IMG/VR virus record: IMGVR_UViG_3300043786_000408 | Coordinates: 1-27,137 of that record | Length of the DNA: 27,137 bases | Reading direction: 5' to 3' (one strand) | Origin: a virus | Shown: positions 1 through 27,137 of the stretch, in pieces | Position numbering within the stretch: the stretch's first letter is position 1 | How the letters are laid out: every line of letters starts with the position of its first letter | Position numbers and translations under genes: made by a program | Notes under the pieces: model-generated | The model's input: the letters and a program-made list of their open reading frames with translations, nothing else | What the model was told of the DNA's origin: nothing | Databases searched by the model: none

Positions 1-76
1 GAGTCAGCCTCGACAGGTCACCAGAGACCACGATCTGGTCGATGGCCTGCATGTCAGTCAGTGGAACGATGCTCAT
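1..76 (-). CDS. 5' fragment of the annealing-protein gene (duplicate end copy)
   Basis: This is the first 25 codons of the RecT/Rad52-like gene that is complete at 26229-27086. It appears here only because the circular sequence was cut inside the gene. It is not a separate or broken gene. Its ATG (74-76) overlaps the exonuclease stop codon (73-75). Confidence 0.9.
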   Translation of the reverse strand, partial: MSIVPLTDMQAIDQIVVSGDLSRLT

Positions 77-127
77 GCTGCCACCTCCATGCCTTCCTCC
101 AGTTGCCGACGCAGCCAGACAGGGACC
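1..127. repeat. 127-bp terminal direct repeat (circular join)
   Basis: Bases 1-127 are identical to bases 27011-27137. The copy lies inside coding sequence: the start of the annealing-protein gene and the end of the exonuclease gene, which overlap by four bases as ATGA. Both genes read correctly when the ends are joined. This is what an assembler leaves at the ends of a circular contig, and 127 is a common maximum assembly k-mer, so I read it as an assembly overlap and not as biological terminal redundancy. The unit genome is then 27,010 bp. Confidence 0.93.
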
Positions 128-915
128 CCGATCGCGTGAACCTTGTCCTCGTAGCCCGGCCACTCGGCCTTGGCAATGCACCCGGCGTATGTCTGCATCG
201 CCTTCGTGACCTGCGGCATGTACAGGTCGATTACCTCGGGCTGCAGCATGAACACTGCACACTCGTGCGGCGGCTCCGACTCGACCACCATGAACGCGAA
301 CGCGTCCACCTCGTAGCCAAGCAGCGACGCGACGTGCATGTAGAACGCCGCCTGGAAGCCGTAGCCTCTGGTTGCAATCGCCCGCTCGAATTCGTCCCGA
401 GTCGCCAGGCCGCTCGTGCTCTTCACGTCCAGCACAAACCTCGATGCCTGACTCAATGCATCTAGCCTGGCCTTGCACAGCACGTTGGCGGCCGGATCAC
501 GGGCAAACAGGGACAGTTCCCGCGTCTGAGCTGCGTCCAGCAGGGCCAATGCCGACTTGCACCTGCGAATGCCGCACAGCATTCCACTCAGCAAGTCGCC
601 TTGCTCAGCACTCAGAGTAATTTTGCCAGCGTTACTTAGTAAAAACTCCTCGTACTTCGCCTTCCCGTCCTTGGTGCGGCGGTCCACGTGGGGTGCCACG
701 GCGATCATGCGACGTCCAGGCTCCAGCACGGCCGAATGCAGGGCGGTCCCCAGCCGCATGGCTGGCGTCTCCTCACGGTGCTGCTTGCGGTGCAGGGCGT
801 GCCTTGGGCTGGCCGACAGAAGATCCCTGGCCACGGTGCTGCTCAACGCCTCGATGGCGTGATACCGCTCGGCAGGCAGGTCCGGCACCGAGCAGTCCTC
901 GTAGGTCAGCTGCAT
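73..915 (-). CDS. RecE-like PD-(D/E)XK exonuclease (DUF3799-type)
   Basis: A 280-residue protein resembling the nuclease domain of RecE and DUF3799 phage exonucleases, which resect double-stranded ends to give 3' single strands for an annealing protein. Visible motifs are GTALHSAVLEP with His60, a conserved Asp152 in KARLDAL, the catalytic DVK (Asp163, Lys165) and a following Gln188/Tyr192 motif (GFQAAFYMH). The ATG has a purine-rich GAGGGG upstream, inside the preceding small HTH gene, which it overlaps by 10 bases. The stop overlaps the ATG of the annealing protein (ATGA), so exonuclease and annealase should be translated together as in other two-component phage recombination systems. Family assignment is by motif; confident on nuclease fold, less on exact family. 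Confidence 0.85.
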   Translation of the reverse strand: MQLTYEDCSVPDLPAERYHAIEALSSTVARDLLSASPRHALHRKQHREETPAMRLGTALHSAVLEPGRRMIAVAPHVDRRTKDGKAKYEEFLLSNAGKITLSAEQGDLLSGMLCGIRRCKSALALLDAAQTRELSLFARDPAANVLCKARLDALSQASRFVLDVKSTSGLATRDEFERAIATRGYGFQAAFYMHVASLLGYEVDAFAFMVVESEPPHECAVFMLQPEVIDLYMPQVTKAMQTYAGCIAKAEWPGYEDKVHAIGVPVWLRRQLEEGMEVAA

Positions 916-1028
916 CGGATGCCCCTCTGCTGGCAGGCACGCAGCAGCTTCAGAAGCGCTCGCTTCTCAAGGGTCTTGACCGTGGACGGCTTCACGCCAA
1001 GACGCTTGGCGACTTCCTGGTGGCTCAT
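906..1028 (-). CDS. 40-residue sigma-70 region 4-like HTH protein
   Basis: A 40-codon frame starting with ATG at 1028, whose first bases overlap the stop of the upstream gene as ATGA, and ending 10 bases inside the exonuclease gene. The sequence MSHQEVAKRLGVKPSTVKTL, followed by EKRALLKLLRA, has the spacing of the helix-turn-helix of sigma-70 region 4 (SxxEVAxxLGVxxSTVKxxExRAL), which normally contacts the -35 element. Nothing else of a sigma factor is present. It could be an independent DNA-binding or anti-sigma-like regulator of the recombination genes. The tight packing on both sides and the clear motif support a real gene despite its length. Confidence 0.72.
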   Translation of the reverse strand: MSHQEVAKRLGVKPSTVKTLEKRALLKLLRACQQRGIRCS

Positions 1029-1402
1029 TGAGACTCCTCCAATGGCAACACTTGCCGGCGAATGTCGTTCAACTGACTCAACACGTCCGACTGAGTGCGC
1101 TCAACCTCCACAAGCCTTGTTCGCAGGATCAGTAGTTCTGCCTGAATTTCGGCAGGAAGATCGTCGGTTTGCCATTCGGCATGGGTTGTGAAGGCACGGC
1201 GACTTGCCAGCACACTTGCCTTTGCCTTGAGAACATCGGGCACGAAGTACCACCTACGAAGACCCTTGGCGTATGGCTCCGAAGACACCGGCTTGAGTCC
1301 CAGTTCCTCAAGCCTCTGAACGTCCGACTGTCCCTTCTTGCCAGGGAAGCCCAGCATGTTGCATGCCTGGGTCTGGTTCACGAACTTGGTCTTGGGGCTC
1401 AC
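1025..1402 (-). CDS. Putative DNA-binding protein, excisionase/MerR-like N-terminus with coiled coil
   Basis: 125 residues from a GTG at 1402. I chose this start because the GTG overlaps the upstream stop as GTGA and is preceded by GGGAGG at good spacing; the frame open further upstream has no such signal. Residues 6-62 (FVNQTQACNMLGF ... DVQRLEELGLKP ... RRWYFVPDVLKA) resemble the winged-helix DNA-binding fold of excisionases and MerR-like proteins. Residues 82-125 look like a charged coiled coil that could dimerise it. Its place two genes downstream of the integrase suits a recombination directionality factor or an early regulator. Neither role is proven by sequence. Confidence 0.62.
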   Translation of the reverse strand: MSPKTKFVNQTQACNMLGFPGKKGQSDVQRLEELGLKPVSSEPYAKGLRRWYFVPDVLKAKASVLASRRAFTTHAEWQTDDLPAEIQAELLILRTRLVEVERTQSDVLSQLNDIRRQVLPLEESQ

Positions 1403-1839
1403 AGCGTCACCTCCCTGGCTCCGAGGAGTCGAGCGGCACGAGCACAGAACCGCGACCACAGGCCACAGAACCGCGACCACAGGCCGGACCTGACCCGCAT
1501 CGGTGGGTCGGCCTTGATGTCTCGCCGGTAGTCGCCTTGGCCCAGGACGGCCAGAGGCGCCTCGGCCGCCTGCTTCTTCAGTTCCTTGACCTGCTTCAAG
1601 ACCAGGGCAGTGGTCTGGGTGATCACAGCATCGGCAGCCAGCAGCACGAACCGCGGCTCGATGCGACCTGCTGGGAAGGTTTCAGCCAGGGCCCTGACCA
1701 CGTCCCCGGCGTGATGCTCGATGACCAACTCGACCTTGCGAGCGTCAAGCCCGCGGCCTTCGTTCCGCAAGTCCTGAATGGCGAGGCCCACGTCCTCGAC
1801 CACCTGCCCGAATCGTCCGACCTGTTCCTGCGTTGTCAC
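1399..1839 (-). CDS. Hypothetical protein downstream of integrase
   Basis: 146 residues from a GTG at 1839. The start is supported by a strong GAGGAG six bases upstream. The integrase frame overlaps it by 95 bases. The protein is mostly helical, acidic in the first 100 residues, with a basic, Trp/Cys/Arg-rich tail. The tail contains a perfect 7-residue repeat (GLWSRFC twice) encoded by a 21-bp tandem repeat. I do not recognise a family. The stop overlaps the GTG of the next gene, so the two are probably co-translated. Confidence 0.6.
   Translation of the reverse strand: MTTQEQVGRFGQVVEDVGLAIQDLRNEGRGLDARKVELVIEHHAGDVVRALAETFPAGRIEPRFVLLAADAVITQTTALVLKQVKELKKQAAEAPLAVLGQGDYRRDIKADPPMRVRSGLWSRFCGLWSRFCARAARLLGAREVTL
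1443..1484. repeat. Two tandem copies of a 21-bp unit
   Basis: Bases 1443-1463 and 1464-1484 are identical 21-mers beginning CACAGAACCGCG. They lie in frame inside the hypothetical gene at 1399-1839 and encode GLWSRFC twice. The unit length keeps the frame, as expected for replication slippage in a coding region. Confidence 0.9.
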
Positions 1840-3115
1840 TGGCGGCTCCTCGCTGCATCTGCAGCACGGCCAGCTCCAGCAGGAGCGTGGCCGCATGAAT
1901 CAGCCGCTCGGTCCCCACGTCGGTGGGGGTGTGGGTGCAAATCCTGTCACCCCGACTCACGAGAGGCTCGCGTCGATTGACGCGGGCCTTTTCGTTTGTC
2001 GGAGCAACAGTAACCCGCGAGCGGCCGAGAGCACGCAGAAGACCAGCCAGGTTGTTTGTGGATTCAGAGCCGTGGGGCGCTGCGACCTGGCTGGTCGTCT
2101 TGGTGCTCTCGGTGATGGTTGCGCCCATGGCCATGTCTGAATCCACGGGGAACCTATCGGCTGCACGAGGTTTTGGTCGACAACCATTTCGATATTTTTC
2201 CGATCTCTGCTCGACCGCTTCCCGCAGACGTTCCTCCCGATGACGCAAGTAGCGGTGGGTCTGGTCGATAGAGCGGTGCCGGGCCAGCCGCTGGATGAGT
2301 TCCGGGGCCACCCCAGCCTCGAAGGATTCGGTCACGAACCCCACCCTAAATCTGTGCCACTTGCCACGGCCGGTGATCCCGCACGCCTTGCAGTCGGCCT
2401 CCAGGGCCTTGTCGGTGACAATGGTGGGAAACACCAGCCCGGTGCCACGTCCTGCCAGCATCTGCCGCAGCATGCCACACGCTGCCACCGACAACGGGAT
2501 CGGGTCAGCGCGTCGGGCCTTGTCGTGGGTCACCACCATGGTGCGGGCCTGCAGGTTAATGTCCTCCCATCGCTGGGCCCGGGCCTCGCCACGTCGCAGG
2601 CCGGTCAGGCTGAGGAACCTGTACAGGTTGGCCCGGTTGGCGGCCGACGCCCGGTCGGCTGGCTTGCGTCCATCCTTGGCCATCCGTTCCGCCTGGGCGA
2701 TGAGCGCGGCCACCTGCTCGTCGGTGAACGCGTCAGCGCCCTGCCGGGTACGTCCCCTGGGCATCGGGAGCGAGGCCCATGGGTTTGCGTCCAGCACGCC
2801 CTGGACAACCATCCAGCCGCAGAACCGGCGGCACGCGCTCGCCCGGTTGCGGATGGTCTGTGGGCTCAGGGCATGACCCATCACCATGTCCCGAAGCCAC
2901 GCGACGCACGCATCAGGTGTCGCGTGTTCTCGGGAATGTTGCAGCCATGAACGGACCCACCGGGCCGCCTGCGCCGCGTGGGCAGTACTGTGTCCCTCGA
3001 CTTCGCGCGCGTAGACCTGCCAGGACTCGACCTGGTCGAGCAAGCCGGTCAACGGCCGACCCCGAGTTGCACTACCTGAATCCACGCGAAACTCTACGGT
3101 GACCCGGATCACCAT
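1745..3115 (-). CDS. int: Tyrosine integrase with long C-terminal extension
   Basis: A site-specific tyrosine recombinase for integration and excision. With ATG at 3115 it has 456 residues. A core-binding domain spans about 24-115 and the catalytic domain about 128-300. Catalytic residues are visible: Arg174 in TGLRRGE, Lys199 in HDKA, His254 and Arg257 in HRFR, His280 in LARH, and the nucleophile Tyr289 in HRYLRH. Past Tyr289 the frame stays open for about 165 residues of low-complexity, basic sequence without recognisable fold. A candidate attP core (1937-1960) and a hairpin (1964-1987) lie inside this tail, so integration would separate the last ~65 codons from the gene. The tail also overlaps the next gene. 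No good Shine-Dalgarno is seen at ATG 3115; a GTG ten codons downstream is an alternative start. Confidence 0.9.
   Translation of the reverse strand: MVIRVTVEFRVDSGSATRGRPLTGLLDQVESWQVYAREVEGHSTAHAAQAARWVRSWLQHSREHATPDACVAWLRDMVMGHALSPQTIRNRASACRRFCGWMVVQGVLDANPWASLPMPRGRTRQGADAFTDEQVAALIAQAERMAKDGRKPADRASAANRANLYRFLSLTGLRRGEARAQRWEDINLQARTMVVTHDKARRADPIPLSVAACGMLRQMLAGRGTGLVFPTIVTDKALEADCKACGITGRGKWHRFRVGFVTESFEAGVAPELIQRLARHRSIDQTHRYLRHREERLREAVEQRSEKYRNGCRPKPRAADRFPVDSDMAMGATITESTKTTSQVAAPHGSESTNNLAGLLRALGRSRVTVAPTNEKARVNRREPLVSRGDRICTHTPTDVGTERLIHAATLLLELAVLQMQRGAASDNAGTGRTIRAGGRGRGPRHSGLAERRPRA
1937..1960 (+). other. Candidate attP core: 3' end of a tRNA-Pro gene
   Basis: The plus strand reads as a T-loop (TGCAAAT, 1936-1942), the 3' half of a T-stem (CCTGT), a 7-base acceptor 3' strand CACCCCG and discriminator A. 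The G72 end (implying C1:G72) with A73 is the known hallmark of bacterial tRNA-Pro, and CCTGTCACCCCGA is a common ending of such genes. The 5' part of the tRNA is absent: the bases upstream do not form an anticodon arm with a 7-base loop, and the 5' T-stem strand pairs only by G-U. A tRNA 3' fragment beside an integrase is the usual form of attP. The crossover probably lies in ATCCTGTCACCCCGACT. Confidence 0.68.
1964..1987 (+). terminator. Rho-independent terminator directly after the tRNA 3' fragment
   Basis: GGCTCGCGTC, loop GATT, GACGCGGGCC, then TTTT. The stem has ten pairs, one of them G-U. It lies a few bases downstream of the tRNA-Pro 3' fragment, in tRNA orientation. The natural reading is that the phage carries the host tRNA terminator as part of the att identity segment, so that the tRNA stays terminated after integration. 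It falls inside the antisense integrase tail. Confidence 0.75.
3099..3112. promoter_or_regulatory. Imperfect 14-bp dyad at the integrase start
   Basis: GTGACCCGGATCAC matches its own reverse complement at 12 of 14 positions and lies directly next to the proposed integrase ATG (3113-3115). Its position would suit an operator over the integrase start. It is the only copy I found, so the call is tentative. Confidence 0.25.
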
Positions 3116-3198
3116 GAGGGCGGACAGGATACGAAATTCACGAAAACGGCGGCTGACCACCATTGCTCTCGGACGGGCCTGCGGTTTATCGTGCGAGC
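3116..3198. promoter_or_regulatory. Divergent intergenic region between integrase and the plus-strand genes
   Basis: 83 bases separate the integrase (minus) from the membrane-protein pair (plus), so promoters for both must lie in or near it. A weak plus-strand candidate is TTGCTC (3164-3169) with TTTATC 16 bases later. I see no clear repressor operator repeats and no good Shine-Dalgarno for either gene. Confidence 0.35.
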
Positions 3199-3381
3199 AT
3201 GAAAGCAATCCTGCTCATTCTTCTGGGAACCCTGATTGCGTTGCCGGGTCTGTTTGCGGTTGTCGCCGGTGAAGGCGGCGTGGCCGTCAAGGTCGGCGGC
3301 AGCCTTGCCATCGCAGTCGGCGTGGGTGTCTTCCTCTACGGTCTGGTCCTCAATCACAAAGACCACACGCAGAAGCGGTAG
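3199..3381 (+). CDS. Small two-helix membrane protein (60 aa)
   Basis: 60 residues starting MKAILLILLGTLIALPGLFA. Residues 3-23 and about 31-51 are hydrophobic enough to span the membrane. The C-terminus is short and charged (NHKDHTQKR). This gene and the next, two bases downstream, are the only genes on the plus strand, divergent from the integrase and convergent with the late operon. That placement fits genes expressed from the prophage, for example superinfection exclusion or membrane modification, but no family is recognised. Base composition and open frame agree with coding; there is no strong ribosome site. Confidence 0.6.
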   Translation: MKAILLILLGTLIALPGLFAVVAGEGGVAVKVGGSLAIAVGVGVFLYGLVLNHKDHTQKR

Positions 3382-3383
3382 TC

Positions 3384-3596
3384 ATGCCGACTGTCCAAGA
3401 ACCAGAGCCCGCAATGGCCAACAGCGGCCGACTGCGGCTGATTCTGCGGATCATCTCCGGAGCCTTGCTGGCAATCATCGTGCTGGCGTGGATTGTGTCC
3501 GATCCTCGTAACCGAGCGCTGCAGAGCGATGTACAGGCGTGCGGGGTGGTCATGGTGTTCGCCTTCCTGGCCACCTTCGTCAAGCGTGGCGTCTAG
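3384..3596 (+). CDS. Small two-helix membrane protein (70 aa)
   Basis: 70 residues with a polar N-terminus (about 16 residues), a first membrane segment at about 20-38 (LILRIISGALLAIIVLAWIV) and a second at about 53-66. An internal ATG at 3414 is an alternative start. It begins two bases after the upstream stop, so the two membrane proteins form an operon. Its stop codon (TAG, 3594-3596) overlaps the stop of the convergent late-operon gene in the palindrome CTAG. Function unknown; exclusion protein or holin-like are possibilities. Confidence 0.6.
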   Translation: MPTVQEPEPAMANSGRLRLILRIISGALLAIIVLAWIVSDPRNRALQSDVQACGVVMVFAFLATFVKRGV

Positions 3597-3619
3597 GTTT
3601 TCGTCCGGTCGACCACGCT
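3583..3619. terminator. Possible bidirectional stem-loop at convergent gene ends
   Basis: AGCGTGG (3583-3589) and CCACGCT (3613-3619) form a 7-bp stem around a 23-base loop that holds both stop codons and the run GGTTTTCG. The site is where a bidirectional terminator is expected, but the stem is short and the loop long. Weak call. Confidence 0.25.
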
Positions 3620-4099
3620 CATCGCCAGGCCCTTGAGCGCCTGCATGACGCTCTCGACGCTGCCGCCCACGCCTGTCACCGGCTGGAACTTCCCAACCGG
3701 GCACGACACGCTGGCCATCGTCAACTTCACCGAGAGCGCGGCCCGTCGGCTGCCGCCGCAGCCGCACTTCGTGCAGAACCCGATACCGCCTGGGTCGGTG
3801 TTGTCCTCGAGGCTGTCCACCCGGTGCTCGCAGCTGCGGCAGGCGGCCTTGCGGGCTTCGACCACCTCGGCCGGGGCCGGCCCGTTGAGGGCGTGATTCG
3901 CCTCAGCCTTCAGGTACTCCACCGCCCTGGCTGTGGTTGCTCCGTAGGTCACGGTCGTGCCCTCGGGCTGCTCGCCGCCGACAACCCGGTGCGGGCAGCG
4001 GCCGCAGACGCCAAGGCTGGGGCGGCCGCCGTAGTGACCAGCAGCGCAGCAGCCACCTGACTTGACCGTGCACGGGGACCAGTGGTCGCACTCAATCAC
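3593..4099 (-). CDS. Cys-rich zinc-ribbon-like protein, last gene of the late operon
   Basis: 168 residues from a GTG at 4099 that overlaps the upstream stop as GTGA; another GTG at 4135 is possible. Twelve cysteines are visible. The C-terminal part has a CRSCEHR pair, then GFCTKCGCGG and a final CPVGKF. This C-x2-C...C-x2-C-x-C...CP-x-GK pattern recurs in small phage proteins and suggests a metal-binding ribbon. The first 35 residues hold a second cluster (CDHWSPC, GGCC, CGRCPH). It is the promoter-distal gene of the late strand, after the membrane-protein cluster and another Cys-rich protein. No enzymatic function is evident. Confidence 0.72.
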   Translation of the reverse strand: MIECDHWSPCTVKSGGCCAAGHYGGRPSLGVCGRCPHRVVGGEQPEGTTVTYGATTARAVEYLKAEANHALNGPAPAEVVEARKAACRSCEHRVDSLEDNTDPGGIGFCTKCGCGGSRRAALSVKLTMASVSCPVGKFQPVTGVGGSVESVMQALKGLAMSVVDRTKT

Positions 4100-4764
4100 G
4101 AGACCACCGCCGACGCAGATGGATTGCAGTTCCACGCATCCTGTTCATCGCAGAAATACAGATCGCCAGTGCAATCGCCATAAGAGCCTCGAGGATCTGC
4201 TTGCCCGTCTGCCTTGCAAACAGTCACGAGACCGCCAGCGCACCCGCCTGTCGCTTGGCACGCACCGGACGGGTACTGACATAAGCACACGTTTGATGAG
4301 TCGCCAGCCAAATATCCCACAGCCTGATAGCCCTTGACAGTAAACGCAAACCTAAGAGCCCAGAGCTTGCACTGTCCAAACTGACCAGTCCCATCGTCGT
4401 ACGTGCAGCTGTCTGGAGCGAGTGACACCTGATACAGCTGGCCTTCGGTGTGAAAGCACTCTTCACCACTGATTGGCTCGCAGTCGAAGTCAAAGGTTAT
4501 GCCCGTGCACAGGTAACTAGTGCAACTTGAGCCCGGCGCGTATGTCCTGGTAGCCAACCATTCGTACCGGGTGCACTGCAGGCAGGCTCCGCACAATCCC
4601 GAACTCGTAAGCACAAGAACAGTCGAAACAATCCTCGAATTGCCGCAGCAATCCGAAAATGTAATGGTGGCCAGAACGCTGCTCGGTAGCGTTGTGGATT
4701 CTGGACACTCGCAGCCAGTGAGGCACGAGCCGCCACAGCAGCACGACGCCGGAACTAGGTTCAC
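4096..4764 (-). CDS. Highly Cys-rich protein, probable virion surface or host-contact protein
   Basis: 223 residues from a GTG at 4764 overlapping the upstream stop (GTGA). About 25 cysteines (11%) are spread over the whole length, with clusters CCCGGSC, CECPES and CGACLQC. It is rich in Ser, Thr, Gly and aromatic residues and low in charge, which suits a secreted or virion protein stabilised by disulfides; the spacing is less like zinc fingers. No signal peptide is visible. It follows the membrane-protein cluster and precedes a second Cys-rich gene. Possible roles are a receptor-binding or decoration protein. I do not recognise a family. Confidence 0.7.
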   Translation of the reverse strand: MNLVPASCCCGGSCLTGCECPESTTLPSSVLATITFSDCCGNSRIVSTVLVLTSSGLCGACLQCTRYEWLATRTYAPGSSCTSYLCTGITFDFDCEPISGEECFHTEGQLYQVSLAPDSCTYDDGTGQFGQCKLWALRFAFTVKGYQAVGYLAGDSSNVCLCQYPSGACQATGGCAGGLVTVCKADGQADPRGSYGDCTGDLYFCDEQDAWNCNPSASAVVS

Positions 4765-4886
4765 TTCTTGAACCAGCCCGAAATGCGGTCGAGGCTGACG
4801 ACATGCCCGGCGATGTAGCCCACGGCCAGGCATGCGAACGCGGCCCAGATAGAACCGATCAGACTTTCAGCGGTGGCGAGAATCAT
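4761..4886 (-). CDS. Small single-TM protein, holin-like (41 aa)
   Basis: 41 residues from an ATG at 4886, preceded by AGGAGA at eight bases and overlapping the upstream stop (ATGA). Another ATG at 4916 would add ten polar residues but lacks these signals. Residues about 5-33 form one hydrophobic helix; the C-terminus is basic (DRISGWFKK). Size and topology suit a small holin or a membrane accessory protein. It lies between a lipoprotein gene and a Cys-rich gene, each coupled by a four-base overlap. No sequence family recognised. Confidence 0.6.
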   Translation of the reverse strand: MILATAESLIGSIWAAFACLAVGYIAGHVVSLDRISGWFKK

Positions 4887-5404
4887 GGTCTTGTCTCCTG
4901 TTGAGTTTTTCGCCATGCCGCGTCGAACTCCTTGTCCGATGCTCGCTTCATGGCGATCCATTCCCGAATCGTCTCGGGCTTGTCCGTTGCCATCGTGGCC
5001 GCCGCCATCTCGGCCTCGTGCACCTTGCGACGGGGCAGCCACCCGATGGCCACCCGAATCGCCGCACCGATGCCGGTGGCGTGAACTAGGTACACCGCCG
5101 CGGCGCCGGCCAGGGCGATCAGGCCCCACTGCAGCAGGGTGGCCCACCAAGGCGTGATATCCCGCACCTGCGTCACGCGCTGGTGGATGACGCCAACGCT
5201 CCTCTGGATCGACTGAGCCTCGAGGCTGATCGTCGCGGCATCGGTCACCACTTCGGGCTGGCTCGACTGGGCACCGATCCGCTCTGCCAGACCGCGGATT
5301 GTGGCGGCTCGGTCGCCCACCGCCGTGGCTTGGACGCTGATGGCCTCAGCAGACGAGCAGCCCGCCAGGGCCACGAGGATCAGGAACAGCAGCGACCGGA
5401 TCAC
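4883..5404 (-). CDS. Lipoprotein with internal transmembrane segment, spanin-like layout
   Basis: 173 residues from a GTG at 5404 overlapping the upstream stop (GTGA). The N-terminus is a lipoprotein signal: basic start, hydrophobic core and lipobox LAGC with Cys16. A periplasmic region to about residue 85 is helical. A second membrane segment runs about 86-107, followed by a charged tail of roughly 65 residues. A lipid anchor at one end plus a membrane helix recalls unimolecular spanins, which link outer and inner membranes at lysis, but here the helix is not C-terminal. The neighbours are two other small membrane proteins, so a lysis cassette is plausible; a lipoprotein with another role cannot be excluded. 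Confidence 0.62.
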   Translation of the reverse strand: MIRSLLFLILVALAGCSSAEAISVQATAVGDRAATIRGLAERIGAQSSQPEVVTDAATISLEAQSIQRSVGVIHQRVTQVRDITPWWATLLQWGLIALAGAAAVYLVHATGIGAAIRVAIGWLPRRKVHEAEMAAATMATDKPETIREWIAMKRASDKEFDAAWRKTQQETRP

Positions 5405-5682
5405 CGGCGACCCTCCAGCCTGTCCAGCCGCGTCCCGACCGCCTGCAGGGCCTCTCCGTGCTTCTGGTCGTTGGCTGCACCAAGCACCTGGCTCTTCACC
5501 AGTTCCTGGGCGATGGCCCGCAGCTCGGATATGTCGCGGTCCTGCCGTTCGAGGATGGCGTCCTTGCGGCCGAGCGTGACGAACACTCCGGCCACGCCGA
5601 TGATGAGCGTGACCAGCTGCAGCAGGCTGATGGCGAACGCCAGCTGCGGGTTGGTCTGGTGGCGTGGTCCAAGGGGCGTCAT
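5401..5682 (-). CDS. Membrane-anchored coiled-coil protein, holin or inner-membrane spanin candidate
   Basis: 93 residues from an ATG at 5682 overlapping the upstream stop (ATGA). After a short polar N-terminus, residues about 13-37 form one membrane helix (AFAISLLQLVTLIIGVAGVF). The rest (about 40-91) is a charged coiled coil. This form, one N-terminal helix and a soluble helical domain, is shared by inner-membrane spanins and some holin-like phage proteins. It is followed by the lipoprotein gene, which would be the natural partner of an inner-membrane spanin. No endolysin is found nearby, so the lysis role is inferred from topology and order only. Confidence 0.58.
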   Translation of the reverse strand: MTPLGPRHQTNPQLAFAISLLQLVTLIIGVAGVFVTLGRKDAILERQDRDISELRAIAQELVKSQVLGAANDQKHGEALQAVGTRLDRLEGRR

Positions 5683-6209
5683 TCGCAGGCTCCGTCGATG
5701 GCGTTGGGGCAGCAGAAGAAAAACAAGGGCTGCCCGTTGTCGCGGTTGAGCGCGTACATGAGCACCACCGTGTTGTTGGCGATGGGCTTGATCAGGTAGC
5801 CAGCGGGGATGTTGGCCGTGGTGATGCCAGGGCCCAGCGTGGTGGTGGCACCGATGATCTGCGGTCCCTCGCAGCCGTTGAACGCACGGCCGAGCGTTCC
5901 GCTGGTCAGGCTGCTCTTCCGCCGATAGTCCTTGGCTGTCTGGTAGGCGTCGGAACCGTTGACAAACGCCTCCTCCCAGTCGTACCGCCACGCCACCGGC
6001 GTGTTGGCGACGCCGCCCACCGTGGCCGTCTTGCCGCTGATAGCGGTCGAGCCCGTGATGCGGGCCACGATGAGGGTGGGGATCTTGACGCCAGCAGCGG
6101 CGGGGGTCCGCCGGTCATCGTTGTACGAGTTGACCGCGTCCGCAATGACCCGCACCTGGTTCGGAGACCAGGGACCGATCGGCCTCTTGGTTGAACCGTT
6201 GACTCTCAT
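5679..6209 (-). CDS. Unassigned late protein, possible tail-tip component (176 aa)
   Basis: 176 residues from an ATG at 6209 that overlaps the upstream stop (ATGA). After a Pro/Arg-rich N-terminus the sequence is mainly beta-like with many Thr, Gly, Ile and Val residues (e.g. VKIPTLIVARITGSTAISGK), and a Cys pair and a single Cys near the C-terminus. It comes two genes after the tape measure and directly before the membrane-protein cluster, where baseplate or tail-fibre genes normally sit. I see no known domain. Confidence 0.65.
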   Translation of the reverse strand: MRVNGSTKRPIGPWSPNQVRVIADAVNSYNDDRRTPAAAGVKIPTLIVARITGSTAISGKTATVGGVANTPVAWRYDWEEAFVNGSDAYQTAKDYRRKSSLTSGTLGRAFNGCEGPQIIGATTTLGPGITTANIPAGYLIKPIANNTVVLMYALNRDNGQPLFFFCCPNAIDGACE

Positions 6210-7105
6210 GCGAGGGTGCCAATGGTCGACGCGAACGCGCCGGTAGTTGGGAACGGCTGCCGCCAGTAGACACACATGGCGAACGCCTTGTCGCTGCTGG
6301 TGGGCGTGGATCCGCAGGTGTCAGCCTTTGCCCCGACCTGGACTTCGCGGGTGTCAGGCATTCGGGTAGCGATCTGCCGCAGGTGGTAGTTCGCGTCGTA
6401 GGCGAACGTGTACACGATCTCATACGTCGACACCCCGACGCGGCTCACCGAGCAGCCCGTGAACAGCAGCGTCTTGGCCGCGAATGAGTACGCACCGACC
6501 GAATAGGAGGCACTGTTGCGGGTGTTGATTGCAGACAGCGGCACGGTGGGCCTGCCCACGACCACGTTGCGGTATGTCACGCGGGCAATGTTCACGAAGG
6601 TGCTGATCGGCTCGCCGCCGCTGTCGACCTTGGTGCCGCCGATGTCGGTGTCCGGCGGGTTCTCGATGTTGCCGCCCGTTGGCAACGTGGCACCGACCCG
6701 CCACACGTCGACCGGCTCGCCCTGGACAGATAGTTCGACTGCGGTAAACCCGGACTGCGTCTCATTCTTCTGGTCTACTGGCGTGACCACGTTGTCCCCG
6801 ACGTTGCTGTCAAAGTTCACCGTGGCTTCCCAGACGTAGCCGCCAGCGTCCTGCTGCTTCAGGTCGAATGAGACCTGCCGCAGTCGTGTCGACCAGTAAC
6901 CGCCCAGGTCACTCAGCGCACCGGAGCCGCCGCCGAACTCCGTGGGCCCCAACTTTGTGATGATGCCCGACGCGCCCATGATCTGAGAGGAGTCGATCTG
7001 GGCCCCAGCGTCATCCCGGATCACGTAGGCCGAAGTCCCGGACCACTTTCCGCGGTCAAACTGGATCGACACGCCATCGGGCTTCTGGTTGATGATGATG
7101 GCCAT
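6206..7105 (-). CDS. Unassigned late protein directly after the tape measure (299 aa)
   Basis: 299 residues from an ATG at 7105, three bases after the tape-measure stop. The protein is beta-rich with many Gly, Thr, Val and Tyr residues. It begins MAIIINQKPDGVSIQFDRGK and shows repeated beta-strand/turn character but no recognised domain. The position right after the tape measure is where siphoviruses encode the distal tail protein. It may be a short tail-tip or hub protein. No enzymatic or carbohydrate-binding motif is visible. Confidence 0.68.
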   Translation of the reverse strand: MAIIINQKPDGVSIQFDRGKWSGTSAYVIRDDAGAQIDSSQIMGASGIITKLGPTEFGGGSGALSDLGGYWSTRLRQVSFDLKQQDAGGYVWEATVNFDSNVGDNVVTPVDQKNETQSGFTAVELSVQGEPVDVWRVGATLPTGGNIENPPDTDIGGTKVDSGGEPISTFVNIARVTYRNVVVGRPTVPLSAINTRNSASYSVGAYSFAAKTLLFTGCSVSRVGVSTYEIVYTFAYDANYHLRQIATRMPDTREVQVGAKADTCGSTPTSSDKAFAMCVYWRQPFPTTGAFASTIGTLA

Positions 7106-7107
7106 GG

Positions 7108-8172
7108 TCAGGGTGCTCCCGCGGCGGCCAGCCGCTCAGTGTTGCGGGCGATCTGGGCGGAGTAGGACTTGATCGCCTCCTGAGTCGGCATCATGCGCTC
7201 GATGCTGTTGCTGGTCATCCCGCCGATCTTGACGCCGCCAATGGCAGTGCCGATGGTTTCGACGTTGCTGAACTCAAGGGCCCGGCGAGCCGCAGCCATT
7301 GCCTCTTCGGCGTTTGCCTTGGCACGCTTCTCGGCTTGCGCTGCAGCCTCGGCCTGGGCTTCTGCGGTCAACTCGCCAAGTTCCGCAATGTAGTCCCAAG
7401 CCTCCTCGATCTCGTCCATGATCTCCTGGCCCTTCTCCAGCTCTTGCGTCCAAAACTCTTGATTCGCCAGCCGCTCTTCCTCTCGCCGCTTTGCCTCTTC
7501 GTTTGCACGCTGCACGCCAGCAAACTCCTCCCTGACGCGTTCAGCCTGCGCCCGAATCTGATCAGGGCTCAGCCCGCCCTTGAGCCCGGCCGCGTTGACC
7601 TGCTTCAGCAGGTCTTCAAGTTTGTATTGCTGTTCCAGCCGCTCCCGCTCAGCCTGGTTGATGGCCGATGCCAAAGCCTTCTGTCGCTCAAGCTGCTTGA
7701 CAATCTCACCGACTGAATTGACCGCATTTTGACGAAGTTCGGCTGCCTGCCGACTTGCCTGCTGGCGTGCCTCCTGCTCTCCACTTGCGTCATTGGACAG
7801 GCCCACGAAATCGCTTGCCTTGCCAAGGGCAGAACCGATCCAGTTTCCGACAGTGCCAGCAATCGGGACTGTTTCCAGCGTTGTCTTGAATCCCTCGCCG
7901 ATGGCGTATGCCAAGTTTGCTCCAATGTTGTCGAACATTGGCGACTTCATCCGCTCGTCAATCGTCTTCACGAGAGTGTCAGCCATCTGTGCGCCGACCA
8001 ATGCCATGACGCCCTTGCCCACACTGTCACGCCACTGCTTTCCGGCTTTCTTTAGCGACTCCTCAATGCCTTTGCTCATCGACTTGGCCTTGCCAACAGC
8101 CCGGTCCGCAGCCGACGAGAACTCGCCAATGTCAAGCGTGAGTTTGCTCTTCAGGTTTGCAATGGTCGCCAT
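7108..8172 (-). CDS. Short tail tape measure protein
   Basis: 354 residues, ATG at 8172 overlapping the TAA of the chaperone frame by one base (TAATG). The protein is helical: residues about 1-60 start with KSKLTLDIGEFSSAADRAVG, typical for tape-measure N-termini; 60-125 contains hydrophobic Gly/Ala-rich helices; about 135-300 is a long Ala/Glu/Arg/Gln coiled coil. Position directly downstream of the G/GT chaperones is diagnostic. Tape-measure length sets siphovirus tail length; at the usual ~0.15 nm per residue this predicts a tail of only about 50 nm. Many tape measures are 600-1500 residues, so this one is small, in line with the 27-kb genome. Confidence 0.8.
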   Translation of the reverse strand: MATIANLKSKLTLDIGEFSSAADRAVGKAKSMSKGIEESLKKAGKQWRDSVGKGVMALVGAQMADTLVKTIDERMKSPMFDNIGANLAYAIGEGFKTTLETVPIAGTVGNWIGSALGKASDFVGLSNDASGEQEARQQASRQAAELRQNAVNSVGEIVKQLERQKALASAINQAERERLEQQYKLEDLLKQVNAAGLKGGLSPDQIRAQAERVREEFAGVQRANEEAKRREEERLANQEFWTQELEKGQEIMDEIEEAWDYIAELGELTAEAQAEAAAQAEKRAKANAEEAMAAARRALEFSNVETIGTAIGGVKIGGMTSNSIERMMPTQEAIKSYSAQIARNTERLAAAGAP

Positions 8173-8489
8173 TACGTTGCCTTTCGTGCGATTGCCGCGC
8201 GCAGGGCAGCCAAGCCGGCGTCAGGATCGGTGCGCGGCCGCTCGTAGTACGGCATGAAGTCGGTGGGCTTGAACGCCACGCCCTTGCTGCGGTGGCAGTT
8301 GGCGACTGTCGCGGCGATGATCCCGGCGCGCAGGTCCTCACGTTGGGGCCCGACCGGACCATCGACCCGCTCGTACGCCATCCATTCGCTCAGCTCTTGG
8401 CTGCTCATGGTCGCCTCCAGTTCCGCCACCGTTCGACCCAACGCCAGCGCCAACCGAAACAGGAACTGTCTCAGCGGGCGCTCTCGGAG
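8172..8489 (-). CDS. Tail assembly chaperone T domain, made as a -1 frameshift fusion (GT)
   Basis: This frame has no good start: its first possible codon is a TTG at 8453 without a ribosome site. It stays open back through the slippery site of the upstream G gene. It contains ALGRTVAELEATMSSQELSEW and later FKPTDFMP, close to DUF4035/minor tail protein T sequences. If ribosomes slip -1 at GGGAAAC (8489-8495 complement), the product is a fusion of 113 G residues and 105 T residues, 218 aa, encoded from 8827 to 8172. In lambda the same arrangement gives gpG and gpGT, which guard the tape measure during tail assembly. Confidence 0.82.
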   Translation of the reverse strand, partial: LRERPLRQFLFRLALALGRTVAELEATMSSQELSEWMAYERVDGPVGPQREDLRAGIIAATVANCHRSKGVAFKPTDFMPYYERPRTDPDAGLAALRAAIARKAT

Positions 8490-8827
8490 TTTCCCTCCAG
8501 CTCCTCCTGGTCCTTGGCACCAAGCCCGCTAAGACGCGTCGCCACCGTGTACAGGTGGTCCACGACTTGAGCAGGCATATCGCCGATCGCGTCAACGTCG
8601 ACGCTGCTGAAGACGGGCTTGCCATCGGCGTACACGCACAGCGCCACTAGGCTTGCCCGAATGTTGCGCACCGACCTTCCCTTGGCCGAGACGATGCGCT
8701 GCTCCCATTCGTCACGCCCGGCGGCAGTGAGGCCCCGAACCTCGACCTCACCGACGCCGGGCACGTTGACCATCTCCGAAGGGACGGTCGCCCGAAGGGC
8801 CAACAGTTGGTCCCTGAGACTGCTCAT
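8471..8827 (-). CDS. Tail assembly chaperone G
   Basis: 118 residues, ATG at 8827 sharing one base with the upstream stop (TGATG). The sequence (LRATVPSEMVNVPGVGEVEVRGLT by pieces, then DEWEQRIV and a C-terminal KDQEELEGNSESAR) matches the usual phage tail chaperone layout: beta-like N-terminus and an acidic C-terminal end. It lies between tail tube and tape measure. Near its 3' end is the slippery heptamer GGGAAAC, from which a minority of ribosomes would shift into the T frame. Both G and GT would bind the tape measure before the tube polymerises. Confidence 0.82.
   Translation of the reverse strand: MSSLRDQLLALRATVPSEMVNVPGVGEVEVRGLTAAGRDEWEQRIVSAKGRSVRNIRASLVALCVYADGKPVFSSVDVDAIGDMPAQVVDHLYTVATRLSGLGAKDQEELEGNSESAR
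8489..8495 (-). promoter_or_regulatory. -1 programmed frameshift slippery site GGGAAAC
   Basis: In the G frame the bases read G GGA AAC, a perfect X XXY YYZ heptamer. Shifting back one base gives GGG AAA and enters the open T frame (next codons CTC CGA GAG). Lambda uses GGGAAAG at the same place. The G frame ends 16 bases further on. Confidence 0.88.
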
Positions 8828-9291
8828 CACGCCACGTCCGCAATGGCCACAGAGCCGTTGAGCTTGATGGTGATGCTGGCGGTCACCGACGCGTCGATAC
8901 CGGCCCGAGCGCTGAACTGCGTCACGTAGCCGGCGCACTGGACCGTGGTGCCCTTGTTGTTGGTGGCCTCACCAAACTCCAGGAGGAACGCGCGGCAGGT
9001 GTTGGCGCCGGTCAGTGTCGAGTCCAGATCATCGTAGAGCGTGGTCTGGTTGCTGCCAGTGTCGGTGTCCAGGTTGACTTCGAGGCTCAGGGTTCCCGAG
9101 TCAACCAGGCCGCCCACGAACTTGCGGAAGCGGTCCGAGAGGGTGGTCACGTCGATGGTGGTCAGGCTGATCCCGTCGACGTTCAGGCTGAGCACGTTGC
9201 CCACCAGAGTCGCCGGGGTGCCGGTGTAGGTGCAACCGGTGCCCGATGCTCCGTACTTGAGGGTGGTGCCCCACGATGCAATGGCTGGCAT
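8827..9291 (-). CDS. Major tail tube protein
   Basis: 154 residues, ATG at 9291 with AAGGAG eight bases upstream. The sequence is beta-rich and opens MPAIASWGTTLKYGASG, followed by LSLNVDGISLTTIDVTTLSD and a Gly/Thr-rich C-terminus with TASITIKLNGSVAI. This fits tube proteins of the lambda gpV class. The neighbours agree: tail terminator before it and G/GT chaperones after it. It should polymerise into stacked rings around the tape measure. Confidence 0.82.
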   Translation of the reverse strand: MPAIASWGTTLKYGASGTGCTYTGTPATLVGNVLSLNVDGISLTTIDVTTLSDRFRKFVGGLVDSGTLSLEVNLDTDTGSNQTTLYDDLDSTLTGANTCRAFLLEFGEATNNKGTTVQCAGYVTQFSARAGIDASVTASITIKLNGSVAIADVA

Positions 9292-9303
9292 GTCTGTGTC
9301 TCC

Positions 9304-9780
9304 TTATGGTGCAGGCGGCAGGCCGCCCTGGTAGATGGTTGAGGGTGTCACTGCGTCGCTGCGGTAGTACGCATCGACGCCTACAGAAGTCACGTGATAG
9401 CCCGCCTCGTCGCCCTCGGCGCCCGAGTCGTAGGTGGTGTTCTCGCGGGCCACACGGATCTCCATGACAGTGGTGCTCCGGCTGGTTCCGGCGGCGCCGT
9501 GGATGCCCTTGCGGACAGCCTCGGCCAAGGCAAGGCTGGCCTTCGCCGTGGTGGCGATGCAGTCGATGTCAACGCTCAGCCGCCGCAGGCGATCGGTGCG
9601 GTCGATAGCCGGGCTCACGTCGGAGTTGTCGTTGTACTCCAGCACGATGCACGGATAGCCGGTCACGTCTCGGTACGACACGAATATGCGAGCGTTCAAC
9701 GGGGTGGTCCCGACCAGGCTCACCACGCTGCTGTTGGACAGCAATGCATCCCGAACGACTGCAGCGATGGTCGCGCTCAT
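9304..9780 (-). CDS. Tail terminator / DUF3168-like tail completion protein
   Basis: 158 residues from an ATG at 9780 overlapping the upstream stop (ATGA). N-terminal helix (AAVVRDALLSNSSVVSLVG) then a strand-rich part with ARIFVSYRDV and YPCIVLEYN, then helices with KASLALAEAVRKGIHG. This order is typical of tail terminator proteins that cap the finished tube and join it to the head. Position between the gp10-like neck protein and tail tube matches HK97-type phages. Confidence 0.72.
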   Translation of the reverse strand: MSATIAAVVRDALLSNSSVVSLVGTTPLNARIFVSYRDVTGYPCIVLEYNDNSDVSPAIDRTDRLRRLSVDIDCIATTAKASLALAEAVRKGIHGAAGTSRSTTVMEIRVARENTTYDSGAEGDEAGYHVTSVGVDAYYRSDAVTPSTIYQGGLPPAP

Positions 9781-10376
9781 GTTGCCTGCCTCACCCCAGC
9801 ACGTCGAGCGGCATTTGCCGCGGCCTTCTCAATCATCGGCGGCAGCCGCGTTGAGAGCATTTGACTGGCTGTCGCCGAGAACGCCTTGAGGATGTTGATG
9901 CCACGCATCCAGCCGCGGTACTGGTTGCTGGTCTGGTACGTCTTTCCGCCCTTGCGCTTGATGCTCTGGGTCCGCTTGCGGCCAGACTCCATCAGGTGAA
10001 CAGCCTCGCCCCAAGCCTTGACCCGCAGCACGAATGCCTGCTGGTCCTTCGATCGCTTGACCTTGAAACCGAAGCCCGACTTCAGCAGCGCCTTCAGCGT
10101 TCGAGCCCGGCTGAACCCCACGGGCTTGCCGCGCTTGGTGTTCCGGTTCCACCAGCGATGCTGCAGGGCCTTTGCCGTGCTCTCGCCATCATGCTTGGCA
10201 GGGGCATCGTTGTAGTGCCGCACCAGGGCGTCCCGGGTCGGCGTGCCGATCTCGCGCAGCGTTGACAGGATTGCCTTGGACAGGTCCTCATCGACCATGT
10301 TTCGGATGGCCTTTTCCATCTCTGGAATGCCTTGGACCAGGTAATCCTTGAGCTGGGATCGCGGGAAATCGCCCAT
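9777..10376 (-). CDS. HK97 gp10-like neck / tail completion protein
   Basis: 199 residues, ATG at 10376, three bases after the upstream stop. Basic and helical, with a region rich in Lys/Arg (GFKVKRSKDQQAFVLRVKAW) and a C-terminal helix ending in ARRAGVRQAT. It lies between the head-closure protein and the tail terminator, the usual place of HK97 gp10-type proteins. Sequence alone gives moderate support; the assignment rests largely on order. Confidence 0.62.
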   Translation of the reverse strand: MGDFPRSQLKDYLVQGIPEMEKAIRNMVDEDLSKAILSTLREIGTPTRDALVRHYNDAPAKHDGESTAKALQHRWWNRNTKRGKPVGFSRARTLKALLKSGFGFKVKRSKDQQAFVLRVKAWGEAVHLMESGRKRTQSIKRKGGKTYQTSNQYRGWMRGINILKAFSATASQMLSTRLPPMIEKAAANAARRAGVRQAT

Positions 10377-10379
10377 GGG

Positions 10380-10724
10380 TCACGTCACGATCTGCCTGCA
10401 GACCAGGTCGAGGTACTGACGCCGTTCCTGCCAGTCGATGGCGGTGACAACCTCCCAAGTGGTCTGCACCTTGCCCTGCTCCTGGGCCACCGTCCGCAAC
10501 TGGGATCGGTGCGTGATATCCGGGTGCCAGCGGGTGCGGATCTTGTGCGTCACGATCTGATTCAGCTGGCGATGGTTCATTCGCTCATCCGCGCTCGCCT
10601 CGTTGATCGCAGCCATCACGGTCAGCGTGCTGGTGGCCTTGCTGCTGGTGACCTGTCCGAACTCGTCGGTCGAGTCGGTCGGGTTGTAGACAGCCAGTGG
10701 CGTCCGCATGTAGCCCGGGTTCAT
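10380..10724 (-). CDS. Head closure / head-tail joining protein
   Basis: 114 residues from an ATG at 10724 overlapping the upstream stop (ATGA). It contains the pattern of phage head-tail joining proteins of the SPP1 gp16 type: a short N-terminus with MRTPLAVYNPT, a DEFGQV turn, RMNHRQLNQIVTHKIRTRWH (a strand common in the family) and a C-terminal beta region with DWQERRQYLDLVCRQI. It should close the portal-adaptor channel. Confidence 0.78.
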   Translation of the reverse strand: MNPGYMRTPLAVYNPTDSTDEFGQVTSSKATSTLTVMAAINEASADERMNHRQLNQIVTHKIRTRWHPDITHRSQLRTVAQEQGKVQTTWEVVTAIDWQERRQYLDLVCRQIVT

Positions 10725-11317
10725 GCGTACTCCCCGCTGTGGTACTGGACGATCAGACGCTGCACGGTCATCGGGACCTCGTAGAGCTGCGTCGGGCCCA
10801 CGGCCGTGCGGTTGTCGTACAGATGCGTCGCCTGCAGCAGGGCTGCGTGCCGCAAGGCTGCTGGCACGTTCGACGCCGACGCCCCGTAGCCCGCGACGAA
10901 ATTGACCGTTACGTCCAGGGCGCCGGTGCCCTGGGTGGCTGGCCAGCTCTCGGTGCTCTTCAACACGACCCGGCCGACGCCGTTCACCGAGTAGGTGTGG
11001 TACACGGTCGCGGCCAGCGTTTGGGTCGACCCGGCAGAGTCGGTGTAGGTCACGCTAGTGACGCTGGAGAGTGGCGACCGCGGCAGGATGATCTCGCCAT
11101 CCTCGGGGAATCGCTCCAGCTGATACGCGAAACTGCGATTGATCAGGGCCCGGCGTGTCTCGTGCTCGATGATCTGCGTGGCCGTGGTGATGAGCGTGCT
11201 CAGGTAGGTGTCGTCCTGGCTGTGATAAATCCGGGCGTGGGTCTTTACGTCGGACGCGGAAATGGCAGGCGACGAAGCACCCGTATCAGACAGGGTTGTG
11301 CGCATGTTCTGGTTCAT
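10721..11317 (-). CDS. Head-tail adaptor (gp6/gp15-like connector)
   Basis: 198 residues. I chose the ATG at 11317 because it overlaps the upstream stop as ATGA; a TTG two codons upstream is less likely. The N-terminal helical part ASDVKTHARIYHSQDDTYLS, followed by LITTATQIIEHETRRALI, is the signature of phage gp6-like connectors, and it ends with a helix ALRHAALLQATHLYDNRTAV and VQRLIVQYHS. These proteins form a ring under the portal. Confidence 0.83.
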   Translation of the reverse strand: MNQNMRTTLSDTGASSPAISASDVKTHARIYHSQDDTYLSTLITTATQIIEHETRRALINRSFAYQLERFPEDGEIILPRSPLSSVTSVTYTDSAGSTQTLAATVYHTYSVNGVGRVVLKSTESWPATQGTGALDVTVNFVAGYGASASNVPAALRHAALLQATHLYDNRTAVGPTQLYEVPMTVQRLIVQYHSGEYA

Positions 11318-11616
11318 GCCCAAACCCTCATCGGCACCGCAGGCGGCGGGTTAAGGATCGGCAGTTCCTCCAGCACCTCCGGCGGCAGTTCACCCGCTAC
11401 CCGCAGGTTTGCGTGGAACCGAGCATCCGTGACAGGCTCGCCGTCCACGATGCGAGTCACCGGGCCGATCCAGCCGAGATCAAGCCGGATGCCGTTGTAG
11501 TCGATCACAGTGCCGTCGATGATCTGCCCGTCCACGTTCGGGATCGTGATGCCTGCGGCGAGGAACGCATTCGCCATCGCGGCCTCGGTGGTGGTGCGTA
11601 GGTAGTAGTCGCTCAT
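11314..11616 (-). CDS. Hypothetical head-module protein (100 aa)
   Basis: 100 residues, ATG at 11616 overlapping the upstream stop (ATGA). Mixed helix at 10-22 (TEAAMANAFLAAGIT) then strands with IIDGTVIDYNGIRLDLGWIG and a proline-rich C-terminus (PILNPPPAVP). It lies between the lectin-like protein and the head-tail adaptor. No family recognised; a minor structural protein is the simplest guess. Confidence 0.6.
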   Translation of the reverse strand: MSDYYLRTTTEAAMANAFLAAGITIPNVDGQIIDGTVIDYNGIRLDLGWIGPVTRIVDGEPVTDARFHANLRVAGELPPEVLEELPILNPPPAVPMRVWA

Positions 11617-12896
11617 GTAACCAGTCCGTTTAGGGTTGCGTTGGGCAATCGCTGCGGCCAGAACTTCAGCGTCCTTATGTGCATGAAGTTGTCGGCGTTC
11701 GGATTGAAGATGATCTTGTCCGCGTCGAAGCCGCTGCCCAGTGCCGTGGTCGTGGTTTCCGATCCGATAGTCGTGCCGGTGTTGACGTACATGGCGGAGT
11801 TGCCTGTCTTCACGGCGAGCGCGTGCTTGAACACGGTATTTACGGTTGCGTTCGTGGCTGGCGACGCCGTGAAGTCATACAGAGCGACCGCATTAGCACG
11901 AATCACGCTGCCTGTCGTGACATAGCCACGCGATCTTGATGTGCTGCCGCTATTGCGATTCAACCACAAGAATTGATTGGTCGCCGGAGATCGCGTGATG
12001 TCGCCAGTCCACAGCACGGTGAACTCCGACTGATTAGCGGGCCACCATGAGGAGAAGTTGGTTCCCGTAATGTCGCACGAATCCGCCGCTCGCTGCACGG
12101 TGCTTGTGCCCGTAGGGATGTACGAGGTGGCAGCGGATGAGGCTTCTAGTTGTGCGCCCCAAACGGTCATCGAGTTGGTGTTGTCACCGACCCAGTTCGT
12201 TGCCGGATCTTGCTCGGTGTTTTGCACTACCAGCCAAACATCGGTACTGGTTAGCGATGCCGTCCATGTCATCGTGACGCGATACCACCCATTCGCATAG
12301 GGCGTGATGGTCCGCGTGTTGGTGATGCCATAGCCCGACGATGAATTGCCGGCCAGATTGAACGAAGCACGAGTCTGCGGCCCTGTCGTGACCAATCCAA
12401 GAACGCCATATCCTGATGGCTTGGCAAAAACCGACATCGTGTAGGTCGTGCCGCTCACAATCGTGTTCGCGCCGGTTCCCAGATAATGCAAGCCGCTCGT
12501 CGTGTTCGGGATCAACTTGACCGCAGTAGTTGCGCCGTCAGGAGATGATTGGCCTGTCCATCCGGTCGTGTTCAGATTGGTTCGCACACCGTAACCCGGG
12601 AATGTTGCCGTGCCCATGTCCTCGCTTCGTGGCAGCAGGTTCGTGACGCTGCCCTCCAGAAGCAGCCCGCGAGGAGCGAGCGTGGTCGGGTCGTAGTCGA
12701 AGCGGGCTTTCGTCGGATCGTTCGTCGCCGCAGCCGTGACCTGCTGAACCAGCCCGCTGGAATTGATGAACGTGGCGATGCTGTTTCTCGTGTAGGTGAA
12801 CCGCGAGTCCAGCGATGACATCGTGGTGAAGTCCAGCGACAGCGTGGAGCCGTCGCCGCGACGCAGCATGAAGGGCGCGAACTTGCTGGCCTTCAT
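11613..12896 (-). CDS. Lectin-like structural protein in the head module (head fibre/decoration candidate)
   Basis: 427 residues, ATG at 12896 overlapping the upstream stop (ATGA). An N-terminal section has the widespread phage fibre motif LDSRFTYTRNSIATF, then TTLAPRGLLLEGSVTNLLPR. A jelly-roll-like carbohydrate-binding section follows, with SGTTYTMSVFAKPSG, GWYRVTMTWTA and the very common end VWGAQLEASSAATSYIP. The C-terminal part (about 280-427) resembles a ConA/LamG-like lectin fold. Such proteins often occur as tail fibres, but here the gene lies between the capsid and connector genes, so a capsid-bound fibre or decoration protein is more likely. Confidence 0.75.
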   Translation of the reverse strand: MKASKFAPFMLRRGDGSTLSLDFTTMSSLDSRFTYTRNSIATFINSSGLVQQVTAAATNDPTKARFDYDPTTLAPRGLLLEGSVTNLLPRSEDMGTATFPGYGVRTNLNTTGWTGQSSPDGATTAVKLIPNTTSGLHYLGTGANTIVSGTTYTMSVFAKPSGYGVLGLVTTGPQTRASFNLAGNSSSGYGITNTRTITPYANGWYRVTMTWTASLTSTDVWLVVQNTEQDPATNWVGDNTNSMTVWGAQLEASSAATSYIPTGTSTVQRAADSCDITGTNFSSWWPANQSEFTVLWTGDITRSPATNQFLWLNRNSGSTSRSRGYVTTGSVIRANAVALYDFTASPATNATVNTVFKHALAVKTGNSAMYVNTGTTIGSETTTTALGSGFDADKIIFNPNADNFMHIRTLKFWPQRLPNATLNGLVT

Positions 12897-13093
12897 CGCC
12901 GCGCCCCCTTCTTTGCAGCCCGGCAGCATTCGGGCTTCACGCATGCCTCCGGCTGGTCCGGGTGGAAGTCAGCACGCTCGGCCCAGCCGAGGGACAAAAA
13001 CTCGATGGCACGGGCATCGGGCAGGTCGTAGACCAGACCCTCGCCGTAGCCCTCGCTAGCCATCCCGACGGTCTGCAGCATCTTGACCTTCAT
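12893..13093 (-). CDS. Hypothetical small head-module protein (66 aa)
   Basis: 66 residues. The ATG at 13093 is chosen because GAGGAC lies just upstream; the open frame extends to 13150, but that part runs through a perfect hairpin and is unlikely to be translated. The core MKVKMLQTVGMASEGYGEGL and a following DLPDARAIEFLSLGWAE resemble small phage proteins found after capsid genes. The C-terminus has Cys residues (ACVKPECC) and a basic tail. Coupled to the lectin-like gene by ATGA. Confidence 0.65.
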   Translation of the reverse strand: MKVKMLQTVGMASEGYGEGLVYDLPDARAIEFLSLGWAERADFHPDQPEACVKPECCRAAKKGARR

Positions 13094-13107
13094 CGCGTCC
13101 TCGAAAT

Positions 13108-13135
13108 CCCCTGGGGAGGTTTCCCTCCCCAGGGG
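13108..13135. terminator. 12-bp perfect hairpin after the main capsid gene
   Basis: CCCCTGGGGAGG (13108-13119), loop TTTC, CCTCCCCAGGGG (13124-13135); flanking bases add a G-U and two A-T pairs. On the minus strand it follows the capsid stop (13156-13158) and precedes the ribosome site of the next gene, and is followed by ATTTCG, too few Ts for a strong terminator. It may act as a partial terminator or as an mRNA-stabilising 3' end that sets capsid mRNA above the downstream genes. Confidence 0.65.
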
Positions 13136-13155
13136 GTTGCTGTCAGTCACTCAGA

Positions 13156-14481
13156 TCAGTTCTTGCCACGCAGGAATCGGAACGCGTCCGTCTGCGTGTA
13201 CTTGATGTCAACCCGGCTGGTGCAGACCATGCCGATGTTGTCCTCGTCCGCGAAGCGCTCGTTGAGCACACGCAGCGAGAACTGGCTGCGCTGTCCAATC
13301 ACGAGGAAGTCGAACGCACCGATCAGGCCGCAGATGCCGCCACCGGTGTAGCCCGTCGACGTGGTGGCCGGATCGGGCACGTAATGCGACGCGTAGATCG
13401 GAATGCCCATCACGCGGTCGGGCTCGCCCAGGACGCCGCTCGGCTGCCAGAAGTAGGTGGTTGTCGAGCTGGACAGAATCGGCGCCTGCCGGATGAACTG
13501 CAGCACCTTGTCGCTCACCAGGATCGCGCAGCTGGGGTGCTGGCGATACTGACGCGGCAGGCTGTACACGAGGTCCTGAATCTCAGCGGCAGTGATCGCC
13601 GTGTTAGCGGCCAACTGCTTGCCGACCGACGGACCCGTCGAGGCAGTCGTGGCAGACGGTCCGACCGTCAGGATGCCAGTGGGCTGTCCGGACGCGCCGG
13701 TGCCCACGAGGAAGCCCTGCTCCTCCTTCTCCGCAAAACCCTTGGCGAAGGAGTTGGTCAGGATGTTCTCCAGGCTGAAGCCCGGGCCGCGGGCGGGGGC
13801 GTCCTCGGCCAGCTCGCGGCTGACCTTGGCGAGACCCGCCAGCTTCTTGGCGTTGAGGACCACGCTGCTGAAGGTGGGGTTGGTGCTCAGCGAGTCAGTG
13901 ATTGAGCTGCCTTCCGTGGTCCAGTTGACCGAAGCCACGTTGCTCTCGATCACCAGGTCACGCTTCCATGACCCCATCGGCATGATCTGGGCGAGTTTGC
14001 GCAGGGTCACGACCTTCTGCAACTGCTCGAAGATCTTGTCGCTGAACTCGGTCGGGGCGATCACATCGCCCAGGCCCGTGCCACCCTCGCTCAGGGCGCG
14101 CTGCTCGTTCGGCCCGATCAGCTCGCCGCGGCGGAGGTAGGAGTCGAACGCATCCCGGTACTCGTCGGTATCGGCCCACGAGCCCCAGCGGGTGCCCTTG
14201 TTGGCCTTGACCGCCTTGGTCGCGGAGCGACGCTCGGGAGCGTCGGGCGACTCAACCCAGCCCAGGTTGGTGTCCTTTTGGGCCAGCTGCATGAGGCTCA
14301 CGTTCCGCTCGCGCTGCTCCTGCAGCTTGCGGTACTCGGCCTGCATCGCGTCGAAGCGCTGCGTGTCCTCGGCGCTCATGTCGCCGCCGTTCTCGTTCGC
14401 CGCGTCGATCATCGACTGCATCTCGCGGTAGAGGGCGCCCATCTTCTCGACGAGCCCTCGGTAGGTGTCCTTGTCGTTCAT
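13156..14481 (-). CDS. HK97-fold major capsid protein with N-terminal delta domain
   Basis: 441 residues, ATG at 14481 with AAGGGA upstream. Residues 1 to about 70 are a charged coiled coil (VEKMGALYREMQSMIDAAN...), the delta/scaffolding domain that the prohead protease removes in HK97-type phages. The HK97 fold runs from about 105: N-arm, the SEGGTGLGDVIAPTEFSD start, E-loop region with VNWTTEGSSIT, spine helix with KVSRELAEDA, and the P-domain and A-domain to the C-terminal ERFADEDNIGMVCTSR. It is one of two tandem paralogues; with the delta domain, this copy looks like the main shell protein. Confidence 0.92.
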   Translation of the reverse strand: MNDKDTYRGLVEKMGALYREMQSMIDAANENGGDMSAEDTQRFDAMQAEYRKLQEQRERNVSLMQLAQKDTNLGWVESPDAPERRSATKAVKANKGTRWGSWADTDEYRDAFDSYLRRGELIGPNEQRALSEGGTGLGDVIAPTEFSDKIFEQLQKVVTLRKLAQIMPMGSWKRDLVIESNVASVNWTTEGSSITDSLSTNPTFSSVVLNAKKLAGLAKVSRELAEDAPARGPGFSLENILTNSFAKGFAEKEEQGFLVGTGASGQPTGILTVGPSATTASTGPSVGKQLAANTAITAAEIQDLVYSLPRQYRQHPSCAILVSDKVLQFIRQAPILSSSTTTYFWQPSGVLGEPDRVMGIPIYASHYVPDPATTSTGYTGGGICGLIGAFDFLVIGQRSQFSLRVLNERFADEDNIGMVCTSRVDIKYTQTDAFRFLRGKN

Positions 14482-14505
14482 GTGTTTCCCTTTCGTTGTG
14501 CGGGC

Positions 14506-15756
14506 TCAGGACCGGTTTACGTTCAACACGCCTGAGGAATGGAGGAGAGCCCCGTCCGCCCGCACGCTGGCGACGAAGGCTGTGGAATCGGTGTCCGCGT
14601 ACCGCTCGCTCAGACGCGTCACGGTGAAACCCGCGAAGTTGGTCACGAGGAGGTACTTGCTCGGATCGAAGAACATCACCAGCGTGTCGCCGCTGGCTGG
14701 AGTGGTATTGCTCAGCCGGTGATAAATCGTCGGCAGGCCCTCGACCGTCGTGCCCTGCTTCATGTTGCCCATGAACACCGGGAACAGCGGCGGGTAGAAG
14801 GTCGAGTCAAACGATGCGGTGAGTCGGCTGTTGATCACCGCGACGCTGTTGATCCACTGTTCGTACGCCATGGGCGACAGCGCCGAGTTGGTCGAGGCCC
14901 ACGCACCGGCCAGGATGTCGCTGGCCTTGTTGGTGGTCGCCACGCCGGTGCTGGCCGTGCGGCTGTACGCCTTGGCGGAATTGAACGCGCCCTGACACTC
15001 GCTCGTGCCGTTGCCAATCAGGATTTGACGGTTGATCTCGGTCTTCAGTTCGCTTGCAAACTCTTGCAACAGGAACTGCTCGACGCTAGCTGCGGCGGCT
15101 GAATCCTCCAGCAGCTCGTTGCTGACGCGGGCCCAGATGTGGACCTTCTTGAGGCCAAAGGTGTAGGTCGTGCTGCCGCCGCTGCCTTGCTGCGGCAGAG
15201 CAAACTGCGTGCTGCTGGTGTACGACTCGGTGCGCAGTCCCTCAGTGCCGATCACGGCAGTAGCGGTCGCACCCGAGCCGCCGCCGCCCGAGAAACTGAC
15301 CGTCGGAGCAGACGTGTAGCCGCTGCCAGCGTTGGTCACCGCAATGCTGACCACCGCGCCGCCGCTGATCGTGGCCGTGGCCGTGGCACCCGATCCACCG
15401 CCGCCGGTAAACGCCACCGTCGGGGCCGAGGTGTAGGCGCTTCCTCCAGCGGTCACGTCGATGCGTGCTACCACGCTGGTGTTATTGATGACATCCGAGC
15501 CGACGTAGATGGGGGCAGTGAACTTCTCGGAACTCTGCACCATGCGGACGCGGCTCAGGATTGCGTCCTGCTGCATCGCCGAGTCGATGAAGTCGATCCA
15601 GCCCGTGGGGGCGACGCCGCTGCCCAGGCCGGAGCCAGACAGGCTCAGGGCTCGGGTCTCAGCATCGCTGAGGCGGTTGACGCCGTGCCTCAGGTACGTC
15701 TGGAACAGGTGGCGGTACTCGTCGCCGCCGCGGTCCAGGGTTGTCTTGGTTGCCAT
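14506..15756 (-). CDS. Second HK97-fold capsid paralogue with repeat insertion
   Basis: 416 residues, ATG at 15756 with CGGAGA seven bases upstream. It aligns with the neighbouring capsid protein throughout: [38 protein letters not shown], and [14 protein letters not shown] near the C-terminus. It differs in two ways. It has no coiled-coil delta domain. At residues about 96-170, in the region corresponding to the E-loop, it carries two repeats of about 38 residues ([19 protein letters not shown] type). It could be a second shell protein, a vertex protein or a duplicated capsid gene used as decoration. It is the first gene after the 225-bp leader. Confidence 0.85.
15241..15471. repeat. Two ~115-bp coding repeats in the second capsid gene
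   Basis: The two units (residues about 96-133 and 134-172 of the paralogue) share [19 protein letters not shown]. Each looks like a small beta domain of the GSGY...P-V-F-GGGGSGA class found as repeats in many phage structural proteins. They are similar but not identical at DNA level. Confidence 0.75.
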
Positions 15757-15980
15757 CACAGTCTCCGGGGTTATCGCCGGGACTGCGCAGCAAAATGGCG
15801 CACTGACCCGGCGGTTGTCTTCGTCGTTGACATCCGCAGTTCGAGCCAGTGCGCCACACGGGCTGCACGGAGGATCGCTCGCTCGTCAGTCAGCGTGCAC
15901 TAGGCAGGGGCTGCTGGGAGCGGAGGTATGAGTTGTCGGGTTCATTAGACCAATTCAGGAACCCGGTTCAAGGGGCAACG
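15757..15980 (-). promoter_or_regulatory. Capsid leader with candidate promoter and inverted repeat
   Basis: This 224-base stretch holds no gene and is the longest gap in the genome. On the minus strand, TTGAAC (15966-15971), 16 bases, then TCTAAT (15944-15949) form a candidate -35/-10 promoter firing into the capsid genes. Downstream, TGGCGCACTG (15796-15805) and CAGTGCGCCA (15847-15856) are perfect inverted repeats with a 41-base loop; in the transcript they would form a long-range stem before the capsid start. Confidence 0.5.
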
Positions 15981-16502
15981 TCACGCCGGGGGCATCAGCC
16001 GCAGACGCCTGGCCGGCGCCGGATGGGCCTCAGCCCGGGCCTCGACGCTTGTGCCCTCGTTGGCAGGGAACGTGACCAGGCTGATCTCCAGCAGGTCGGC
16101 GTCGCGGATGATCCGCAGCGGTTTGGCCGCGCCCTTCTCGTAGGTCTCGTCACGCACCTGAAACCCGAAGGAGCACTGCGTGACCACGCCGCTCTTAACC
16201 AGCTCGTAAGCCTCGCGTCCGCTCTGGGTGTCGGGCAGGGTGGCCTCGAAGCCCAGGCCGGTTTCATCGGCCCACAGACGGAGGTTGCCAGCCCGGACGC
16301 GGGCCAGCGGCTTGCCGGTGTCGTGGTTCCAAAGCAGGGCAATCTCGTCGGCCTGGTCCAAAGCCTTGTTGAACGCGGCTGGGTCCAGCCGTTCCTCAAA
16401 TGAGCCCATATCGTAAATGTCCCAGGTGGCGGCATAACCGCTGACGCGAAGGCCCTCGCCGCCGCTCAGGGTGCCCTTGTCTCGTGTCTCACGCTTGTGC
16501 AT
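15981..16502 (-). CDS. HK97-family prohead protease
   Basis: 173 residues, ATG at 16502, overlapping the portal gene by 14 bases. It matures the capsid by removing the delta domain. The pattern is clear: GYAATWDIYD, FNKALDQ, LLWNHD with catalytic His60, SGVVTQCSFGF with Ser111, and DLLEISLVTFPANEG with Glu139 as probable third member. The length is normal for this family. It sits directly between portal and capsid genes, as in HK97. The only nearby substrate with a scaffold domain is the capsid protein at 13156-14481. Confidence 0.92.
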   Translation of the reverse strand: MHKRETRDKGTLSGGEGLRVSGYAATWDIYDMGSFEERLDPAAFNKALDQADEIALLWNHDTGKPLARVRAGNLRLWADETGLGFEATLPDTQSGREAYELVKSGVVTQCSFGFQVRDETYEKGAAKPLRIIRDADLLEISLVTFPANEGTSVEARAEAHPAPARRLRLMPPA

Positions 16503-18249
16503 TGTTGATCTCCAGAAGGGGAAGGTTGAGCAGAGTCACCTTGAGCAAGTCCAGCAAGGCGGCCGCGGCCGATCCCGGCATGGACCGCAGCCCGTCCAGC
16601 TGCTCGCCCAAGGTCTTGATGTCGCCGATGCGGCTCCGCAGCATGCGGGCGTGCCGCACCAGGTCGGCGTCCAGCACGGCCACCGCCTGGGCCTCGTCAC
16701 CGAGCAGGCGGCCCAGCCCGGCCACGACCGACCGCAGGTCCGCATCGAGGCAGTCGATTGGTGGCGCCCACCGGTCGAGCTTCGCCTGCGTGCGCTGCCG
16801 AATCAGATACTCGGATAGTCGGGCCAGGTGACGCTGGTACGCAGCCTCGACCGCTGGACGAACCGCCGCAATGGCCACCGACGCGACCGCTGCACGGTCC
16901 TCGGCCTCGTTGTCATCGCTGGGGGCCTCAGGCTCGATCTCGTCGGGCTCAATGTCCACAGACGGCTCCTCAGCCTCCGGCGCCTCGGCGGGCGCGGTAG
17001 GCCCTTCAGCAGGCTGCTGGCCGGGGGCCTCGGTGTTCATGGGCACGCGGATCTGGTCGCCGCCATCGACTGCCGGGCGCCCTTCCAGAGCGCGGGCCTC
17101 GTTGACGGTCAGGATGCCGTTGGTGATGCCGACCGCGTACGCGTTGAACCGGGTGCTCATGTCAGCCCGGAGCAGGCTGTCGAAACTGATCCGGGTGCAG
17201 AATGCCTCGCCGCGGGGGATCAACTTCCGGCTGGCCTCCTGCTCCAGCCGGGTGGCCCAGCTGCTCAGGGTGTGCTTGACGAACTCGCTGTCGGCCTGCT
17301 CGGCGCTGTTCCAGCTGGTGGCGTCGGTGTCGCCGACCTTGTGGCTGGGAACGCCAAACGCCGCCGCGATCTGCTGGCGGCAATACTTCCGCATCTCGAT
17401 CAGGTCCGCGTCTCTAAAGTTGGGGGAGATGGGGTCGTACTTGAGCCCGTCCTCCAACACGGCCACGCGACCGGCGCGGCTTGCACCACCGTGTGCCGCC
17501 TGCCACGCCTCCCGCAGTCGCTTCGACGCCTCAGGGCTCAGTCGGCCAGGCATCTGCAGCGTTCCGGCCGGTACCGCGTTGTTCGCGTAGAACGTGGTCA
17601 CGTACCGCTGCACCTCCAGCTCCAGCCCGATGATGTCACGCATCAGGTGGATCGGCGGCACGCCGAGCACGCCCTCCATGGTGGGGCCAGTCAGGTGAAA
17701 CACGTCGTACGCTCGGAACCGACGCGCCGACTTCTCGGGATCGGTCCCGGTGTACCGGCCGCTAAAGACCTGGTAGTAGGGCTGGTTCGCCTCGTCGCGG
17801 TACATGCTCACGTAGTCCGGCCGCAGCAGTTCCAGGGCCACGGCACGCCCGGCCGCGTCACGCTGGATGTACGCGTAGCCGTTTCCAGCCAGCAGCGCGT
17901 TGGTGATCAGGGCCTCGCGGAACGAGACCGCGGTGTAGTCCTCGCCGGGCTCGTAGTTCAGCAGGCCGTAGAGCGGGTGGGCAGACTCAGCCACCTTGCC
18001 ATCGGCCGACTCGCGCATCACCTGCCACTCTAGCCGGGCCAGCGAGCCCGCGATCAGACGCACGCAACTGAACACGCTCGGGGCCTCCAGCGCCCGCGTC
18101 GGCGTGATCACCTCGCCGGTGTAGGAGTAGGTCTGGATATACGACTGCACGGAACCCGAGACGGGCTGGCCAATGGGAACCGTCTCCTCAAAGTCCGAGC
18201 GCGGCGGGGGGGCTCCGAGGTAGCGACGCAGTAGGTCTGTCAGACCCAT
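16489..18249 (-). CDS. HK97-family portal protein with long acidic C-terminal extension
   Basis: 586 residues, ATG at 18249, overlapping the terminase gene by 10 bases. It forms the dodecameric DNA channel of the capsid. The portal core spans to about 405 with APSVFSCVRLIAGSLA, NALLAGNGYAYI, FGVPSHKVGD and TSWNSAEQADSEFVKHTLSS. The core has the usual length of the family (about 400-430). Residues about 408-452 are a Pro/Glu/Asp-rich linker, followed by about 130 residues of helical sequence. The extension could be an inner-capsid or scaffold-like domain. No frameshift or fusion is apparent. Confidence 0.93.
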   Translation of the reverse strand: MGLTDLLRRYLGAPPPRSDFEETVPIGQPVSGSVQSYIQTYSYTGEVITPTRALEAPSVFSCVRLIAGSLARLEWQVMRESADGKVAESAHPLYGLLNYEPGEDYTAVSFREALITNALLAGNGYAYIQRDAAGRAVALELLRPDYVSMYRDEANQPYYQVFSGRYTGTDPEKSARRFRAYDVFHLTGPTMEGVLGVPPIHLMRDIIGLELEVQRYVTTFYANNAVPAGTLQMPGRLSPEASKRLREAWQAAHGGASRAGRVAVLEDGLKYDPISPNFRDADLIEMRKYCRQQIAAAFGVPSHKVGDTDATSWNSAEQADSEFVKHTLSSWATRLEQEASRKLIPRGEAFCTRISFDSLLRADMSTRFNAYAVGITNGILTVNEARALEGRPAVDGGDQIRVPMNTEAPGQQPAEGPTAPAEAPEAEEPSVDIEPDEIEPEAPSDDNEAEDRAAVASVAIAAVRPAVEAAYQRHLARLSEYLIRQRTQAKLDRWAPPIDCLDADLRSVVAGLGRLLGDEAQAVAVLDADLVRHARMLRSRIGDIKTLGEQLDGLRSMPGSAAAALLDLLKVTLLNLPLLEINNAQA

Positions 18250-19874
18250 GTGATGGTCCTTTCTTCGTAGACGCTGGGTCCGTGCTCGTCCTGCTTCTGG
18301 TGCAGCCAGGTGGCGAGCGCGGTGACGAGAGCAGCGAGCGGGTCAATGCGCTCCGTGCTGCTCGACTTCGATGGCTTGAGGTTCCCGGCCGGGTCCTGAT
18401 CCACGACCGTGTTGCTGACTGCCCAGTTCAGTAGGCAGTTGTCGGGGTGACGAATCTTCCGGCTGGTCACCAGGGCTTCGAGCCGCTTGCACGGTTCGCT
18501 GAGCGTGCGGAATCCTTGCCGCACCTCAAGCATGGGAACGCCCTCGGTGTAGAGCCCGCTGGCCAGCTGCGTGGCGTTCCATGGGTCGTAGCCGATGTGC
18601 CGCACCTGGTAGCGGCGGAACACGTCGCGGATGCGGGCCGCGATGTGGTCGTAGTCCACCACCGAGCCCGGCGTCGGGTGCAAGTGGCCCTTGCTCGCCC
18701 ACACGTCGTACGGGGCCCGGTCACTCCGGCTGCGCCGGCGGATGCCTTCCTCTGGGCACCAGGTCCACGTGAGCACGTCCACCGACCCGTCGCCGGCAGG
18801 AAACACCAGCGCCAGCGAAGACAGGTCCGTTGTCGTGGACAGGTCCAGCCCACCCCAGCACTCACGGCCCTGCAGGCTGTCGGCGTCCGCCGCGCTCGAC
18901 GCACACGCCGCCCAGGCGTCGCTGCTGATCCAGACCCGCTTGCTCTCGGTCCACTGGCACAGGTACAGCTGGCGGAACGTGGTCTCGTAGGTCGGCAGTT
19001 CCTTCGCCTTGTCGCACTCAGCCCGCAGGAACTCTTCCGACACGGTGACACCCAGAGAGGGGTTGCACTGCCGCCAGACCTTCGGGCTCTTCCAGTCCGC
19101 CTCGACCGGAGCGGAGAACAGCACCGGCATGAACGCCGGGTCCTCAATGACACCGTCCCGTACCTTGGCCGCGTAGTCGTGCAGTTCCCAGCACAGGCTT
19201 TCGCGGTCGTGTCCTGCGGTCGTGATGCAGACCTGCAGCGGCTGCTTGCGAGCACCCATCGAGGTCACCATCGCGTCGTACAGGTCGCGGTCCGCGAATG
19301 TGTGCACCTCGTCGAAGATCACGCATGACGCGTTCTTGCCGTGCTTGGTCCCCGCGTCGCTGCTCAGCACCTCCAGTTTCGACGTGCCGAACGTGATCAC
19401 GTTGCGGAACACCTCGACCTTCGACGCCAGTTCGGCGTTGCTCTGCACCATCTGCCTGCAGGCGTCTCCGACAATCGCCGCCTGGTCGCGGGCTGAGGCA
19501 CAGCAGTAAACCTCGGCTCCCTGCTCGTGGTCGCAGAGCAGCATGTAGAGCCCGATCGCAGCCAACAAAGTGCTCTTGCCGTTCTTCCGCGGGATCTCGA
19601 TGTACGCGCTGCGAAATCGACGGGTGCCGTCGGCACGCTTCCAGCACAGCAGGGCACCAAGCAGGTCGCGTTGCCAGGGCAGCAGCTCGAAGGGGCGGCC
19701 CGCCCACACGCCCTTGGTGTGACGCAGCAGCCCGAAAAACTGCGTCAGGCGCTGCAGTTCCTCCACGTCAAACCAGTCGCCCTTGCGGGCGGTGGCTGAC
19801 GCACTGAAGCCCGCGACGGGGGCCAGCTTGTCAGGCGATCTTCGGCTTAAGGAGCGCGTCGATGCCCGAGGCAT
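18240..19874 (-). CDS. Terminase large subunit
   Basis: 544 residues, ATG at 19874, overlapping the small-subunit gene by 44 bases. It packages DNA with an ATPase and cuts it with an RNase H-like nuclease. Visible: Q-motif-like LPWQRDLL, Walker A PRKNGKST (95-102), Walker B CVIFDEVH (184-191), and nuclease residues in GLDLSTTTDLSS (Asp344, Asp350) with a C-terminal RIDPLAALVTAL carrying the third acid. Length is typical of the HK97/P27-associated type. With the adjacent HNH gene this suggests cohesive-end packaging, but no cos site could be located by eye. Confidence 0.95.
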   Translation of the reverse strand: MPRASTRSLSRRSPDKLAPVAGFSASATARKGDWFDVEELQRLTQFFGLLRHTKGVWAGRPFELLPWQRDLLGALLCWKRADGTRRFRSAYIEIPRKNGKSTLLAAIGLYMLLCDHEQGAEVYCCASARDQAAIVGDACRQMVQSNAELASKVEVFRNVITFGTSKLEVLSSDAGTKHGKNASCVIFDEVHTFADRDLYDAMVTSMGARKQPLQVCITTAGHDRESLCWELHDYAAKVRDGVIEDPAFMPVLFSAPVEADWKSPKVWRQCNPSLGVTVSEEFLRAECDKAKELPTYETTFRQLYLCQWTESKRVWISSDAWAACASSAADADSLQGRECWGGLDLSTTTDLSSLALVFPAGDGSVDVLTWTWCPEEGIRRRSRSDRAPYDVWASKGHLHPTPGSVVDYDHIAARIRDVFRRYQVRHIGYDPWNATQLASGLYTEGVPMLEVRQGFRTLSEPCKRLEALVTSRKIRHPDNCLLNWAVSNTVVDQDPAGNLKPSKSSSTERIDPLAALVTALATWLHQKQDEHGPSVYEERTITWV

Positions 19875-20298
19875 CCCCCTTCTGCTTTCTCGACGAAACT
19901 AGACCCACACGACTTGCAGGAGTTAGCCCAAACTCCTTGCCGATCTTCGACGCCTCAGCCCAGGCATCGTCACGGACTTTCTTCATCGGATTCTGCCACT
20001 TGCCCTGGGCGGTTTCAATGACCAGCCCGGCCTGTCGGACCTCCGCATCAGCACGCTCCATCTCGGCCATCAACGCGGCCCAGCGATTGTGAGCGGCGTA
20101 GTCCTCGGCCGCGTACAGACCCATCCGCCGAAGGTCCTCGATCAGCCTGTCGAAGTACCAGCGAGCCCGCTCGTCGCTGGCGACAAACGGCAGCAGCAAC
20201 GCGGGCCCGTCGGTTCCGGTCGGCTCTTCAGCGCGCACCTTCGCCTTTTCGCTGCCTCGAAACTGCAGAATCGCTGTCGGTGTCGGTTTGCGTCCCAT
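19831..20298 (-). CDS. Terminase small subunit, P27 family
   Basis: 155 residues. The ATG at 20298 is preceded by a perfect AGGAGG at six bases; the frame extends further upstream but without support. It begins MGRKPTPTAILQFRGSEKAK and continues with the family's DERARWYFDRLIEDLRRMGL, AAEDYAAHNRWAALMAEMERA, GKWQNPMKKVRDDAWAEASK and EFGLTPASRV. The small subunit recognises the packaging site and hands it to the large subunit. The gene is directly upstream of the large subunit, as in HK97-type phages. Confidence 0.9.
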   Translation of the reverse strand: MGRKPTPTAILQFRGSEKAKVRAEEPTGTDGPALLLPFVASDERARWYFDRLIEDLRRMGLYAAEDYAAHNRWAALMAEMERADAEVRQAGLVIETAQGKWQNPMKKVRDDAWAEASKIGKEFGLTPASRVGLVSSRKQKGDASGIDALLKPKIA

Positions 20299-20370
20299 AT
20301 CAAGCCTCCTATTCACCGATTCGGGAGCCGCGTGTAGACAGGGCCCGGTGTCGGTCATGCCGATATTGCG

Positions 20371-20703
20371 TCATTTCGTCAGCCCCCCCGGTCTTCTCGC
20401 CCGCACGTCCTGCTGCGTCTTCACCGCGTGGCAATCGACGCACAACGGCTGCAAGTTGCCTCGGTCGTGGTCGCCTCCGTCCCGTAGCGGGCGAATGTGA
20501 TCCACGACCGTGGCCGCAGTCACCCGGCCGCGTGCCATGCATCGGCGGCACACGGGCTCCTCGTTCAGCACCACCTGTCTGAGCAGCTGCCACTGGCGGC
20601 CGTACCCACGCTCATGCGTGGTGCCTCGGTCCTCGGCCTGGTGGGTCACCACGCGTGGCGTCGGGGCAGGGCCCACCCTCAGCCTGGGCGGACGCTGCCT
20701 CAT
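20371..20703 (-). CDS. HNH endonuclease next to terminase
   Basis: 110 residues, ATG at 20703 overlapping the upstream stop (ATGA). A Cys4 zinc frame (CRRC at 52-55 and CVDC at 88-91) surrounds the HNH core: DHIRPL with His69, GNLQ with Asn83, and His92 after CVDC. In HK97-type phages an HNH protein encoded beside the terminase is needed for cos cleavage during packaging. Its gap to the small terminase is 72 bases, with no other gene in it. Confidence 0.9.
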   Translation of the reverse strand: MRQRPPRLRVGPAPTPRVVTHQAEDRGTTHERGYGRQWQLLRQVVLNEEPVCRRCMARGRVTAATVVDHIRPLRDGGDHDRGNLQPLCVDCHAVKTQQDVRARRPGGLTK

Positions 20704-20978
20704 GCCTGCCTCCAGCCTGCACGCCACAGTGCTCGGGCGATGGACGTGGCCGTGGTGTCCACGGCCTCCTCGTCCAGCTCGGGTCGAGCCGCGTGCAGCA
20801 CCTCGTGCACCAGCGTGTCGAGCATGGCTTGCGGCTTGAGGCTGCGGCGGATGCTGATGGTGGGGTGCCTGCCAGGCGGGTGGTCGCACAGTCCCCACGC
20901 CTTGCCCATTGCCTTGGCCTCCACAAACTGAACCCGCCAGGTGCGGCCGTTGATCCTGGTGCGGTAGTCACTGGGCAT
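20700..20978 (-). CDS. Small zincin-like protein with HExxH motif
   Basis: 92 residues, ATG at 20978 with GGGAGG six bases upstream. Residues 58-62 are HEVLH, the zinc-binding and catalytic motif of metallopeptidases, in the context LDTLVHEVLHAARPELDEE, with acidic residues after the motif available as third ligand. It resembles small SprT/zincin-like proteins found in phages. Too short for a whole secreted peptidase; could be an intracellular minimal protease. It lies between the metallophosphoesterase and HNH genes. Confidence 0.75.
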   Translation of the reverse strand: MPSDYRTRINGRTWRVQFVEAKAMGKAWGLCDHPPGRHPTISIRRSLKPQAMLDTLVHEVLHAARPELDEEAVDTTATSIARALWRAGWRQA

Positions 20979-21957
20979 CGTGCACCTCCCACGCGAGGCG
21001 GGGCTTGCCGCTGGACTGTCCCGAGTAGTCCCATGTGACGTACAAGCGAAGCCACTTCTGCCGGATCGGGCTGGGTCCGAATCCCTTTTCGACCTCCCAG
21101 CCTGCGGCACCCTGCGACTTCTCCCACGAAGCCTTCGTAGTTCCCACGCGGATGAAGTCGCAGTGCCGTGTCTCAATGCGATACTGGCCGTTCTGGGAGG
21201 ACAGATACTCGCGGGCAATCCCGGCCACGTTGCTCGCGTGGTTGTGGCTGATGACGATGGTGTCCGCACCTTCGATCCACGAGAACATGCGCCGCGCGTC
21301 CAGGACGCCCATGGTCATCGGGCTGTTACCGCCGCCCGTGCCGTGCTGGTACCGCATCGTGTACGAGAGGTGATTCCCGCCAGCCTGAAACTGGAACTTG
21401 ATCCAGCCGCCGTAGCCACCCGCTCCGATAGGACTGTGTGCACGCTCCTTGACCGCCCGTACAACGTGAGCCGTAGGGTCGCTCTCGTTGTGGCGGAGCC
21501 AACTGGTTTCGTGGTTTCCGGCGGCCAGCACCGCGACGTGACTGGCGTATGGTGCGAGCAGGTCCGCTCCCATGTCCACCACCCGATCAAAGTATGCGTC
21601 CGTCAACAAGGCAGAACGGAGCGCGGCCTTGTTGGATCGCCTGTCATTCCGGCCTTGCATTAGGTCGAGGTAGTCGCCCACGATGATCGTCACGGCATCC
21701 CGCTCAACGGCTTGAGCCAGCAGCCGCGTCATCACGTCGTTCCTCGCGGCCGGATTGTCGACGTGATTGTCGGCCAGCAGCAGCACCCACTGCTCGACGT
21801 TCTTGCAGGTGGGTCGCGGCACCTTGACCACGTGGATGTTCTTGCCGTGGTGTTCGACCGACCAGCCACGCTTGCGGTCGGGGTACTTCTCCCGCACGGG
21901 AGGTGGCGTCAGAATCTCGCCTGGGCCGAGCACCGCCGCCGAGCGCTTCTTGGTCAC
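20968..21957 (-). CDS. Calcineurin-like metallophosphoesterase
   Basis: 329 residues from a GTG at 21957 that overlaps the upstream stop (GTGA). Metal-binding motifs of the family appear in order: LLADNHVD (Asp63, His65), VGDYLDL (Asp95), AAGNHE (Asn148, His149) and VISHNHAS (His238, His240). The fold acts on phosphoesters: nucleic acids, nucleotides or phosphoproteins. Here the first 50 residues form an extra N-terminal part. Neighbours are a PD-(D/E)XK nuclease and two further metal enzymes, so a DNA-processing role (Mre11/SbcD-like) is possible, but no SbcC partner is present. Confidence 0.87.
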   Translation of the reverse strand: MTKKRSAAVLGPGEILTPPPVREKYPDRKRGWSVEHHGKNIHVVKVPRPTCKNVEQWVLLLADNHVDNPAARNDVMTRLLAQAVERDAVTIIVGDYLDLMQGRNDRRSNKAALRSALLTDAYFDRVVDMGADLLAPYASHVAVLAAGNHETSWLRHNESDPTAHVVRAVKERAHSPIGAGGYGGWIKFQFQAGGNHLSYTMRYQHGTGGGNSPMTMGVLDARRMFSWIEGADTIVISHNHASNVAGIAREYLSSQNGQYRIETRHCDFIRVGTTKASWEKSQGAAGWEVEKGFGPSPIRQKWLRLYVTWDYSGQSSGKPRLAWEVHDAQ

Positions 21958-22340
21958 TCCAGTCCTCCTGCATGCTCGTCTGGGTCAACCTGCAGCGATC
22001 GCTCGCCCAGCAGCTTCGTCAGCCGCCTGGCGAACTCCGGGGCATCCGAAACCCGAACCATGGCCACCCATTCCGTGCTTGTGTCCTCACGCATCAGCAC
22101 GACAGGCACGCTCCCTGGCGTCGCGTCCATCTCGGCCTGCTCGAGGAAATCGAGGGCCGCGATGCGTGCGTATCGCTTCACCTCGAGGTGCATGCCGGGC
22201 ACGCCGGTCAGGTCGGCATCGCCATCGCGGCCGCAAAACTGCTGAGACCGCCGGGCCCCAGCGGCGTTCCAGTGATGGACCACGGCCGCTGCCGCTTCAC
22301 GCTCTCCGCGCTTGCCTTTGTTCCTGCTGTGCAGCCCCAT
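21954..22340 (-). CDS. PD-(D/E)XK nuclease, Holliday-junction-resolvase-like
   Basis: 128 residues, ATG at 22340. The N-terminus NKGKRGEREAAA holds a conserved Glu14; RSQQFCGRDGDADLTGVPG holds Asp43; and HLEVKR gives Glu53-x-Lys55. This E...D...ExK spacing matches the Hjc/resolvase-like group of small phage nucleases. It would resolve recombination or replication junctions before packaging. Coupled by GTGA to the metallophosphoesterase. No Shine-Dalgarno is seen upstream. Confidence 0.8.
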   Translation of the reverse strand: MGLHSRNKGKRGEREAAAAVVHHWNAAGARRSQQFCGRDGDADLTGVPGMHLEVKRYARIAALDFLEQAEMDATPGSVPVVLMREDTSTEWVAMVRVSDAPEFARRLTKLLGERSLQVDPDEHAGGLE

Positions 22341-22377
22341 GATTACATCGTGCCCATTTCGTGGGCCCGTTCAAGGG

Positions 22378-22617
22378 TCAACCCGGAGAGACGTACGCGT
22401 TCCCAGCCTTGTCGTACCGCACCCGCCCGCTGTAGGTCCATTGTCCGGTGTTCGGGTCGTGCAGGTAAATGCCCTCGGTGTAAATGTCCTTGGACAGGGC
22501 TGCCGGTAGATCGTCCAGGCAAATGCCGCAGACGATTGGCACACGGATCTCCACGTCCGTGTCCTCGACCGTGACCACGTCGCCGTCGCAAGGACCCCAT
22601 CTCAGCACCGTCTCCAT
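22378..22617 (-). CDS. Hypothetical protein (79 aa)
   Basis: 79 residues, ATG at 22617, overlapping the upstream gene by 16 bases. Mostly beta-like with a CGIC pair (Cys30, Cys33), a single Cys10, and a central GIYLHDPNTGQWTYSGR that could be a turn-rich domain. It lies in the early/replication block upstream of the resolvase-like nuclease. Function unknown. Confidence 0.6.
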   Translation of the reverse strand: METVLRWGPCDGDVVTVEDTDVEIRVPIVCGICLDDLPAALSKDIYTEGIYLHDPNTGQWTYSGRVRYDKAGNAYVSPG

Positions 22618-22955
22618 GACGGCATTCTCCCCGCCGTGCGTTCACGTTCCATAGTCAACCCGGCCTCATGGATCAGCCGAGCCCACTCGGTTACCTCGTC
22701 TTGACCTGGGGCGTGCTTGGTGATGGCCCACCGGCACCGTTCCCGCTCGACGCCCCAGCACCGGCAGGCGGCACACGTCGACAGGCGACCGAGCCTCCGG
22801 ACCAGCGTGACGTACAGGGCCAGCTGCTCCGGGTTGTCTGCCGCCTGACCCCGGAGCGTGGCCACGGCCCTGGGCGTCCAGCTGCCCAGTTCCAGCCATG
22901 CGATGGTCCGCATGACAAGGTCCGCCCTTCCCGCCACCCGAATCTCGGGGTTCAT
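22602..22955 (-). CDS. Hypothetical protein with Cys cluster; start overlaps motif array
   Basis: 117 residues, ATG at 22955 with AAGGA nine bases upstream. A first helical half is followed by CAACRCW (Cys61, Cys64, Cys66) and Cys74, a possible metal site. The remaining C-terminus is helical and charged. Two copies of the CCCCGAGATT-type motif flank its start: one in the ribosome-binding region, one spanning codons 2-6. If the motif is a protein-binding site, this gene is its likeliest direct target. No family recognised. Confidence 0.6.
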   Translation of the reverse strand: MNPEIRVAGRADLVMRTIAWLELGSWTPRAVATLRGQAADNPEQLALYVTLVRRLGRLSTCAACRCWGVERERCRWAITKHAPGQDEVTEWARLIHEAGLTMERERTAGRMPSWRRC

Positions 22956-23081
22956 TCTCGGGGTCCTTCAAGGCAGCAGGACGAATCTCGGGGGGGAATC
23001 CCTTTAGGGATTCCCCCCGAGATTCTCCTGCCCAATCTCGGGGGGTAATCTCGGGGCCCCGAGATTCTTGCCCCGAGATTC
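22940..23081. repeat. Array of eight (G)AATCTCGGGG motifs, iteron- or operator-like
   Basis: Forward copies (plus strand) at 22940-22950, 22954-22963 (one mismatch), 22983-22993, 23034-23043 and 23047-23056; inverted copies at 23015-23025, 23057-23067 and 23071-23081. Copies 23047-23056 and 23057-23066 form a perfect 20-bp palindrome. Copies at 22983 and 23015 are the ends of a long hairpin with one bulge (22983-23025, loop TTTA). Most of the array fills the space between the primase-helicase stop and the next gene start. No T-tract follows, so it is not a simple terminator. Clustered, mixed-orientation copies next to a replication gene fit an origin or a multi-site operator. Confidence 0.88.
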
Positions 23082-23100
23082 TCCGGGTAGTTATCAGGGC

Positions 23101-25011
23101 TCACGACGCCCTCCGATACTTGGCCGAACGGCCGTCCCCAACCTGCTCCAGAAGCGGCCTCCGCTTGGGTGTCTTGGCGACCGCCTGCTCCTTCAAGGTG
23201 CGGACTCGGTTCTCCTTGAGCCCGGCCTCGGCACCACAGGCCACCAGTTCCTTGTACGACCATTCAGTCGCCGGCGTCGGGAAGAACTCGTCAACGAACC
23301 GGTCAACGTTCCAGCCGTCATCCTTGCCCTTCCTGGCCTTCTTCAGTGTCTTGGGATCGGCCATGGGCTCGGGGTAGAACCGCGGGTACTCGAACCGCAC
23401 GACGGCTGGCTGGATCGGCGCCCAAGACCGGCAGGCCGCGTCGATTACCAGGTGCTTCTCCAGCTCGTGCTCCCGCAGGACCAGATGCGTGTCCGCAGCC
23501 CGGCTCATGGACCCGGCCCCTGAGCCCACGTCGGTCACCGCCTTCTCGGCCTGGCTGCCCTTGCTCGTGTGGTGGATGCAGACCAGGGCCGCGTCCAGCC
23601 TTTTGGCCATGGCGTCCAGCCGGTTGTACGTGCTGGCCATGTACGAGTTGTCGTTCTCGTCGGCACCGTCCCCAATGTTGAACCGGTAGAAGGCGTCGAA
23701 GATGACCAGCCCGTAGTGACCGGGCTGCACGGGCTTCAGCAGGCCATCGTCCAGGCTCTGGAACGACTGCAGGGCACCGCGGAGGCTCTTGACCTCCAGC
23801 CACCCGTCCAGCTCCTCCAGCGGGATTCCCATGGCGCTGGCGACCCGCTGCAGGCGTTCCGCCAGCGTCTCTTCGTGCAGCTCGTTGTCGATCAGCAGGA
23901 CCTTGGACCGCTCGACCTTGTACGTGTTCATCCACGCCCGCCCGGTCGCCACGCACAGGGCAAGGTCCAGCACCATCCACGACTTGCCAGTCTTGGGCGC
24001 GGCGATGATGTTCATGGTCTCGCCGGACCGCAGCAGGCCGTGCACTAGCGGTCGCCGCATCGCCGGGTTGGCCCGTATCAGGTCCAGGATGCCCACCGGC
24101 TGGCTCACGGGCTCGGACTCGTCGGCTGCCTCCACCTCCTCAGCCCGCCCCCTACAGGGCGTCCTGTCGCCCTTGAACGCGTTGCGGACCTGCCTGGGCA
24201 CGTCGGCGAGTTCATCGGGCTCAAGCCTCAGCAGCCGGGCCCGCTTGAGGATGGCACGCTCGGCGTCCCCCTGGTCCCACTCACGGGCCCGCAGGTCGCA
24301 GGCGACCGTAAAGATCGTCTGCCGCCGCCCGGCCCGCATCACGAAGCCCTCGTGCAGGAACCGCTGGGACAAGTCCGACAGCGAGCCCGGGACCACGTGC
24401 TCGTCCACCGCCTCGGCCGCAAACTGCACCGGGTCGGGGAACTCGTCTAATTCGTACACGTTATCCGGCTCTGTCGATTCGACAACGCACAGCGGCTGGT
24501 GGTGGTACTTCCAGTTTCGGAAGCCCGGCAGACGCATGATCCGTGGTGCGTCGGTCACGGCCTGGTCCGACCCGAGCCGGATGGCCAGCGCCTTCTGGCG
24601 TGCCGTCCACGCCTTCAGGTCCTCCATGGGCTCGAGCAGCCGCCACCAGGCATGCACGCCGCCGCCGGTGGACACGATCACCGTGGGCTCCGGGATCAGT
24701 GCCTCGGTCCACCGACGCCTGGCTTCTTGGACGCTCACGCCACCGTCGAAGTCGGCGAACAGGCAGCGGGCCAGCCCGACGTGCTCGGCCTTACCGCCGC
24801 GCTCTTTGCGCGGGTTGGCTCCGAAGTACACGTGCGTGCCTGCCGGGTACGCCCGCAATACGTTCAAGCAGGTTGAAGATTCCTGCAGTGTGGCCCAGTG
24901 TTGGCTGGGCCTGGTCCCGATGGTGCGGAACTCGATCAGGTCGCCGGGCTCAAAGATGAACCCAAGCAGCTGCATCGCAGCCTCGACCTCGGCGGTAACG
25001 GTGTCAGGCAT
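23101..25011 (-). CDS. Primase-helicase (archaeo-eukaryotic primase + RepA-like ATPase)
   Basis: 636 residues, ATG at 25011 with AAGGA seven bases upstream. N-terminal primase domain: FADFDG (Asp87, Asp89), STGGGVHAWW (Ser114, His120) and APRIMRLPGFRNWK, the catalytic pattern of PrimPol/RepB-like primases. A linker leads to a RecA-fold helicase: Walker A APKTGKS (338-344), LLIDNEL, Walker B LVIFDA (435-440) and CIHHTSKG (478-485), typical of RepA/AAA_25 helicases. The last ~90 residues look like a winged helix (EWSYKELVACGAEAGL, then RVRTLKEQAV). One protein supplies priming and unwinding. It is directly followed by the motif array, a likely partner as origin. Confidence 0.9.
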   Translation of the reverse strand: MPDTVTAEVEAAMQLLGFIFEPGDLIEFRTIGTRPSQHWATLQESSTCLNVLRAYPAGTHVYFGANPRKERGGKAEHVGLARCLFADFDGGVSVQEARRRWTEALIPEPTVIVSTGGGVHAWWRLLEPMEDLKAWTARQKALAIRLGSDQAVTDAPRIMRLPGFRNWKYHHQPLCVVESTEPDNVYELDEFPDPVQFAAEAVDEHVVPGSLSDLSQRFLHEGFVMRAGRRQTIFTVACDLRAREWDQGDAERAILKRARLLRLEPDELADVPRQVRNAFKGDRTPCRGRAEEVEAADESEPVSQPVGILDLIRANPAMRRPLVHGLLRSGETMNIIAAPKTGKSWMVLDLALCVATGRAWMNTYKVERSKVLLIDNELHEETLAERLQRVASAMGIPLEELDGWLEVKSLRGALQSFQSLDDGLLKPVQPGHYGLVIFDAFYRFNIGDGADENDNSYMASTYNRLDAMAKRLDAALVCIHHTSKGSQAEKAVTDVGSGAGSMSRAADTHLVLREHELEKHLVIDAACRSWAPIQPAVVRFEYPRFYPEPMADPKTLKKARKGKDDGWNVDRFVDEFFPTPATEWSYKELVACGAEAGLKENRVRTLKEQAVAKTPKRRPLLEQVGDGRSAKYRRAS

Positions 25012-25038
25012 GGCGTCCTTGCCGTTGGATAGAAGTCA

Positions 25039-25542
25039 CTACAGTTGTGAAGAAGTGTCGGTCGCTTGATCCACGGACCGACATTCGTGCACACACGCCG
25101 CATAGCCCGCCAGGTCGATCATGTTGTCGGCCTTGGCCACCTCGGCGTCCCTGGCCAACTTGTCGATGCACATAAGTTTTCCCCAGTCCTCAGGCTCCGG
25201 CGGCCGAGCGAACAGGTCAGGCATCAGGGCATACGCCGCGCGCACCGTCCGCTCGAAGTGTTCGGCTGGTGGCCCGTAGGTCTTGCCGCGCTCCTCGGTC
25301 ACGGTCGCCGCCTCGCGCAGCATGCGTGCTCGGACCGGACCCGTAGGGCGCGGCGAGACGCCAATTTCGTCATCTAGCCTGTTCAGGCGGTCCATGGCCA
25401 TACACGTTTTGGCGCGCTGCAGTTCTTCCGTAAGCGATTGGATGCGGGCGTCAGAGATTTGCAGGCAGTTCAGCGCCTGCCGCAGCCGCTCCCGCGTCCA
25501 CTCCAGCTCGCCGACAGCCTGGGATAGGGGATCGTCACTCAC
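25039..25542 (-). CDS. DUF6378-like protein with N-terminal coiled coil
   Basis: 167 residues from a GTG at 25542, chosen because GGAGG precedes it by seven bases and it overlaps the upstream stop as GTGA. Residues about 5-55 form a coiled coil. The C-terminal domain EERGKTYGPPAEHFERT, then EDWGKLMCIDKLARDA and DNMIDLAGYAACV, matches the small phage domain DUF6378, related in pattern to MazG-like helical folds. Its activity is unproven. It lies between SSB-type and primase genes, so a nucleotide or replication-related function is reasonable. Confidence 0.75.
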   Translation of the reverse strand: MSDDPLSQAVGELEWTRERLRQALNCLQISDARIQSLTEELQRAKTCMAMDRLNRLDDEIGVSPRPTGPVRARMLREAATVTEERGKTYGPPAEHFERTVRAAYALMPDLFARPPEPEDWGKLMCIDKLARDAEVAKADNMIDLAGYAACVHECRSVDQATDTSSQL

Positions 25543-25793
25543 AGCCACGCCTCCACCCAGCCTCGGCCAAGGGCCGCGAGCGTGAACGCACAGCACCCGG
25601 CGACGCCCCAGGCGAAGCCCAGCCAGAACCACAGCAGGACACGAGGGGAGGGAGCGGGACTCACACCCGCATCGCCGCAGGCCCGTCGGCTCGTATGCGG
25701 CATCTTGCGTGGCACAGCCGCCGCAGGGCGCGGCCACGTGTTAGACCATCCCTGAGTCACCCCAGGTGCCTGCGGATTAGAACGGGATGTCAT
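25539..25793 (-). CDS. Small membrane protein (84 aa or shorter)
   Basis: ATG at 25793 lies inside the end of the SSB-like gene (17-base overlap); a GTG at 25664 would give 41 residues. Only the C-terminal part is well supported: VLLWFWLGFAWGVAGCCAFT is a clear membrane helix. The N-terminal half is Pro/Arg/Ser-rich and overlaps a DNA segment that can fold as a tRNA-like structure, so the true start is uncertain. The stop overlaps the next gene start (GTGA). Confidence 0.5.
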   Translation of the reverse strand: MTSRSNPQAPGVTQGWSNTWPRPAAAVPRKMPHTSRRACGDAGVSPAPSPRVLLWFWLGFAWGVAGCCAFTLAALGRGWVEAWL

Positions 25794-26232
25794 CGACCTG
25801 CACCTTTGTCTTGACGGGCTTGGACGGCGCGGCCTCGGCCTTCATGTACTCGCCGACGCGGGGCTTGCCAAACTTGCTGATGTACACGCGGATGCGAACG
25901 GTCTCGCCCTCCAGACTGCTTTCCTCGAAGCGGTGATCCTTGCCGGGACGCAGCTCGGGTCGGCCCGTAGCCCGCAGCACCTCGTTGATCCGGCTGATGC
26001 GGGTGACCGCGATGCTGTCGAACACCCGAGACCTGGTGCCGTTCTGGTGCACGTCCAGCCACAGGCTCCACTCCCAGCCCTCCGGGTTGTCTGGCGTCTT
26101 CACGTTGTCGAACTGGCTCTGCCTCGCCACGCTCTTCACGATCTCGGCGGTGTAGGTGCCCTCGGGGAGCACGCTGTTCGTTGGCTTGTCTGCCTTCGGC
26201 TTGTCTTCGCTGCTGTTCCAGATGATGTTCAC
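25777..26232 (-). CDS. Single-stranded DNA-binding protein (DUF669-like)
   Basis: 151 residues from a GTG at 26232 with AAGGAG eight bases upstream; the GTG overlaps the annealing-protein stop (GTGA). Beta-rich middle part (GTYTAEIVKSVARQSQ, WEWSLWLDVHQNGTRSRVF, VRIRVYISKFGKP) agrees with an OB-fold-like ssDNA-binding domain of the DUF669/gp2.5-like group. The C-terminal end VDDIPF is the classic acidic tip by which SSBs recruit partner proteins. It follows the exonuclease-annealase pair, completing the recombination set. Confidence 0.82.
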   Translation of the reverse strand: MNIIWNSSEDKPKADKPTNSVLPEGTYTAEIVKSVARQSQFDNVKTPDNPEGWEWSLWLDVHQNGTRSRVFDSIAVTRISRINEVLRATGRPELRPGKDHRFEESSLEGETVRIRVYISKFGKPRVGEYMKAEAAPSKPVKTKVQVDDIPF

Positions 26233-27086
26233 AGTCGGATCTCCTTGCTGTTGTCAGGGTGATTGCTCAGGGCCTCGTGCCACTCCTCGAGGACCGCCCT
26301 GGTGCCCTCGGGTGTCTTTCCCTTCTTCTTGGCTGCGGCCAGTGCCTGCATGGCGGTGCGCCTCTGACCCGTGTTTCGGGCCAACGCAGCCACCTGCTCG
26401 GCCAGATCCTCAAGACTCACCTCGCCGCCATCCGTGGCGGCAGGGTCCGGCACCTGCTCCGTGCCGGTCGCAGCCCTCGGCGCCGGCGGGTCGCACGCCG
26501 CCAGCGCCGGGGCCACGGGAGCCGCCACGGGCCCATCCGACGTGGGACCCGCAGCAGTGAGCGCGTTCAGCCTGGCCAGCCGGTCAGAAGACACGGCACG
26601 CACAGGCTGCAGGGCAGGACCGCCATCGCCGATCTCCGTTTCGTCGGGGAAGCCCAGCCCGCAGATGCTCAGAGTGAGGCGACGCTTGGCCTTCGTCTCG
26701 GCCTTCATCATGGCGTTGGCAAGCTCGACACCACGCAGGCCGGTGATGCTCACCGACCCGCTTGCCTCGTCGCGTCGGCCCTCCTTGTCTTGGCCGCGCA
26801 CCGTGACCGTGTAGACGCCGCCCTCGGTGTCCGTGATCCGGCCCGTGATCCGCACGCTGACGCCGTGGATCTGACGCAGCTGCTCGCTGCAGTCCTTCGT
26901 GGCGTACATGACCAGCCGACCTTGGAACTGCTGGAAGGAGAAGGGCCGCGTGGCCGGGTTGAGGCCCAGCGACTGGCAGACGTGGTGCACGTAAGACACC
27001 CGCTGCTCAGGAGTCAGCCTCGACAGGTCACCAGAGACCACGATCTGGTCGATGGCCTGCATGTCAGTCAGTGGAACGATGCTCAT
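26229..27086 (-). CDS. RecT/Rad52-like ssDNA-annealing recombinase
   Basis: 285 residues, ATG at 27086 with GGAGG seven bases upstream. Typical segments are LTPEQRVSYVHHVCQSLGLN, YATKDCSEQLRQIHGVSV and ANAMMKAETKAKRRLTLSIC followed by GLGFPDETEIGD, known from a large group of phage annealing proteins. The last ~110 residues are a low-complexity linker and charged helical tail. Joining the ends, its ATG overlaps the exonuclease stop (ATGA) and its own stop overlaps the SSB start (GTGA). It would anneal strands exposed by the exonuclease. Which annealase superfamily it belongs to is uncertain. Confidence 0.78.
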   Translation of the reverse strand: MSIVPLTDMQAIDQIVVSGDLSRLTPEQRVSYVHHVCQSLGLNPATRPFSFQQFQGRLVMYATKDCSEQLRQIHGVSVRITGRITDTEGGVYTVTVRGQDKEGRRDEASGSVSITGLRGVELANAMMKAETKAKRRLTLSICGLGFPDETEIGDGGPALQPVRAVSSDRLARLNALTAAGPTSDGPVAAPVAPALAACDPPAPRAATGTEQVPDPAATDGGEVSLEDLAEQVAALARNTGQRRTAMQALAAAKKKGKTPEGTRAVLEEWHEALSNHPDNSKEIRL

Positions 27087-27137
27087 GCTGCCACCTCCAT
27101 GCCTTCCTCCAGTTGCCGACGCAGCCAGACAGGGACC
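27011..27137. repeat. Second copy of the 127-bp terminal repeat
   Basis: Identical to bases 1-127. The last 55 bases (27083-27137) hold the 3' end of the exonuclease gene that is complete at 73-915. Confidence 0.93.

Follow-up and report, generated by a model that had tools for sequence, protein, structure and literature searches.

The tyrosine integrase gene (int) of the phage described here probably spans its own attachment site, and integration there would swap the tail of the protein, leaving different C termini on the integrase of the free phage and that of the lysogen; we give this reading a probability of about 0.7. Four features of the sequences carry the argument: the open int frame, a tRNA-like core within it, an in-frame tail throughout the family, and purifying selection on that tail in clade B. 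The window, i.e., the whole stretch of DNA that was analyzed (27,137 nucleotides; IMG/VR virus record IMGVR_UViG_3300043786_000408), has an exact 127-bp repeat at both ends and is for that reason taken to be a complete circular phage genome (~27 kb) in its nonintegrated form. It encodes capsid, portal, large terminase, tail, primase/helicase, and PDDEXK (DUF3799) proteins. Two neighboring genes (13156-14481 and 14506-15759) each match phage capsid family PF05065, and the second also holds a stretch matching structural/tail-fiber families.

Integrase gene and candidate attachment core

The integrase (Table 1) matches PF00589 Phage_integrase (residues 131-295, E 1.4e-16), the only Pfam domain found, as well as phrog_1 (integrase) in the PHROG comparison. 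Tyr289 lies within an H-R-Y motif that is invariant in seven aligned sequences, and a possible alternative start is found upstream (TTG 3208). The 20-mer at 1940-1959 covers integrase codons 386 to 392, ~96 codons downstream of the catalytic Tyr289; position 1937 falls in codon 393, and the int frame continues for 64 codons past codon 392. Read on the plus strand, positions 1938-1959 correspond to the acceptor and the 3′ half of the T-arm of tRNA-Pro. A first-pass annotation of this DNA had placed a candidate attP in the 3′ portion of the integrase frame, formed by a tRNA-Pro fragment at 1937-1960 antisense to codons ~386 to 393, and this placement is correct within a base or two. The ~65 codons that it expected integration to remove agree with the 64 counted here, and the catalytic residues (to Tyr289), all upstream of the core, would be retained as it had stated.

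Table 1. Features of the integrase region, with coordinates in the window
Feature	Coordinates	Strand	Evidence
Tyrosine integrase frame, free-phage form, 456 codons	1745..3115	-	ORF list, Pfam
Catalytic domain, residues 131-295, includes Tyr289	2231..2725	-	PF00589 and invariant motif
Linker, about residues 300-385, doubling as DNA arm between int domain and core	1961..2218	-	AF2, dN/dS
GTGGATTCA repeat at int start	3077..3085	-	Exact copy
GTGGATTCA repeat, candidate arm-type site	2138..2146	-	Exact copy; alignment of seven phages
GTGGATTCA repeat, candidate arm-type site	2058..2066	+	Exact copy; conserved in seven aligned phages
Inverted repeat 2025-2052 / 2085-2112, 28 nt, 89% complementary	2025..2112	.	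Repeat scan
Strong hairpin adjoining core	1959..1994	+	z -4.0 for 1880-2000
tRNA-Pro 3′ end, candidate attP core, antisense to int codons 386-393	1938..1959	+	Core searches, codon mapping
G at T55 position of T-loop; int strand TGC (Cys), TTCAAAT tRNAs would give TGA	1937..1937	+	9/9 clade-A records
Coding tail past core, residues 394-425, predicted helix 401-426	1840..1936	-	Alignments, dN/dS, AF2
End of int frame, overlapping start of next gene in another frame	1745..1839	-	Int-frame dN/dS 1.28, clade A
Gene X, GTG start 1839, AGGAG-like site inside tail	1399..1839	-	ORF, alignment

The 20-mer is present at 63 GTDB-species genome loci, nearly all of them 3′ ends of tRNA-Pro-type genes. These loci share at most 2 further identical bases with the phage on either side of the 20-mer, and no further common flank was found at any of the 63. 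The identical core and 3′ flank recur beside the same integrase in six other virus contigs, so the core is not a chance match. It would be at this core, within the int frame and past the catalytic tyrosine, that recombination takes place.

Exact copies of GTGGATTCA occur at three places only in the whole genome, all in the int region, and two of them lie between the domain and the core; the 28-nt inverted repeat and the hairpin adjoining the core make up the rest of this arm. The stem of the hairpin adjoining the core varies on both sides among relatives; a terminator reading of this hairpin was dropped because the terminator scan did not call it. An RNA-family reading of 1700-2300 was also rejected, the Rfam matches lying far under gathering scores. 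At the two edges of the region, a 15-bp unit (1447-1476) is present in two copies in this phage versus one in its relative L004, and two small plus-strand frames with hydrophobic stretches (3199-3596) lie immediately upstream of int, oriented against the main genes.

An AF2 model built with 22 sequences gave a folded recombinase with a low-confidence linker (pLDDT <50 for residues 304-404). The tail of this phage was modeled as the helix listed in Table 1 (pLDDT 57-68 in the first two blocks of ten), and that of the clade-B record L132 as a helical hairpin (helices 401-417 and 421-441; pLDDT 68-77 per block). The clade-B tail is predicted to fold as a helical hairpin, at the moderate confidence of both tail models (per-block pLDDT mostly 57-77). 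In a fold search with the full model, the best PDB matches were tyrosine recombinases, with TM scores by query of 0.23-0.33 among the matches listed; a search with the tail alone gave no match.

The start of the gene varies among relatives. Near the int N terminus, L111/L004 (94% integrase identity between L004 and this phage) has indels of 2 and 6 nt relative to this phage, possibly a frameshift in this relative. In clade-B int genes (L126, L130, L132, L133, L135, and L154), a run of 12-33 C residues (poly-C) lies close to the gene start, with a palindrome after it, and poly-C near the int start is also present in L120, L121, L127, L129, and L134. With respect to the run, an upstream ATG is in frame in L132 and L154 (C14) and out of frame in L126, L130, L133, and L135. 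It is possible that the run makes the clade-B integrase phase-variable, but long homopolymers are prone to assembly error.

Reading frame across the core in the family

A search with the alignment of this phage and the six core-sharing contigs as the query returned 46 loci, six of which are the same contigs as those of the earlier core/flank search. Together, this phage and the 37 loci in which a script recognized the core make up 38 evaluable records; excluded were contigs ending before the core (L117, L118, L119, and L124), loci with a core variant unmatched by the strings used (L143, L145, and L149), and cut records (L152 and L153). In this phage and the six contigs that share its core and flanks, the integrase frame is open through the core. 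Of the evaluable records, 37 of 38 keep this frame free of stops across the core and for 90 nt or more beyond; in the other two frames, none of the 38 stays open that far (frame +1 passes the core itself in 6). The sole exception, L123, has a short deletion that puts a stop ahead of the core. The int frame is open in the three core variants too, as it is in seven further contigs found by core pattern. An integrase ending before the core, an outcome that the first-pass annotation had weighed against its own proposal, is therefore not what these 37 records and seven further contigs contain.

The contigs of L117, L118, L119, and L124 end a few to some tens of bases short of the core. Contig ends just before the core would be expected if assembly branched at attP/attL.

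Four core classes were found at this position: A (tRNA-Pro, CACCCCGA), to which this phage belongs, B (AGCGCC[CT]A), C (ACCGCCCA), and D (tRNA-Pro type, CAGCCCGA). Relative to the tRNA, the core is read in three frames; B1 and B2 use two of them on nearly the same core, the third being that of A, C, and D. In every class, the peptide past the core continues the integrase frame, and A and B share ...ERLLxAAxxL...QQGA. For the frame to be preserved across these core phases, length changes on one side of the core must be offset on the other, and in seven aligned clade-A records the indels between the domain and the start of gene X are multiples of three. Comparison of the family confirms that the placement of the candidate attP within int is real and family-wide and no accident of annotation.

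Selection on the tail and alternative explanations

In clade B (17 records, 16 distinct), the tail before gene X has a dN/dS of 0.25 in the int frame versus 1.58 and 1.73 in frames +1 and +2, with p1/p2/p3 values of 0.159/0.150/0.366. By group, the int-frame dN/dS of the tail is 0.15 in B2, 0.40 in B1, and 0.06 in clade D (few changes). By these measures, the clade-B tail is real coding sequence under purifying selection. In clade A, the clade of this phage, tail dN/dS is 0.73 in nine records and 0.54 in six close records, and linker dN/dS is 0.73-0.74, the linker having few changes relative to L004; domain dN/dS covers clades A and B1 only. Selection on the tail thus appears weak in clade A, and for this phage taken by itself the case for the tail comes from its relatives. 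The comparison with L004, in which third-position changes make up 88 of 120 in the domain, a pattern absent between the domain and the core, at first suggested constraint on the DNA only; the wider family decided otherwise. Past the start of gene X, which has no Pfam or PHROG match at E 0.01, int-frame dN/dS rises above 1 (1.28 in clade A), as expected if the X frame governs there. L114 and L115 have identical linkers and tails that differ but are helical in the same manner, a pattern that a swap of the tail by recombination would produce.

A tail with a role of its own is not the only way to account for the open frame. Under translational coupling, the frame would bring int ribosomes to the start of gene X inside the tail, the peptide itself would be idle, and integration would uncouple X. 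The position of the X start and its AGGAG-like site inside the tail, with the int frame continuing past them, fits such coupling, as does the evolution of the region past that start in the X frame. However, coupling does not need the amino acid conservation, with many silent changes, of the clade-B tail (dN/dS 0.25), and we consider an idle peptide unlikely; coupling and a role of the tail peptide are compatible and may coexist.

The possibility that GC-rich DNA merely happens to leave the frame open, with the attP DNA rather than the peptide being conserved, has some points in its favor, considering that antisense tRNA ends often read open, that the DNA of linker and core varies little, and that linker and tail dN/dS in clade A is only 0.5-0.7. 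Against it, the other frames close within 90 nt past the core in all 38 records, the int frame is kept across three core phases, and the wrong-frame dN/dS in clade B exceeds 1.5, so that for the family, as judged from the alignments, chance is strongly disfavored and we regard it as very improbable. The tail could also be a separate small protein made from an internal start in the linker, its continuity with int being incidental. A Met codon (ATG) is indeed conserved in the linker in the clade A and B alignments, but clade D is without such a Met, no clear ribosome-binding site was seen by eye, and the int frame upstream of the ATG is likewise open in 37/38; hardly any likelihood is left to this explanation.

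Modeled junctions and proposed switch

Because the sense strand of the tRNA is the plus strand and int lies to the right, the int frame at attL would run out of the phage arm, across the core, and on into the host tRNA in antisense. Junctions were modeled with 63 tRNA contexts taken from GTDB-species loci. With TTCAAAT tRNAs (36 of the 63 contexts), the modeled integrase is 392 aa long and ends in ...EPLVSRGDRI-stop; with TTCGAAT tRNAs (27 of 63), it is usually 404 aa long, i.e., it acquires a ~12-residue antisense-tRNA peptide. The earlier expectation that the host tRNA region would provide a new C terminus thus holds in the model for the latter contexts, and in the former it gives way to a probably immediate TGA.

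The codon after ATT in the phage is TGC in 9/9 clade-A records and TGT/TGC in 14/14 clade-D records, where a TTCAAAT tRNA gives TGA; the free phage escapes this stop because its base at the T55 position (G, versus T55 in the tRNA T-loop) differs. In unrelated contigs with the clade-D string, GTTC, the T-loop form, is present at that place in 10/12, and in clades B and C, where the frame or base 57 is unable to give a stop, T55 is unchanged. The T55 pattern comes from a handful of independent lineages only and could alternatively mark the edge of the exchanged core. We tentatively suggest, at somewhat less than even odds, a self-reporting integrase, in a widespread phage family, in which the changed T-loop base would serve only to keep the frame open and the conserved T-loop of the host would supply the stop, converting a tailed into a tail-less protein.

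Under our preferred reading, in which int spans its own attachment site, the circular phage would make a protein consisting of the catalytic domain, a long linker whose DNA would form the attP arms, the antisense tRNA 3′ end, and a conserved helical tail. Recombination at the tRNA gene of the host would cut the tail off from int, and the lysogen integrase would end at the core (TTCAAAT tRNA, clade A) or in a usually short antisense-tRNA peptide; excision would give the tail back. Since the tail would be lost on integration and restored by excision, the C terminus would report the integration state. By analogy with phage Mx8, the most likely effect would be a lower or altered integrase activity in the lysogen, stabilizing integration. 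For this phage, we infer both integration at this core and every effect on activity.

An integrase whose form depends on the integration state would be a simple directionality control. That the attP-in-int arrangement is kept despite a changed site or frame suggests a built-in switch like that of Mx8. With several tRNA targets and an arrangement kept under selection, the family may offer a natural series of tails, cores, and frames for testing tail function, and the same series bears on how a phage could switch target without losing the switch.

Prophage searches and distant relatives

No prophage of this phage family was found in genome searches covering 1265 genomes in all, and integrase peptides scanned against genome contigs gave no match. 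Searches with the family integrase alignment recovered none in 246 Actinomycetota genomes, none at 1e-28 in 397 genomes of a further class, and only G036 again in three small classes (4, 2, and 17 genomes). The clade-B core was found in 0/199 Planctomycetota. Of 392 Planctomycetota genomes, five had matches to the family integrase alignment with E<=1e-25, all distant relatives, and Planctomycetota as host is only a weak lead. In four of the distant planctomycete relatives (L164, L165, L166, and L169), which lie beside tRNA genes, the int frame enters an antisense tRNA. Their sequences resemble those of integrated elements in which the integrase end derives from a tRNA; they were rejected as prophages of this phage family, being too distant, and the far ends of the elements were not found on their contigs.

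Among known phages, integrase identity was <30% in the matches listed at E<=1e-5, and a looser search gave only weak ones among the matches listed; plasmids yielded three weak matches. The literature within our reach, which takes in few of the subscription papers, described neither this phage family nor a stop supplied by a host tRNA.

Comparison with known systems

The first-pass annotation had offered SSV-type viruses as a precedent. In these, as described in PMC8371274, the split integrase gene yields two parts, Int(N) and Int(C), of which Int(C) carries the catalytic domain. The att site (a candidate site in our case) lies inside the integrase gene in both, but the integrase described here keeps its catalytic domain whole: no split of an N-terminal part from that domain occurs, the core lying well past Tyr289, and Phage_integr_3 (PF16795, as named in that source for the SSV type) is absent, PF00589 being the only match. 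Mx8 is closer, since the SSV split parts the catalytic domain from the N-terminal part.

In the mycobacteriophages BPs and Brujita, attP lies in the repressor gene, the tail that integration removes is an ssrA-like tag, and the phages are described as lacking arm-type sites (PMC9934374, PMC9635641). They resemble our phage in having attP within a phage gene (a candidate attP in our case) and a protein tail removed by integration (modeled in our case). They differ in that the gene crossed here is int and not the repressor gene, that arm-like repeats are present, and that the tail end is not ssrA-like; by inspection, tails ending in ...RRPRA, ...LREDR, ...MGAGR, and ...RRCDPST carry no ssrA-like degradation tag. 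Streptococcal ICEs in rumA are described as having att inside the cognate integrase gene and another C terminus after excision (PMC4701971). The site (a candidate site in our case) is in the cognate integrase gene in both; theirs is a serine integrase with a non-tRNA target.

For Mx8, attP is reported inside int (primary paper of 1996, as cited in PMC6070905), and integration is reported to exchange 112 C-terminal residues for 13, with changed activity (PMC6070905, PMC4701971). Mx9 likewise has attP in int according to review, and an att site inside the cognate integrase gene is described as known in very few elements, with Mx8 as an example (PMC4701971). In our check of the Mx8 sequence, a tRNA-like end falls within the int frame, at residues 415-420 of 533, with the tyrosine at Tyr354. 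Mx8 and this phage are alike in having a tyrosine integrase, a tRNA 3′ end antisense in frame past the catalytic Tyr in the 3′ portion of int (attP in Mx8, candidate attP in our phage), and a long C-terminal tail, exchanged on integration in Mx8 and in the junction model for our phage. The two proteins do not appear to be close kin in sequence: their likeness is remote (BLASTP 29% over 112 aa, E 0.004 in a single comparison), with the tails unaligned. Our phage belongs to a whole family of uncultured phages with four core classes, three frames, and, in the A/D frame, what would be a host-supplied stop. By analogy, Mx8 is the best precedent, and the family most likely works as it does; what appears to be new relative to Mx8, as read from these genomes, is an Mx8-type switch that is family-wide and uses several tRNA cores.

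Follow-up and report, generated by a model that had tools for sequence, protein, structure and literature searches.

A second HK97-fold capsid protein, lacking a scaffold domain, whose gene adjoins that of the major capsid protein in a clade of small uncultured siphoviruses

HK97 gp5 and the RcGTA capsid protein, PF05065 proteins that have a delta domain and an S78 protease, are each the single capsid protein of their system. Dedicated HK97-fold minor capsid proteins have already been described for T4, which is the main natural-virus case so far and, according to PMC12407261, the single virus in which two HK97-fold proteins have separate roles. T4 gp24 and gp23 are about 20% identical; 65 residues are removed from the N-terminus of gp23 but only 10 from that of gp24, and gp23 bears a domain in its E-loop (PMC9958956). 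SaPIbov5 Ccm, a capsid-protein homologue encoded by a helper-hijacking satellite, carries a delta domain of 87 residues and is expected at pentamers beside the phi12 CP (PMC8569155). Outside the viruses, the Family 2B encapsulin of Streptomyces lydicus consists of two co-encoded HK97-fold shell proteins with an E-loop domain, assembled into a shell of variable composition (PMC12407261).

The locus that we describe here lies in a window of 27,137 nucleotides, the whole stretch of DNA analyzed, which represents a complete contig, circular and 27,010 bp long, with a 127-nt terminal repeat (positions 1–127 and 27011–27137) and encodes a tyrosine integrase. Its head module, on the minus strand, runs in the order TerS, TerL, portal, S78 protease, and then two tandem capsid genes, whose products we call A and MCP (the major capsid protein). 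Genes for a connector, a major tail protein, and a tail assembly chaperone follow the capsid pair and identify the virus as a siphovirus. The coordinates of the tandem ORFs in the first-pass annotation were right, and the genes needed below are these:

18240..19874, minus strand: large terminase (TerL), the clade-defining gene (PF20441, 7.7e-43; PF03354, 1.3e-33)
16489..18249, minus strand: portal protein (PF04860, 2e-97)
15981..16502, minus strand: prohead protease (PF04586 Peptidase_S78, 2.9e-43)
14506..15756, minus strand: A, second HK97-fold capsid protein, 416 aa, without a delta domain (PF05065, 3.5e-20)
13156..14481, minus strand: MCP, major capsid protein, 441 aa, HK97 fold with an N-terminal delta domain (PF05065, 1.2e-43)

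MCP is an ordinary member of the group that includes HK97 gp5 and RcGTA. It matched PF05065 with 150 bits (curated cut-off 24.2), TIGR01554 at 6e-66 over positions 7–383, and the phrog_10 major head protein at 1.9e-68. Among the matches listed, the RcGTA major capsid protein was its closest solved structure by both sequence and fold, the AF2 model of MCP (pLDDT 71) matching the RcGTA capsid in VIA with a Z of 21.6 and an rmsd of 3.5 over 258 residues. The N-terminal part of the model divides into three segments:

14269..14481, minus strand: delta-like scaffold domain of MCP, residues 1–71 (AF2 helices 7–30 and 37–71)
14167..14268, minus strand: MCP linker, residues 72–105 (low-confidence and unstructured in the model)
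14086..14166, minus strand: MCP N-arm helices 106–118 and 124–132 (AF2)

Residues 1–71 occupy the position equivalent to that of the HK97 delta domain and have no counterpart in A. Because the MCP model has its helices within residues 7–71, then the linker, and only then the N-arm helices, where A begins, the delta domain is confined to the downstream protein, as had been claimed from the sequence. By analogy with HK97-type phages, the linker is the probable region of protease cleavage. With its delta domain, and with an S78 protease gene adjoining the capsid pair, MCP has the attributes of an HK97-type self-scaffolding capsid protein.

The gene for A starts with an ATG preceded by a GGAG ribosome-binding site, and its product matched PF05065 Phage_capsid with 73 bits (against the same curated cut-off of 24.2) and TIGR01554 at 5e-23. 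The AlphaFold model of A is of moderate confidence (pLDDT 61, pTM 0.53), which weighs against the reading of A proposed below. In a Foldseek search of the PDB the model matched an HK97-fold capsid with an E value of 4.5e-10, and in VIA this moderate-confidence model matched the RcGTA capsid with a Z of 15.5 and an rmsd of 4.8 over 227 residues and HK97 gp5 with a Z of about 14. Structure prediction, run for each protein, thus returned the HK97 fold that the first-pass annotation had assigned to both. Among the matches listed, RcGTA and HK97-type capsids were the best for A in sequence as well as in fold, and a profile built from an alignment of A with MCP found the RcGTA major capsid protein at 2e-24. 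The model retains the N-arm, spine helix, and P-domain and opens directly with N-arm-equivalent helices (12–24 and 31–39). The relatives of A, like A itself, start at the N-arm; one relative, L034 (loci are designated by L numbers), covers TIGR01554 only from position 75 onward, compared with position 7 for MCP. Some of the best structural matches were HK97 chains named as pentamer chains, which we rejected as evidence of position since the Z-scores were tied and the model was of moderate confidence. The absence of T4 gp24 among the best 50 structural matches listed is uninformative either way.

A also contains an insert of about 80 residues that the first-pass annotation had not mentioned and that the AlphaFold model places between the two E-loop strands:

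15244..15486, minus strand: E-loop insert of A, about residues 91–171 (two ~40-residue beta repeats)

The insert matched phrog_701 and other families of phage tail and virion structural proteins at up to 1.5e-18. It is retained in close relatives and missing from A proteins of the L010, L025, and L015 types, and the A-like protein of L026 and L042 has at the same place a different domain with tail-fibre-type matches. The likeness of the insert to repeats in structural proteins of tails and virions, together with the existence of vertex decorating proteins such as that of Peru-2, would suit a protein placed on the outside of a complete MCP shell, for decoration or attachment. However, A retains the whole HK97 fold, with N-arm, spine helix, and P-domain, none of which decoration would need, and we regard this role, one of those that the first-pass annotation had offered, as very unlikely.

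As that annotation had noted, A and MCP align with each other: BLASTP gave 26% identity over 227 aa (E 5e-9) and 35% over a 78-aa region around the N-arm (E 1e-5), with an overall identity of about 22–26%. Because each protein independently matches both PF05065 and TIGR01554, the likeness is far above chance. It is greatest at the N-terminus of A:

15622..15756, minus strand: N-terminus and N-arm of A, residues 1–45 (the part best conserved among A types and MCP)

The N-arm (A residues 9–40) averages 44% identity between A and MCP, as against 11–35% in other regions, and 57% between the two main A lineages, A1 and A2, as against 21–42% elsewhere. Within the MCP set itself, conservation of the N-arm is average and not that of a top region. 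That this segment is the most conserved between the A lineages and MCP though not within MCP suggests, from sequence comparison, that A enters the same lattice as MCP. Recent duplication or gene conversion of the N-arm was rejected as the source of the likeness, A being as similar to its own MCP (43.7%) as to other MCPs (43.3%). We likewise rejected read-through from A into MCP. The two genes share a reading frame in the window, where 24 nt separate them, but the separation is 23 nt in close relatives and roughly 87–99 nt in others, so read-through is not conserved.

Two adjacent HK97-fold proteins that have an N-arm in common could also co-assemble mixed within capsomers. The S. lydicus two-component shell offers a precedent for such co-assembly and resembles our pair in having an E-loop insert too (PMC12407261), and both encapsulin chains were among the structural matches of the A model. 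That shell is non-viral, however, and its two proteins are far more similar to each other than A is to MCP, whose 22–26% identity is close to that of gp23 and gp24; the pair described here, moreover, is embedded among the terminase, portal, protease, and tail genes of a phage head module. In addition, A lacks a scaffold domain and would therefore not be interchangeable with MCP in assembly. We consider a mixed shell unlikely.

To find relatives, we used A, MCP, and TerL as queries against viral contigs, which yielded relatives of graded similarity. We then called A and MCP by profiles and counted loci that cover both protease and MCP, several of which share a contig. A gene for A lies between protease and MCP in 51 of 51 loci whose TerL is at least 53% identical to that of the window, so the pair, which we had sought in related phages, is clade-wide; 54 distinct complete A ORFs were recovered. 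None of the 21 loci with TerL below 53% identity has A, and in 20 of these the protease–MCP gap is within about 300 nt, which leaves no space for a second capsid gene. The clade consists of uncultured siphoviruses, with longer records of 24.8–27.8 kb. MCP and TerL also served as queries in two scans of bacterial and archaeal genomes, which found no relative, either prophage or host, and isolated phages included no relative above about 31% MCP identity.

Two loci are unusual in their upstream capsid gene. At L026:2307-3527 and L042:2236-3471 we observed a third, very divergent capsid paralogue, also without a delta domain (PF05065, 2e-8), which has an unrelated E-loop domain and abuts the protease gene directly, without an RNA leader; two scans for this lineage found these two members only. 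The neighboring MCP at L026:3540-4823 has a C-terminal third nearly identical to the L004 type and a remainder from another lineage, and is a recombinant or an assembly chimera.

A branch with support 100/99 parted all A proteins from all MCPs in a tree built from 73 capsid domains, and A is thus not a series of recent duplications; the grouping of A with the clade MCPs, apart from outgroup MCPs, had weak support (79/55). A1 and A2 are about 30% identical, and their distribution does not follow the MCP tree. Loci L066 and L092, for example, are 84.5% identical in MCP and 25.7% in A (L095 was grouped with this case), L077 and L045 are 86% and 31% identical, respectively, and L034 and L038 are 93% and 61% identical. 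A lineages that are 26–31% identical beside MCPs that are 84.5–86% identical indicate that A has been exchanged as a module, separately from MCP.

A is under purifying selection, as judged from its coding sequences: its dN/dS was 0.09–0.22 in 13 of 14 pairs, mostly at or below that of MCP, by which we rejected A as a pseudogene. The divergence of A and its shorter N-terminus might be expected of a decaying duplicate without function, but selection, the presence of A in all covered clade loci, and the 54 complete ORFs refute that reading, to which we assign next to no probability.

The interval between protease and A, 195–232 nt long and conserved in the clade, encodes a structured RNA leader with the following parts:

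15757..15980, minus strand: structured RNA leader, protease–A interval (covariation in a 15-sequence alignment)
15944..15971, minus strand: promoter-like TTGAAC–16 nt–TCTAAT at the leader start (9/12 matches; a consensus match only)
15792..15855, minus strand: long hairpin with a short T-run, attenuator- or terminator-like (helix 5 of the covariation model)

In the 15-sequence alignment, 15 of 26 pairs showed two-sided compensatory change. The covariation score was 0.453; shuffling gave 0.266 (sd 0.017), sliding gave no value above 0.111, and the MFE z was -5.5. The TTG and AAT core and the 16-nt spacing of the promoter-like element were constant across the aligned relatives. Helix 5 had 95% of its cells paired, and the hairpin and T-run precede the ribosome-binding site of A. 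An Rfam search with the leader gave no match. The leader probably controls the expression of A and MCP together, and may be an attenuator or a small RNA of the head operon. That A is the first gene after the promoter-like element and resembles MCP in its degree of conservation could also be taken to mean that A fills a face or hexamer position, or makes up most of the shell, and that MCP is the minor component. We think this very unlikely, as only MCP has the delta domain, the assembly driver in phages without a separate scaffold gene, and MCP is the protein common to phages with one capsid gene.

The full capsid fold of A, its MCP-like N-arm, the lack of a scaffold domain, the fixed site, and selection together point to A being a second shell subunit. 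Among the three roles that the first-pass annotation had offered (mixed shell, vertex-specific subunit, or decorating shell protein), that of a shell subunit is well supported as the best fit. We propose that A is a minor subunit, derived from an HK97-type capsid gene, that would enter the prohead together with MCP. A would most likely supply the pentamers of the 11 vertices other than the portal vertex, and MCP the hexamers; we lean towards this arrangement with moderate confidence. Assembly would be driven by the delta domains of MCP, later removed by the adjacent S78 protease, and because MCP supplies these domains A would need none of its own. The N-arm common to both proteins would anchor A in the same lattice. 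A would be present in virions, and its E-loop domain, where there is one, would be displayed on the outer surface around the vertices.

A vertex-specific role appears the most likely by analogy, the penton position being favored because the known phage homologues, T4 gp24 and SaPIbov5 Ccm, are placed at pentamers; like gp24, A is an HK97-fold paralogue whose gene adjoins that of the major capsid protein in the same genome. The T4 pair resembles A and MCP in low identity, in a capsid protease, in a long N-terminal piece on the major protein only, and in an E-loop domain. Yet T4, a large myovirus, has a separate core scaffold, and its reviewed E-loop domain is on the major gp23, whereas here the phages have 25–28 kb genomes, the scaffold is a domain of MCP in an HK97-type head module, and the E-loop domain is on the minor protein. 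Ccm resembles A in being a homologue paired with an HK97-type MCP that has a delta domain and a protease (PMC8569155), but A belongs to the phage itself and has no delta domain.

Several observations count against the penton position. Exchanges of A at 26–31% identity beside the same MCP might exceed the tolerance expected of a penton–hexon interface; sister phages without A build their capsids from one MCP; and gp24 and Ccm have an N-terminal piece removed, where A has at most a few residues to lose. The window sequence itself has no feature that tells pentamer from hexamer.

Ccm also sets capsid geometry, which raises the alternative that A acts in assembly to determine capsid size or shape, and that mature virions contain few copies of it or have lost it. 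Genomes of 25–28 kb lie between the T=4 and T=7 averages of a published size model (about 18 kb for T=4 and a T=7-like peak at about 42 kb; PMC7762592), where geometry control could matter. The prefactor and exponent of that model turn 27.0 kb into a T of about 5.3, so we claim no T number. Against such a transient factor, A is conserved, lies upstream of MCP, and shares its leader, like a structural protein, and a display-like E-loop domain would make little sense for it; we judge this distinctly unlikely, and only slightly less so than the reading in which A is the major subunit.

More tentatively, and we would rather doubt than assert it, the vertex subunit of a two-component HK97 shell could be an exchangeable cassette, with A lineages and E-loop display domains swapped or lost to give serotype-like vertices, and with an attenuating RNA leader setting the amount of both proteins. 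If A does act at vertices, finding the same division of labor in another phage group, unrelated to T4 and far smaller, would show that dedicated vertex proteins arise repeatedly, two proteins plus a protease, with one partner scaffold-free, would make a simple system for studying pentamer/hexamer discrimination, and the E-loop of the minor subunit would be a natural display site.

Two minor observations concern neighboring sequences. At L059:5947-7240 the MCP is broken over several reading frames beside an intact A, probably through sequencing or assembly errors. In the window, a tail-like protein (11613-12944, minus strand; phrog_5939, 4e-59) is encoded between MCP and the connector genes; in relatives it is 30–48% identical or absent, and the neighboring genes there are far more similar.

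Follow-up and report, generated by a model that had tools for sequence, protein, structure and literature searches.

Why would a phage with two HK97-fold capsid genes side by side carry a pair of Gly/Thr-rich repeats in one of them and not in the other? The question is raised by a 27,137-nt viral contig from IMG/VR (IMGVR_UViG_3300043786_000408), which was analysed whole and is called the window here. A sequence-only reading had placed the repeats in the E-loop of the second capsid protein (MCP2), at a point where its paralogue (MCP1) has a plain E-loop, and had proposed that they project from the capsid surface.

A tandem pair of HK97-fold capsid genes

MCP2 and MCP1 follow one another at the end of a minus-strand gene order that runs terminase large subunit, portal, S78 prohead protease, MCP2, MCP1.

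18240..19874, minus strand: terminase large subunit (PF20441 and PF03354)
16489..18249, minus strand: portal protein (PF04860, E 2e-97)
15981..16502, minus strand: prohead protease (S78), directly upstream of MCP2 (PF04586, E 2.9e-43)
14506..15756, minus strand: MCP2, second HK97-fold capsid protein, 416 aa, lacking a long N-terminal delta domain (PF05065, E 3.5e-20; TIGR01554; AlphaFold model against HK97-fold capsids, Z up to 13.9)
13156..14481, minus strand: MCP1, HK97-fold major capsid protein with a long N-terminal delta-like region (PF05065, E 1.2e-43; TIGR01554 over residues 16-437)

The window is probably a complete genome. Its ends (1-127 and 27011-27137) form an exact 127-bp direct repeat, which points to a genome of 27,010 bp, in line with the 25-28 kb contigs of several relatives. 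Assembler word length is often 127, and an end repeat of 127 bp need not be biological. Elsewhere in the window, a tyrosine integrase (1745-3208, minus strand; PF00589) points to a possibly temperate phage; no host relative was found. A 443-aa ORF two genes past MCP1 (11613-12944, minus strand) matches the tail protein family PHROG 5939, is less conserved among relatives (30-48% in most) than its neighbours, and is perhaps another surface or receptor-facing protein. A 21-bp perfect tandem repeat of two copies lies at 1443-1485, within ORFs of both strands.

Profiles and predicted structure both identify MCP2 as a capsid protein. It scores above the curated cut-offs of PF05065 (73 bits against 24.2) and TIGR01554 (81.8 against 27.5). 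An AlphaFold model based on 44 family sequences (mean pLDDT 70, pTM 0.62) has, by structure comparison, the HK97 fold with E-loop, spine helix, and P and A domains. Among the solved matches listed, all were HK97-fold shells: a gene transfer agent (6tb9; Z 13.9, 220 residues aligned, rmsd 4.4), the HK97 prohead (8fqk; Z 13.7) and, lower, Family 2B encapsulins (9bhu, 9bje and 9bix; Z about 12). A BFVD search also put capsids on top; a few large proteins ranked lower, matching over about 90-140 columns at 34-43% identity, and we take these matches to be due to the repeats.

A two-repeat domain between the E-loop strands

The insert is an extra domain between the two E-loop strands of the HK97 fold. 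BLASTP aligned MCP2 with MCP1 in two collinear main segments (12-89 with 106-182, and 203-401 with 212-425), separated by 113 residues in MCP2 (90-202) and by 29 in MCP1. The AlphaFold model fills the longer gap with six strands (94-170), lying between the E-loop strand 79-82 and the returning strand 203-212. Alignment and model together thus bear out the contrast that had been drawn between the two paralogues, and the model maps the insert inside the E-loop rather than outside it.

15490..15723, minus strand: MCP2 N-arm and first E-loop strand, residues 12-89, alignable with MCP1 106-182 (BLASTP; model strands E71-74 and E79-82)
15250..15465, minus strand: E-loop insert R98-I169, 72 aa, within six predicted beta strands (94-170) (repeat alignment, model)
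15370..15462, minus strand: repeat copy 1 (self-alignment)
15250..15345, minus strand: repeat copy 2 (self-alignment)
15019..15150, minus strand: MCP2 residues 203-246, with the returning E-loop strand (203-212) and spine helix (222-246) (model; aligns with MCP1 from residue 212)
13849..13935, minus strand: MCP1 plain E-loop segment, residues 183-211, counterpart of MCP2 90-202 (gap between BLASTP segments)

Which way the insert points is a matter of analogy. Ten-residue means of pLDDT are 65-89 over residues 91-170 and fall below 50 in the junction 172-194; with the mean of 70 and the pTM given above, these values leave the orientation of the insert unfixed by the model. In HK97-type shells the E-loop runs over the adjacent subunit on the outside of the shell. 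Because of this placement in solved capsids, the insert is most likely displayed on the outer side of the head, as had been proposed.

The repeats are a protein feature and lie where they had been claimed in MCP2. The insert is rich in Gly, Thr and Ala and consists of two repeats with a period of 39 residues; 25 of 32 residues are the same in both, as are 68 of 96 bases. Their local alignment scores 123, against a mean of 37 for 10,000 shuffles (SD 6.2, maximum 70), and MCP2 is about 74-80 residues longer at this point than its repeat-less relatives. A repeat at the DNA level was rejected: DNA identity between the copies is only 71%, and two DNA repeat finders, at the settings used, did not report the insert. 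The whole MCP2 protein gave no Pfam Ig-like match, and at E up to 0.01 PF05065 was its sole hit; PF00027 gave no match, and we rejected a cyclic-nucleotide-binding-like domain such as that of Family 2B encapsulins. A search for solved structural relatives of the repeat returned one chance-like match (E 0.6), and a literature search for the motif by its letters found no paper.

The two-repeat module occurs in many virion proteins. Among PHROG profiles, the insert hits those of virion structural, tail fibre, baseplate and head-closure proteins, and tblastn with the low-complexity filter on found the repeat in 20 of 50,697 phage records. The annotated tail tube protein of Pseudomonas phage PseuP_224, of lambda type, is split by two copies of the repeat. 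We collected 66 repeat-bearing ORFs from outside the MCP1/MCP2 capsid family, 7 viral and 59 from species genomes. None matched the family capsid profile at E below 0.1 (best 0.15), a narrow profile that would miss remote capsids. For the four ORFs chosen for PHROG scans, the best matches were a tail sheath stabiliser (L089), a major tail protein (L136), a baseplate wedge subunit (L095) and a minor head protein (L128). With matches in tail, baseplate and minor head proteins, the module is, on its sequence, a promiscuous part of virion proteins and not a mark of fibres alone. The expectation that such repeats belong to decoration or fibre proteins is too narrow, since they also occur in proteins of the tail tube, sheath stabiliser, baseplate wedge, head closure and minor head classes, or in the profiles of such proteins.

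The same repeats also occur in 17 Chryseobacterium genomes, in ORFs of 369-378 aa (L098, L103-L106, L109-L111, L113, L116, L118-L120, L127, L130, L132 and L139). In L098, the one such ORF inspected, they lie near the N terminus. These may be cell-surface or secreted proteins, not phage proteins.

Distribution and history of the insert

The capsid gene pair is constant across the family. Scans of IMG/VR gave 60 distinct contigs with the MCP1/MCP2 capsid family besides the window. Profiles found both capsid genes in 46 of them; in 12 the contig or locus stops before the partner gene (4 without MCP1, 8 without MCP2), and in the other two, L039 and L052, a divergent capsid protein stands in the MCP2 position and still clears the Pfam cut-off (34.3 and 29.6 bits; cut-off 24.2). 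Every one of the 48 contigs that show both slots thus has the tandem pair. No capsid relative was confirmed in 84,980 species genomes.

The insert is dispensable in this family. The MCP2 E-loop could be read by eye in 48 contigs, a set that differs from the 48 with the pair, and L042 was given the state of L041, which has equal coordinates and score. The E-loop was cut off in 4 further contigs with MCP2, and 8 had no MCP2. Twelve of the readable E-loops carry the two-repeat insert, two carry another beta-rich insert and 34 are plain, including those of close relatives (MCP2 69-72% identical). Inserted modules were found in MCP2 only, of the two paralogues. In the repeat-less MCP2 of the L040-L051 clade, the Ser/Gly-rich E-loop segment is longer and additional residues follow the spine helix.

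Where it occurs, the insert does not vary in size. An MCP2 identical to that of the window (100%) lies on L001, a contig of another IMG/VR record, and 11 more contigs carry the 72-residue insert. Its presence in 12 other contigs rejects an assembly artefact. Repeat number, which the sequence-only reading had proposed comparing among relatives, is two copies in all 12, at 72 residues each time; a search for variable repeat number found none.

A different module probably occupies the same slot in L039 and L052. In these two proteins, about 70-80 residues ahead of the Pfam capsid match resemble tail-fibre and unknown phage families, with matches to PHROG 9370, 4711, 7765 and others at residues 94-176. 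The Pfam match of L052 starts at residue 175 and profile position 58; that of the window's MCP2 starts close by, at profile position 67. From these coordinates and a reading of the sequence, the E-loop of L039 and L052 likely holds a beta module unrelated to the two-repeat one. With hhalign, L039/L052 and the plain MCP2 profile aligned over only 78 C-terminal columns, and a structure model of L039 MCP2 was set aside at pLDDT 42.5. The MCP1 gene of L039 (3540-4823) looks near-identical to the window's MCP1 in its C-terminal part and diverged in its first part, which suggests recombination within the gene.

Phylogeny points to an old duplication and a single gain of the insert. We built a tree from 33 MCP2 and 11 MCP1 rows with the insert columns left out and L039 and L052 MCP2 not included. 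A branch with support 100/100 separates MCP1 from MCP2, which indicates that the capsid duplication took place before this phage group spread. All ten repeat-bearing rows fall on one side of a branch with support 100/99, so that one change in all accounts for them, and most simply the two-repeat insert was gained once.

Selection on codons indicates that the insert is kept functional. Over 45 pairs from 10 repeat-bearing genes, dN/dS as a ratio of sums is 0.17 in the insert, under purifying selection, against 0.11 downstream. Mean dN and dS are both higher in the insert (0.18 and 1.05) than downstream (0.09 and 0.81). These values bear on the idea that the insert is a neutral repeat expansion in a permissive loop, without function. 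Such an expansion would suit a module found in many unrelated proteins, but it sits poorly with two copies and 72 residues kept in all 12 other contigs and with purifying selection at a dN/dS of 0.17; we regard it as very improbable.

In several close pairs the insert is the most divergent stretch. L008 and L005 are 79.6% identical in it, against 95.5% before it, 96.5% after it and 94.0% in MCP1; L019/L004 and L002/L003 are exceptions. At fourfold silent sites of nine genes (L003 omitted as a near-copy of L002), divergence is greater in the insert for 24 of 36 non-independent pairs. Twelve of the 36 have an uncorrected p below 0.05, every one toward greater insert divergence; L004 and L002, for example, differ at 25 of 49 silent sites in the insert, against 29 of 175. 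Distant pairs, above all those with L023 and L024, have no significant silent excess or a slight deficit. This pattern is consistent with recombination that now and then replaced the insert, by exchange with unsampled phages, and may equally reflect locally raised change; no clear donor was seen for the diverged inserts.

Two-protein shells and a proposed role for MCP2

E-loop domain insertions are already known from T4, crassviruses and Family 2B encapsulins. In crAss001 gp32, passages of PMC10172136 describe a beta-barrel I-domain in the E-loop (about 100 residues, 79-180) that works with an auxiliary protein and lies on the exposed capsid surface in the solved structure. Like MCP2, gp32 combines an HK97 fold with a beta-rich domain in the E-loop; unlike it, gp32 is a single capsid protein, whereas the 72-residue tandem-repeat insert is found in one of two paralogues only. 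Family 2B encapsulins, as described in PMC12407261, are HK97 shell proteins with an E-loop domain, and some operons encode two of them. Their insert is the cyclic-nucleotide-binding-like PF00027, to which MCP2 gave no match; it is present in both proteins and belongs to a cellular compartment. The PseuP_224 tail tube shares with MCP2 a two-copy Gly/Thr module interrupting a repeated structural protein, in a different carrier.

T4 offers the likeness in gene content. Its hexamer protein gp23 and vertex protein gp24 share about 20% identity, and the loss of N-terminal residues amounts to 65 in gp23 and only 10 in gp24 (passages of PMC9958956). MCP1 and MCP2, known here from their genes, are likewise paralogous HK97 capsid proteins, about 22% identical. 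T4 differs in being a large prolate phage with a separate scaffold core and a chitin-binding-like extra domain (passages of PMC5957328, PMC3185693 and PMC9958956), whereas here MCP1 has no insert and has its own delta-like region, and the genome is about 25-28 kb. According to a 2025 paper (PMC12407261), no virus but T4 has two HK97 proteins that play separate roles. We recognised no paired HK97 capsid genes outside T4 in the titles, abstracts and some passages of the literature, and others may be in print. Less usual than an E-loop insertion is the setting: an ancient tandem HK97 capsid gene pair with modules found only in MCP2.

The likeness to gp23 and gp24, in identity and in the short N-terminal region of MCP2, raises a question of place. 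MCP2 could be a gp24-like penton protein, with modules at the vertices only, five per fivefold axis. MCP2 could equally sit in hexamers or mixed capsomers, and we treat the vertex placement as a real possibility on the doubtful side of even; it is compatible with either function considered below.

We consider it fairly probable that MCP2 co-assembles with MCP1 and displays its E-loop module outside the head, mainly for adhesion or display. MCP2 would be a second HK97-fold shell protein. Its N-terminal segment is short, and MCP1 would supply the long N-terminal, scaffold-like delta region, so that MCP2 probably needs MCP1 in order to assemble. A mobile two-repeat beta module would be plugged into the MCP2 E-loop, and as many copies would stand outside the head as there are MCP2 subunits. 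The main task of the module would be adhesion or display at the surface, and shell reinforcement might come as a by-product.

Reinforcement could instead be the main function. The module would then be an intersubunit clamp that bridges neighbouring subunits or capsomers and replaces a cement protein. In T4 and crAss001, according to the sources cited above, the E-loop insertions make the shell more stable, which fits a clamp as well as an adhesin, and the fixed length of 72 residues and the low dN/dS are in keeping with a clamp. We nevertheless prefer adhesion or display and think the clamp rather unlikely, because close relatives manage without the insert, because others probably carry an unrelated module at this place, and because the shell domains that the insert would need to fit change more slowly than it does in close pairs.

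The adhesion or display reading extends, tentatively, to the architecture of the head. The phage may build a two-component HK97 shell, by gene content the second viral case besides T4, though we would lean against this fuller picture at present. MCP2 would be its dedicated display subunit and the MCP2 E-loop a plug-in socket for different mobile beta modules, the two-repeat one in the window and another in L039 and L052, with MCP1 and the rest of the head unchanged.

Capsids are added here to the virion proteins that carry the two-repeat module, and its function becomes testable by comparing carriers. If MCP2 is incorporated, these phages would have a natural two-component capsid in a small phage, the longest contigs of relatives being 25-28 kb, and in the MCP2 E-loop nature would have tested a site that can take up folded modules while the shell still assembles.

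Follow-up and report, generated by a model that had tools for sequence, protein, structure and literature searches.

A probable phage replication origin in which the repeat word diverges together with the winged-helix domain of the adjacent primase-helicase

A mixed-orientation repeat array of 142 bases with a long hairpin, located directly downstream of the primase-helicase gene of an uncultivated phage, is probably the replication origin of this phage; the repeats would act as iterons bound by the winged-helix (wHTH) domain of its own primase-helicase, alongside a conserved hairpin. Notable is the concerted change of the repeat word and the initiator domain: as judged by sequence comparison, the word changes in step with its presumed reader domain across dozens of related phages. 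Origins of uncultivated phages are rarely identified, and this candidate could be located from sequence alone. We analyzed one stretch of DNA at its full length of 27,137 nucleotides (IMG/VR record IMGVR_UViG_3300043786_000408), hereafter the window, together with its relatives.

Genomic context of the array

The first 127 bases of the window (1-127) are exactly repeated as its last 127 (27011-27137), and three near-full-length contigs (G001, G002, and G004) represent the same circle opened elsewhere. Given this terminal repeat and the different opening points of the relatives, the window represents a complete circular phage genome of 27,010 bp. Its integrase, portal, terminase, and capsid genes indicate a temperate-type tailed phage, and distant primase relatives on Planctomycetota MAG contigs suggest a planctomycete host. 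The main genes all run leftwards (- strand). The array lies between the stop codon of the 636-aa primase-helicase gene and a 117-aa gene, and the block running leftwards from 22955 encodes a small protein, a resolvase, an HNH protein, the terminase, and the structural proteins.

23101..25011, - strand: primase-helicase, 636 aa (RepB_primase, AAA_25, and C-terminal winged helix)
23104..23316, - strand: C-terminal winged-helix domain (wHTH), aa 566-636, the proposed motif reader
22602..22955, - strand: following gene (117 aa), unmatched to any family, overlapping copies 7 and 8 at its 5' end
19831-20358: small terminase gene, about 2.6 kb from the array

Anatomy of the repeat array

The first-pass annotation had reported eight clustered copies of a short motif, five in one orientation and three in the other. 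This count held: seven exact copies of AATCTCGGGG and one single-mismatch copy (ATTCTCGGGG) fall within 22941-23080, five on the + and three on the - strand (three forward and five inverted in gene sense, i.e., on the - strand). We numbered the copies 1-8 in gene sense, with copy 1 nearest the primase-helicase stop codon.

23071..23080, - strand: copy 1, nearest the primase-helicase stop codon
23057..23066, - strand: copy 2, second half of the perfect palindrome
23047..23056, + strand: copy 3, one half of the perfect palindrome
23047..23066, no strand: perfect 20-bp palindrome, AATCTCGGGGCCCCGAGATT
23034..23043, + strand: copy 4
22976..23031, no strand: long hairpin; stem of 25 bp interrupted by single-base bulges; loop at 23003-23006 (CCC-TAAA-GGG, gene sense)
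23015..23024, - strand: copy 5, 5' arm of the long hairpin
22984..22993, + strand: copy 6, 3' arm of the long hairpin
22954..22963, + strand: copy 7, ATTCTCGGGG, with a single mismatch; immediately precedes the downstream ORF's ATG
22941..22950, + strand: copy 8, AATCTCGGGG, in codons 2-5 of the downstream ORF
22952..23104, - strand: 50-aa ORF spanning the array, with a GTG start that overlaps the primase stop (read from sequence)

A search for AATCTCGGGG allowing one mismatch is expected to return 1.4 ± 1.2 matches per 27 kb, and eight were reached in none of 100 shuffles. Outside the array the record contains no exact match to the word, from which it follows that the other noncoding gaps lack the motif, as had been claimed; since the genome is complete, this absence holds genome-wide. 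A repeat score of 125 was obtained for the 150-bp window that begins 13 bp past the primase stop, compared to a maximum of 18 elsewhere in the genome. The 20-bp palindrome described earlier was likewise found to be perfect. Copies 7 and 8 flank the ATG (22953-22955) of the downstream gene, as first described, but this arrangement is not conserved: in group B (defined below) both flanking copies are kept, no ATG lies between them, and the start codon has moved downstream. We rejected a peptide encoded by the 50-aa ORF as the conserved element. Most differences from the 92% identical relative within this ORF alter an amino acid while the motif and hairpin are kept, indicating that the DNA motif rather than a peptide is conserved.

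A covarying hairpin with a conserved loop

Folding of 22972-23033 yielded a 25-bp stem with a 4-nt loop (ΔG -27.5 kcal/mol as DNA; z -8.1), in line with the long hairpin initially noted. The stem covaries in the four other motif groups. All five groups (A, A', B, C, and D) preserve the 25-bp stem, and at each of the 16 of its 25 pairs that vary, both bases are exchanged (with a TG pair as one of the variants); folding z-scores are -7.4 to -10.8. The loop reads CC-TAAA-GG in the groups, with TAAC in A'. For all 12 loci tested (groups A-D, L084, and L086-L091), the strongest hairpin within 2.5 kb was the one at the array site. An intrinsic terminator was considered and rejected, the hairpin having no T-run on either side. 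A pattern scan for the conserved hairpin returned a single chance match (L056) without a primase.

Concerted replacement of the repeat word in close relatives

Relatives with 63-92% identical primase-helicases, of which those at 63-72% identity were found with a degenerate helicase-motif pattern, fall with the window (group A) into five groups: A' (G001 and G002), B (L042, L043, and L048-L053), C (L046 and L054), and D (L047). The layout is the same throughout, i.e., two forward copies, two inverted copies, and then the long hairpin with the word in its arms; two further inverted copies follow the hairpin in A, A', B, and C. The word differs between groups, with nearly all copies changed together (AATCTTGNGG; AATCTGTCGGTG in group B; TCTCTTGNGG in group C; TGATTCGG in group D, where it lies inside a read-through extension of the ORF). 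The same layout thus follows the same gene with five different words. The motif had been expected to persist in close relatives; its layout does so, and the word itself is replaced in concert.

A strain at 98% identity retains the array. In G001 and G002, whose primases are 92% identical to that of the window, every copy is in place with its word changed: most copies have gone from AATCTCGGGG to AATCTTGGGG, AATCTTGTGG, or AATCTTGCGG, and both hairpin arms have changed in step. Copy 8 also reads AATCTTGGGG in these genomes, having followed the change at the cost of amino-acid replacements in the next gene. Homogenization by recombination is unlikely, because the copies stand in both orientations and at differing spacings; selection by one reader is the simpler account of the concerted change. 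G004 differs in that its primase is spread over four frames and the array is lost, with the downstream genes intact up to the phosphoesterase. This genome (L036, L037, and L026) carries frameshifts in its primase, terminase, portal, and capsid genes, retains intact integrase and nuclease genes, and has the appearance of either a prophage in decay or an assembly with many errors.

Co-divergence of the repeat word and the winged helix

The only Pfam matches of the 636-aa protein are RepB_primase (PF16793) and AAA_25 (PF13481). Among proteins of solved structure, it is closest in sequence to RepA, the helicase of RSF1010 (1g8y, E 5.6e-7), and to the AEP domain of a PrimPol (6zp9, E 8.7e-5). Residues 566-636 are predicted to form an H-E-H-H-E-E winged helix, mostly at pLDDT 77-89; the domain was also modeled alone. 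We used the C-terminal domain only, because the full-length AF2 model is unreliable in its central part (mean pLDDT 64). Structural matches to the domain are mostly winged-helix regulators, but they are weak, with none below E 0.001.

Comparison of groups A and A', which have different words, showed 78% identity in the C-terminal domain and 95% in the primase and helicase (p = 4e-6). The same-word pair L042 and L053 is 99% identical in the C-terminal domain and 93% elsewhere. The contrast between these two pairs was significant (p = 1.6e-5), and their core divergences do not differ. For A and C, whose words also differ, the C-terminus did not diverge significantly faster (p = 0.28). Among 20 deduplicated loci in which the wHTH is encoded by a separate gene, the array was correlated with the wHTH given the helicase (partial Mantel r = 0.69, p = 0.0002); no correlation was found between array and helicase given the wHTH (r = -0.03, p = 0.54). 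Linkage of the neighboring wHTH and array adds to their correlation. It is controlled in part, though not fully, since a control restricting the helicase to its 92 C-terminal residues, which adjoin the wHTH gene, gave the same result (0.69 vs -0.10) and thus argues against linkage alone.

Distribution of similar arrays

An unbiased repeat-density scan (7-mers, 150-bp windows) placed the densest repeat window at the 3' end of the primase-helicase/wHTH module in groups A-D, L084/L085, L057, L058, and L060. The same placement was observed in 31 split-gene loci, many of them near-identical, and in seven loci of Streptococcus, Paenibacillus, and Flavonifractor phages; Streptococcus phages of the Javan199 and Javan253 types are among the array carriers. 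Exceptions were G002, whose top repeat window genome-wide lies elsewhere (46 vs 35), and L089/L090, where the array near the primase-helicase is not the top window. In far relatives, comparable arrays occupy this position, with different words and other downstream genes.

In the members of a sister family (L114-L147), the wHTH tail is missing from the helicase and a separate gene comes next; in the better-scoring members this gene matches winged HTH families. The array starts where this gene ends. The array accordingly stays with the wHTH, whether fused or separate. About 300-600 bp past the helicase stop in this family, the wHTH ORF continues through the array, such that the iterons there encode a repetitive C-terminal tail; several of these loci also have a second GC-rich hairpin after the array.

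The group at 51% identity (L092-L111) has weak repeats, with a CTAAAG-loop hairpin in many of those checked. No array was found near the RepA-like helicases of four distant phages (Tlacuache, EastView9101, ReqiPine5, and Orla). A DNA search of a phage collection yielded no relative, and scanning genome contigs with A1 returned nothing; the corresponding scan with A4 identified three Planctomycetota MAG loci. A two-copy pattern scan of viral contigs was discarded, as it returned mostly unrelated tandem coding repeats (12- and 15-bp periods) and L021 as the only true relative. Separately, relatives at 51-52% identity contain another dense inverted-repeat cluster, of the GGCGTTTTTGGCCTGAAAACGCC type, lying downstream of the primase at a distance of about 2.7 kb (L101 9733-9932; L089 9626-9825; L090 6241-6440).

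Origin function and alternative explanations

An iteron origin and a multi-site operator had both been put forward for the array, and the comparative evidence favors the origin. As an operator, the array would bind a phage DNA-binding protein, possibly the same wHTH, that controls transcription from 22955 leftwards. Its position at the border between the replication genes and the downstream block, with copies overlapping the start of the next gene, is what such a role would lead one to expect. However, the array remains with the primase-helicase/wHTH module when the downstream genes differ, copies 7 and 8 persist in group B where the start codon has moved, and an operator alone needs no covarying 25-bp hairpin. 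The loss of the array in G004 despite intact downstream genes also speaks against it, with the reservation that G004 has other broken genes too. We therefore consider an operator unlikely as the primary role, though the array may have a secondary operator function besides that of an origin.

The strong covariation of the long stem, and the position of copies 7 and 8 around an ATG, could also be read as a structured RNA, i.e., an attenuator or translational switch in which forward and inverted copies pair in the operon mRNA. Such stems would not be required to share and jointly change one word, and the word tracks a DNA-binding domain. Moreover, no U-tract follows the hairpin, Rfam returned no match, and conservation does not extend to the start codon between copies 7 and 8, making this explanation very improbable. 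A site for partition, packaging (pac), or recombination that is recognized by a phage protein would account for clustered mixed-orientation sites, and the circularly permuted contigs of relatives are compatible with headful packaging; yet the small terminase gene lies about 2.6 kb away and the array follows the primase module, not the terminase, in other phages. We give this reading hardly any credence.

Two classical signatures were sought in the window. The first-pass annotation's suggestion of a GC-skew inflection did not hold, with no extremum of cumulative skew at the array and detrended extremes near 8.9 and 18.7 kb; neither did we find an AT-rich unwinding element beside the array (array 40% AT, genome 36%). 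Both arguments are weak in a small genome with co-oriented genes, where coding bias dominates skew.

Comparison with known origins and a proposed mechanism

Since no known system matched in all defining features, the proposed origin would work like those of SaPIs and P4, and of RSF1010 and pRN1, while being a member of none. In SaPIs, as summarized in PMC7581432 (citing Ubeda et al., 2007), the Rep C-terminal domain recognizes iterons directly downstream of its gene. The window likewise has short repeats directly downstream of an initiator helicase gene, and the co-divergence of word and wHTH would parallel the SaPI initiator's use of its C-terminal domain as specificity module. Unlike in SaPIs, the helicase is RepA-like (AAA_25) rather than DUF927/D5 by Pfam, the primase is fused, the sites are in mixed orientation with a conserved hairpin, and no AT-rich element was found. 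The satellite phage P4 alpha protein, a primase-helicase with a winged helix, binds origin repeats (PMC4234260). The window's protein has a similar makeup and is proposed to bind repeats too, but its primase is of the RepB/AEP rather than the Toprim type (Pfam).

The RSF1010 (IncQ) oriV employs RepA, RepB', and RepC, with RepC acting on iterons and RepB' on the ssiA hairpin of the ssiA/ssiB pair (PMC4434180, PMC4234260). Shared with it are a RepA-like helicase, a RepB-type primase, iterons, and a hairpin, and the separate small wHTH protein of the sister family resembles RepC in role. In contrast to RSF1010, the window has the three functions on one polypeptide, its wHTH being fused (a separate gene is found only in L114-L147), 10-bp sites in both orientations, and one long hairpin rather than two ssi sites; no GTG lies within about 20 nt 3' of this hairpin on either strand. 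Replication of pRN1, whose ORF904 combines prim-pol, helicase, and wHTH, requires a stem-loop 3' of the gene (PMC4234260). The window shares with pRN1 an AEP primase-helicase-wHTH on one chain and a stem-loop just 3' of the gene whose structure is kept while its sequence varies, but pRN1 has an SF3 helicase (the window's is not SF3, by Pfam), a long loop, and no iterons.

We infer the following mechanism. The C-terminal wHTH, or the separate small protein in the sister family, would bind the 10-bp copies as iterons in both orientations, load the RepA-like helicase ring beside its own gene, and open the duplex. The 25-bp hairpin with its invariant CTAAAG loop would then extrude as a structured single strand, on which the RepB-type primase domain would be positioned to begin synthesis, as for RepB' at ssiA of RSF1010. 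A change in wHTH specificity would subsequently select the same base change in nearly every copy. More speculatively, and with considerable doubt, this could represent a widespread phage module with the wHTH initiator and its iterons diversifying rapidly and jointly around a nearly invariant hairpin (CTAAAG loop) that serves as the start site of a RepB-type primase, giving double-stranded DNA phages an RSF1010-like start of strand-displacement replication; diversification might set incompatibility groups or permit escape from origin-targeting nucleases.

A single 2-kb module thus joins a RepB-type primase, a RepA-like helicase, a wHTH, putative iterons, and a hairpin that are known separately from RSF1010, SaPIs, and pRN1. 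Its dozens of natural wHTH/word pairs provide a ready set for deriving residue-to-base reading rules, and cultivable test systems are available in the Streptococcus and Paenibacillus phages that carry similar arrays.

Other features of the genome

A region of about 3 kb between the integrase and tail-side genes (3209-6205), without a confident gene call, includes several stretches that rank among the genome's most AT-rich. Two adjoining genes (13156-14481 and 14506-15759) each match the HK97-type Phage_capsid family and represent tandem major capsid paralogues.
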